Part shown: piece by piece, positions 1 through 41,525 of the stretch | Layout of the letters: every line of letters begins with the position of its first letter | Position numbering within the stretch: the first letter of the stretch is position 1 | Assembly: GCF_021278025.1 (NCBI RefSeq) | Contig: NZ_JAIBHJ010000033.1 | Coordinates: 1-41,525 of the forward strand | Origin: Motilimonas sp. E26 | Lineage (GTDB): Bacteria > Pseudomonadota > Gammaproteobacteria > Enterobacterales > CBDFNC01 | DNA: 41,525 nt | Direction of reading: 5' to 3' | Notes under the pieces: generated by a model | Databases searched by the model: none | Told to the model about the DNA's origin: nothing | The model's input: the letters and a program-made list of their open reading frames with translations, nothing else | Position numbers and translations under genes: made by a program

Positions 1-507
1 GGACGGTTTAAAAGCCAAGCCTTGCTGGATGAGAAAGCGCTGCTAACGTGCATGACTTATGTCGATTTAAATCCAATACGTGCCGATATGTGCCAGCGCA
101 TCGAAGACCAGGAATTCACCTCAATTTATGAGCGCATACAGCAATATAAAGCAAAGCAGGATGCCAATAAGATTACGAAATCCGAACTGTTACCCTTCGA
201 ACATCAATTTGATTCACGTCAACCCCATGAAATTCCGTTCTATTTTGATGAGTACCTGCAATTAGTCGACTGGACAGGGCGCGCCATTCGTGATGATAAG
301 CGTGGCTACATTCCCGCCAATCAACCAAAGCTTTTGCACGAGCTGGGCATTGAGCAAGATAGCTGGCTGCAACTTGTCAGCCACTTTAGCCGTAGCTTTG
401 GCATCGCTGCAGGCAGCTGGGAACACCTCACCGCACATAGCATCCGAGCAGGCCACTGCTGGACCCGTGGCCAAGCAGCATGTAACCAACTGAGTGGGTT
501 TGGCTAA
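1..507 (+). pseudogene. RAYT/IS200-like (Y1) transposase, 3' part (element copy 1)
   Basis: The reading frame is open from the first base, so the gene starts outside the window; 168 residues are visible. It opens with GRFKSQALLDEKALLTCM and continues with YVDLNPIRA, which is the conserved C-terminal part of the Y1_Tnp (REP-associated tyrosine transposase) family. Such proteins nick single-stranded DNA at hairpins. The catalytic HxH and Tyr motifs lie upstream and are not visible. About 110 further residues form an uncharacterised C-terminal extension ending in AACNQLSGFG. This is the only one of three related copies in the window that keeps this segment; copies at 2288 and 3573 jump directly from KSQA to ACNRLSGLG. 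It may be intact if its 5' end exists upstream. The family call is firm; intactness is unknown. Confidence 0.75.
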
Positions 508-538
508 TTTTTTCCAGCTACACCAACTAACTGCGTCA

Positions 539-674
539 CTTGCTTAACTTACTTAACTTGCTTAACTTGCTTAACTTACTTAACTTGCTTAACTTGCTTA
601 ACTTACTTAACTTGCTTAACTTGCTTAACTTGCTTAACTTGCTTAACTTGCTTAACTTGCTTAACTTGCTTAAC
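539..674. repeat. 9-bp tandem repeat, about 15 units
   Basis: The unit CTTGCTTAA is repeated about 15 times without interruption. Units 2, 5 and 8 read CTTACTTAA, so the first part of the array has a 27-bp higher-order period, and the last seven units are identical. The array starts 31 bp after the transposase stop, inside the conserved tail of element copy 1. The equivalent spot in copies 2 and 3 (near 2577 and 4143) holds a single unit. This is a local expansion, probably by slippage or unequal exchange, and no coding role is seen. Confidence 0.95.
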
Positions 675-857
675 AGGCAGGATTGATAACACCTAAAAAT
701 TACACATCCAGTCAGTGCTACGGATTTCTAATAGCATTTAGCAAAAATTCCATCTATTAATGAACCAGCGGCAAATCTTTACAGCAGATCTAGCTTTTTT
801 CGCTGGCTTTTTGCGCCATCAAATAGCTTGGTTATTTAGATGGCTGTCCGGTATTTT
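675..857 (+). repeat. Conserved 3' tail of RAYT-type element, copy 1, with terminal hairpin
   Basis: This stretch is nearly the same as 2585-2772 and 4151-4338. It contains an imperfect hairpin at 815-844: GCCATC-AAATA pairs with TATTTAGATGGC around a 7-nt loop, with one bulged base. Homology to the other two copies stops 13 bp beyond the hairpin, after TGTCCGGTATTTT, which therefore marks the right end of the element. Y1 transposases of the IS200/IS605/RAYT group recognise subterminal hairpins, so this is probably the right-end recognition structure. From 858 to 964 there is only unique sequence with a run of nine G at 953-961. Confidence 0.75.
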
Positions 858-964
858 CCGCCCCGCAGTTTTCAGTGCGAGGCCCTTATTCCGAAAAAGT
901 TATGAATGTCCCATTAGTATTCCGTATCTGGCTCATATGATGGGATAGTTAAGGGGGGGGGCCG

Positions 965-1417
965 CTAATTTCTGCTCCTGCTTTTTAGCATCTGATAAAA
1001 ATAATAGGCATCAGCGACTCGCTTGCCTCCTTCAAATTTTGTTTCCCCCCCTGACTCTAAATACAGTTTTTCAAAGCTTGAAGTGGACTGAACTAAAGAC
1101 CAATCGTTAAGGTTGTCAATAACTCTCCTCTCCACCTCACTTCCCTTTTTAGCGTGATGAACCAATGGTCGAAATCCAGGGAAATGGGCGTAATGAAGCT
1201 CTAGCTTAGAATCAACCTTACGCAAAATTAAGTATAACCTTTTCCCATTTTTGTCCAAAAAAGTAATGGTCATCGAACCGTCAAGTCTATAAATGCTATC
1301 TTCTAGTACCATTGACGTATTCAGGGAAGGGACCCTACGAGAATACTCATACCCGCTTAAACCCACAGACACCAGAATAAAGCCTAAGATTAAAGTCCAC
1401 TTCATTGTTTTATCCAT
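965..1417 (-). CDS. Probable Rhs immunity protein with N-terminal membrane segment
   Basis: The product has 150 residues. Residues 5-22 (WTLILGFILVSVGLSGYE) form a single hydrophobic segment, either a signal anchor or a signal peptide; the rest is soluble and basic. No family is recognised. The ATG follows directly on the TAG of the upstream Rhs tip (TAGATG, no gap), so the two genes are probably translationally coupled. This position and coupling are typical of the immunity gene for an Rhs C-terminal toxin. The membrane anchor suggests protection in the periplasm or at the inner membrane, which is inference. An alternative start is Met5. A nine-G run lies a few bases beyond its stop. Confidence 0.65.
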   Translation of the reverse strand: MDKTMKWTLILGFILVSVGLSGYEYSRRVPSLNTSMVLEDSIYRLDGSMTITFLDKNGKRLYLILRKVDSKLELHYAHFPGFRPLVHHAKKGSEVERRVIDNLNDWSLVQSTSSFEKLYLESGGETKFEGGKRVADAYYFYQMLKSRSRN

Positions 1418-2146
1418 CTATTGTGAGCAGGTATCACACGGATCCCTTAGCACTGTTTGCCCTGGCTCACTAGGCTCAAGCCTCTCCAAAAAGTCCATTC
1501 CATAAATACCTCTTGGTTTATAGTCTCCCAGCATCCCCCAGAAGAAGTAGTAGTTCGTTGCCCCAGCCGTAGGCAATCCGGATATATTGGCAAACTCTTG
1601 AGCAAAATCTCCCTTAAAATTAGGGTTCGTTGATGTATTGCAACCAACAAGAACTACTCTGTCATAATTGTTCGACTTTAAGGCTGGGGACAATTCATCA
1701 TATAGTTCCTGAGGGGATAGAAACAACTCATTTGATCCTCTTGAGTCTGCAAACCCTTTCTCTTCGTTATGGCCCCAAACGTAAAGTGTACTTTTATCTC
1801 TTCTCATATAGCCAAAATTATCAATAATAGGCCTCTCTGGCTCCCCCAAGAAATCAACTATATCAAGCCCCAGTGGGTCGACATTGCGAATCGGATTCCC
1901 TCCCACATAAGCAAACGTATTAATCCCGCCCGCTAGCCCAATCGGATCACTGGTAATGTAGCGCCCCGTCTTCGGGTCGTAATAACGATAGTAGTTATAA
2001 TACAGCCCTGATTCCGCATCAAATATTTGCCCCGGAAAACGCAGGTCAATTTGCGTAAGCTGCTGGTCGCCATCCACATCTTCATTGGCGGCGCCATTGC
2101 CGTAAGCATCCGATGACCATTGCCAAACTACTTGCTGATTTGTTAG
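1418..2146 (-). pseudogene. Displaced Rhs C-terminal module: core fragment plus possible caspase-like toxin tip
   Basis: The frame is open from 2146, directly after an in-frame TAG at 2147-2149, down to the stop at 1418. It has no proper start; the best is a GTG at 2077. The first part is the Rhs core end (QQVVWQWSSDAYGNG, then YYNYYRYYDPKTGRYITSDP, then YVGGNPIRNVDPLGL), including the DPIGL...DPLGL region where Rhs proteins are cleaved to release the tip. The tip of about 145 residues has LYVWGHNEEKGF and RVVLVGCNTSTNPNF. This His/Cys arrangement resembles clan CD cysteine peptidases (caspase/CHAT-like), an inference from motif shape only. The core part is nearly identical to 5540-5820. It is an orphan cassette that would need recombination with a full-length rhs gene to be displayed. 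Confidence 0.75.
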
Positions 2147-2149
2147 CTA

Positions 2150-2287
2150 TTGGCTAGTACAATTTAGTTCAACGAGGATGACTAAATCTGTTGATAATTC
2201 ATCACCACCGATTTTATGATCTTCACCCAACGTATATATAAACCCCAAACCATCACTAACAGAATATGAGTACAGATAACAATTGCC
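2150..2287 (-). pseudogene. 3' remnant of an unknown gene, probably from an earlier Rhs cassette
   Basis: On the minus strand this encodes a tail of about 45 residues with SDGLGFIYTLGEDHKIGGDE and ending LVILVELNCTSQ, with its stop at 2147-2149. The Rhs core fragment of the next cassette begins immediately after it in the same frame. On its other side it is cut off where element copy 2 begins. The arrangement (gene end, then core fragment) repeats what is seen at 6483/6430 and suggests the end of a previous immunity or toxin gene. No family is recognised. Confidence 0.5.
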
Positions 2288-2546
2288 CTGGCAGCAATTG
2301 TTTGCTATGCCCATGTTGATGGATGATTGGCGAGTGGGTAAACAACAAAGCAATGCTCAACAAGAGGTGGTTGCTGAGTTGATTGCAAAGTGGCACAAAC
2401 GCCTTAAGGACATCAGCTGGTTTATGCGTTGTTTAAATGAAGATATTACCCGCAGAGCCAATCAAGAAGATAAATGCATGGGCCATTTTTGGGAAGGACG
2501 GTTTAAAAGCCAAGCAGCGTGTAACCGACTGAGTGGATTAGGATAA
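2288..2546 (+). pseudogene. RAYT/IS200-like transposase fragment (element copy 2), 5'-truncated and internally deleted
   Basis: The frame reads from WQQLFAMPMLM through DISWFMRCLNED to KGRFKSQA-type sequence (here EGRFKSQA) and then ACNRLSGLG. The first half with the catalytic His motif is absent, since homology to copy 3 begins only at about 2288. The segment between KSQA and ACN that is present in copy 1 is missing, leaving an in-frame junction at the shared string GCCAAGC. The same junction is found in copy 3, so the deletion predates the split of these copies. It cannot encode an active enzyme. Confidence 0.8.
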
Positions 2547-2772
2547 CATTTTTAAGCTGCACAAACTAACTGCGTAACTTGCTTAACAGGCAGGATTGAT
2601 CGCACCTAAATATCACACATCCAGTCAGAGCTACGGATTTCTAATAGCATTTTAGCCCACCCTTGCATCCATTAATGAATCAGCAGCGAATCTTTACAGC
2701 AGATCTAGCCTTTTTCGCTGGCTTTTTAGGCCATCAAATAGCTTGGTTATTTAGATGGCTGTCCGGTATTTT
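2547..2772 (+). repeat. Conserved 3' tail of RAYT-type element, copy 2, with terminal hairpin
   Basis: It carries a single CTTGCTTAA unit near 2577, then the shared tail and the 30-nt terminal hairpin at 2730-2759. Homology ends after TGTCCGGTATTTT at 2772. The tail contains a short open frame (about 30 residues shared with the other copies) that is more likely fortuitous than coding. From 2773 to 2996 no gene is seen. Confidence 0.75.
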
Positions 2773-2996
2773 GTACCAATGCTTAGCTTATTCGCCTCTG
2801 CTTTCACTCAAAGCTGATGGCATACAAAGCGAAAATGAACAAAAAAAGATTTTCTATTCACTCTTTAAGGGAGTGTGTCCTGAACAGAGGTGTTACTTAT
2901 ATAACCATTGCTAAGGGCTCTCGGTGATTAGCGCACCTTAGCAACAATAAAAGCAGCAGAGCTTAGATGCTGAACTAAAACAGAAAATCTAAGAGT

Positions 2997-3404
2997 CTAT
3001 TTCGATGTTTTATATGGGTGACTGAACATATAATATACGGCTGTACTCTGTAGAGCTCCCCCATATAGGAATGAGAAGCCCACCCAGGGTATTAGATTTT
3101 CGATAAAAGTGCCTGAGTCTAGCTGCTCCGCTAATGCAGAGACAAACTCAGGGGCATAGGCCCCCCAAAGAACAAAGCTAATCACGAAACTTAGAATCCA
3201 ACCGCCGAAAAAGAAAGCCATAAACTTCCAGGCCGTTCGCTTTGAGTTTTTTGCTGTTACACAGGCTACTGTCGCCACACTAGCAGCTTGAATAACAACA
3301 AATAGTAGCGCTGGGTAGGGTTGGTGAAGAATACTGATCCAACCCCATATCAAAGCAGAGCTAACGAAGGTTGCCATAAGTCCATGTTTACTATTTTCAG
3401 TCAT
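2997..3404 (-). CDS. Small integral membrane protein, possible orphan immunity protein
   Basis: The product has 135 residues with four likely membrane helices: about 8-25, 30-48, 60-82 and 108-128. Segments such as FMAFFFGGWILSFVISFVLW are very hydrophobic. The C-terminus is short and basic (HPYKTSK). No family is recognised. It stands alone between two transposon copies inside the Rhs cassette array and on the same strand as the cassettes. This suggests an immunity gene whose toxin partner has been lost, for example one against a membrane-acting tip. That role is inference from position only. The ATG start gives the natural hydrophobic topology. Confidence 0.55.
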   Translation of the reverse strand: MTENSKHGLMATFVSSALIWGWISILHQPYPALLFVVIQAASVATVACVTAKNSKRTAWKFMAFFFGGWILSFVISFVLWGAYAPEFVSALAEQLDSGTFIENLIPWVGFSFLYGGALQSTAVYYMFSHPYKTSK

Positions 3405-3494
3405 TTCTCAAACTCATTTATTTTTTTACACTTACATCGTTAAATGCATCTGAAAGTTTCCCTGGGAACCAAGTTGATTCAATTAACGAAGTAA

Positions 3495-4112
3495 CAGGAC
3501 ACCCATCTCTTTTTGCACTAACTCATGTCCTGAGCCATAGTTTACAAACCACTTAGTGAGCAGGATGTGGCCATGACTTTATCTCGCAAGCAGTTGATTT
3601 GTCCTGAATCAACGACTTACTACCATGTCACCAGCCGCTGCGTGCGTCGCGCTTTTTTATGTGGCATCGACCACTACACCCAAAAAAGTTACGAACACCG
3701 CAAGCCTTGGCTGTTGGATAAAATCAAATAACTCACCAGTGTTTTTACCATAGATATCTGTGCTTACGCCATTATGAGTAATCATTACCATCTGATTTTG
3801 CACATTAATTTAGCCGATAACCGTGATTTATCAGATGTTGACGTCGTGGAGCGCTGGCAACAATTGTTTGCTACGCCCATGTTGGTGGGTGATTGGCGAG
3901 TGGGTAAACAACAAAGCAATGCTCAACAAGAAGTGGTTGCTGAGTTGATTGCAAAATGGCGTAAACGCCTTAAGGACATCAGCTGGTTTATGCGTTGTTT
4001 AAATGAAGATATTGCCCGCAGAGCCAACCAAGAAGATAAATGCAAGGGCCATTTTTGGAAAGGACGGTTTAAAAGCCAAGCAGCGTGTAACCGACTGAGT
4101 GGATTAGGATAA
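3495..4112 (+). pseudogene. RAYT/IS200-like transposase (element copy 3), nonsense codon and internal deletion
   Basis: ATG 3573 starts MTLSRKQLICPESTTYYHVT, with SRCVRRAFLCG typical of the Y1_Tnp N-terminus, but an in-frame TAA at 3729-3731 stops it after 52 codons. The same frame resumes as ICAYAIMSNHYHLILHINL, which contains the family's HYH catalytic histidines, and runs to 4112. The region after KSQA is deleted exactly as in copy 2. Without the TAA it would be 179 residues, shorter than usual for the family. Upstream, CAGGACA at 3495-3501 and TGTCCTG at 3526-3532 could pair and may belong to the left end of the element. Inactive gene; family certain. Confidence 0.85.
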
Positions 4113-4338
4113 CATTTTTAAGCTGCACAAACTAACTGCGTAACTTGCTTAACAGGCAGGATTGATCGCACCTAAATATCACACATCCAGTCAGAGCTAC
4201 GGATTTCTAATAGCATTTTAGCCTACCCTTGCATCCATTAATGAATCAACAGCGAATATTTAAAGCAGATCTAGCCATCATCGCTGGCTTTTTGCGCCAT
4301 CAAATAGCCTGGTTATTTAGATGGCTGTCCGGTATTTT
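4113..4338 (+). repeat. Conserved 3' tail of RAYT-type element, copy 3, with terminal hairpin
   Basis: The tail matches copy 2 with few changes, carries one CTTGCTTAA unit near 4143 and the terminal hairpin at 4296-4325, and ends after TGTCCGGTATTTT at 4338. With the transposase pseudogene it defines an element of roughly 850 bp. From 4339 to 4468 no gene is seen. Confidence 0.75.
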
Positions 4339-4468
4339 ATATTAAAATAGGTAACTGTCAGATCAAGTCTGAGCTAGTACAATTAAAAAGACCTCTCACT
4401 TTTCAGTTCAAGGCCTTGACATAAGGGAAAGTGATAGCTGTTCGCTAGTTCCGACAACAAGAGACTAT

Positions 4469-5095
4469 CTAGCTGTCACTCGAATCGAAGTTCTCTTTAA
4501 CAAACTCTTTGTGGGAAATTCTAGCTCGCTCAGATGGCTTCAATAGGTAAAAGAACAAATGATATTTAGCGAGATCACGATCTCCTGGTTCTTCATTGCC
4601 TAATCGGTAACAATAGACGCCTTCATCACCTACAAGTTGAATCACTTCACTCTCAGACAGACTTGCCAGCTTACCCTGTACTTCTAGAGTATGGCTGTGC
4701 TGTAAATCTGCGAGTTTGTTAACAGTTTCAAAAAACTTCGACTCATCATACCCAACACTCTGAAACCTATCTGAAGCTGCCAGCATCATGTCACGGCGCT
4801 CAATTTCATATGAAACCTGTCGATTGACAAGCAACCTGACCTCATCAGGCCGCTCCCAATCAGTCGGCTTAACTAATCGTTCTGCTTGCTCCGCAAAGAA
4901 ATGCCCCAGTACTTGCTCTGCTTCCTCCACCGACGAGACCCGCCTTTGAAAGCAATGTGTGCATAACTCTTTAGTATCTTTCCTGATAAACTCACCGCAA
5001 GCTATCCAATAAGAATGTCGCTTTACTGCAAACGCATTGACGTAAAAATAGTCATTCGCTAACTCACCTAAAGCGCTATTTAAATCTAACCGCAT
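4469..5095 (-). CDS. Probable Rhs immunity protein (unknown family)
   Basis: The product has 208 residues, is soluble and acidic, and has no signal peptide or membrane segment. It begins MRLDLNSALGELANDYFYV and has a CTHC pair near residue 45 that might bind metal. No family is recognised. It lies 16 bp downstream of the Rhs tip ending at 5112, on the same strand, with GAGG ahead of the ATG. It is therefore the natural candidate for immunity against that tip, and the lack of export signals suggests a cytoplasmic target. That is inference from position. Confidence 0.65.
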   Translation of the reverse strand: MRLDLNSALGELANDYFYVNAFAVKRHSYWIACGEFIRKDTKELCTHCFQRRVSSVEEAEQVLGHFFAEQAERLVKPTDWERPDEVRLLVNRQVSYEIERRDMMLAASDRFQSVGYDESKFFETVNKLADLQHSHTLEVQGKLASLSESEVIQLVGDEGVYCYRLGNEEPGDRDLAKYHLFFYLLKPSERARISHKEFVKENFDSSDS

Positions 5096-5111
5096 CAGTT
5101 TACCTCAATTA

Positions 5112-6430
5112 TTATGTGCAATTATCTGGAGGGCAGTCTTTTACAGCTTTTTCATACTCTTTGATTTTAGCTTTAATTCTTCTGACCCTTTCTTTATGCT
5201 TAAAGGCTTCTACCTGGTTACCTGTTCCAAACCGTTGATCAGCAGCGTCCTTGTTTCGAGTTTGCCGCTCCAGCCTTTTGCGCAGGTACTCTAAGTTTCT
5301 TCGATTCTCATCACAGTTATCGTTACCACCAAAAAAGCCATATGGAGCAGGAGGATTATCTAAAAGATCATTCTCATACCTATGCCCTTCATCCCCATAC
5401 GCCATGTAAGAGTTTGGATCTTCGAACCCGTCGCCTTGCGGGGTAAACAAATCTCTACAACCAGGAGTAAATACACATCCTATAGTAACCAAACCAGCTT
5501 CACACCCGCCAGCTGCACATACCCCTGGAATAACAACCCATACCCATAGACCTTTAGGGTCGATACTGCTAACCGGATTTCCACCTACATAAGCAAAGGT
5601 ATTAATCCCACCATTTAGCCCAATCGGGTCACTGGTGATGTAGCGCCCCGTCTTCGGGTCGTAATAACGATAGTAGTTATAATACAACCCCGATTCCGCA
5701 TCAAATAGTTGCCCCGGAAAACGCAGGTCAATTTGCGTTAACTGCTGGTCGCCATCCACGTCTTCATTGGCGGCGCCATTGCCGTAAGCATCCGATGACC
5801 ATTGCCAAACTACTTGTTGCTGGCTATTGGTGGCCTTGCGCGGTGTGTTTAAATGGTCTACATGCAGGTACACTATTTCATTGCCGGTGGCATTTTGTGT
5901 TACTTGTGCCAGTGGCAGGCTACCCAGCCAGATAATTTGTTTTGACCAAATCTGCGTAGCGCCTTGGTAGTATTGCGTCTCAAGTAGCTGGCCTGCGGTG
6001 TTGTAGTAATACAAGTAAGTATCTGAGCCAACATACTTAATGGTTCGCTCACCAATGCCATTATAGTGATATCTGGCTTGTTTCTCTGCGGTGGTGACCG
6101 TGGTTAGGCGCCCTTCGCCATTATAGCTATAGCTATGGCCATGAATATCCGATTACACACTTCATCGTGACTGACCACGCCGCCGTTAACCGCTATCAAT
6201 AGGTTAGATTCAGGCTGGTAATCGTAGTTGTTGATGTGCTCCCAGCTGGCCATGCGCAGCTGGTAACCAGACATGTTTCTATCTTGGGTACGGTTACCCA
6301 CACCATCATAAGCATAGGTTTGGTCCGCACGGTCGATACTTTCCGTATTTAAGCGGTTGTTAGGGTAATAACTGTATTCTGCCGACTCCGCTTGGTTATT
6401 GGTGTCGGTAATGGTTTCTAGGTTAAGCCG
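5112..6430 (-). pseudogene. Displaced Rhs module: frameshifted core fragment plus unknown toxin tip
   Basis: Rhs core repeats start abruptly at about 6430 (NLETITDTNNQAESAEYSYY, then YDGVGNRTQDRNMSGYQL), directly after an in-frame TAA at 6431-6433. The frame shifts near 6150-6165: upstream sequence reads to VSHDEVCN, and the true continuation GHSYSYNGEG is in another frame, open from 6152 to 5112. The core end has FDAESGLYYNYYRYYDPKTG, DPIGL and SIDPKGL. The tip of about 135 residues starts LWVWVVIPGVCAAGGCEAG, a Cys-rich hydrophobic stretch, and ends in a charged helical part (LEYLRKRLERQTRNKDAADQ, then KHKERVRRIKAKIKEYEKA). Tip function is unknown. It has no usable start and one frameshift, so it is a silent cassette. 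Confidence 0.8.
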
Positions 6431-6482
6431 TTACCTTATGTAACAAAAGCAACGGAAGTGTTCCGATTTAACACAATCCTGA

Positions 6483-6938
6483 TTACTTTTTTCTGCTTAG
6501 CGCAGTTCTTAGGAAGCTTGGAATCCACGGCTCACAATACTCATTACCGTTGAGAATCCCCTCCAACTCAGCAACGCTAATTTCTCTAGTTGGAAGCTCG
6601 TTCAAAATGATCATGGCTAAGTCATCACAATCAAAGTTAGTTGGTGACGCGTTATTCTTCACTTTTTTTTCCCGCTCAACCTCGCTGTTGATCATTAAGC
6701 ACACTTCAGGATTACTCATGTTAAATCGTGTCCTCAAAGCTTTTAGTAAAAAAACACCTTCTGTGTGGTAGAAGTATCTCAACCCATCCAATGCTTTAGT
6801 TTTACTTGCATTTTCATACTTCCAGGTATGCTCATTTGAGCCATAGTCAAACTCTCTATAAACTCGGGCACCTGAAGTATCACGAATACACATTTTATCT
6901 GAGTCGACAACCCAGCTCTCTGTCAAACTTTTCATCAC
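6483..6938 (-). CDS. Hypothetical protein, possible orphan Rhs immunity gene
   Basis: The product has 151 residues, is soluble, begins MMKSLTESWVVDSDKMCIRD and has no signal or membrane segment. No family is recognised. It ends about 50 bp before the point where the Rhs core fragment of the next cassette begins, the same order (small gene, then core fragment, then tip, then small gene) seen elsewhere in the array. It is probably the immunity gene of an older cassette whose toxin has been lost. A start one codon later (Met2) is equally possible. It is the last gene of the accessory array before the chitin-binding gene. Confidence 0.6.
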   Translation of the reverse strand: MMKSLTESWVVDSDKMCIRDTSGARVYREFDYGSNEHTWKYENASKTKALDGLRYFYHTEGVFLLKALRTRFNMSNPEVCLMINSEVEREKKVKNNASPTNFDCDDLAMIILNELPTREISVAELEGILNGNEYCEPWIPSFLRTALSRKK

Positions 6939-7133
6939 AAGTGCAACTCCCTATATTTACATATTGACTTGGTATGTGAATCGGAACGGAGCACTCATCG
7001 TCTGGGTACCTAATGTTGAATTTACTCGCAGGGTTGAGGGTTGGTGGCTTATTGTTTTAAGGACAACAAGCCACACCTTAATCTAATTGCTCCAAAGCTA
7101 ACTACTTTAAAGGTTGCTTAAGCAGATCTCAGG

Positions 7134-9212
7134 TTAGTCTAGCTTTTTCCAAACGCCCCAAATATTAGAGGGGTCAGGCTGTACTCCCTTGGTCCACCAT
7201 CTGGCTTGAAATTTAAGCCCTGAATAGGTGACCACATCCCCAGCGTTATAGGCTTGGTTAGTCTGCCAAGCTAGTAGATCTGGCTCCGTTGGATCAACAC
7301 TGGTGTCGCAAGCAATTTGCTCCCAGAACCATGAGTTTGCTTTCGGGGCTTCCCACAAACCGGGATTATTTTTGGCTTGGTAACAACCGCCGTTATACGC
7401 CACGATATCACCATTTTTTACCACTGTTTTACCAAGCACAAACTCAGGCCAGTTAGGCTCTACAACCTTGGCTTTAATCACAACCTCAATGGTCGCTACA
7501 TTTGACTCTGCGCCATCATTATCCAACACCACATAAGTTAAGCGATCGCTTTCTTGGGCTAAATCCGTTGCCGTATATGTTAGTACCCCCTGTGCATTAA
7601 CAGCGACTGAGCCAAACTGAGGTTGCGCTTTAATGACGATGGAATCCTGTTGCAGGGTACCATCTGGGTCAACGTCATTATCGAGAGGAGTCAATTCTGT
7701 TGCCTCACCCGCGATTACCTCAACTTGATCATTGACAGCCAAAGGGGCTTGGTTATCAGCTAATACCGTTACTGTAACGATATCGTTAGCTTGATAGCCT
7801 TCGTTATCTTTCACTAGCAGTTGCACATCAAAGGTTTGACTCTGCTCCCTATCTGCTAATGCAGGAGCAATAAAGTGGGCTCTAGAGTCCTGAGCGTTTG
7901 TAATGGTTAAGCCACTTGCTGACCACTGATAACTAGCCAGCTCACCTAATCGATCAAAAGAGCCTGAGCCATTTAGATTAACGATCTTATGCTCTGTAAC
8001 AGTAATGCTTTCACCAGCATTTGCACTTGGCACGCTTGGATGCAGTGCATTGATCGCGATTTCGCCCTTGAGTAGCGCTGCAGAATTCTCACAGCGCTGC
8101 TCAAAGGTGGCTGAAAACTGCTCGGGTTGGCCTTTGCTCCACGCTAGCTGTAGCACCTCAAAGTTACCGATGCTTTTATTACAACCACGGCCGTCACCCG
8201 AAACACTCAAGCCAGCCACGCCAGCAGCCTGAAATGGAAAACGAGTGGCGTCCAAATAACGACCTGAAGTTAACTGCGCTTCATCAGCAGCAGCAAAATT
8301 TGCTGTCCAACTTTCACTACCTTGAATCGAAACAGAAACCCCGTTGTCGTAATTGTTACGTGCAGTCATCAGGCTATTGGCAGAATCATAGTTCCATACT
8401 TTGCCTTGACCAATATAGTCACCATTGCTACTGCGCATAGTAAAAAATGAACGAGGATCACTTTTACTAGCAACATGAAAGGTTTCAATTGTTGTCGCCG
8501 GTAAGCCCTGACTATCTGTTACCGATAACTTCAACGTGAGATCTTCACCGCCCAACGCAATATCGTTGGCAAAGGCTATCTGAGTTTGTGCTGCCGTTGG
8601 ATTTATAATACTAATAGTAGGACCACTCACGTATTCCCAGTAATAACTATCAATCGTGCTGGTGTTTGATTTAGAACGCGAGCCATCAAGTACTAAATCA
8701 CCGCCTTCAACCACTTGACCTGCATTTTTTTGAATCACAGCTAACGGCAACTGGTAGGGTATAAGCGCATCATTATTGATACGAATACTTCCCTCAAGTT
8801 TGTTATCTGTTGAATCACAGTACTGCACAAAATCCAGCGCTAAGCTGGGGGCCGAAGTATTTAAGTCCATTTCGTAAATATAAAATTCACCACTTATTTT
8901 GTTACAACCACGACCCGTTGCCCCTACAGCCATACCTGCATTAAAAGGCCCCTTAAAGGCATCACGCTCAGCATTAAGGTAAGCGCCGGGAGCTAAATTA
9001 CGATCATTAGGGGGTCTAAAAGTGAAGTTAAAACCACTCGGGTGAGAAATAGTAATTTTCCCAGCTTCAATCGAACTAGTAAATTCACCGTTTAACGTGT
9101 GTGATTGACCACCACCAATCCAATCACCCGGATCACTGTTTAGGGTTATCACTGAATTAGCGAATGTTAGGGGCGATAAAAACAACGTGGATAAAACGAG
9201 GACTTTTTTCAA
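7134..9212 (-). CDS. Secreted chitin-binding multidomain protein
   Basis: The product has 692 residues and a signal peptide MKKVLVLSTLFLSPLTFA. Domains in order: an unknown domain (about 20-150) with WIGGGQ and GRGCNKISGEFYIYE; a PKD-like Ig domain (about 155-250); a second copy of the unknown domain (about 255-390) with YIGQG and GRGCNKSIGNFEVLQ; another PKD-like domain (about 395-485); an Ig/cadherin-like segment with PLDNDVDPDG (about 490-585); and two C-terminal carbohydrate-binding modules. The last one, AYNAGDVVTYSGLKFQARWW, is a clear CBM5/12 chitin-binding module. The one before it (GDIVAYNGGCYQAKN) is a divergent relative. No catalytic domain is seen, so it is probably an adhesin-like or accessory chitin-binding protein. 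It has its own transcription unit. Confidence 0.8.
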   Translation of the reverse strand: MKKVLVLSTLFLSPLTFANSVITLNSDPGDWIGGGQSHTLNGEFTSSIEAGKITISHPSGFNFTFRPPNDRNLAPGAYLNAERDAFKGPFNAGMAVGATGRGCNKISGEFYIYEMDLNTSAPSLALDFVQYCDSTDNKLEGSIRINNDALIPYQLPLAVIQKNAGQVVEGGDLVLDGSRSKSNTSTIDSYYWEYVSGPTISIINPTAAQTQIAFANDIALGGEDLTLKLSVTDSQGLPATTIETFHVASKSDPRSFFTMRSSNGDYIGQGKVWNYDSANSLMTARNNYDNGVSVSIQGSESWTANFAAADEAQLTSGRYLDATRFPFQAAGVAGLSVSGDGRGCNKSIGNFEVLQLAWSKGQPEQFSATFEQRCENSAALLKGEIAINALHPSVPSANAGESITVTEHKIVNLNGSGSFDRLGELASYQWSASGLTITNAQDSRAHFIAPALADREQSQTFDVQLLVKDNEGYQANDIVTVTVLADNQAPLAVNDQVEVIAGEATELTPLDNDVDPDGTLQQDSIVIKAQPQFGSVAVNAQGVLTYTATDLAQESDRLTYVVLDNDGAESNVATIEVVIKAKVVEPNWPEFVLGKTVVKNGDIVAYNGGCYQAKNNPGLWEAPKANSWFWEQIACDTSVDPTEPDLLAWQTNQAYNAGDVVTYSGLKFQARWWTKGVQPDPSNIWGVWKKLD

Positions 9213-9356
9213 ACCAAAACCTTTTTATTAATAAAGAAATGGATGAGTATATGAAGCCAAACTCCAATCATCAACTAAATATAAAGAAAACGTGATGCAG
9301 CATTATCCCACTAGGCCGGCTCAACTATGAGCGTGATAACCCCCCCTAAAACTACA

Positions 9357-9815
9357 TCAATTATCTTTCAACCGATTATCATCTAGCCAACGCATCATTT
9401 TTTCACTGGTTGCCAGCAGTTGATCTAACTCTTGGTCTTGCCAATCGGCAAAGCAAGCACTGATGTCAGGTTGTAGCTTTTGCATGATCTCACCGCACAA
9501 ATTCAATCCTTGCTTAGTAATAGTTAAATGACGTTTACGCTTATCTTGCGCATCAACCTCGGCATGGAGAGCCGATTTATCAAGCAAACTGGCGACCAGC
9601 TTGGTAATGCCAGGCTGATTCATTTCCATCACATTCGCTAATTCAGAAATGGTCCAGCTGCGCGTTGGCTGATGGCTGAAATGACTCAATAGTGAAAATT
9701 CTGACGGATTAATGCTGAAATTCTTAAACAGCTGATGAGTACGCGTGGTCATTAACTGCTGAATAATCCCTAGCTGTATTATGATCCGCTGCTGCTTTTG
9801 CTCTGTTAAATTCAT
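9357..9815 (-). CDS. MarR-family transcriptional regulator
   Basis: The product has 152 residues. The winged helix lies at about residues 45-105: SEFSLLSHFSH, then WTISELANVMEMNQPGITKL (recognition helix), then DAQDKRKRHLTITKQG in the wing. I place the start at 9815 (MNLTEQKQQR), because GGGAGGAAGC stands directly before it; the frame continues open upstream to 9845 without an RBS. It is divergent from a flavin oxidoreductase gene. Two perfect 12-bp palindromes in the gap are the likely operators, so it probably represses itself and its neighbour, and is released by a ligand or by oxidation. Confidence 0.88.
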   Translation of the reverse strand: MNLTEQKQQRIIIQLGIIQQLMTTRTHQLFKNFSINPSEFSLLSHFSHQPTRSWTISELANVMEMNQPGITKLVASLLDKSALHAEVDAQDKRKRHLTITKQGLNLCGEIMQKLQPDISACFADWQDQELDQLLATSEKMMRWLDDNRLKDN

Positions 9816-9843
9816 GCTTCCTCCCGCACAAGCATTGACAAAC

Positions 9844-9877
9844 ATTCCAAGGAATACTAATTTAAATTCCTAGGAAT
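9844..9877. promoter_or_regulatory. Twin palindromic operators, probably for the MarR regulator
   Basis: ATTCCAAGGAAT (9844-9855) and ATTCCTAGGAAT (9866-9877) are perfect 12-bp palindromes of form ATTCCWWGGAAT. Their centres are 22 bp apart, about two helical turns, so dimers would bind the same DNA face. They sit between the divergent starts at 9815 and 9912, and the second lies about 35 bp before the oxidoreductase start. Confidence 0.8.
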
Positions 9878-9911
9878 GTAAATATTCGAAAAGTTGCTTA
9901 GGAGTATTACT

Positions 9912-11075
9912 ATGGATCGTCGAGGTTTTATCAAAATGATTGGAGTGGGCGCCGCTGCTACCACCTTTAGCAGCACGCTACTGGGTTGCTCTGACGGCAG
10001 CGCCGCAGTCGATTTTGGCTGGAATGGGCCAGCAGCCGATGAAAAAGATATTCGCTTAAAGGTATTGGCTTACGCCATTCTTTGCCCTAATCCACATAAT
10101 AAACAGCCTTGGCTGATTAAATTACACAGCCCTAACAGCTTTGATTTGTTTGTTGATCAGGCGCGCTTATTACCAGAAACCGACCCTTATGCACGGCAAA
10201 TTCACATTGGCCAAGGCACTTTTTTAGAAACCTTAAGTATCGCCGCTACCGCTTATGGTTATCAGGCCGATATCGACTACTTCCCAGATGGCGAGTACAG
10301 CAACCTGGTCATTGAAGATCTTCCAGTCGCTCGGATCACGTTGCTAGAGCAAAATGACATGGCAACTGATCCCCTGTTTTCTCACCTGCTTACTCGCCAG
10401 TCGAACAAGCGTGAGTACGACAATAGCTTGCTGACACCAAAACAAAAGGCGCAACTTACGCTGTGGGCAAATAGCAGCAGCGGTCAATTAACCCTAGTAG
10501 ATGGCAAAGAGCAGCAAACTTATATGCAACAAATGCTGACCGAAGCGATGCAGATTGAAGTAGGCAATAAAGCAAGAGACATGGAAACCATTAAGATGTT
10601 TCGCTTTAACGATGCCGAAGTGACCAAATACCGCGATGGCTTTGGCCTCGCCCACTCTGGCGTCACTGGAATCAAAAAATTCGTCGCGGAAACCTTTATT
10701 CTTGATCGCGCGAGCACCGAAAAGGATCCGAGTGATTTTGGCAAACAAAGTGTCGAAGTAGCTCGCTCGGCCAGCCAATCCACCAGCACCTTTGCTTGGC
10801 TAACCACCAAAACCAACAGTCGCCTTGATCAAGTTAAAATTGGCCGCGATTACTGCCGCCTTAATTTAACCACCACCGCGATGGGGTTAGCGCAGCATCC
10901 TATGAGCCAAGTGCTGCAAGAATACCCCGACATGCTGCCGCTGCAACAAGCATTTAAGCAACACTTTAATATTGCCGAATCAGACACGGTGCAAATGCTG
11001 GTGCGTTTAGGTAAAGCCGCTGCCACGGCGCATACGCCAAGACGTTTAGTCAAAGACCTTATCTTAACGGCATAA
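9912..11075 (+). CDS. Tat-exported Acg-type (nitroreductase-fold) flavin oxidoreductase, lipoprotein
   Basis: The product has 387 residues. Start 9912 is chosen because AGGAG lies 8 bp before the ATG; the frame is open a few codons further up without an RBS. The N-terminus has a twin-arginine motif, MDRRGFIKMIG, followed by a hydrophobic stretch and a lipobox-like LLGC at about residue 24, so it is probably exported folded with its cofactor and lipid-anchored. The body has NPHNKQPWLI near residue 65, then QARLLPETDPYARQIHIGQG and LLTRQSNKREYD. These are typical of the Acg family of FMN-binding, nitroreductase-related proteins, whose substrates are poorly known. It is probably repressed by the divergent MarR regulator through the palindromes at 9844-9877. 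Confidence 0.85.
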   Translation: MDRRGFIKMIGVGAAATTFSSTLLGCSDGSAAVDFGWNGPAADEKDIRLKVLAYAILCPNPHNKQPWLIKLHSPNSFDLFVDQARLLPETDPYARQIHIGQGTFLETLSIAATAYGYQADIDYFPDGEYSNLVIEDLPVARITLLEQNDMATDPLFSHLLTRQSNKREYDNSLLTPKQKAQLTLWANSSSGQLTLVDGKEQQTYMQQMLTEAMQIEVGNKARDMETIKMFRFNDAEVTKYRDGFGLAHSGVTGIKKFVAETFILDRASTEKDPSDFGKQSVEVARSASQSTSTFAWLTTKTNSRLDQVKIGRDYCRLNLTTTAMGLAQHPMSQVLQEYPDMLPLQQAFKQHFNIAESDTVQMLVRLGKAAATAHTPRRLVKDLILTA

Positions 11076-11099
11076 ACAACATTAACTAACCTCAGTTTT

Positions 11100-11368
11100 G
11101 CTTATACCCAAGACACCTCAAGATGCGGGATTCAGAGCCGCTCATTATGTTCAGTTTGAGGCAAAAAGCTGAAGGAATGGTCAGCCCTTTCAATGCTTTT
11201 TAACGAAAAAATGAACATAATGAGCGACTCCCAAAGGGCGAGTTTTGTAGGCTGTTATGCTTTGTTGCTGATTTTTAACGTAGAATAACTATGTCTCAAA
11301 TCAGCGTCGCGCCTAACAGCCTACAAATTCTCGCTGAACAAGCATCTTGAGGTAACTTGGGTATAAGC
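11100..11368. mobile_element. MITE-like element of nested inverted repeats
   Basis: The ends are inverted repeats of 27 bp: GCTTATACCCAAG followed by ACACCTCAAGATGC on the left (11100-11126) and its near-complement at 11342-11368, with two mismatches. Inside are two more inverted pairs: 11135-11153 with 11212-11230 (19 bp, one mismatch) and about 11243-11259 with 11312-11328 around TGTAGGCTGTTA. No coding frame is present and no target-site duplication is evident. Similar TATACCCAAG...CAAGATGC ends are known to me from small repeats in Vibrio-type genomes. Confidence 0.85.
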
Positions 11369-11391
11369 CAATTACGGTCGGAGAGAGTATA

Positions 11392-11430
11392 TTTACTGCA
11401 AAATTTCGTTTTCAGGGATGAAAACGCAAA
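11392..11430. repeat. REP-like intergenic hairpin repeat (copy a)
   Basis: CGTTTTCA-GGGA-TGAAAACG forms a hairpin at 11407-11426, within a 39-bp sequence that recurs with two changes at 21739-21777. A related, longer perfect hairpin is at 15876-15903. All three are intergenic. Confidence 0.7.
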
Positions 11431-11458
11431 AAGTATAGGGGTATATCTGCTCCTTCCC

Positions 11459-11490
11459 TTGACTCTCCCCTATAGGGGAGGCTTTATGAT
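11459..11490 (+). promoter_or_regulatory. MerR-type promoter with operator in a 20-bp spacer
   Basis: TTGACT (-35, 11459-11464) and TATGAT (-10, 11485-11490) are separated by 20 bp instead of 17. The spacer holds the perfect palindrome CTCCCCTATAGGGGAG (11465-11480). An over-long spacer containing a dyad is the hallmark of promoters twisted into activity by MerR-family activators. It lies 36 bp before the dehydrogenase start, and a MerR-family gene lies convergent at the other end of that gene. Confidence 0.88.
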
Positions 11491-11525
11491 GGCATCTCTA
11501 GTCAATCATAGAGAACAATTAAAGC

Positions 11526-12302
11526 ATGAAGACAGCATTTATTAGCGGCGCCACATCAGGGATCGGATTAGCCTTTGCTAAACAACTTTCGCAACAAGGT
11601 TACGCCTTAATTTTACATGGCCGAAACCAAGCGATGTTACAGCAACTGCAACAAGATTTACCTCATGTTAGGTTCACCATCACAGCTGACTTATCTAAGA
11701 CTGAGCAGTTAAATGAAACCATTATGCGGCTGGAACAATTTAACGCGCCCATCGCCGTTGCCATCAACAATGCCGGTTTTGGCTTATTTGGTAAGCATCT
11801 TGAACAGAATGAAGCCGAGATCGATGCCATGCTAGCACTGAACATTGCCGCAACAACCAAATTGAGCAGCTACTTTGCGCAAAAAATGGCCTGCCAAGGT
11901 GGTGGGCATATGCTGAATGTTGCTTCTACAGCCGCCTATCAACCTCAGCCCTACTTTGCCGCTTACGCCGCTAGCAAGGCCTACTTAAGCAGCTTTACCG
12001 AAGCGCTGGCGATGGAAATGAAAGACAAGAATGTGACTATCAGCTGCCTTTCTCCTGGGCGCACTGCCACCCGATTTTTCACCTTTAATGGCCAAGATGA
12101 TACCAAAAATGGTCAAGGCACCTTCGCCGAAAAACACCGAGCTACCCCCGAAAAAGTCGCTCAACTTGGTCTCAAGGCCTTATTTAAAGGGAAGATGCGT
12201 GAAATCCCATTTTGTGAGAATAAGTTTTACGTATTCCTTAACCGCTTGTTAGCAAGAAATACCATACTCAAGATCTATCAAAATGCGATGGAAAAAGCCT
12301 AA
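11526..12302 (+). CDS. Short-chain dehydrogenase/reductase (DltE-like)
   Basis: The product has 258 residues. The nucleotide-binding motif GATSGIG is at residues 8-14, NNAG at about 83-86, the catalytic Ser in NVASTAAY at about 138, and the catalytic YAASK at about 150-154. This is the classical SDR layout. The sequence is closest in feel to the DltE/YdfG-like group acting on unknown carbonyl or alcohol substrates with NADP(H). It is a single gene behind a MerR-type promoter and overlaps the convergent MerR gene by 4 bp at their 3' ends. It is probably switched on by that regulator in response to a small molecule or stress. The ATG has only a weak RBS (AATTAAAG). Confidence 0.88.
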   Translation: MKTAFISGATSGIGLAFAKQLSQQGYALILHGRNQAMLQQLQQDLPHVRFTITADLSKTEQLNETIMRLEQFNAPIAVAINNAGFGLFGKHLEQNEAEIDAMLALNIAATTKLSSYFAQKMACQGGGHMLNVASTAAYQPQPYFAAYAASKAYLSSFTEALAMEMKDKNVTISCLSPGRTATRFFTFNGQDDTKNGQGTFAEKHRATPEKVAQLGLKALFKGKMREIPFCENKFYVFLNRLLARNTILKIYQNAMEKA

Positions 12303-12685
12303 GACGTCGGTTTTGCCAATGAAGTTAGCAAGCAAGCGTTGTAACGCGCAACGCTTTGCTCGAGCTCAGACAAGCCGTCGAGCTTTTGCAATATTGCCGT
12401 TTGTTGCTGTTGCAATAGTACGCGCTTGCTGTCGATTGCTTGACGTAATAAGTCCATCGGCACCAAACCCTGCTGGGTTTTCGCTGAGGCAATCTGCTTT
12501 AATTCTTCAAGGGTGAAGCCTAAACTTTTCGCCAGTTTTATCATCGCCAACACATCGACAAAACTGGCATCATAAACTCGATATTTGCCTTGTCGCAGCG
12601 GCGATCTAATTAAGCCAATGACTTCATAATGTCGAATAGCTTTAATACTCACCCCTGATAACTTAGCTAGCTCACCAATATACAT
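12299..12685 (-). CDS. MerR-family transcriptional regulator
   Basis: The product has 128 residues when started at MYIGELAKLSGVSIKAIRHY, the canonical MerR N-terminus, with AAGGAG upstream. The frame also allows a GTG nine codons further up. The winged HTH is at residues 1-70 (GLIRSPLRQGKYRVYDAS in the wing), then a dimerisation coiled coil (about 78-118, rich in Q and L). The C-terminal effector part is very short. One Cys (NACLLTS) is near the end, and no pair typical of metal sensors is seen, so an organic or redox signal is more likely. It converges on the dehydrogenase gene and probably acts at the 11459-11490 promoter. Confidence 0.88.
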   Translation of the reverse strand: MYIGELAKLSGVSIKAIRHYEVIGLIRSPLRQGKYRVYDASFVDVLAMIKLAKSLGFTLEELKQIASAKTQQGLVPMDLLRQAIDSKRVLLQQQQTAILQKLDGLSELEQSVARYNACLLTSLAKPTS

Positions 12686-13101
12686 AACTGCATTGCTCTC
12701 CTTAATGGCCACGCTTTAATTGCCGCCGACCCAGTATTATTTAATTGATGGCGGTGACATGCCTAAATATCAACCTTTAATCGTGATCACTGGCTCGAAT
12801 AAATGACATTGTTCAGGCCGCTTGCGATAGATCACATATCTGTAACAAAAGTGCTGATGCGATACCGTAACAAAACCCACATAAATGGCATAAAATCATG
12901 AATTTAAACAGTTTTAAATACTAGGCCTGAATAGGCTATATACCCTCCCAAGACGGTTACGGGTTTTCCCTTATATCGGTCGCAAGCGGCTTCTTATAGT
13001 TTCTATTACAGACGCACTCACCTTAAAAATAATAACTCGGGTGCGATTAGGAATAGATATAAAACTAACTATCGTCGCCCTCTATTTAGCAAGGTGGAAA
13101 T
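12686..13101. other. 416-bp intergenic region, promoters of merR-like gene and sdaC
   Basis: No gene is seen. It must hold the divergent promoters of the MerR-family gene and the serine transporter. GATAGATCACAT at about 12825-12837 looks like half of a CRP site but lacks a good partner half. AGGTGGAA precedes the sdaC ATG as its RBS. The long 5' leader (over 200 bp beyond any AT-rich promoter candidate) has short inverted repeats, but no riboswitch class is recognised. Confidence 0.5.
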
Positions 13102-14430
13102 ATGAATCAGAAAACCATGGCAAGTGCGCACACAACCGCGCCGATTAACACGCCCACAAGCTCTGAGAGTAATGCATCTAATGCCACAACTAAACTTTCA
13201 GTAAACAGTTGGAACAAGGTTGATACCACTTGGGTACTCAGCTTATTTGGTACCGCCGTTGGTGCGGGGATTTTATTTTTACCCATTAACGCGGGCTTAG
13301 GTGGATTCTGGCCACTACTCGCAATGGCGGTGTTAGTTGGCCCAATGACTTACTTTGCACACCGCAACCTATCTCGATTTGTCCTTTCGTCAAGCAATCC
13401 TAAAGCCGATATCACTGACGTGGTAGAAGAGCATTTTGGCACTGGCGCCGGCAAACTTATCACCTTGCTGTATTTCTTTGCTATCTACCCCATCGTATTG
13501 ATTTACGGCGTGGGGATCACCAACACCGTGGATAGCTTTATGGTTAACCAACTCGGTATCGAGTCATTACCACGCTGGTTACTCTCGATTACTCTGATTT
13601 TAGGCATGATGTCGGTGATGATGGCTGGCGAAAAGCTGATGTTAAAAATCACTCAGTTTTTGGTTTACCCACTGGTTGCGATCCTTGCTGGTATGTCACT
13701 CTTTCTTATCCCTGATTGGAACTTCGCAGCAATTAGCCAAGCGCCAAGCGTAATGGATTTCACCACAACCCTATGGTTAACCATTCCTGTATTAGTATTC
13801 GCATTTAACCATTCTCCAGCTGTTAGCAGCTTTGCGCGCAAACAACGTGAGCAATATGGCGATGCAGCTGTCGCTAAATCAGATGCCATTTTAAAACGTA
13901 CTTCTGCCATGTTATTGGGCTTTGTTATGTTCTTCGTATTTTCAGTGGTACTAAGCCTTAGCCCTGAAATGTTAGTTGAAGCCAAAGCCGCAAACCTGCC
14001 AGTGCTATCTTATCTTGCTAACGTACACGGCAGTCCAATCATTGCTTACTTTGGTCCGGTTGTGGCGTTTGTTGCTATCGTTTCATCGTTCTTTGGCCAC
14101 TACTTAGGTGCCCGTGAAGGCATGAATGGCATCATCATCAAACAAGCTAAAGCCATGGGTAAAACTGTGGACAAGAAAAAAGTAAACCTATTCACCATCG
14201 GCTTTATGATCATCACCCTGTGGATTGTGGCCGTCATTAACCCAAGTGTACTAGGCATGATAGAAGATTTAGGCGGCCCAATTATCGCCACTATCCTATT
14301 CTTAATGCCTATGTATGCAATTAAACGAGTACCTGCAATGGCGAAATACCAAGGCACAATCGCTAATGTATTTATCACCACTATGGGTCTAGTGGCTATT
14401 TCAGCAATTGTTTTTAAACTTCTTGCTTAA
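13102..14430 (+). CDS. sdaC: Serine transporter, HAAAP family
   Basis: The product has 442 residues with about 11 membrane helices after a 35-residue polar, Ser/Thr/Asn-rich N-terminal tail that is longer than in E. coli SdaC. Helix 1 carries the family motif [16 protein letters not shown], where the main chain breaks and binds the amino acid; [15 protein letters not shown] in the middle is also typical of the serine/threonine group. It probably imports L-serine with protons. It lies 59 bp upstream of the L-serine ammonia-lyase gene on the same strand, the sdaC-sdaB/A arrangement known from enterics, so uptake and deamination are likely co-transcribed. Confidence 0.9.
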
Positions 14431-14489
14431 TAAATAGTCCAATAGCATAAGGGTCGATAAATCGGCCCAAATTAGTAAAGGAACGCATT

Positions 14490-15857
14490 ATGTATAGCGC
14501 ATTCGATATCTTTAAAATTGGCATTGGCCCATCCAGTTCACACACAGTCGGCCCGATGAAAGCCGCCAAACAGTTTGTGGATGATTTAATCGCAAAAGAA
14601 ATAATCAAAGATATCACCGCCATCACCGTTGACGTACACGGGTCGTTAGCCCTAACAGGTAAAGGCCATAATACCGATACAGCCATTATTTTAGGTCTTG
14701 GCGGATTTAGCCCAGATAATGTTGACTTAGATACCATTCCTGATTTTCTTGAGCGCGTCGCAACCACAGAACAGCTACCAATTGGCTTACACTGTCACAC
14801 AGTGAGCTTTAAAAATGACGCACTAAGCTTTATTAGCCAAGCTTTACCTTTACATGAAAACGGCATGAAAATTCATGCTTTTAAAGGTGATGAGCTCGCT
14901 TATAGCAAAACCTATTACTCTGTTGGCGGTGGCTTTATTGTCGATGAAGAGAGTTTCGGTAAAGATTTAATCAGTGATGTGACTGTTCCTTATCCATTTG
15001 ATTCTGCGGCACAACTGATCGATCAATGTGTGCAACATGGCTTAAGCATCAGTACTTTAATGATGCGTAACGAACAGCACTTACGTGATCGTGAAAGTAT
15101 CGTAACGGCTTTTGGTAAAATCTGGCTAACGATGAAAGAAGGTATCGATCGCGGCTGTCGCACCGAAGGCGTCCTTGCAGGTCCATTGCGCGTGCCACGC
15201 CGTGCACCAGCTCTATTTCGTATGCTGTCAACCTCGGGCAATCACAATGTTGACCCGATGATTATTATCGATTGGGTAAATATGTTTGCCTTAGCTGTGA
15301 GCGAAGAAAACGCCGCAGGTGGACGTGTTGTAACCGCGCCAACTAATGGTGCAGCAGGCATTATTCCTGCAGTATTGTCTTACTACGACAAATTTATTGA
15401 ACCCGTTGGCACCGAGCAATATACACGCTTTTTCTTAGCTTGCGCGGCAGTGGGTATTTTATATAAGCGTAACGCATCTATTTCAGGGGCAGAAGTAGGC
15501 TGCCAAGGCGAAGTGGGAGTGTCCTGCTCAATGGCTGCCGCGGGGCTAACAGAGCTCATGGGTGGCAGCCCCATGCAAGTGGCTGCTGCAGCTGAAATCG
15601 CTATGGAGCATCACTTGGGATTAACTTGCGATCCTGTTGCTGGCCAAGTACAAGTACCTTGTATTGAACGTAATGCCATTTCATCAATGAAAGCAGTTAA
15701 CGCATCTCGGATGGCGCTACGCAGAAATTCAGAAGCTCGCGTATCGTTAGACAAAGTCATTGAGACTATGTACGAAACAGGTAAAGACATGAACGCAAAA
15801 TATCGCGAAACATCCCAAGGCGGATTAGCAATAAAAATTGCGTTTACTTGCACTTAA
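14490..15857 (+). CDS. sdaA: L-serine ammonia-lyase, iron-sulfur dependent, single chain
   Basis: The product has 455 residues and converts L-serine to pyruvate and ammonia in the cytoplasm. It opens with [19 protein letters not shown], the beta domain start, and carries the alpha domain downstream. The three cluster cysteines are visible: GCQGEVG, then TCDPVAG 42 residues later, then VQVPC 11 residues after that, the same spacing as in E. coli SdaA. The C-terminus has [11 protein letters not shown]. It is full length for the fused type. Either sdaA or sdaB would be an acceptable name. It is preceded by AAAGGAACGC and follows sdaC in a probable operon. Confidence 0.93.
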
Positions 15858-15875
15858 ATCATTCATGAGCATGTA

Positions 15876-15903
15876 TTTGCGTTTTCAGTAATGAAAACGC
15901 AAA
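15876..15903. terminator. Perfect 12-bp-arm hairpin between convergent genes (REP-like, copy c)
   Basis: TTTGCGTTTTCA, loop GTAA, then TGAAAACGCAAA. The A/T-rich outer arms give a T-run on either strand, so it could end transcription of both sdaA and the convergent kinase gene. Its core (CGTTTTCA...TGAAAACG) matches the repeats at 11392 and 21739, so it is also a member of that repeat family. Confidence 0.7.
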
Positions 15904-15950
15904 TTCTATTACTGCCAAACTGAGCTGAATGGCCAACGTGCATCACTTAA

Positions 15951-18900
15951 TCATGCCGATACTGGGGTAAATAAGTCAGCCAAGGTGCGCATAAACTTAG
16001 CCGATGAAAAGGGCTTTTCTACTGTGGCGATAAATACCTGATCATCGCCATCGTAGTGCGACATATCATCACCACTAATAGCCACAACGGGCACTAAGGT
16101 ATTGTGTTGAGTGATGTGCTGCGCTAATTCCAATCCCGTCATTTTAGGCATCATCACATCGGTGATCACTAAATCAAATGAATGAGGCTCCGCCATAAAG
16201 GCATTTAATGCCGATTGACCGTCGCGATAGGAACTAACACTGACTTCTGCAGCGGTTAATAAATCTGTTAAAAATTCTACAATGCTCGATTCATCATCTA
16301 CCAACAATACTCGCTTATTGCGCAAGCTTGGGTATTTCATCACACTGGATACTGGCGCTTCAATTGGCATGGCTAAACTTTTGCTCACAGGAAAGTAGAC
16401 TTGAAATAAACTACCTTGCCCTGGGCTACTCTTCACTTGAATGTGACCACCCAAATTATGCACCAAACCGTGGATCACAGATAACCCCATACCCGTGCCT
16501 TTACCCACTTCCTTGGTGGTATAAAAAGGCGAGAAAATATTTCGCACCACCGCCTCTTCCATTCCTGAGCCATGATCCGTCACCGATAACACCAAGAATT
16601 CTCCTTGGAAAGCACTGCGACAAGAACGACACTCCAGCAAACCAGAGTCGGTTAAATGATCAAGATTAACTTTAATGACACCTTCACCATTCATCGCATC
16701 ACGTGCATTAAGCACCAGATTCATTAGCACTTGATGGAACTCGGTTGGGGTGATTGCGACAGTCTGATTGGCGTTATTGCCAATTTCGAATTTTAGGTTT
16801 ATTTCTTTGCTCAAGGTCGCATTAAGCATACGGCAACCTTCTTTAAGGGCCATAGCTAATGTTAACGGCACCGCCGCTTGATGGAACTGCTCATTGGGCC
16901 GACTAAACGCCAGCATCTGTGCCACTAAATCTTGCGCGCGTTTACCGGCAGTAATCACCTGTTTAAGGTAATCACCCACCTTTTCATTCTCTAAACTAAC
17001 GCGCATCAATGAGAGCTCAGTGAAGCCTAAAATACTCGCCAGTATATTGTTAAAATCATGAGCGACACCGGCGGTTAACTGACCGATGGCTTCCATTTTT
17101 TGTGTTTGCATTAATTGCAGCTCAAGCTGTCGCTTGCTTGCCGCTGTCTGCTGATGCTCAATAGCCAGGGAAAGATCGAGCCCCAATTGATTAAATATAA
17201 GCTCGTCATCTTGGTCAAAATAGTAAGATTTAGAACCATAAATACAGATGACTTGGGTCACATGCTCATTACGTAAAATGGGCACAACCATTAGCGACTT
17301 CAGCCCCATTAAAGCAAGTTGATGATTGACTGGCGGATGAGTTTGTTCGGCTAAATTATCCAGCCGCTGTACATGCTGCGACTGTACCGCTGCACGATAA
17401 ACGCCTAAATCATCGAGACAATTTTCTTTAATAAAAACATCTGCCTGCTCCATTTGGCTAAATGCCGCGATCAAGGTAAGCTCTGATACCTCCTCATCTT
17501 TTACCTGCCCAGCCCAAACTAATGGGAAGTCCAGCTTCTTGGCTAATATTTGGCAAATATCGAGTAATAACTGTGACTCATCTTCTTGCGCCACCAAAAT
17601 TCGGTGAACTTCATTAAGGGCATCAAGAATATTCACTTTTTTCTGCAACGTGGTTTTAGCTTGCATCAGTTCGGTGACATCCGTTGCCACCTCTAAGGTC
17701 ATTTCTTGGCTGCTATTGATCTGATGGTAAGGGGCGCAAACCACCTCATGAAACCGTAATAAGCCTTCTTTGTCGACACTCTTTCTGATCTCGCGTAAGG
17801 TTTCGCCTTGGCGAACTTTTTCTGCCAATATCACAGATTGTGCGGTTAACTGACTGTTTTGATCTTCTTTAAGTTGATGACGAAAATGACGCGCTGCAAG
17901 GTTTTCAATTTGGATTTGATGCTGCTGGTTACGAATACTGACCATGTGCGGCACATTATCGAGCAGCTGGCGCAATGATGTATCCGATGCACGTAATTGC
18001 TTATCTTGTGCTTTGTACTGCATTTCCAACTCAACCCTACGTGCGGCGATACGCAGCAGATCCAACGCAGTAGACGACTCATATTTTTTATAATGCATCG
18101 CACATAAAGCGGCCGATACCGCTCCTTTTTCATCATGTAACGGCATGGCAAAAAAGGTTTTAATATGGTGCCCTTTAATAAAGGGGTCACTGGCAAACGC
18201 TTGGTTAATTTTTTCCCCCATCACCAAGATATCACCGCGATGAAATAGCTCATACAGTGGGCTAAAAGCAAGCTCAGCTTGACCCGCGAACTGTTGGTTC
18301 TGACAACCTGATAATAGGTATAGTCGTTCACTACCCGCTTCTCGACGCATGATATAAACCCAAGGCATCTTGAGGGCATTAGCGACACTATTGCAGATAT
18401 GCTGCAAGGGATCGGCTGTCGCGGCGACATCAGATAAGGTAGCGATAGCGGTTTCTAAATATTGTTTTGCTGAAGTATCTTGCAAGCAAACAAGGTACTG
18501 CGGAGGCTGAGCATCTAAGCGACTGATTTTGCCTGCAATATGTACAACAGATGAGTCAAACATGAAGTTAAGCTGATCGGCGAAATCTAATGCCAAGCCA
18601 TCCTGCTGCACGCGTTTCAGCACCCCTGCCAATTCTCCGGCATTGCCAGGTAACTGAGATAAATGGCGCCCCATTAATGATGTCTCAGTACCTTGAAATA
18701 AACGACAAGCGGCAGGGTTCAGTGCCAATACATGGCCTTTTTCGTTAAGCAAAATCACCCCATCAGCAATAGCTGCGAAAATAGCTAAATGCTGCTGCAG
18801 CTGTTGCTGAGCTTGTTCTTGCGCTTTATTTTGTCGGTGATAAATATTATTAAACAACCGTGTAATACGCCTTATTTGCGCCACGCCTTGTTCATCGAGT

Positions 18901-19562
18901 AGCAATCGCTCTTTGCTTTTGCCATGGTTTTGTAAAGCATATGATAAGCGTTTTAATGGTATTAAGGTGGCACGGTAGAACCATGTAACAAATGCCAATG
19001 CTAATATCAATAATACAATAGAGGTGGTGTTAAGAGAGAACTTGGCATACTGCCAAAAAAGCGATTCTGGTTCGAGAAACTCATATTCAAAATATATACG
19101 AACTTCACTTAACGGGCCGCTAAACGGTAAGTCGTAAGTCTTAGTGTAAAAAAGCAGGCTTTCATCTTCACTGAGTAAAAACTGCTTTTTGAAGTATAAA
19201 TTACTCGACAGGGCTAAGTTTGGAATATATTCAACCAGCTGAATAACATCATTATTCAACCAGATACTGTTATTGGCGAAAATAACTTTGTTTTTGGTAT
19301 TTAAGACAATGATTTTCCTCAATCCCTTAAGGGACATAGCAGATACTATAGCTTGCTTTACTTGGCTGGGATCGTCGTGGGCATAAGTGGTTAAGGCGCG
19401 TTCAATATCGGCACTTTGCTCCTCCAGTAAACCTATGGTGTGAGAATATCCCGTTTGATAGTCACGCTTAACATTCGAGAGTAGCACCCCCTGAAAAATA
19501 AGCGCAATAGCCATGGTTAAAATAACCATGGCTACCCAATGTAGATTGTTTAATTTAGACAT
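15951..19562 (-). CDS. Hybrid sensor histidine kinase (PAS/GAF, HisKA, HATPase, receiver)
   Basis: The product has 1203 residues. Two membrane helices (about 8-29 and 172-192) enclose a periplasmic sensor region of about 140 residues. Inside follow a coiled linker (about 195-260), a PAS domain (LNEKGHVLALNPAACRLFQG, about 270-370), a GAF domain (about 385-520), a second PAS (about 525-635), a second GAF (about 650-800), then HisKA with GVAHDFNNILASILGFTEL (His at about 835), and HATPase_c with NLVLNARDAMNGEGV and GKGTGMGLSVIHGLV. A C-terminal receiver (about 1085-1200) has LLVDDESS and the acceptor Asp in LVITDVMMPKMTG. It is probably co-transcribed with the HTH-receiver gene 59 bp upstream. 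Its position between sdaA and an aminotransferase gene suggests, but does not prove, a link to serine/glyoxylate use. Confidence 0.92.
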   Translation of the reverse strand: MSKLNNLHWVAMVILTMAIALIFQGVLLSNVKRDYQTGYSHTIGLLEEQSADIERALTTYAHDDPSQVKQAIVSAMSLKGLRKIIVLNTKNKVIFANNSIWLNNDVIQLVEYIPNLALSSNLYFKKQFLLSEDESLLFYTKTYDLPFSGPLSEVRIYFEYEFLEPESLFWQYAKFSLNTTSIVLLILALAFVTWFYRATLIPLKRLSYALQNHGKSKERLLLDEQGVAQIRRITRLFNNIYHRQNKAQEQAQQQLQQHLAIFAAIADGVILLNEKGHVLALNPAACRLFQGTETSLMGRHLSQLPGNAGELAGVLKRVQQDGLALDFADQLNFMFDSSVVHIAGKISRLDAQPPQYLVCLQDTSAKQYLETAIATLSDVAATADPLQHICNSVANALKMPWVYIMRREAGSERLYLLSGCQNQQFAGQAELAFSPLYELFHRGDILVMGEKINQAFASDPFIKGHHIKTFFAMPLHDEKGAVSAALCAMHYKKYESSTALDLLRIAARRVELEMQYKAQDKQLRASDTSLRQLLDNVPHMVSIRNQQHQIQIENLAARHFRHQLKEDQNSQLTAQSVILAEKVRQGETLREIRKSVDKEGLLRFHEVVCAPYHQINSSQEMTLEVATDVTELMQAKTTLQKKVNILDALNEVHRILVAQEDESQLLLDICQILAKKLDFPLVWAGQVKDEEVSELTLIAAFSQMEQADVFIKENCLDDLGVYRAAVQSQHVQRLDNLAEQTHPPVNHQLALMGLKSLMVVPILRNEHVTQVICIYGSKSYYFDQDDELIFNQLGLDLSLAIEHQQTAASKRQLELQLMQTQKMEAIGQLTAGVAHDFNNILASILGFTELSLMRVSLENEKVGDYLKQVITAGKRAQDLVAQMLAFSRPNEQFHQAAVPLTLAMALKEGCRMLNATLSKEINLKFEIGNNANQTVAITPTEFHQVLMNLVLNARDAMNGEGVIKVNLDHLTDSGLLECRSCRSAFQGEFLVLSVTDHGSGMEEAVVRNIFSPFYTTKEVGKGTGMGLSVIHGLVHNLGGHIQVKSSPGQGSLFQVYFPVSKSLAMPIEAPVSSVMKYPSLRNKRVLLVDDESSIVEFLTDLLTAAEVSVSSYRDGQSALNAFMAEPHSFDLVITDVMMPKMTGLELAQHITQHNTLVPVVAISGDDMSHYDGDDQVFIATVEKPFSSAKFMRTLADLFTPVSA

Positions 19563-19621
19563 GATATTGCCTCAAACTCGGCGCAATTATTGTGCCGGCT
19601 TGTTTGGCCTATACAACATGA

Positions 19622-20218
19622 TTAGGCAGTTTTTTTGCTGTTACACTCCGCGAGAATGTCGCGTAAAAGCGCAAAGTCGATCGGTTTTTTCAAACACGTT
19701 TCAGCACCAGCATTCAGGATCCGTGTCACGTTATGCTCAGAGCTAAAGCCAGTCATCGCGACAACCTTAATATTGCGCGTCGCTGAACTGCGTTTAATTC
19801 GCTCACAAACCTCAAAACCATTCATTCCCGGCATCATTAAATCCAGCAAGATCAAATCTGGCTTTAATGTATGTAATAATTCACCGGCACGAAAGCCGTC
19901 TGGAGCAAGATACACTTCAAATGTATCATCGTATGAACCAATAAATTCTTGTAATAAATGCGCTAATTGTGAATCGTCTTCCACAATCATAATGCGACAC
20001 GGGCCAGAGCTTAACTCATCTAATGATATACCCGCGTTTTTTGCAAACTCGGCGACATCTTCAGGTAAATAACGCCGATGTCCACCGGGGGTGGTTTGAC
20101 ACTTAAGTTTGCCACTACTTGACCATTGGCGCACCGTGATCGGCGACACCTTAAATTTTTCCGCCACTTGAGTTGGCGTTAAATATGGTAATGATTCTGG
20201 TTTTTGCGAGTTTGCCAT
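19622..20218 (-). CDS. Response regulator with N-terminal MerR/excisionase-type HTH and C-terminal receiver
   Basis: The product has 198 residues from MANSQKPESL; the frame is open 40 codons further up, but AGGGACGG stands before this ATG and the HTH begins shortly after. Residues about 12-60 (LTPTQVAEKFKVSPITVRQW, then TTPGGHRRYLPEDVAEF) are an HTH_17/MerR-like DNA-binding unit. Residues about 75-195 are a CheY-like receiver with IVEDDSQ and the acceptor in LILLDLMMPGMNG, and the conserved Lys in CLKKPIDF. This order (HTH first, receiver last) is the reverse of most response regulators. It is followed by the hybrid kinase gene, its likely partner, and is divergent from the aminotransferase gene. 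Confidence 0.88.
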   Translation of the reverse strand: MANSQKPESLPYLTPTQVAEKFKVSPITVRQWSSSGKLKCQTTPGGHRRYLPEDVAEFAKNAGISLDELSSGPCRIMIVEDDSQLAHLLQEFIGSYDDTFEVYLAPDGFRAGELLHTLKPDLILLDLMMPGMNGFEVCERIKRSSATRNIKVVAMTGFSSEHNVTRILNAGAETCLKKPIDFALLRDILAECNSKKTA

Positions 20219-20435
20219 ATCCGTCCCTGATTCAACCTCTTTACTGCGAGTGAGTATAATGAAAATGGTAATTAGCCGCGAATACTCTTTGGTATATTTT
20301 CCGACACAAACCACAGTCTTTTTTCTTTTATATAACATATTAGCTATTTATTAGCTTAACCTAGTTACTAATACCCGCTAAAATGAAAAAATTTTTAGCT
20401 TTTGAGCTGACGCTTGCCATTTAAGGACCCGCGCC

Positions 20436-21650
20436 ATGTATATCCAAGTGCCTAATATCGTTCCTTTGGACAACATTTTACCCGACGAACCATTATTGAT
20501 GATGGGGGCTGGGCCTGTTCCCATTCCGGCTAAAGTTGCCTCAGCGAACTCCATCGTGATTAACCACTTAGGCAACACCATGGCGCAAATCATAGAGCAA
20601 GTCAAAGCGATGGCGCGCTATGTGTTCCAAACTGAGTCACAACACATACTCGGTGTTGCGGGTCCTGGCTCTGCGGCGATGGAAATGGCGATAGTCAACC
20701 TGATCCAACCAGATGACAAAGTGTTAAGTATTTGTAACGGTTTCTTCAGTTCGCGTTTAGCTGAAATGGCCACTCGTTCACAAGCAAATGTACAACGTTA
20801 TACTGTACCCAACGGTGAGTTTGCGAATGTTGAAGAAGTGGCCCGCCTACTTAGTGAGTTTCAACCTAAAGTACTTACCATCGTCCAAGGTGAAACCTCA
20901 AACACCGTTTTTAATCGCTCACTTCCTGAAATTTGTGCGCTGGCTAAAAAACATCATTGCTTAGTGATAGTTGATGCGGTCTGTACCCTAAGCACCATGC
21001 CATTGGAAATGGACAAATGGCATATTGATGCCGTGATCACTGGTGGCCAAAAAGGCTTATCCTCTATTCCCGGCGTGTCGTTAGTGGCATTTTCTGATCA
21101 GGCTTGGCAAGTAATCAATGAGCGGAAAGAGACACTAAGACACTGGTGTTTAGACGCCAAATTAGCCGACCAATTTTGGTATAAAAAATCATACCATTAC
21201 ACTGCGCCCGTATCCGGCATTTTAGCGCTACATGAAGCGCTGCGGTTAGTTTGTAACGAAACCTTACCTAAGCGCTTCGAACGCCATTTAATTTGTTCGG
21301 TGGCACTGCAGGCGAGCATTGAAGCCATGGGACTTTCGCTGTTTGTACCGCAGCCTGCGCGGCTTAATTCAGTGGTCGGCATCAATATGCCCGACAACAT
21401 AAACTCAATGGAACTTCTGAATTTTATGTCGAGCCACTACAAAGTCGAAATCTCTGGTTCATTTGGCCCCAATATTGTACGTATTGGTCAAATGGGTGAA
21501 CAAAGTCGTGCTCATAACTTGTTCCGAACTGTACATGCTTTTGGGTCGAGCATGAAAGCACTTGGCAAAGAAGTAGATTTACCTAATGGCGTGGCTGCAC
21601 TTGAATCTAGCTTACAGCCACTTAGCCAATCCTTCAGCGTTAATATATAG
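20436..21650 (+). CDS. Class V (PLP) aminotransferase, alanine/serine-glyoxylate type
   Basis: The product has 404 residues. MMGAGPVPIP and GVAGPGSAAMEMAI at the N-terminus, the pocket VDAVCTLSTMPLEMD and the PLP lysine in ITGGQKGLSSIPGVSL place it in the class V group with alanine-glyoxylate, serine-glyoxylate and ureidoglycine-glyoxylate (PucG) aminotransferases. The usual G-H-G substrate motif is replaced by NHLGNTM (about 43-49). It would move an amino group between an amino acid and glyoxylate in the cytoplasm. AAGGA precedes the ATG at 8 bp. The divergent HTH-receiver regulator may control it, and the nearby serine genes favour a role in serine/glycine/glyoxylate balance. The exact substrate is not decidable here. 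Confidence 0.82.
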   Translation: MYIQVPNIVPLDNILPDEPLLMMGAGPVPIPAKVASANSIVINHLGNTMAQIIEQVKAMARYVFQTESQHILGVAGPGSAAMEMAIVNLIQPDDKVLSICNGFFSSRLAEMATRSQANVQRYTVPNGEFANVEEVARLLSEFQPKVLTIVQGETSNTVFNRSLPEICALAKKHHCLVIVDAVCTLSTMPLEMDKWHIDAVITGGQKGLSSIPGVSLVAFSDQAWQVINERKETLRHWCLDAKLADQFWYKKSYHYTAPVSGILALHEALRLVCNETLPKRFERHLICSVALQASIEAMGLSLFVPQPARLNSVVGINMPDNINSMELLNFMSSHYKVEISGSFGPNIVRIGQMGEQSRAHNLFRTVHAFGSSMKALGKEVDLPNGVAALESSLQPLSQSFSVNI

Positions 21651-21659
21651 CCCCCAAGC

Positions 21660-21685
21660 AAACTTAGGCGACTAGGCCTAAGTTT
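21660..21685. terminator. Hairpin after the aminotransferase gene
   Basis: AAACTTAGGC pairs with GCCTAAGTTT around a 6-nt loop, 10 bp after the stop codon. The following T-run is weak (GTCCTTCG), so termination efficiency is uncertain. Confidence 0.6.
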
Positions 21686-21738
21686 GTCCTTCGATTACCC
21701 CTACTTTGTTTCAGCCCAACGCTGCCAGATAAAGTATG

Positions 21739-21777
21739 TTTACGGCAAAATTTCGTTTTCAGGGATGCAAACGCAAA
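21739..21777. repeat. REP-like intergenic hairpin repeat (copy b)
   Basis: It matches 11392-11430 at 37 of 39 positions by eye. One of the two changes (GCAAACG instead of GAAAACG) weakens the hairpin arm. It lies between the aminotransferase gene and the convergent tautomerase gene. Confidence 0.7.
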
Positions 21778-21806
21778 GCATGCTATTTCGCTTATCCAAG
21801 ACTCGG

Positions 21807-22187
21807 CTAATTACAATACATACGCTCTTTATCGACCGCTTGTAAAGCCACTCGCGATTGACTGACACAACTATGTTCAGCTTCTCGCGTTTCAACATCA
21901 ACATGCTCTACTTTAGGAAATGTGGCCGCTAACACCGCCAGCAAAGCGTTAGACAAACGCTTTTTTTCACCAAAATCATGGCGCGGCTCAACCACAACAG
22001 CCAAGTGAACAAAACTAGCCAAGCGCCCCCCTACCAAGTATTGGCTGTAATCTTGACTACGAATATGAATATCTTGACTAGCAAATAACTCACTGCTGAC
22101 CACTTCTTGATGCAGTTCCATTAATAATTTAGCTGAATCAAAAGTGTGGGTTAAATTGTGTGAGTATTCGAGCACTAAATGAGGCAC
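21807..22187 (-). CDS. 5-carboxymethyl-2-hydroxymuconate isomerase-like tautomerase
   Basis: The product has 126 residues of the CHMI family (tautomerase superfamily), which uses an N-terminal proline as the catalytic base. I set the start at the GTG at 22187, which gives MPHLVLEYSHNL with Pro first after Met removal; GGAG lies 8 bp before it. The frame allows a GTG three codons further up, but this would bury the proline. IHIRSQDYSQYLVGG and FVHLAVVVEPRHDFGEKKRL match the family. No other gene of homoprotocatechuate breakdown is nearby, so its role may be a different tautomerisation. It is a single-gene unit. Confidence 0.85.
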   Translation of the reverse strand: MPHLVLEYSHNLTHTFDSAKLLMELHQEVVSSELFASQDIHIRSQDYSQYLVGGRLASFVHLAVVVEPRHDFGEKKRLSNALLAVLAATFPKVEHVDVETREAEHSCVSQSRVALQAVDKERMYCN

Positions 22188-22557
22188 AGGGATCACTCCG
22201 GTTGGTTAAGCCAATTTTCAACCATCATATGCTGCATGATGATCACGACACTTTTATTGCACCATCCTTTGCTGCGGTCATTTACTTACACGTAAACAAC
22301 ATCAATAAGTTAGCCATTTACTCACCTTTACTGCGAATAACACCTAATCGCCACCGCCTAGAGCTAGCTTACTTGTCCAGTCTATTGAACTCATTCAAGC
22401 ATAGATGGAAACACCCACCTTTTTAGGTTATTTTTTGTACAGCTAAACATTGTTGGGTATAAGCCCTACACGGCCAAATCAAGTGTGTGTTATGACACAC
22501 TCATTCGATTACCAAGATTTCGGCTTGTTTATCAAAATTTTACAACATAGCGCGCGG
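22188..22557. other. 370-bp intergenic region with a hairpin and a solo MITE end
   Basis: No gene is seen. AGTGTGT (22482-22488) and ACACACT (22495-22501) form a perfect inverted repeat, either a weak terminator for the gene ending at 22558 or an operator. TTGGGTATAAGCC at 22453-22465 matches the right terminal repeat of the MITE at 11100-11368 and may be a remnant end. Confidence 0.5.
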
Positions 22558-22848
22558 CTAAGCATCAGTTCGAGAGAGGGTTCTTACAGGCTTGTTTAAC
22601 CTAGGTAGCTTTTCCCACGCTGGACGATTTTCGCCATCTCTTGTTTTTGTATCGAGACATTCGCCACAAGCTTGTAAACACAGTTGCCAAATCGCTTGCT
22701 TAGAGCTGAGATTCAGGCAACTGATCTCGGCAGCGCATAAATGCCCGTGAGCAAATAGGCGCGCCAATATCATTTCATCAAGCTCAATTTGCACTTTGGT
22801 GTGTTTATTTGATTGATTTGAACGAGAGAAGGGTGGGATCTGGGCCAT
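22558..22848 (-). CDS. Hypothetical protein, possibly Fur-regulated
   Basis: The product has 96 residues when started at MAQIPPFSRSNQ, where AAGGA lies 7 bp upstream; the frame is open to 22890 without an RBS. A polar N-terminus is followed by LDEMILARLFAHGHLCAAEI and a Cys-bearing stretch, ISCLNLSSKQAIWQL then CLQACGEC, with five Cys in all. It has no signal or membrane segment. No family is recognised. The Cys spacing could fit a metal site, but this is speculation. A candidate Fur box stands about 50 bp before the start, which would connect it to iron. Confidence 0.65.
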   Translation of the reverse strand: MAQIPPFSRSNQSNKHTKVQIELDEMILARLFAHGHLCAAEISCLNLSSKQAIWQLCLQACGECLDTKTRDGENRPAWEKLPRLNKPVRTLSRTDA

Positions 22849-22896
22849 GAGCGAGTCCTTGTTGCAGCAAAACAGTGATTGATGCAACAAGGCTAA

Positions 22897-22911
22897 TAGT
22901 AATGGTTATCA
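22897..22911 (-). promoter_or_regulatory. Candidate Fur box
   Basis: TAGTAATGGTTATCA matches the 7-1-7 Fur consensus TGATAATNATTATCA at 11 of 14 defined positions. It lies upstream of the gene at 22558-22848, where a promoter is expected. The site is A/T-rich by nature, so a chance match is possible. Confidence 0.5.
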
Positions 22912-22922
22912 TTTGCAATTAT

Positions 22923-23456
22923 TTATATACTACGTTGCTGCCCCGCGATCGCAATCCAAACGTTAGCACCAGCAATAAGCATATTTAAACCAAATATAAC
23001 GCCAATCAACCATGCAGCCCCATTGGCGCCAGACAAGATTAAAATCAAGCCTAACACTGCGGTAATACCATGGCGTAACTGCCACCAAAAAGATGGGTTT
23101 ACAATTCGGCGCTCGGCGAACCAGCCCATCAACCCAGAAAATATCAAGCTAGCGCCAATAATAAAACCTGCGACCGAAAGAGTCAGTGCCGGCATAAAGA
23201 GCAATAACACCCCCAGCAACACAAAAAGAATAGGAACTAAATTGCTCGTATTCGTTACCCCTCTTTGGTTTAAGTAACGGTTATATGCGAAGCCCAGTAC
23301 ACCACAAGCCAATACCGCCCCACCTAAGATCAATACCGACAAGGTTGCAAAGTAAACCGGTAAAATCATAGATAAAGCGCCAATCACCATCATGATCATC
23401 GCCGCAGTTTTGGCCTGACCAGTTAATTCTTTAGGGATGTTCGTGTAGAGCTGCAT
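22923..23456 (-). CDS. HdeD-family (DUF308) membrane protein
   Basis: The product has 177 residues with six membrane helices: about 18-36, 38-58, 75-92, 94-112, 130-147 and 150-170. Repeated motifs of the type GALSMILPVYFATLSVLILG and GVLLLFMPALTLSVAGFIIG are typical of the HdeD/DUF308 family, linked to acid stress in E. coli. Its function here is unknown. It lies 9 bp downstream of the gene at 23466-23963 on the same strand, so the two are probably one operon. The gene at 22558-22848 follows with its own candidate promoter. Confidence 0.8.
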   Translation of the reverse strand: MQLYTNIPKELTGQAKTAAMIMMVIGALSMILPVYFATLSVLILGGAVLACGVLGFAYNRYLNQRGVTNTSNLVPILFVLLGVLLLFMPALTLSVAGFIIGASLIFSGLMGWFAERRIVNPSFWWQLRHGITAVLGLILILSGANGAAWLIGVIFGLNMLIAGANVWIAIAGQQRSI

Positions 23457-23465
23457 ACTATTTCC

Positions 23466-23963
23466 TTAGTCTAGTGACAATTCACATTCAGTATCGCTAA
23501 CATCAATAACCAGTGACTTTTTACCTGCGTTAGCCGAAATTTCCAGCCACTTAAGAGGCACCACAAAAGCGTGGCCATCTTTACCAAACATACGCTGTTG
23601 TTGCTTTAGTTGTTGTGGATGCGTTTTCGGATTAAATCCTTTGGCAAAGCAAATCATACCGCGCTCAACTGGAGCAATATCACCGCCGACATTGTTAATG
23701 ATATAGATACCATGAATACCTTCGGCCATTAGAATGAGTTGAGGCTTAATTTTGTCTTGTACAATGTGCTGCCAACCAGGCCAAAATTCATCGCCACTAA
23801 GCACAACCTCACCTTCTGTCTGCCCTGATTCATCGAGTAATTCGCCACCGGGGTAGCAATCTGGATTCCATAAATCATCATAAGTAGGCGTCAGCAAAGG
23901 TGCTTTTTGCGCTTCGGCTAACATGGTTTGCAATAGGCTTAAATCAAAAGAAATCTGGTTCAT
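23466..23963 (-). CDS. Conserved hypothetical soluble protein
   Basis: The product has 165 residues and is acidic and soluble. It begins MNQISFDLSLLQTMLAEAQK and contains GDEFWPGWQHIVQDKIKPQL, then INNVGGDIAPVERGMICFAK. It has no signal, membrane segment or recognised domain. It looks like a cytoplasmic protein of a compact alpha/beta type. It is upstream of and close to the HdeD-like gene, with which it is probably co-transcribed. It is read away from the terminator at 24006-24035. No function is assigned. Confidence 0.7.
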   Translation of the reverse strand: MNQISFDLSLLQTMLAEAQKAPLLTPTYDDLWNPDCYPGGELLDESGQTEGEVVLSGDEFWPGWQHIVQDKIKPQLILMAEGIHGIYIINNVGGDIAPVERGMICFAKGFNPKTHPQQLKQQQRMFGKDGHAFVVPLKWLEISANAGKKSLVIDVSDTECELSLD

Positions 23964-24005
23964 GTGGCGCTCATTTAAACGGATTGAATGTCGCCATTAT
24001 TGCAG

Positions 24006-24035
24006 AAAAAATGGGCTCAAACAGCCCATTTTTAT
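24006..24035. terminator. Terminator after the gene at 24050-24628
   Basis: A-run, AATGGGCT, loop CAAAC, AGCCCATT, T-run. The A- and T-runs on both sides make it functional in either direction; here it ends the minus-strand gene stopping at 24050 and insulates the next one. Confidence 0.85.
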
Positions 24036-24049
24036 TCGCTCTATTTTAT

Positions 24050-24628
24050 TTAACGAAACAAGTAATCGGTTTTCGCTGTTTTTTCTTCTTCAGGGGCACT
24101 AAAACCGCGAAACAAAGCGAAAAACAAGCAAAACAAAGCAAATAATATTACCAAAGTGGGTTGCCAATTATGGCCAATAGCCTCAATAGGCTTAATCAAA
24201 GGGTATCCATCAATCGACAACTTAAGTAAAGGCGGATAAAAGGCGGCGCAGAAAAAGGTAACTGGATACCAAAGGCTCACATAAAAAAACAATCGTCCAG
24301 CATGTAAAAAGCCAATCAGCAAACCCAAAATAGCGCCAAATAAAATGCCGTAAACACTCGCTGTCACTGTGACTACCAGCCAATACATGGCTTGTTCAGC
24401 TAGCACCCCTGAAAACCATTGCCCCAACAAATTAAGCAATGCTTTATTCGTAACTAACCATACTTGCACATCTTGTACATAACTAATATTCAAAAAAGCA
24501 TAACAATACGGCAAGGCGAATCCTGTAACGGCCGCCATGAAAATCACCAATAAAGATCGAACAATAGCCATAACTACTCTCAGTGAGACGAATAACTCCA
24601 TTGAAGCAGGTTTTGCAATTGAAAGCAT
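24050..24628 (-). CDS. Hypothetical multi-pass membrane protein
   Basis: The product has up to 192 residues with four likely helices: about 20-45, 82-110 (VTVTASVYGILFGAILGLLI), 115-135 and 160-180. The C-terminus is polar (APEEEKTAKTDYLFR). No family is recognised. The start is uncertain: Met1 (24628), Met10 and Met20 are all in frame, and Met20 has GAGAG 7 bp upstream. It is a single gene between a terminator and the intergenic region ahead of the efflux operon, from which it is divergent. Confidence 0.65.
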   Translation of the reverse strand: MLSIAKPASMELFVSLRVVMAIVRSLLVIFMAAVTGFALPYCYAFLNISYVQDVQVWLVTNKALLNLLGQWFSGVLAEQAMYWLVVTVTASVYGILFGAILGLLIGFLHAGRLFFYVSLWYPVTFFCAAFYPPLLKLSIDGYPLIKPIEAIGHNWQPTLVILFALFCLFFALFRGFSAPEEEKTAKTDYLFR

Positions 24629-24963
24629 GATTTGAAACCGTCAGGGTCTGAAAGTGTGAGGCAACACCCGAATTCAGCTGTCGCCACAATTTGTCCGGCC
24701 ACTATGCTTACACACTAAAAGAAGTGAGGAAATCTAACGTTTCGCTGTATTCGTACTGTCATCAAATGCCCTCACTCTTTTGTAATTATTGACATACAAT
24801 AAATAAACCGTGATTAAACAGTAAATAAACTTCAATTATTCATAATTTAATTATGGATCACATAGCAAATGGTTAAACTAATACCGCTGAACTCTACTTT
24901 GGTATCCCTTAGTAAAATCCAGCCATAAGTGATCATTTAGCTCAATCAAAATGGATAACCCTA
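24629..24963. other. 335-bp intergenic region ahead of the RND operon
   Basis: It is A/T-rich and holds no gene. CATAAT-TTA-ATTATG at 24841-24855 is a perfect palindrome and a possible operator for the efflux operon starting at 24964. No regulator gene lies next to the operon. Several -10-like AT blocks exist, so no single promoter is proposed. Confidence 0.5.
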
Positions 24964-26046
24964 ATGATAAAATCGGCCAACATTCGCTCCTTGATTGTTT
25001 GCGCCAGCATGTTGTTTTTATTTGCATGTGGCCAAGCGCAACAAGAGCAAACAAGACCTGATATAAAACGCCCAGTAAAAGTAACCACCATCTCCCTAGC
25101 CGATAACGCACGAACGCGCACCTTGCCTGGTGAAGTGCAAGCTTCTAACCGCGCAGAAATGTCGTTTCAAGTAGCTGGCGCCATAGAAGAAATTCTTGTC
25201 CGCCCAGGACAAGTCGTTAAAGCTGGCGACCTATTAGCTAAATTAGATGCAAGCTTATATGAGCAACAAAATGAAGTAGCAAAGGCCCAATATAACCTCG
25301 CCAAGGTGTTATACAAGCGTTCGGAAGAGCTGGTTAAGCGCGGCGTCATCTCGCGTAATGATTTTGATAAAAATAAACGTGATTATAGCGTCGCCCAAGC
25401 CGCCTTTGACCAAACCCAGAACAACCTTAATTATACTCAGCTTACTGCACCTTATGACGGCATCGTCGCCGCTCGATACAAGGAAGCATTTGAGTTTGCC
25501 CAAGCCAAAGAAGCAGTCATGACCATTCAAACCGAGGCGATGGTAGATGTGAATTTTCAATTACCTGAGCAATACATTAGCATATATCAAAGTAGCCCGG
25601 TTAAAGGCGATGTAGAAGCCCCCAACTACAATCAAGTATCCGTCAAATTTTCTGGCAGGGATCAGTGGTACCCTGCCCATATTACCGAGCTTAACACTTT
25701 AGCTGACAACACCACTGGCAGTTACACCGTAGTACTACGCTTACCGGCGCCAGAGCAACTAAACGTTTTTGCCGGCATGACGGCCTTCGTCAAAATACAA
25801 GTGCCCGCCAAAAATGAAAACCAACAACCGAAAATTCCGGCAAGCGCCGTCATCACTGAAAATGGTCAAGCGCATGTGTTCCGCTTACTTGAACAGCAGC
25901 AAATAGTAGAAAAGGTCGCAGTAACGTTAGCAGAGGGGCGCTTAGTGTCTGGCTTGTCTGATGGCGATTTATTAGTCACTGTTGGCGCGAATGAATTAAC
26001 TGACGGCCAAGCTGCCGTTCGTTGGGTAAAAGAGCGAGGTCTATAA
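24964..26046 (+). CDS. RND efflux periplasmic adaptor (first of two), lipoprotein
   Basis: The product has 360 residues with a lipoprotein signal ending LFLFACGQ (Cys at about 20). The membrane-fusion layout is clear: a barrel-sandwich start, SFQVAGAIEEILVRPGQVVK then AGDLLAKLDASLYE, a short alpha hairpin with YKRSEELVKRGVISRNDFDK, the second lipoyl half LTAPYDGIVAARYKEAFEFA, a beta-barrel, and a membrane-proximal end (VTVGANELTDGQAAVRW). It bridges the pump at 27137 to an outer-membrane channel. It is the first gene of a three-gene operon; only 2 bp separate its stop from the next ATG. Two different adaptors for one pump recalls TriAB of Pseudomonas TriABC. Confidence 0.9.
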   Translation: MIKSANIRSLIVCASMLFLFACGQAQQEQTRPDIKRPVKVTTISLADNARTRTLPGEVQASNRAEMSFQVAGAIEEILVRPGQVVKAGDLLAKLDASLYEQQNEVAKAQYNLAKVLYKRSEELVKRGVISRNDFDKNKRDYSVAQAAFDQTQNNLNYTQLTAPYDGIVAARYKEAFEFAQAKEAVMTIQTEAMVDVNFQLPEQYISIYQSSPVKGDVEAPNYNQVSVKFSGRDQWYPAHITELNTLADNTTGSYTVVLRLPAPEQLNVFAGMTAFVKIQVPAKNENQQPKIPASAVITENGQAHVFRLLEQQQIVEKVAVTLAEGRLVSGLSDGDLLVTVGANELTDGQAAVRWVKERGL

Positions 26047-26048
26047 CC

Positions 26049-27128
26049 ATGAACATCAATCATCTAACTGCATTGTTCCTGCTGACCTTATCTGTTTCAG
26101 GCTGCCAAGAAGTCACCTTTAAAGAAAAGCCATTACCTGTAGTAGCAGTGTATGAACTACCTAAGTCCAATAACCAAGTCGAGCGGGTGTTCAATGCTGT
26201 TGCCCGCGCGCAAGATTTAACTCATTTGTCTTTTCGCGTTGGCGGTAAAATATCCAATATTCTTGTTACGAATGGTCAACAAGTGCAAAAGGGAGATTTA
26301 CTGGCCGTCATCGACAAGCAAGATTACCAAGTGGCGCTCAAGGATCGTAAAGCCCGCGTACAATCAACTTACAATCAATACCAACGCGCCCAAAAGATGC
26401 TCGACAAAAAGCTTATGGCACAGGCTGAATATGACCAAATGCGCGCACAATATTTGGTCGCTAAAGCGCAACACCGCAGCGCTGAGCTAGAGTTGGAATA
26501 CACCGAACTAAGAGCCCCCTTTAGTGGTGTGATTGGTGAAGTGATTCAAGATTCCTTTGTCAACGTACAACCCGGCAGTGTGATTTTAAATATGCATAAA
26601 ATCGAGTATGTCGAAGTTGACGTACAAGTACCCGATTCATTATTGGCGGTATCAAAGCGCAAGGAATATCGCACCGAAAAGCGCAAGTACGAGGTGGTAT
26701 TTGATGCCTATCCAGAGCAAGTATTTACCGGTGAGACCTTAGAGGTTAACACCGAGAAAGATCCCTCAACACGCAGCTACATTGTCACCCTAGCGGTTCC
26801 TTTTAATAGCCAATACAAAGTATTAGAAGGCATGCCCGCGCGAGTGAAGGTTGACCTCAACGATGTTACCTACACCTACTCTCGTGAGCACACAGTCCCG
26901 CTCACCGCGGTAGCCATGTTAGATGGCGATAAACTCTCAGAGCAAATCGCCAGTGTTTGGGTTTACCAAGCTGAGAGTCAAACGGTCACCAAACGAGAGG
27001 TGACACTAGGCGTGATCACCGGCCATATGATCGAAATAAAAGCTGGGCTCAATGATGGTGAGATTATCATCGCCAATGGGGTCAACCGCCTCGTTGAAGG
27101 GCAAAAAGTTGAGCTGAAAAAGGGATAA
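26049..27128 (+). CDS. RND efflux periplasmic adaptor (second of two), lipoprotein
   Basis: The product has 359 residues. Start 26049 (MNINHLTALFLLTLSVSGCQ) is chosen because it begins the signal peptide, which has its lipobox at SGC, and GAGG is upstream. Barrel-sandwich halves are SFRVGGKISNILVTNGQQVQ then KGDLLAVIDKQDYQ, and LRAPFSGVIGEVIQDSFV. The hairpin is AQKMLDKKLMAQAEYDQMRA. It differs clearly from the first adaptor, so they are not recent duplicates and may form a mixed hexamer as shown for TriA/TriB. The pump gene follows after 8 bp. Confidence 0.9.
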   Translation: MNINHLTALFLLTLSVSGCQEVTFKEKPLPVVAVYELPKSNNQVERVFNAVARAQDLTHLSFRVGGKISNILVTNGQQVQKGDLLAVIDKQDYQVALKDRKARVQSTYNQYQRAQKMLDKKLMAQAEYDQMRAQYLVAKAQHRSAELELEYTELRAPFSGVIGEVIQDSFVNVQPGSVILNMHKIEYVEVDVQVPDSLLAVSKRKEYRTEKRKYEVVFDAYPEQVFTGETLEVNTEKDPSTRSYIVTLAVPFNSQYKVLEGMPARVKVDLNDVTYTYSREHTVPLTAVAMLDGDKLSEQIASVWVYQAESQTVTKREVTLGVITGHMIEIKAGLNDGEIIIANGVNRLVEGQKVELKKG

Positions 27129-27136
27129 TCATAAAC

Positions 27137-30100
27137 ATGAATATTGCAGGTTACTTTATTAAAAACACCGTCATCAGCTGGATGTTTATCCTCGTTTTGC
27201 TGATTGGCGGCACTATCGCATTCACCGGTTTAGGTCAGCTAGAAGATCCACCATTTACCATTAAAGATGCGGTTGTCGTTACTATGTACCCGGGCGCCAC
27301 CTCTACTGAAGTAGAAGAAGAGGTAACCTACCCGATTGAGAAAGCAATCTTAGCATTGCCCTACGTTGACGAAATTAAGTCCCTTAGCACTTCGGGTATG
27401 TCGCAAATTACCGTCACCATGAAAAATACCTTCGGTCCAGATGAACTTCCTCAAATTTGGGATGAGTTAAGGCGTAAAGTTAACGATATGTCTGGCAATC
27501 TCCCTCCAGGTGTTGGCAAGCCGATGGTGAATGATGATTTTGGTGATGTATTTGGCATCATGTTAATGATCAGTGGCGAGGACTACAGCTATAAAGATTT
27601 ATCTGACTACGTGGATTATGTCAGTCGCGAACTTGAACTGGTTCCGGGTGTCAGTAAAGTCTCATCAGCGGGTAAACAAAATGAGCAAGTGTTTATTGAA
27701 ATTTCTCTTAATAAGCTGGCCAGTTCAAATATTGATCCCAACCTCATCATGGGCTTATTAAACTCACAAAACATGGTCACCGACGCGGGCAACATCCGCA
27801 TCAGCAGCGACAATATTCGTCTGCGCCCGAGCGGCGCATTTAAATCAGTCAAAGAGTTGGAAGAGCTTGTCATTCCAGGCACTTCGGGCAACAAACTGAT
27901 TTACCTTAAAGATGTCGCCACCGTTAGCCGTGGCTATCAAGATATTCCAACTAACTTGATAAGCTTTAATCAACACCAAGCTATTAACCTTGGCATCTCC
28001 TTTGCCTCAGGGGTGAATGTTGTGGATGTCGGTAAAGCCGTTACCGCTAAAATAGAAGAAATTGATTATGCTCGCCCAGCTGGCATGATCATTGAAACCA
28101 TGTATAGCCAGCCAGCAGAAGTTGATAAATCTGTGTCGAGTTTTGTCTGGAACTTGATCGCTGCCGTGGTCATCGTTGTTGGTGTATTGTTGTTCTTCAT
28201 GGGCTTCAAGAGTGGGGTTTTAATCGGCATTATTTTATTCCTTACCTGTTTAGGTACTTTCATGCTGATGTTGCAGGCCGAGATAGAGCTGCAACGTATT
28301 TCCCTTGGTGCTCTGATCATTGCCCTTGGTATGCTAGTAGATAACGCTATTGTGGTTGTAGAAGGCATACTGATCGGCCGTCAACGCGGCCAGTCTACCC
28401 TCGAAGCAGCACAAGCAATTGTGAAACAAACCATTTGGCCGCTGCTCGCGGCAACAGTAATCGCCATTGCTGCTTTTGCACCTATCGGCTTATCACCTGA
28501 CTCAACTGGGGAGTTTGCTGGTTCACTATTCTGGGTACTGCTGTTTTCATTGTTTTTATCTTGGATCACCGCCATTACTATTACACCTTTTTTGGCTGAC
28601 CTATTTTTTAAAACTACCGAGGTGCAAGAGGCGGGAGCAGAGCAAAAAGACCCTTACGGGGGAGCTTTTTTCACCATTTACAAAAAGCTATTAGATGTTT
28701 GTCTGCGTTTTAAATGGACCAGCGTGCTGTTAGTAGTGATCGCCTTCGTTGGCTCTCTCGCGGGCTTTGGCTACGTTAAACAATCCTTTTTCCCACCTTC
28801 TACTACCCCTATCTTCTTGGTCGATGTGTGGTTACCAGAAGGCACGGATATTCGCCAAACTCAAACAACGGTGGCGAAAATGGAAGCAGACGCCATGAAA
28901 CTTGATAATGTCGAGTTTGTAACCACAACGGTAGGTAAAGGCTTTCAACGTTTCTTGTTAACTTATTCGCCAGAGAAAAACTATGGCGCTTATGCTCAAA
29001 TTGCCATTCGCACCAGCGCATTTGAAAACCTACAAGAAACCATGGTGGCGCTGCGCAGTCAGTTGGAAAGTCATTACCCACAAGCGCAATATAAATTTAA
29101 GCGCCTTGAGATAGGTCCTTCTACAGATGCGAAAATTGAAGCGCGGATCGTAGGTGCCGACCCTGATGTATTACGTGAAATAGGCACCGAAGTGATGGCC
29201 GTGTTTAACGCCACACCGGGTACTGTCAACGTACGCCACAATTGGCGCGAGCGGGTGAAATTTATTGAACCACAATTCAATGAAACTCAAGGTCGCCGCT
29301 TAGGCATTAGTAAGCAAGATGTCGATAAAACCTTAGCCTTTGCCTTCTCTGGCCTGCAAGCAGGACTTTACCGCGAAGGCACTTCATTGCTGCCAATCAT
29401 CAATCGTTTGCCAGAAGAAGAGCGGATTGATATCGAATCACTCGAAAGCCTTCGCACTTGGAGCCCCGCTCTCAACGCCTACGTACCGCTACAACAAGTG
29501 GTGGATGGCTTTGAAGTTAAATTCGAAGACCCTATTATCCAACGCCAAGATCGTAAGCGAACACTGACTATCTTTGCGGATGCAGATTTTGAATACGACA
29601 TTCTACCCGCAGCATTATTTGCAAAAATGAAACCCGAAGTAGAAGCCATTGAGCTCCCACCAGGCTATGAGCTGCAATGGGGGGGTGAATATGAATCTTC
29701 ACAAGATGCCCAAGCTGCACTTTTTGCAACCTTGCCACTTGGCTTCTTGTTTATGTTTTTAATTACCGTGTTCCTATTTAACTCAGTGCGTAAGCCACTG
29801 GTTATTTGGGCCTGCGTGCCGTTGGCTTTAATCGGTATTACTTCGGGTCTGATTATTCTCGACAAACCCTTTAGTTTTATGGCACTACTAGGGATGTTAA
29901 GTCTGTCAGGCATGCTACTTAAAAACGGTATTGTTTTACTGGATCAAATCAACATTGAAATTGAGGAAGGTAAAGAAGCGTTTCAAGCAGTATTTGATTC
30001 AACGGTTAGCCGTGTACGACCTGTGTGTATGGCTGCGGTCACCACTATCTTAGGTATTCTTCCTTTGATCACCGACGCCTTCTTTGAGTCAATGGCTGCG

Positions 30101-30211
30101 GTGGTGATGTTCGGTTTAGGTGTTGCTACCATCTTAACCTTATTGATTGTTCCCGTGCTGTACGTGATTACATTTAAAATTAAATACAGAAGCTACTCTG
30201 AATTTGCTTAA
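27137..30211 (+). CDS. RND efflux pump, inner-membrane permease (HAE-1-like)
   Basis: The product has 1024 residues with 12 membrane helices in the usual 1+5+1+5 pattern and two large periplasmic loops. It opens with FIKNTVISWMFILVLLIGGT; the porter domain starts GLGQLEDPPFTIKDAVVVTM then YPGATSTEVEEEVTYPIE. Helix 4 has GMLVDNAIVVVE, with Asp-Asn where AcrB has the proton-relay Asp-Asp. The second half has SGMLLKNGIVLLDQI (relay Lys in helix 10). It expels drugs, detergents or similar compounds using the proton gradient. No outer-membrane channel gene follows, so a TolC-like protein encoded elsewhere must complete the complex. A strong terminator ends the operon at 30229. Confidence 0.93.
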   Translation: MNIAGYFIKNTVISWMFILVLLIGGTIAFTGLGQLEDPPFTIKDAVVVTMYPGATSTEVEEEVTYPIEKAILALPYVDEIKSLSTSGMSQITVTMKNTFGPDELPQIWDELRRKVNDMSGNLPPGVGKPMVNDDFGDVFGIMLMISGEDYSYKDLSDYVDYVSRELELVPGVSKVSSAGKQNEQVFIEISLNKLASSNIDPNLIMGLLNSQNMVTDAGNIRISSDNIRLRPSGAFKSVKELEELVIPGTSGNKLIYLKDVATVSRGYQDIPTNLISFNQHQAINLGISFASGVNVVDVGKAVTAKIEEIDYARPAGMIIETMYSQPAEVDKSVSSFVWNLIAAVVIVVGVLLFFMGFKSGVLIGIILFLTCLGTFMLMLQAEIELQRISLGALIIALGMLVDNAIVVVEGILIGRQRGQSTLEAAQAIVKQTIWPLLAATVIAIAAFAPIGLSPDSTGEFAGSLFWVLLFSLFLSWITAITITPFLADLFFKTTEVQEAGAEQKDPYGGAFFTIYKKLLDVCLRFKWTSVLLVVIAFVGSLAGFGYVKQSFFPPSTTPIFLVDVWLPEGTDIRQTQTTVAKMEADAMKLDNVEFVTTTVGKGFQRFLLTYSPEKNYGAYAQIAIRTSAFENLQETMVALRSQLESHYPQAQYKFKRLEIGPSTDAKIEARIVGADPDVLREIGTEVMAVFNATPGTVNVRHNWRERVKFIEPQFNETQGRRLGISKQDVDKTLAFAFSGLQAGLYREGTSLLPIINRLPEEERIDIESLESLRTWSPALNAYVPLQQVVDGFEVKFEDPIIQRQDRKRTLTIFADADFEYDILPAALFAKMKPEVEAIELPPGYELQWGGEYESSQDAQAALFATLPLGFLFMFLITVFLFNSVRKPLVIWACVPLALIGITSGLIILDKPFSFMALLGMLSLSGMLLKNGIVLLDQINIEIEEGKEAFQAVFDSTVSRVRPVCMAAVTTILGILPLITDAFFESMAAVVMFGLGVATILTLLIVPVLYVITFKIKYRSYSEFA

Positions 30212-30228
30212 CCCATGCAATGCCTAGA

Positions 30229-30257
30229 AAATGCCAGTCACTTGACTGGCATTTTTT
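30229..30257. terminator. Terminator after the RND operon
   Basis: AATGCCAGTC, loop ACTT, GACTGGCATT, then TTTT. It lies about 18 bp after the pump stop codon and just before the end of the convergent EF-hand gene, so it probably serves both. Confidence 0.9.
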
Positions 30258-30262
30258 AACCC

Positions 30263-30616
30263 CTACCAATTACCGCGACAACCTTCACGATGTTCTAAAA
30301 ACTCAGCTTCAGACATCATGCCATTGGCATCTTGGTCCAATACGTTAAACATATCTTGATCATCCATCATGCGCGCATTTCTACCTTTACCCGGACGATT
30401 AGCTTGACGCTCTTGCCTAAATGCGGTGAACTCTTCTAAAGTCACGTCGCCGCTGTTGTTAAGATCTAATTCAGCGAACTCCGGTTGATACTGTCCCCCG
30501 CCATTCCCCATTCCCATGCAACCACCTTGACCATAGCCCATTTGCGTCGCCGCAAAACTGCTACCTGCCAACAACAAGGCAGCTAAGCCTGTTGTATAAA
30601 TCCATGAAGCTTTCAT
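30263..30616 (-). CDS. Small secreted EF-hand calcium-binding protein
   Basis: The product has 117 residues with a signal peptide MKASWIYTTGLAALLLAGSS (cleavage after FAA). Two EF-hand loops are visible: DLNNSGDVTLEEF (about 51-63) and DQDANGMMSEAEF (about 94-106), each with Asp/Asn at the ligand positions and Glu at position 12. A Gly/Met-rich linker (MGYGQGGCMGMGNGGGQYQ) precedes them. A periplasmic Ca-binding or Ca-sensing role is likely; partners are unknown. AAGGGGG is a strong RBS before the ATG. It is convergent with the RND operon and shares its terminator. Confidence 0.85.
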   Translation of the reverse strand: MKASWIYTTGLAALLLAGSSFAATQMGYGQGGCMGMGNGGGQYQPEFAELDLNNSGDVTLEEFTAFRQERQANRPGKGRNARMMDDQDMFNVLDQDANGMMSEAEFLEHREGCRGNW

Positions 30617-30820
30617 TATGTGTTCCCCCTTATAAGTGACACTTTAATTATACCTCTTAAGGGATATTCCGTATGGGATCAGCCAGTAAAGTTGTGTAAA
30701 TTTTAATCAGCTTAATTTACATAGTAAAATGGATTAATTTGGACAGTGTATGTGCAGGCTTGCTTTGGCATAGGCTGATTAAACTACCTGCTACCATCGC
30801 AGACTCAAATCGATTCAAGC

Positions 30821-31750
30821 CTAATGATGTAAACTTGTAAGCTTTACCACCACAGCAGCATGATCACTGGCTTGGCTGTGCTCATCAAAGTTGGAATGGG
30901 TTAAATGACGATCGATACACTCATAACCCGTAACCAAACCAATTTGCTGACCATAGTTAGAAGCAAATTCACCCGAGAGGAGAATGTAATCCAAAATGCG
31001 GCCATGCACCCCGTAATAATGGGTAGGCCTGCGTTCATCGGTGGTGGCATAAAGTGAATAACTGTCGTGCATTGACCAATTTTTCTCGGTATCTAACGCC
31101 TTTGGGCTCGGCGTTGCAAAGGTAAGTGGCAATGATCCCTGTGACAAATCATCATTAAAATCACCAAATACAATCACACCTTGCTTGGCTTGTTGCCGCT
31201 GTAACAAGATATCTTGCATTAAAAGTGTCATTTCTTGGGTACGCAACTGGTCGCTGGCCCAACGCCCCATATAATGCTCTAACTCGGTGGCACTGGCTTC
31301 CTTGGCTTTATCAAGCAATGAACGCTTAGATTTTAAATGCACCACATACAAACGCAGCGCACCAAGGCCAGTTAAATTTAGCTCAGTTATTAACGGTGGA
31401 CGGCTGAACACATCAGCAGGAATGTCTTTATGTGTCAGCTTTTTATCTATCGGATACTTACTTGCTAACGCTAAGCCGGGCTTGTAATAAACATGACTAT
31501 CGTCAGCAATGGATGCTGGCGTAAATTCAAAATAAGCATAACCGAGATCAGCGCAAAGCTGGGCTAATTCCGCCGCAGAAAATACTTCTTGAAAGGCCAC
31601 CACATCAGGATCGGCTTGCTCGATCGTTTGCGCGATCCAAGCCTGTTTTTTAAGCCACTGATCTGGCTCCAAAATATTGTCAATTTCGTAGGCGGCGGCA
31701 GGAGGCGCAACATAGTTATACAAATTTAACGTCATTAAAGTTAACTGCAT
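30821..31750 (-). CDS. Endonuclease/exonuclease/phosphatase (EEP) family protein
   Basis: The product has 309 residues without a signal peptide. Family motifs are in order: LMTLNLYN (about 5-12), PDVVAFQEVFS with the metal-binding Glu (about 48-58), LYVVHLKSKRS (about 133-143), VFGDFNDDLS (about 195-204), LDYILLSGEF (about 252-261) and ASDHAAVVVKL near the end. These are the Mg-dependent phosphodiesterase active-site residues. The substrate (DNA, phosphoinositide or other phosphoester) cannot be told. AAGGAG precedes the ATG. It lies 48 bp downstream of the helicase gene on the same strand and may be co-transcribed. Confidence 0.88.
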   Translation of the reverse strand: MQLTLMTLNLYNYVAPPAAAYEIDNILEPDQWLKKQAWIAQTIEQADPDVVAFQEVFSAAELAQLCADLGYAYFEFTPASIADDSHVYYKPGLALASKYPIDKKLTHKDIPADVFSRPPLITELNLTGLGALRLYVVHLKSKRSLLDKAKEASATELEHYMGRWASDQLRTQEMTLLMQDILLQRQQAKQGVIVFGDFNDDLSQGSLPLTFATPSPKALDTEKNWSMHDSYSLYATTDERRPTHYYGVHGRILDYILLSGEFASNYGQQIGLVTGYECIDRHLTHSNFDEHSQASDHAAVVVKLTSLHH

Positions 31751-31798
31751 CGCTGACTCCTTAGCTTAATTCTTAGCTCAACTCTTAACTCAAATAAG

Positions 31799-33103
31799 CT
31801 ATTTCTTATTCCAGTTTGCCCACGCATTTTCCGTTGGGTCTAGTGCTGCTTGGGCTTTATTGCGTTTCTTTTTACCGCTACCCGCTGGCGGTATAACAGG
31901 CTTTTCTAATCGTGACGGGCAGTCTTCCGGCGCTTCAGCATCGGCTTCGAACCCTTGGTACTGCTCACGCGGCAAGCGCAATTTGTTTTTCTTTTCGATT
32001 AACTTAAAATGCTGATATTCATCATGAGCAATTAACGACAACGCTAAACCCGCCGCGCCAGCACGACCACTGCGGCCAATACGGTGCATATAATCCGCTG
32101 GGCTACGTGGCAGTTCGTAGTTAATTACCACCGGTAACTTATCAATATCAATACCGCGAGCGGCAATATCAGTCGCAATCAACACCTCTATTTCACCGAT
32201 TTTAAAGCCGGTTAAAATACGGTTACGGGCGCCTTGGCCTTTATCACTATGAAACACCTGCGCCTTAATACCCGCATTTTCCAGCTTTTGCGCCAACCGA
32301 TCACAGGTCTTTTTCGCACTGGCAAAAATCAGCACCTGCGACCAAGCATTCTCTTTAATAAGGGTAGCTAATAGCTGAGTTTTACGGTTTTTATTTACCG
32401 TGATCACGCGCTGAACTAAGGTGCTTTCTTGCTCGCTTTGTAGTTGCACTGACACCGGGTTAGTGAGTAACTTAGCCGTTAATTCGTTTAATTCTTCTGG
32501 AAAAGTGGCCGAGAACAACAAGGTTTGCTTTTGTTTTGGCAGCAAATCTAACAGCGCGATAAGTTCTTCAGCAAAACCTAGGCTTAATAAGCGGTCAGCT
32601 TCATCTAACACTAAAGATTTAACCTGATCTAATTTGATTGCATTGCTGGAAATTAAGTCTAATAACCGCCCCGGCGTCGCCACTACAATGTCACTGCCTC
32701 CGCGTAATGCCAGCATTTGTGTATTAGCCGACACCCCACCAAACACCGCGGTCACTTTAATACGTGGTTGTAAGGTTTGACCATAAGACTGACACGCATC
32801 AGCAACCTGCTGGGCTAGTTCACGAGTGGGCACCAAAATCAGACTATGAACGAGGTTTCCCTTGCCCTTCACGTCTGCTTGTTGCGCTTTATCTAACGCT
32901 AAGCGTTGCAACAGTGGCAAAGCGAATGCCGCCGTTTTACCCGACCCAGTATTCGCACCCGCCAACACATCCTTGCCCGCTAAAGCCGCAGGAATTATCT
33001 GCGTTTGCACCGGCGTAGGCTGCACATAGTTAAGGGCGGCAAGACGAGTTAACAAAGATGGCATTAAGCCCAATGGGGAAAAAAGGTCGCGAGATGGCTG
33101 CAT
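31799..33103 (-). CDS. DEAD-box ATP-dependent RNA helicase (RhlE-like)
   Basis: The product has 434 residues. All helicase motifs are visible: Q-motif region VQPTPVQTQIIPAALAGKDV, motif I ANTGSGKTAAF, motif Ia PTRELAQQ, GGVS, motif Ib ATPGRLLD, motif II VLDEADRLL, motif III LFSATFPEEL, motif IV LIFASAKK, motif V IATDIAARGIDI and motif VI HRIGRSGRAG. The C-terminal tail (about 380-434) is basic (GSGKKKRNKA) and ends AWANWNKK. It remodels RNA or ribosomal precursors. The annotated ATG has a poor RBS, and Met14 is an alternative. It is divergent from the sugar ABC operon. Confidence 0.92.
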   Translation of the reverse strand: MQPSRDLFSPLGLMPSLLTRLAALNYVQPTPVQTQIIPAALAGKDVLAGANTGSGKTAAFALPLLQRLALDKAQQADVKGKGNLVHSLILVPTRELAQQVADACQSYGQTLQPRIKVTAVFGGVSANTQMLALRGGSDIVVATPGRLLDLISSNAIKLDQVKSLVLDEADRLLSLGFAEELIALLDLLPKQKQTLLFSATFPEELNELTAKLLTNPVSVQLQSEQESTLVQRVITVNKNRKTQLLATLIKENAWSQVLIFASAKKTCDRLAQKLENAGIKAQVFHSDKGQGARNRILTGFKIGEIEVLIATDIAARGIDIDKLPVVINYELPRSPADYMHRIGRSGRAGAAGLALSLIAHDEYQHFKLIEKKNKLRLPREQYQGFEADAEAPEDCPSRLEKPVIPPAGSGKKKRNKAQAALDPTENAWANWNKK

Positions 33104-33440
33104 GGTTAGGTGGTTACTTAATTCAAAAAATGTATCCCTATAGTGTACTTAAAAAGTCTGCTAAAGACTTATTAAAAATCCACCTCATAAAATCAGCACA
33201 GCGCGATACAGGTAACATTTTAATAACAATTGAAGAGCAATAAATACCCATTTAAAAACAAAGCAATAGATAACAAAAACCAACTTATGTAACAATAAAG
33301 TTACACAACAAGGCACTTTGTTACCAACTTGTTTCTAAACGCCTTCTACACTTTCTCCTGAGAACAGTCAGATCATTAAGCGCATCGTCGTTTCACGCAA
33401 TCGCTTTAAAGCAAATAAATTGTTGCAACGGAGAAAGATC
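33104..33440. other. 337-bp intergenic region between helicase and sugar ABC operon
   Basis: No gene is seen. It contains a near-perfect candidate operator (33288-33305) and runs of A/T suited to divergent promoters. The RBS of the binding-protein gene, GGAGA, is at its right edge. Confidence 0.5.
33288..33305. promoter_or_regulatory. Palindromic operator candidate upstream of the sugar ABC operon
   Basis: TGTAACAATAAAGTTACA has perfect 6-bp arms (TGTAAC/GTTACA) around a 6-bp spacer. It lies about 135 bp before the binding-protein start. The layout resembles sites of dimeric regulators (TyrR boxes are TGTAAA-N6-TTTACA), but the regulator is not known, and no regulator gene is adjacent. Confidence 0.55.
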
Positions 33441-34682
33441 ATGAAATTGAAAACCCTATTTTTAGCCATGACATTCGCAGCCGGCTCCGCCACCGCAGGA
33501 GAAGTGGAAGTGCTACATTGGTGGACGTCTGGTGGCGAAGCCAAATCTGTCGCCGTATTAAAACAAATGATGGAACAACAAGGTCATAGCTGGAAAGATT
33601 TTGCCGTGGCCGGTGGTGGTGGTGAAAGCGCCATGACGGTCCTTAAAACCCGCGTGGTATCGGGTAATGCGCCAACTGCAGCACAAATTAAAGGTCACGA
33701 CATTCAAGAATGGGCCGAGTTAGATTATCTAGCCAATTTAGATACAGTTGCCAAAAAAGAAGGCTGGGAGCAATCTGTCCCCAGTGTTGTAACCGATATC
33801 ATGAAGTACGACAGTCACTATGTAGCCGTGCCCGTTAATGTGCATCGAGTAAACTGGCTATGGGCAAATCCAGCGGCATTTAAGAAAGCAGGTGCAACAA
33901 TACCAACCAATTTAGATGAGTTTTTTGTTGCCGCCGACAAACTCAAGGCGGCGGGCATCATTCCTCTCGCTCAAGGTGGCCAACCTTGGCAAGAAGCTAC
34001 CTTATTTGAAGCGGTGGCATTAGAAATTCTCGGTTCAGCCGACTATCGTAAAGCCTTTGTCGATCATGATATGGCGGTGCTAAAAGGCAAAAAAATGGTC
34101 GAAGCGCTAACCATTTTCAAAAAAATGAAAGGTTACACCGATCAAGCTGCATCAGGGCGTGATTGGAACATCGCTACCAACATGGTGATCACTGGCCAAG
34201 CCGGTATGCAAATTATGGGTGACTGGGCCAAAGGCGAATTCATTGCCGCAGGTAAAAAACCAGGCGTTGACTTTGTTTGTGTACCGGCTCCCGGTACCCA
34301 AGGCCAATTTACCTTTAACGTTGACAGCTTTGCCATGTTCAAACAAAAAGACAAAGGCGCAATGGCGGCGCAAAACGACTTGGCCAAAACTATCTTAACC
34401 CCTGAGTTTCAAGAGGTATTTAACCTCAACAAAGGCTCCATTCCAGTTCGTACCGACATGGATTTAAGCAAGTTTGACCAGTGTGCGCTCGACTCGATGG
34501 ACACCTTCAAAGCCAGCGCCACATCAGGTGACTTAGTGCCAAGCTTTGCTCACGGCATGGCCACCACCAGCGCCATTCAAGGTGCCATGTACGACGTGCT
34601 AACTAACTACTACAACAGCGACAACATTAGCGCACAAGACACCGCCAACTTACTCGCTGACGTTGTTGAAGACGCTATGTAA
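33441..34682 (+). CDS. Sugar ABC transporter substrate-binding protein (glucose/mannose type)
   Basis: The product has 413 residues. Start 33441 ([20 protein letters not shown]) gives a clean signal peptide with GGAGA 7 bp upstream; the frame is open 7 codons further up. The mature protein begins [17 protein letters not shown], typical of the GtsA-like glucose-binding proteins of cluster B/D, and continues with [20 protein letters not shown] and [18 protein letters not shown]. It delivers a monosaccharide to the membrane permease pair. It is the first of four genes in one orientation; a hairpin after its stop probably keeps its mRNA more abundant than that of the permeases. Confidence 0.88.
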
Positions 34683-34690
34683 TCGGAGCC

Positions 34691-34708
34691 AGCCCTTGCA
34701 AAAGGGCT
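34691..34708 (+). terminator. Intra-operon hairpin (partial terminator) between binding protein and permease
   Basis: AGCCCTT, loop GCAA, AAGGGCT, followed by GTTTTATTT. It lies 8 bp after the binding-protein stop and 9 bp before the permease ATG. Its 3' arm (AAGGG) is the only Shine-Dalgarno-like sequence for the permease, so the hairpin may both attenuate transcription and limit translation. Confidence 0.7.
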
Positions 34709-34717
34709 GTTTTATTT

Positions 34718-35644
34718 ATGCCTGTAACTCATACTAATACGCCAGCGCCGCTCGCCAGTACCACCCCTTGGCAAGATAAAATGCAGGTCTGGTTACCTAA
34801 GCTCATTTTGTCACCGACCATAGTCGTCACCTTAATTTGTGTGTATGGCTTTGTTATTTGGACCGGTTTACTGTCGTTTACAAAATCGCGCTTTTTACCT
34901 CAGTTCGATTTTGTTGGCTGGCGTCAGTATGAGCGCTTGTTAAATAACGATCGCTGGATCACCGCTTGTGAAAACCTATTGATCTTTGGCGGCTTGTTTA
35001 TTGCGATCTGCCTGCTTATTGGCGTGTTACTGGCGATCTTCTTAGATCAAAAGATCCAACAAGAAGGCATGATCCGCACCATTTACCTCTATCCCATGGC
35101 GTTATCTTTTATCGTCACGGGTACCGCATGGAAGTGGATCCTCAACCCCGGTTTGGGCCTTGAAAATTTAGTGCATCAAATGGGCTTTACCGATTTTAAA
35201 TTCGACTGGCTGGTTAATTCCGACATGGCCGTTTACACCTTAGTGATCGCCGCCGTGTGGCAAAGCTCAGGTTTTGTCATGGCATTATTTTTAGCCGGAT
35301 TACGCGGCATCGACAGCAGTATTATTAACGCGGCGCAAATCGACGGTGCCAGTAAACCGCGTATTTACTGGAGCATTATCTTGCCTTGCCTGCGTCCGGT
35401 GTTTTTCAGCGCGATCATTATCTTGTCGCACCTTGCCATTAAAAGCTTCGACTTAGTCACCGCCCTCACCTCCGGCGGGCCGGGCTACTCGTCGGATCTA
35501 CCGGCATTGTTTATGTATTCCCACAGTTTCACCCGTGGCCAAATGGGCTTGGGCGCAGCCAGTGCCATCATGATGTTGGCTGGGATCTTAGCCATCTTAG
35601 TTCCTTACCTTTATTCAGAGCTGCGAGGTAAACGCAATGCATAG
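34718..35644 (+). CDS. Sugar ABC transporter permease 1
   Basis: The product has 308 residues with six membrane helices; the N-terminal 25 residues are polar. The binding-protein-dependent transport motif (EAA loop) is NAAQIDGASKPRIYWSIILP at about 207-226, which docks on the ATPase. SFTKSRFLPQFDFVGWRQYE early in the protein is typical of MalF/GtsB-type sugar permeases. It pairs with the next gene, which it overlaps by 8 bp, to form the membrane channel. Confidence 0.9.
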   Translation: MPVTHTNTPAPLASTTPWQDKMQVWLPKLILSPTIVVTLICVYGFVIWTGLLSFTKSRFLPQFDFVGWRQYERLLNNDRWITACENLLIFGGLFIAICLLIGVLLAIFLDQKIQQEGMIRTIYLYPMALSFIVTGTAWKWILNPGLGLENLVHQMGFTDFKFDWLVNSDMAVYTLVIAAVWQSSGFVMALFLAGLRGIDSSIINAAQIDGASKPRIYWSIILPCLRPVFFSAIIILSHLAIKSFDLVTALTSGGPGYSSDLPALFMYSHSFTRGQMGLGAASAIMMLAGILAILVPYLYSELRGKRNA

Positions 35645-36512
35645 TTCATCAACTTCACAAGGCGACAACGGCCTTGGCCGCTGGTTAATTTACGGCGTAC
35701 TCGCACTGATGGCCTTAGTCTATTTATTGCCGCTGTTTGTCATGCTGGTCACCTCGTTTAAAACCGGCACCGACATTCGCACCGGTAGCTTAATCAGCTT
35801 GCCGCAAGAATGGGTAACCGACAGCTGGCAAGCCGCTTGGGGCACCGCTTGTACTGGCGTCACTTGCGATGGCATTAAAGGCTACTTTTGGAACAGCATT
35901 AAAATGGTGGTGCCAGCGGTGCTGATATCCACTTTTATTGGTGCGTTTAACGGCTATGTGATCAGCAAATGGCGCTTTAAAGGCTCAGATTTATTCTTTA
36001 GCCTGATGTTATTTGGCTGCTTTTTACCATTTCAACTCGTATTACTCCCCATGGCCGCCATGTTAGGAAAATTAGGCCTTGCCAATACAACGACAGGATT
36101 AGTACTGGTGCACGTTATTTATGGTGTGGCCTTTACCACGCTGTTTTTCCGTAACTACTACATCAACGTGCCCGATGAATTAGTCAAAGCTGCCAAACTC
36201 GACGGCGCGGGGTTTTTCACCATTTTTTGGGCGATTTTGCTGCCTATTTCCAAGCCGATCATCATGGTTACCATCATTTGGCAATTCACTTCCATTTGGA
36301 ACGACTTCTTATTTGGTGTGGTGTATTCCGGCGCCGACAGTCAGCCGATCACGGTGGCACTGAATAACTTGGTAAATACCAGCACCGGCGTCAAAGCCTA
36401 CAACGTCGATATGGCCGCCGCCATCATCGCCGCGCTACCTACCCTATTAGTGTATTTCGTCGCAGGTAAATATTTTGTACGTGGGCTAACCGCCGGCTCA
36501 GTTAAAGGATAA
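35637..36512 (+). CDS. Sugar ABC transporter permease 2
   Basis: The product has 291 residues with six membrane helices. The EAA loop is LVKAAKLDGAGFFTIFWAIL then LPISKP, at about 182-207. The ending GKYFVRGLTAGSVKG is typical of MalG/GtsC-type permeases. A periplasmic loop with two Cys (GTACTGVTCDG, about 75-85) could form a disulfide. The start codon lies inside the end of the previous gene (8-bp overlap), so translation is coupled. The ATPase gene follows after 6 bp. Confidence 0.9.
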   Translation: MHSSSTSQGDNGLGRWLIYGVLALMALVYLLPLFVMLVTSFKTGTDIRTGSLISLPQEWVTDSWQAAWGTACTGVTCDGIKGYFWNSIKMVVPAVLISTFIGAFNGYVISKWRFKGSDLFFSLMLFGCFLPFQLVLLPMAAMLGKLGLANTTTGLVLVHVIYGVAFTTLFFRNYYINVPDELVKAAKLDGAGFFTIFWAILLPISKPIIMVTIIWQFTSIWNDFLFGVVYSGADSQPITVALNNLVNTSTGVKAYNVDMAAAIIAALPTLLVYFVAGKYFVRGLTAGSVKG

Positions 36513-36518
36513 TTTAAA

Positions 36519-37637
36519 ATGGCCAAACTAGACCTTATTGATATTCGTAAAACCTATCCGAAATCGGATTTAGAAACCCTGAAAGGCATTAATATCAGCA
36601 TTGAGCCGGGTGAATTTCTGATTTTGGTCGGCCCTTCCGGCTGCGGTAAATCTACCTTAATGAACACCATTGCGGGCTTGGAAGACATCAGCTCGGGCGA
36701 AATTCGTATTAACGACGTCGATGTATCTGGCCTTGCACCAAAAGATCGCGACATCGCCATGGTGTTTCAATCCTACGCCTTGTACCCCAACATGACGGTG
36801 CGGGAAAACATGGCCTTTGGCTTAAAAATTCGCAAAACCCCCACCACTGAAATTGATGCTGAAATCAAACGGGTATCAGAATTATTACAAATCGATCACC
36901 TGCTCGACCGCAAACCCAGCCAGCTTTCGGGTGGTCAGCAGCAACGTGTCGCCATGGGCCGCGCCCTCGCGCGGCGACCAAAACTGTATTTGTTTGACGA
37001 GCCGTTAAGTAATTTAGATGCCAAACTACGGGTAGAAATGCGCACCGAAGTGAAAAAACTCCACCAACGCCTTGGCACGACCATAGTGTATGTTACCCAC
37101 GACCAAATTGAAGCCATGACCTTGGCCGATCGCATCGCGGTAATGAAAGCCGGGGAAGTGCAGCAACTCGGCAGCCCCTATGAAATTTATAACCACCCCA
37201 CCAATATGTTTGTCGCCGGCTTTATGGGCTCACCATCAATGAACTTTGTGCCCATCACCGTACTAGAAAATAGCGACGGCCATGCCTGCACCGAGCTAAC
37301 AGGCAGCGATGGCAAAGCGCAGCTGTTGGCCTTGCCTGATAAGCTAAAAACATACGTGGGTAAAAAACTGATGCTAGGCCTGCGCCCTGAACATATTAGT
37401 CAGCAGCTATCCCACCATAGCGAAACGGATTTGATCTCAGCGGCGCGCTTTAATATTGAAATTTTAGAGCCCACCGGCCCCGAGACCATTGCGCAAATCA
37501 CCATTAACGATCATGCCGTGCATTGTCGCCTTGCCCCCGACCTCAGCATTACTGCAGGTCAAGATCTTGATTTAATGATAGATGTCAGTAAAGCCAGTTT
37601 TTTTGACCCCGACAGCGAAAGGAATATTTTGCTTTAG
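36519..37637 (+). CDS. Sugar ABC transporter ATP-binding protein (UgpC/MalK type)
   Basis: The product has 372 residues. Walker A is GPSGCGKST (about 38-46), the Q-loop MVFQSYALYPNMTV (about 80-93), signature LSGGQQQRVAMGRAL (about 134-148), Walker B LYLFDEPLSNLDAKL (about 154-168) and the H-loop YVTHDQIEAMTLA. The C-terminal 130 residues form the OB-fold regulatory domain of MalK/UgpC-type ATPases (LRPEHI is visible). It powers the importer formed by the two permeases. It is the last gene of the operon; no good terminator is seen, and an insertion-sequence remnant begins soon after. Confidence 0.93.
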   Translation: MAKLDLIDIRKTYPKSDLETLKGINISIEPGEFLILVGPSGCGKSTLMNTIAGLEDISSGEIRINDVDVSGLAPKDRDIAMVFQSYALYPNMTVRENMAFGLKIRKTPTTEIDAEIKRVSELLQIDHLLDRKPSQLSGGQQQRVAMGRALARRPKLYLFDEPLSNLDAKLRVEMRTEVKKLHQRLGTTIVYVTHDQIEAMTLADRIAVMKAGEVQQLGSPYEIYNHPTNMFVAGFMGSPSMNFVPITVLENSDGHACTELTGSDGKAQLLALPDKLKTYVGKKLMLGLRPEHISQQLSHHSETDLISAARFNIEILEPTGPETIAQITINDHAVHCRLAPDLSITAGQDLDLMIDVSKASFFDPDSERNILL

Positions 37638-38133
37638 CTGAGTGTATGGGAGATGTATGGACTCCTCCCCACGCGGGAGATACGGTATAAATAAAGTGGC
37701 GAAAAATTACTTTACCAAGGGAGTCCATGCATGAATAAACTAACTTATTCGCCATCGACATTGCAAAGAATGTTTTTCAAGTTACACACCTAGCTGACAA
37801 AAAGTGAAAAGCAACAAGGCCATGAGCCGCAACAAATTAAAAGCGCTGTTGGCAGAATCTGGGCCTTCAAGTGTTGCAATGGAATCATGTGGTAGCGCCA
37901 GCTATTGGACGCTTGGCTCAGTCTTATGGTCACAACGTTACTTTACAGAGTCCTCGTTTTGTAAAAGCTTTTCGCGTTGGTCAAAAAACAAATGCTAATC
38001 ATGCCTTAGCCATCGCCACTGCAATGGATGCGCCGAACGTGTGTCCCTGCACCCAACAGTTTTGAGCTCTAATAGCACTTAACAAGATAGAACTAAATAG
38101 GACTGTAAAACACAATTATTTTGCTAAAAAACA
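37638..38133. other. Junction between the ABC operon and the second Rhs region
   Basis: No intact gene is present. ATGGACTCC at 37657-37665 and GGAGTCCAT at 37720-37728 are perfect inverted repeats flanking a 54-bp sequence just ahead of an IS110-type transposase remnant (37731-38060). They may belong to the left end of that element. After 38060 there is A/T-rich sequence up to the start of the 571-bp repeat at 38100. Confidence 0.6.
37731..38060 (+). pseudogene. IS110-family transposase remnant (N-terminal part)
   Basis: The three frames together give FAIDIAKNVFQV, which is the IS110 DEDD start with its first catalytic Asp, then VKSNKAMSRNKLKALLAESG and PSSVAMESCGSASYWT, then RLAQSYGHNVTLQ, SPRFVKAFRVGQKTNAN and LAIATAMDAPNVCP. 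At least three frame changes are needed (near 37750, 37805 and 37915), and the C-terminal half is missing. RVGQKTNANHALA has His where IS110 proteins have the next catalytic Asp (NDA). It is a decayed end of an insertion sequence and cannot be active. Confidence 0.8.
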
Positions 38134-38670
38134 CTATAACATTCGAATTTTTTCTATCACATCATCGGGAATCATTTTTGTTATAAAAAGGTCATCCAGC
38201 GCTATCTCATATGGATATTTTTTAACTTCTTCTTCTGTTGCCTCTGATGATTCTCCATAAAGCGAGGTTTTTTTCTCTAACCCCTTTGAACCCCATAAAA
38301 AATAAACATCTTCATCTCCCGAGTGAAGGTAGTCTTCTTGTCTACCAATTATACGCCAGTCTCCTATTATTTTTCTATCAAATAAAGAGTAGGAGTCTAA
38401 AATCAAGGGAGGCATTAACCTAGAACAATCTAACTCAAAATCATTTTTTAACTCAGGAGTTGTAGAAAAAAAATCAAATATTTCAGCAGAGTGCCCTAGG
38501 CTCATTTTCGTCATGATACGACCAAAACCATACACTTTTCTATTGAGATTTAACGCGAATGTTTCCTCTTTTAATTCAAAACAAAATATATCACCGGGCT
38601 TAATATATCTAAGCATTGTTCTCGGTTTTTTATCCCAGCCCCATATCTTTAATTTCATACCTTACATCCT
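38100..38670. repeat. 571-bp direct repeat, left copy
   Basis: It is the same length as 39760-40330 with about 13 substitutions and no indels by eye. It contains a complete 174-codon gene. Its right end abuts the left inverted repeat of the IS30-type element, while the other copy begins at the element's opposite end. Confidence 0.93.
38134..38658 (-). CDS. Probable Rhs immunity protein, duplicate copy (orphan)
   Basis: The product has 174 residues, is soluble and begins MKLKIWGWDKKPRTMLRYIK. It is the twin of the protein encoded at 39794-40318, differing at three residues by eye, all in the last 30 (Glu for Lys, Leu for Trp, Val for Ala). It lacks a toxin gene upstream; the IS30-type element stands there instead, so any expression must come from inside the element or from its edge. 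No family is recognised. The charge pattern and the link of its twin to a toxin fragment suggest immunity. Confidence 0.7.
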   Translation of the reverse strand: MKLKIWGWDKKPRTMLRYIKPGDIFCFELKEETFALNLNRKVYGFGRIMTKMSLGHSAEIFDFFSTTPELKNDFELDCSRLMPPLILDSYSLFDRKIIGDWRIIGRQEDYLHSGDEDVYFLWGSKGLEKKTSLYGESSEATEEEVKKYPYEIALDDLFITKMIPDDVIEKIRML

Positions 38671-39759
38671 CCCGAATTCAACTGCGAAGTGCGACATTCT
38701 CCAATATCAAGCAGCAAAGGCCATTGCTTCAAATACAACGGCTGGCTGCTTGAAGCCTAAACACTTTCTTGGTCGATAATTTATCCGCGATAAAGCGAAC
38801 TCGATATCGATGTCCGTCACTGTTGTTAAGTCGGTTCCTTTCTTTACATACTGCCTTAAAAGCCCGTTCGCATTCTCGTTAGCGCCACGCTCCCAAGAAC
38901 TATAAGGGTGAGCAAAGTACACATCAGCTTCTAACGCTTTTGCGATGGTTTCATGATCTGCAAACTCTCGCCCGTTACCTGCAGTGATAGTATGGACATG
39001 TTTTTTATGAGGCATGAGTAGCTCAATGGTTGCTTTGGTTACATCATCTGCTGACTTAGATGGCACTTTCTTTACCAAGTAAAACCGGGTTTTACGCTCT
39101 AAAATCGTCACCATAGCCCCGGTGCCATGCTTGCCTAACACCGTGTTGATTTCCCAGTCACCAAACCGCTCTTTACTGTCAACGATACTCGGCCTGTCAT
39201 CAATCGAAACAGCATTCTTTATTGCTGGCGCTTTCTCTTTTTTACCACGACGATACCGCTTGTGGCCTTGCCTCAAATGACGATATAACTTACCGCCCAA
39301 GCGCTTGTCCTGAGCGACAAAACGGTAAATCCACTCATGACTAACGGCTGCACCTACATTCGTTAATACATTGGCAATCTGCTCTGGACTCCAATCTGCT
39401 TCTAAAAGAAGACGGATAAAATCAACGCGTTCTTGTGGTATACGGTATTTACGTGCGCAAGTACGCTTTTTGATAGATAACGCGTGAGCCTCACTTGGAC
39501 AATAGCGATTATTGTTGCATCCTCGTTTATACTCTCGATACACCGTAGAGCGATGGCACTGAACAGCTTTAGCTATTTCAGAAACCGAAACACCCCGTTC
39601 CAAAAGAGTAGAAATCTGGTATCTTCTGCCTTCGGTCAACTGCTGATAATTCATGGTAGTACTGCTTGTTTCTTTGGCGAGAAGAGCGTACCACTTTCAG
39701 CAGTTGGCTTCCTCTTCTACGCCTTTCCATGAATGTCGCACTTATTATCTGAAATCGGG
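38671..39759. mobile_element. IS30-family insertion sequence, 1089 bp
   Basis: The ends are imperfect inverted repeats: CCCGAATTCAACTGC then GAAGTGCGACATTC on the left (38671-38699), against CCCGATTTCA then AAGTGCGACATTC on the right (read from 39759). One transposase gene fills the interior. No ordinary 2-3 bp target duplication is present; instead the element sits exactly between two 571-bp direct repeats. Confidence 0.92.
38707..39654 (-). CDS. IS30-family transposase with a substituted catalytic Asp
   Basis: The product has 315 residues. The N-terminal HTH is YQQLTEGRRYQISTLLERGV then EIAKAVQCHRSTVYREYKRG. The DDE domain shows the first Asp in FGDWEINTVLG and the Glu in GANENANGLLRQYVKKGTDL. 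At the second acidic site the family has T-x-DNGxEF, but here the sequence reads TITAGNGREFADH: the codon at 38977-38979 is GGT (Gly, residue 226) where GAT or GAC (Asp) is expected. The frame is otherwise full length. It is probably catalytically dead, unless the base is a sequence error. Confidence 0.9.
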   Translation of the reverse strand: MNYQQLTEGRRYQISTLLERGVSVSEIAKAVQCHRSTVYREYKRGCNNNRYCPSEAHALSIKKRTCARKYRIPQERVDFIRLLLEADWSPEQIANVLTNVGAAVSHEWIYRFVAQDKRLGGKLYRHLRQGHKRYRRGKKEKAPAIKNAVSIDDRPSIVDSKERFGDWEINTVLGKHGTGAMVTILERKTRFYLVKKVPSKSADDVTKATIELLMPHKKHVHTITAGNGREFADHETIAKALEADVYFAHPYSSWERGANENANGLLRQYVKKGTDLTTVTDIDIEFALSRINYRPRKCLGFKQPAVVFEAMAFAA

Positions 39760-40330
39760 GGACTGTAAAACACAATTATTTTGCTGAAAAACATTATAAC
39801 ATTCGAATTTTTTCTATCGCATCATCGGGAATCATTTTTGTTATAAAGAGGTCATCCCACGCTATCTTATATGGATATTTTTTAACTTCTTCTTCTGTTG
39901 CCTCTGATGATTCTCCATAAAGCGAGGTTTTTTTCTCTAACCCCTTTGAACCCCATAGAAAATAAACATCTTCATCTCCCGAATGAAGGTAGTCTTCTTG
40001 TCTACCAATTATACGCCAGTCTCCTATTATTTTTCTGTCAAATAAAGAATAGGAGTCTAAAATCAAGGGAGGCATTAACCTAGAACAATCTAACTCAAAA
40101 TCATTTTTTAACTCAGGAGTTGTAGAAAAAAAATCAAATATTTCAGCAGAGTGCCCTAGGCTCATTTTCGTCATGATACGACCAAAACCATACACTTTTC
40201 TATTGAGATTTAACGCGAATGTTTCTTCTTTTAATTCAAAACAAAATATATCACCGGGCTTAATATATCTAAGCATTGTTCTCGGCTTTTTATCCCAGCC
40301 CCATATCTTTAATTTCATACCTTACATCCT
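39760..40330. repeat. 571-bp direct repeat, right copy
   Basis: This is the partner of 38100-38670. Its left end abuts the IS30-type element, and its right end lies at the stop codon of the toxin fragment ending at 40331. Of about 13 differences between the copies, seven lie in the first 120 bp. Confidence 0.93.
39794..40318 (-). CDS. Probable Rhs immunity protein, copy next to its toxin fragment
   Basis: The product has 174 residues, is soluble, with FCFELKEETFALNLNRKVYG near residue 30 and DVYFLWGSKGLEKKTSLYGE near 120. No family is recognised. It starts 12 bp after the stop of a toxin C-terminal fragment (40331-40501) on the same strand, with AGGATGTAAGGT as RBS; this is the standard toxin-then-immunity order. 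The toxin is reduced to its last 56 codons, so the immunity gene has outlived it. A second copy lies beyond the IS30-type element. Confidence 0.72.
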   Translation of the reverse strand: MKLKIWGWDKKPRTMLRYIKPGDIFCFELKEETFALNLNRKVYGFGRIMTKMSLGHSAEIFDFFSTTPELKNDFELDCSRLMPPLILDSYSLFDRKIIGDWRIIGRQEDYLHSGDEDVYFLWGSKGLEKKTSLYGESSEATEEEVKKYPYKIAWDDLFITKMIPDDAIEKIRML

Positions 40331-40501
40331 TTATTTACCGTAGATAGTGTTCTCATTTTTTTCATTATAAGCATTTTCAAAATATGCTTGTCGTTCTCTG
40401 TCTCGAGTTGTATTGCCATGGTCAAAAAAGTTCACTTTATTCCCTCTATTTATTTCCGACATTGGGTCCCCTTTAACTTCTATTTTTATCCCGAGCTCAG
40501 G
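40331..40501 (-). pseudogene. 3' fragment of a second Rhs toxin tip (56 codons)
   Basis: This is too short to stand out as a gene. Directly after the stop of the gene at 40502-40972, and in the same frame, the minus strand reads PELGIKIEVKGDPMSEINRG, then NKVNFFDHGNTTRDRERQAY, then FENAYNEKNENTIYGK and a stop. The charged, compact style and the immunity gene 12 bp downstream mark it as the end of a polymorphic toxin. There is no start codon and no Rhs core in front, so the cassette was truncated when it was placed here. The toxin family is not recognised. Confidence 0.65.
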
Positions 40502-40972
40502 TTAATTAAAATTACTTTTCCAACAATACAGTTCTATCTCGTATTCTAAACGGATTAAAGATAAAATCACATTATGATTTTCTTCAAAGATTATAGGGTA
40601 TTCTCGTAAACCTTCTATTTCATCAAATTTTCTTATGAACTCATTTACACAGCACTTGACCCTAAAACTCTCCCCCCCATAAATCACTGTAAAAACAATA
40701 TTTTTATAACCTTTAAACAAAATCAACTTCTCTTTCATCATTTTTCTTGCCTGAGAAAAAACAAAATTTTCATCAGCAACCTTTCCACCTCTTCCATCAT
40801 AAAAATTAAAACGAGTAACTACCCCACCGTTTGAATTGTGAGCAGATTTACAAAACTCCAAATCAAAAGAGTCCTCATCCCCATAACTTATTTTAACAAC
40901 ATTTAAAAAAAAATATTTATCAAGCAATTTTTTCTTATAATTATTTATCTTTAATTCTTTTATTTTTCTCAT
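40502..40972 (-). CDS. Probable immunity protein for the Rhs toxin at the right edge
   Basis: The product has 156 residues, is soluble, very A/T-rich in codon use, and begins MRKIKELKINNYKKKLLDKY. No family is recognised. Its ATG overlaps, as ATGA, the TGA that would end the upstream toxin if one lost base near 41044 were restored, a coupling typical of toxin/immunity pairs. The A/T-rich codons contrast with the core genes of the window and suggest recent transfer. Confidence 0.72.
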   Translation of the reverse strand: MRKIKELKINNYKKKLLDKYFFLNVVKISYGDEDSFDLEFCKSAHNSNGGVVTRFNFYDGRGGKVADENFVFSQARKMMKEKLILFKGYKNIVFTVIYGGESFRVKCCVNEFIRKFDEIEGLREYPIIFEENHNVILSLIRLEYEIELYCWKSNFN

Positions 40973-41042
40973 TTTAATTTACATTCTTTTCCTTGAGTTT
41001 TAAAGCCTACAAAATCCTCTGGAATATGACCTGGATGCTGGT

Positions 41043-41525
41043 TTATTTACCTGGTTCTGTTGGGTCAACACGTCCATCCATAGAGGTTGCTGTATGGAGA
41101 TGCTTTCCACGTCCAAACTTATCTTCATCATGCATCACTATAAACTTCCCTTTATGTTCGCCGTCAAATGCCCATACTGTACGATTCTCATACTGACTAT
41201 CCCAGACTCTTATTGGTGTTGGAGTATTTACATTCTTAGGGATATTTAAGTTTCTCTTTGCTTGTCTAAAGGATTCTTTGAAAGTAATTTCATCTGTGTT
41301 CAACCCAAACGGATCAACCCAATCCATCGGGTTATGCACATAACCCTGCGGCCTTAATCCACCGGCAAGACCGATAGGATCGGGACTAATATATTGGCAC
41401 AGCTCGGGGCAATAATAACGATAACGGTTGTAGTATAAGCCTGACTCGCTATCAAATATTTGCCCTTGATAACGTAAATCACAATTGATGCTGCCAGCTT
41501 TTGGGCTATCACTCCAGTAGTTGAT
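41043..41525 (-). pseudogene. Rhs protein C-terminus with frameshifted toxin tip (continues off the window)
   Basis: The frame is open from the window edge; 160 residues are visible. The core end has INYWSDSPKAGSINCDLRYQ, FDSESGLYYNRYRYYCPELC, DPIGLAGG and WVDPFGL, the pre-tip cleavage region. It is a different core type from the left array. The tip has FKESFRQAKRNLNIPKNV, then IRVWDSQYENRTVWAFDGE, KFIVMHDEDKFGRGKHLH and DPTEPGK, then TAA at 41043-41045. One lost base near there hides the natural end: read in the next frame, 41043 to 40969 gives NQHPGHIPEDFVGFKTQGKE then CKLK and TGA. The His-rich GKHLH and QHPGH suggest a metal-dependent nuclease tip, which is inference. Confidence 0.82.

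Follow-up and report, generated by a model that had tools for sequence, protein, structure and literature searches.

The window analysed here is a whole contig of 41,525 nucleotides from the draft genome of Motilimonas sp. E26, in which two diverged copies of an Imm26 family immunity gene (imm) lie on either side of one IS30-family insertion sequence (IS). Comparison of the sequences suggests that a single crossover inside the IS could have joined two alleles carrying the element on opposite sides of imm, a reading to which we give a probability of about one half, marginally on the favourable side. We only infer the parental alleles and the crossover event, because neither of the parental arrangements turned up in any strain: a genome with the IS at the left site (L) only, at the right site (R) only, or with imm and no IS was not found among three other genomes of the genus and 394 genomes of the order.

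Two copies of imm around one IS

The direct repeats occupy 38100-38670 (copy A) and 39760-40330 (copy B), both on the minus strand. They are 571 bp each, align without gaps and differ by 13 substitutions (97.7% identity); a 571-bp repeat at 98% identity is not a product of chance. Between them sits a full-length IS30-family element of 1089 bp (38671-39759, minus strand) that touches both repeats to the base, with the repeat homology ending on the inner side at its two inverted-repeat ends. At the outer edges homology also ends at the base, between AAATA and GGACTG left of copy A and between ATCCT and TTATTTACC right of copy B. Arrival of the copies with longer flanking homology was rejected on account of these ends, and a composite transposon was rejected because one IS lies between two gene copies and is single in the genome. 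The initial annotation had described 571-bp direct repeats with exact boundaries, 13 differences and a whole immunity gene per copy around an element of IS30 type, and all of this was confirmed. Scans of 37600-41525 gave no excess of promoters (6 against a shuffle mean of 10.7) or of terminators (2 against 2.8).

Within each repeat the minus strand carries a complete ORF of 174 aa, at 38134-38658 in copy A and at 39794-40318 in copy B. Both match Pfam Imm26 (PF15428, E 2.5e-8) with 34.6 bits against a gathering score of 23.3 and differ as proteins at residues 151, 154 and 167; for copy B no NCBIfam model scores above its cut-off. The DNA of imm was not found in the three other genus genomes, and the Imm26 protein is encoded by only 2 of the 394 sampled order genomes, its own included. 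Scanning genome contigs for relatives gave seven loci with 44-52% identity, one in Gilliamella and six in Lachnospiraceae or Acetatifactor MAGs. Plasmids yielded two distant relatives, and none were found in viral contigs.

The IS has imperfect terminal inverted repeats of 29 bp, identical at 23 of 29 positions, and encodes a 315-aa transposase (38707-39654, minus strand) that matches the IS30 transposase model NF033563 (transpos_IS30) with 305 bits against a cut-off of 80. Its closest known copy, 99% identical, lies in the sister-species genome G001 with a 2-bp target duplication. At two conserved motifs the window transposase reads DWEIN and TAGNG, compared to DWEID in 20/20 and TADNG in 20/20 other copies (L092 being the twentieth for TADNG), while the glutamate motif is retained. 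As such, the element is a mutated copy of the IS30 family in which, by alignment and motif survey, two conserved aspartates have changed (D170N and D226G); these columns are presumably DDE catalytic residues.

The draft genome (84 contigs) contains one IS copy and two imm copies, and a search of it for additional repeat or IS copies found none. A mixed sample with both alleles, joined by the assembler through the IS, would give a product that looks alike, and a draft of 84 contigs leaves room for such joins. However, there is neither a second IS match nor a third imm match elsewhere in the assembly, and with completeness at 100 and contamination at 0.72 we regard a chimera of this kind as highly improbable. 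Among nine other copies of the IS clade, with flanks compared over 6 kb per side for five, 5.8 and 6.1 kb for one and 1.5 kb for three, none was bordered at both IS ends by a direct repeat.

Age of the copies and of the IS

Copies A and B differ with dS 0.077 and dN 0.0084 (omega 0.11). Between the sister species G000 and G001, dS is 0.044 for malF, 0.092 for malK, 0.093 for malG and 0.205 for malE, so the divergence of the copies appears allele-like and close to the sister-species level for malF, malG and malK. The transposase, compared between the same two genomes, has a dS of 0.0096. The synonymous divergence of the copies is thus about eight-fold that of the IS against its closest known copy (8/102 vs 2/210 sites, Fisher p 0.0026; p 0.0066 when 7/102 is taken for the copies, the actual count being 7.5). 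Because of this difference in dS, divergence of the copies probably predates the arrival of the IS. The divergence is uneven, as 11 of the 13 differences fall in the first 290 bp of the repeat and the other half (2/281) is no more divergent than the IS (11/1089). A split test for a conversion tract, or mosaic, gave p 0.073, and with all sites taken together copies versus IS gave p 0.051; if the divergent 290-bp half were a later gene-conversion tract, the dating argument would be weaker.

These dates bear on a possible one-step origin in which the IS would have produced the duplication, either by inserting into a break during duplication or through transposase activity. Such an event would share the anatomy of the Dup-IS481-Dup mutant of Pseudomonas fluorescens SBW25, which also has no target duplication (PMC11708052), and the divergence that remains would fit if the 290-bp half were such a conversion tract. 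The initial annotation had offered IS-driven duplication of a flanking segment as one route, but it is a poor fit to copies with eight times the synonymous divergence of the IS (dS 0.077 vs 0.0096, Fisher p 0.0026 or 0.0066), and it leaves the target-half look of both outer edges, described below, without explanation. We therefore hold a one-step origin to be very unlikely.

Target-like sequence at the edges of the repeats

No target duplication is present here, the IS being flanked by CT on the left and GG on the right. Of 18 distinct sites of related IS copies that were compared, 13 show a target duplication of 2-3 bp, and the remaining five have neither a duplication nor any Dup-IS-Dup repeat (0/5), so the lack of a duplication is not a unique sign of the crossover model. 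The count left out elements that lacked an end or had an internal interruption, and the plasmid records L080 and L087, whose flanks are the same as those of another record, were dropped; of 175 matching plasmid records, 15 supplied sites, each of them one of the 30 matches listed. For seven interrupted elements a single locus holds both ends: in L022/L064 the flanking bases match (TTT), and in L024, L025, L033, L041, L062 and L065 the flanking bases do not match. A giant target-site duplication was rejected, as 571 bp with 13 differences stands against a clade norm of 2-3 bp; the earlier remark that this is no ordinary target-site duplication was borne out by that norm and by the CT and GG flanks.

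The crossover model predicts that the missing halves of the IS targets lie across the outer repeat edges. A target arm matrix built from the 13 duplication-bearing sites placed outer arm R in the top 0.15-1.5% of locus k-mers and outer arm L in the top 3.6-6.9%, with a joint Fisher p of 0.0006-0.0064 over six settings. Similarly, among 1010 positions the restored site R ranked in the top 1.1% and the restored site L in the top 7.2%. By the arm matrix, the arms now adjoining the IS were unremarkable as targets (12-74%). In leave-one-out trials the matrix recovered 7/13 sites in the top 3% and ranked 5/13 below the top 12%. The target halves were thus found where predicted, more strongly on the R side; site L taken alone is only suggestive as an IS target. 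On the left, 65 bp of unassigned sequence at 38035-38099 end in AACTAAATA, which the arm score allows to be read as the lost left arm of site L.

The same evidence bears on an older tandem pair of imm, into whose exact junction the IS later inserted with a duplication that was never made or has since been lost. This would agree with copies older than the IS, which is the part of the tandem-junction route in the initial annotation that gains from the dating, and with the five related sites without duplication. It requires both the exact strike and the missing 2-bp duplication, and neither these nor the unremarkable arms adjoining the IS fit it as well as they fit a crossover. Furthermore, a tandem repeat of 571 bp is expected to collapse or homogenise, and by eye the outer edges have no microhomology in common of the kind that might remain from a tandem duplication. 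In its favour, the joined flanks TTACATCCT/GGACTGTAA form an imperfect palindrome, and IS30 reportedly inserts at hot-spot sequences (PMC9333248). On balance an insertion into a tandem pair appears unlikely. Another route would start from IS-imm-IS, with unequal crossover giving IS-imm-IS-imm-IS and precise loss of both outer IS copies. Exact boundaries, flanks that do not match and outer arms resembling targets would be expected from this route too, but two precise losses would be needed and the gene copies would be identical at first, at odds with a dS of 0.077 where the IS shows 0.0096; we consider it distinctly unlikely.

A crossover between two insertions in different alleles would account for the exact boundaries, the lack of a duplication, the allele-level divergence and the target halves past the repeat edges, and CT would not match GG because the flanking base pairs come from different insertions. 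As evidence against its own view, the initial annotation had named independent arrival of the copies with homology extending past the boundaries. The first half agrees with the crossover model, in which the copies would come from separate lineages; the second was not seen, as homology ends at the base.

A probable orphan immunity gene, its proposed history and known systems

To the right of copy B lies a 43-aa ORF (40331-40462, minus strand) that is probably the remaining C-terminal end of an Rhs GIY-YIG (Tox-URI-type) toxin since displaced; its stop codon sits right at the repeat edge and IS target site R. The ORF resembles the end of a Bernardetia GIY-YIG Rhs protein encoded directly upstream of Imm26 (62% over 29 aa, E 5e-3). 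It has no Pfam match, and tblastn in eight loci with Imm26 relatives gave no match at E 1. By eye, a tail resembling the ORF was seen upstream of Imm26 in Gilliamella, and only there among the upstream stretches of six of the seven imm-relative loci, the seventh (L010) being left out for too little upstream DNA. Only this ORF, which has no catalytic part of a GIY-YIG toxin, precedes copy B, and with a displaced Rhs toxin reduced to a stub in front of it, imm looks like an orphan immunity gene. Further right are a 156-aa ORF (40502-40972, minus strand), which has no Pfam or NCBIfam match and is a putative immunity gene for the Rhs toxin now in place on the strength of its position only, and the 3' end of an Rhs gene (41043-41525, minus strand), which is truncated by the contig end and comprises the core end and the tip of the toxin; its translation contains NPMDWVDPFGL, which we take to be the Rhs core end motif. 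The left neighbour of copy A is a frameshifted 5' remnant of an IS110-family element (37647-38034, plus strand), 88% identical to a longer copy in G001 with two ORFs matching DEDD_Tnp_IS110 and Transposase_20. Homology to the malK locus of G001 stops at 37658. Imm26 is paired with Tox-URI1 nuclease toxins in a published survey (PMC3482391).

Under the crossover model, the Imm26 gene would probably have been left behind after displacement of its GIY-YIG Rhs toxin, with diverged imm alleles present in different lineages. In one lineage the IS30-type element would have inserted just downstream of imm, at site L (AACTAAATA-GG-ACTGTAAAAC), and in another the same IS, in the same orientation, just upstream of it, at site R (TTACATC-CT-TTATTTACC). 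DNA of one lineage could then have met the chromosome of the other, and homologous recombination inside the IS would have produced imm(A)-IS-imm(B), with its left part taken from the R-type allele and its right part from the L-type one. Subsequent loss of two conserved aspartates from the transposase would probably have frozen the arrangement apart from recombination.

The closest parallel in anatomy is SBW25-Dup-IS in P. fluorescens, where a newly inserted IS481 sits in the middle of a 59,943-bp duplication and has no target duplication, and for which a one-step IS-linked origin has been proposed (PMC11708052). Both have two direct copies, one IS between them, exact joints and no target duplication. 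SBW25-Dup-IS arose in the laboratory, spans about 60 kb and has fresh copies, whereas the present case is natural, 571 bp long and diverged, with an IS30-family element; in addition, its target-like outer edges point to recombination between two insertions rather than to a single IS-linked duplication. The same source lists recombination between two IS copies as one cause of missing target duplications (PMC11708052). In that process, as in our model, the flanks stem from separate insertions of one IS and do not match, but here the insertions would lie in different alleles on either side of imm and the product is a doubled gene.

In T6SS clusters of Vibrio cholerae, immunity gene arrays are attributed to sequential effector displacement (PMC5361080). 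As in the present model, immunity genes are retained once their effector is displaced, and several alleles in one genome are ascribed to different strains, not to duplication. Homologous and homology-facilitated recombination are proposed there; the passages concerned mention one transposon insertion disrupting an array and no IS as a gene-doubling crossover point (PMC5361080). In homogeneous polyimmunity loci, too, a single immunity family is represented by several adjacent copies, but the relevant part of that survey places Imm26 in heterogeneous loci and does not describe a near-identical pair around an IS (PMC3482391). A literature search by titles and abstract starts, which is a weak screen, returned none naming an immunity gene that is present twice around an IS.

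A recent paper describes a duplication that has an IS at its midpoint and lacks a target duplication, and terms this not readily explained (PMC11708052). The present locus is a natural case of the same anatomy, in which divergence and target-site evidence favour recombination between two IS insertions in different alleles. If this is true, comparing copy age with IS age and looking for target halves at the outer edges would be a simple test that separates IS-caused duplications from allele-joining crossovers. It would also provide one specific way in which pairs of same-type immunity genes can form; in Vibrio arrays these have been ascribed to alleles from different strains (PMC5361080). More tentatively, IS copies inserted in different lineages on either side of one immunity gene might act as portable crossover points that bring two diverged alleles together in one chromosome. 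This would be a general route by which bacteria build arrays of same-type immunity genes; it would widen protection against variants of one toxin and leave a signature: an exact Dup-IS-Dup arrangement that lacks a target duplication, gene copies that predate the IS, and target halves at the outer edges. If true, this signature could be searched for in all genomes.

Structure of the duplicated immunity locus

Two direct repeats of 571 bp, copy A (38100-38670) and copy B (39760-40330), enclose an IS30-family element of 1089 bp (38671-39759), whose ends are 29-bp imperfect inverted repeats (23/29 identical) and whose transposase gene lies on the minus strand. Sequence comparison of the repeats is ungapped and shows 13 differences over 571 bp, and the initial annotation's description of the repeats and the element between them proved correct to the base. 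It had also placed a whole immunity gene in each repeat, and indeed one full 174-aa gene (imm, minus strand) in each gives an Imm26 match above the Pfam cut-off, the two proteins differing at residues 151, 154 and 167, all close to the C terminus. The structure has clear boundaries and was read correctly, and an assembly chimera is a highly improbable source of it. Since both copies share the same start region, beginning 12 bp upstream of the ATG (AGGATGTAAGGTATG, minus strand), both may be translated; a promoter scan found no promoter excess.

Both flanks were compared for 20 further full-length elements of this IS clade, five from genomes and 15 from plasmids (15 of 175 matching records). 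After two copies were dropped because their site was common to another copy, 18 distinct sites were left, with a 2-3 bp target duplication at 13 and none at five. The element studied here has CT as its left flank and GG as its right, with no target duplication. Given this clade norm and these unmatched flanks, the 571-bp repeats did not originate from the staggered cut of one insertion and are ruled out as a target duplication, in agreement with the earlier view that they are not of the usual 2-3 bp kind.

Other copies showed further irregularities. On two Shewanella plasmids (L086, 1-1209, and L087), a second ATCGGG stands just beyond the IS30 right end, which looks like a repeat of its last six bases; there is no target duplication. 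A 185-bp MITE-like element in genome G218 (L062, 271-455) consists of both IS30-type ends and a middle piece, and lone right-end copies of about 50 bp occur in two genomes (L014, 1501-1547; L070, 206-259; L071, 249-297), CTTTTT adjoining two of the three.

Target halves and the origin of the arrangement

The best explanation, to which we assign a probability of roughly one half (0.52), is a crossover through the IS that joined two alleles. One allele would have carried the IS immediately downstream of imm (site L, duplication GG) and the other immediately upstream (site R, duplication CT), in the same orientation. Incoming DNA would then have recombined by one crossover inside the IS and another in the shared flank. 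The resulting locus would hold both alleles, with exact joints and with flanks that do not match. We infer these parental alleles and the crossover, as the most likely course, from the observed anatomy, flanks, divergence and target halves. The collections searched yielded no strain with a single IS insertion at L or R.

Joining of two insertions at the gene edges in this way requires the base pairs immediately beyond each repeat to be the remaining half of each target. An arm matrix was built from the 13 duplication-bearing sites (26 arms; weak TTA-NN-TAA-like consensus); it is weak, with 7/13 training sites in the top 3% and 5/13 outside the top 12% in leave-one-out. Over six settings, the outer arm at R (CT-TTATTTACC) ranked in the top 0.15-1.5% of locus k-mers and that at L (CC-TATTTAGTT on the reverse strand) among the top 3.6-6.9%, with a combined p of 0.0006-0.0064. 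As complete sites among 1010 positions, R fell in the top 1.1% and L in the top 7.2%; the arms touching the IS at present rank at 12-74%. Insertion of the IS into the one ready-made junction of an old tandem pair does not account for target halves at the outer edge of each repeat, and is rather unlikely. Amplification of an IS-imm-IS unit, with the outer IS copies then lost, is improbable. The draft genome (4.6 Mb, 84 contigs) contains no further match to the gene or to the IS.

Age of the copies and state of the transposase

Between the two imm copies, 7.5 of 102 synonymous sites are substituted (dS 0.077, dN 0.0084, omega 0.11), and the transposase differs from its copy in the sister-species genome G001 at 2 of 210 (dS 0.0096, omega 1.15). 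By comparison, dS values between the two species are 0.044 (malF), 0.092 (malK), 0.093 (malG) and 0.205 (malE). The IS therefore passed between them recently and, unless it was refreshed by conversion, should have been at this site for no longer than it has been separate from the G001 copy. The two imm copies resemble alleles from a pair of sister lineages. The copies were dated by substitution pattern, as the initial annotation had proposed: at synonymous sites the copies are more diverged than the IS (p 0.0026 with 8/102, 0.0066 with 7/102), but over all sites the contrast is not quite significant (13/571 vs 11/1089, p 0.051). Its source is the first 290 bp of the unit, with 11 of the 13 changes, and the second half (2/281) is no different from the IS. 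A split-rate test across the unit gave p 0.073, so there may have been a later conversion tract, which would weaken the age argument.

Substitutions D170N and D226G in the transposase gene (38707-39654) remove two of three inferred catalytic residues, presumably both aspartates of the DDE triad. The affected motifs read DWEIN and TAGNG here and DWEID and TADNG in G001, the latter forms each being retained in 20/20 other copies (L092 among them). Among four compared copies (this one, L011, L019 and L020), six coding changes are private to this one and all six alter residues. The element is probably dead at present, as the two lost acidic residues leave it without expected movement by its own enzyme, and the assembly has no other copy. 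For such a small set of changes, hits on two of three active-site residues would seem to exceed chance, and the losses may reflect selection for an immobile copy.

Probable lost toxin, neighbourhood and wider meaning

To the left of the locus lies what we take, from translations, to be a malEFGK-like transport operon, followed by a broken IS110-family remnant (37647-38034); a longer copy in G001 is split into two ORFs, both matching IS110 transposase models. Homology of G001 to the malK end breaks off at 37658, so the remaining island is absent from that place in G001. On the right, along the minus strand, the 3' end of an Rhs gene truncated at the contig edge is followed by a 156-aa ORF (40502-40972), a 43-aa ORF, Imm26 B, the IS and Imm26 A. 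The 156-aa ORF and the present Rhs toxin tip (41043-41339) have no Pfam or NCBIfam match and could form an undescribed toxin-immunity pair. Two further Rhs C-terminal pieces at the opposite contig end (1418-2077 and 5112-6014) have near-identical core ends and different tips, so Rhs tips lie at both contig ends. ORFs 22-507 and 3774-4112 both end in a similar AACNxLSGxG tail and resemble fragments of REP-associated (RAYT-type) transposases.

The 43-aa ORF resembles the tail of a plasmid-encoded Rhs (DUF6531) protein of Bernardetia (62% over 29 aa, E 5e-3), which has a GIY-YIG domain at its end (23.2 bits, cut-off 22.6) and is followed 8 bp later by a gene annotated as Imm26. In Gilliamella, by eye, a similar tail precedes an Imm26 relative, and a GIY-YIG-like stretch before that gene scores 20.8, just below the 22.6 cut-off. 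Two results speak against such an origin: the 43-aa ORF has no Pfam match, and tblastn with it at E 1 found nothing in eight loci carrying Imm26 relatives, Gilliamella included. A polymorphic-toxin survey pairs Imm26 with Tox-URI1 nuclease toxins (PMC3482391). Going by these neighbours and this pairing, a remnant of a displaced GIY-YIG Rhs toxin most likely precedes copy B, and by position both copies are most likely orphan immunity genes. The Gilliamella toxin end (L005, 7629-7989) is spread over more than one frame, so that immunity gene may be an orphan too.

Ngan et al. describe a 59,943-bp duplication in P. fluorescens SBW25 that has a new IS481 at its centre and lacks a target duplication, and they propose IS481 insertion into a break (PMC11708052). 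A one-step IS-linked duplication of that kind is quite improbable here. A Vibrio array paper attributes multiple alleles of one immunity type per genome to different strains, not to duplication (PMC5361080). The imm-IS-imm arrangement joins both lines, IS-centred duplication without target duplication and multi-strain immunity alleles; a literature search, mostly of titles and abstract starts, returned no mention of an immunity gene present in two copies around an IS. The allele-joining crossover would represent a known type of IS recombination in variant form, with a same-type immunity pair as its consequence.
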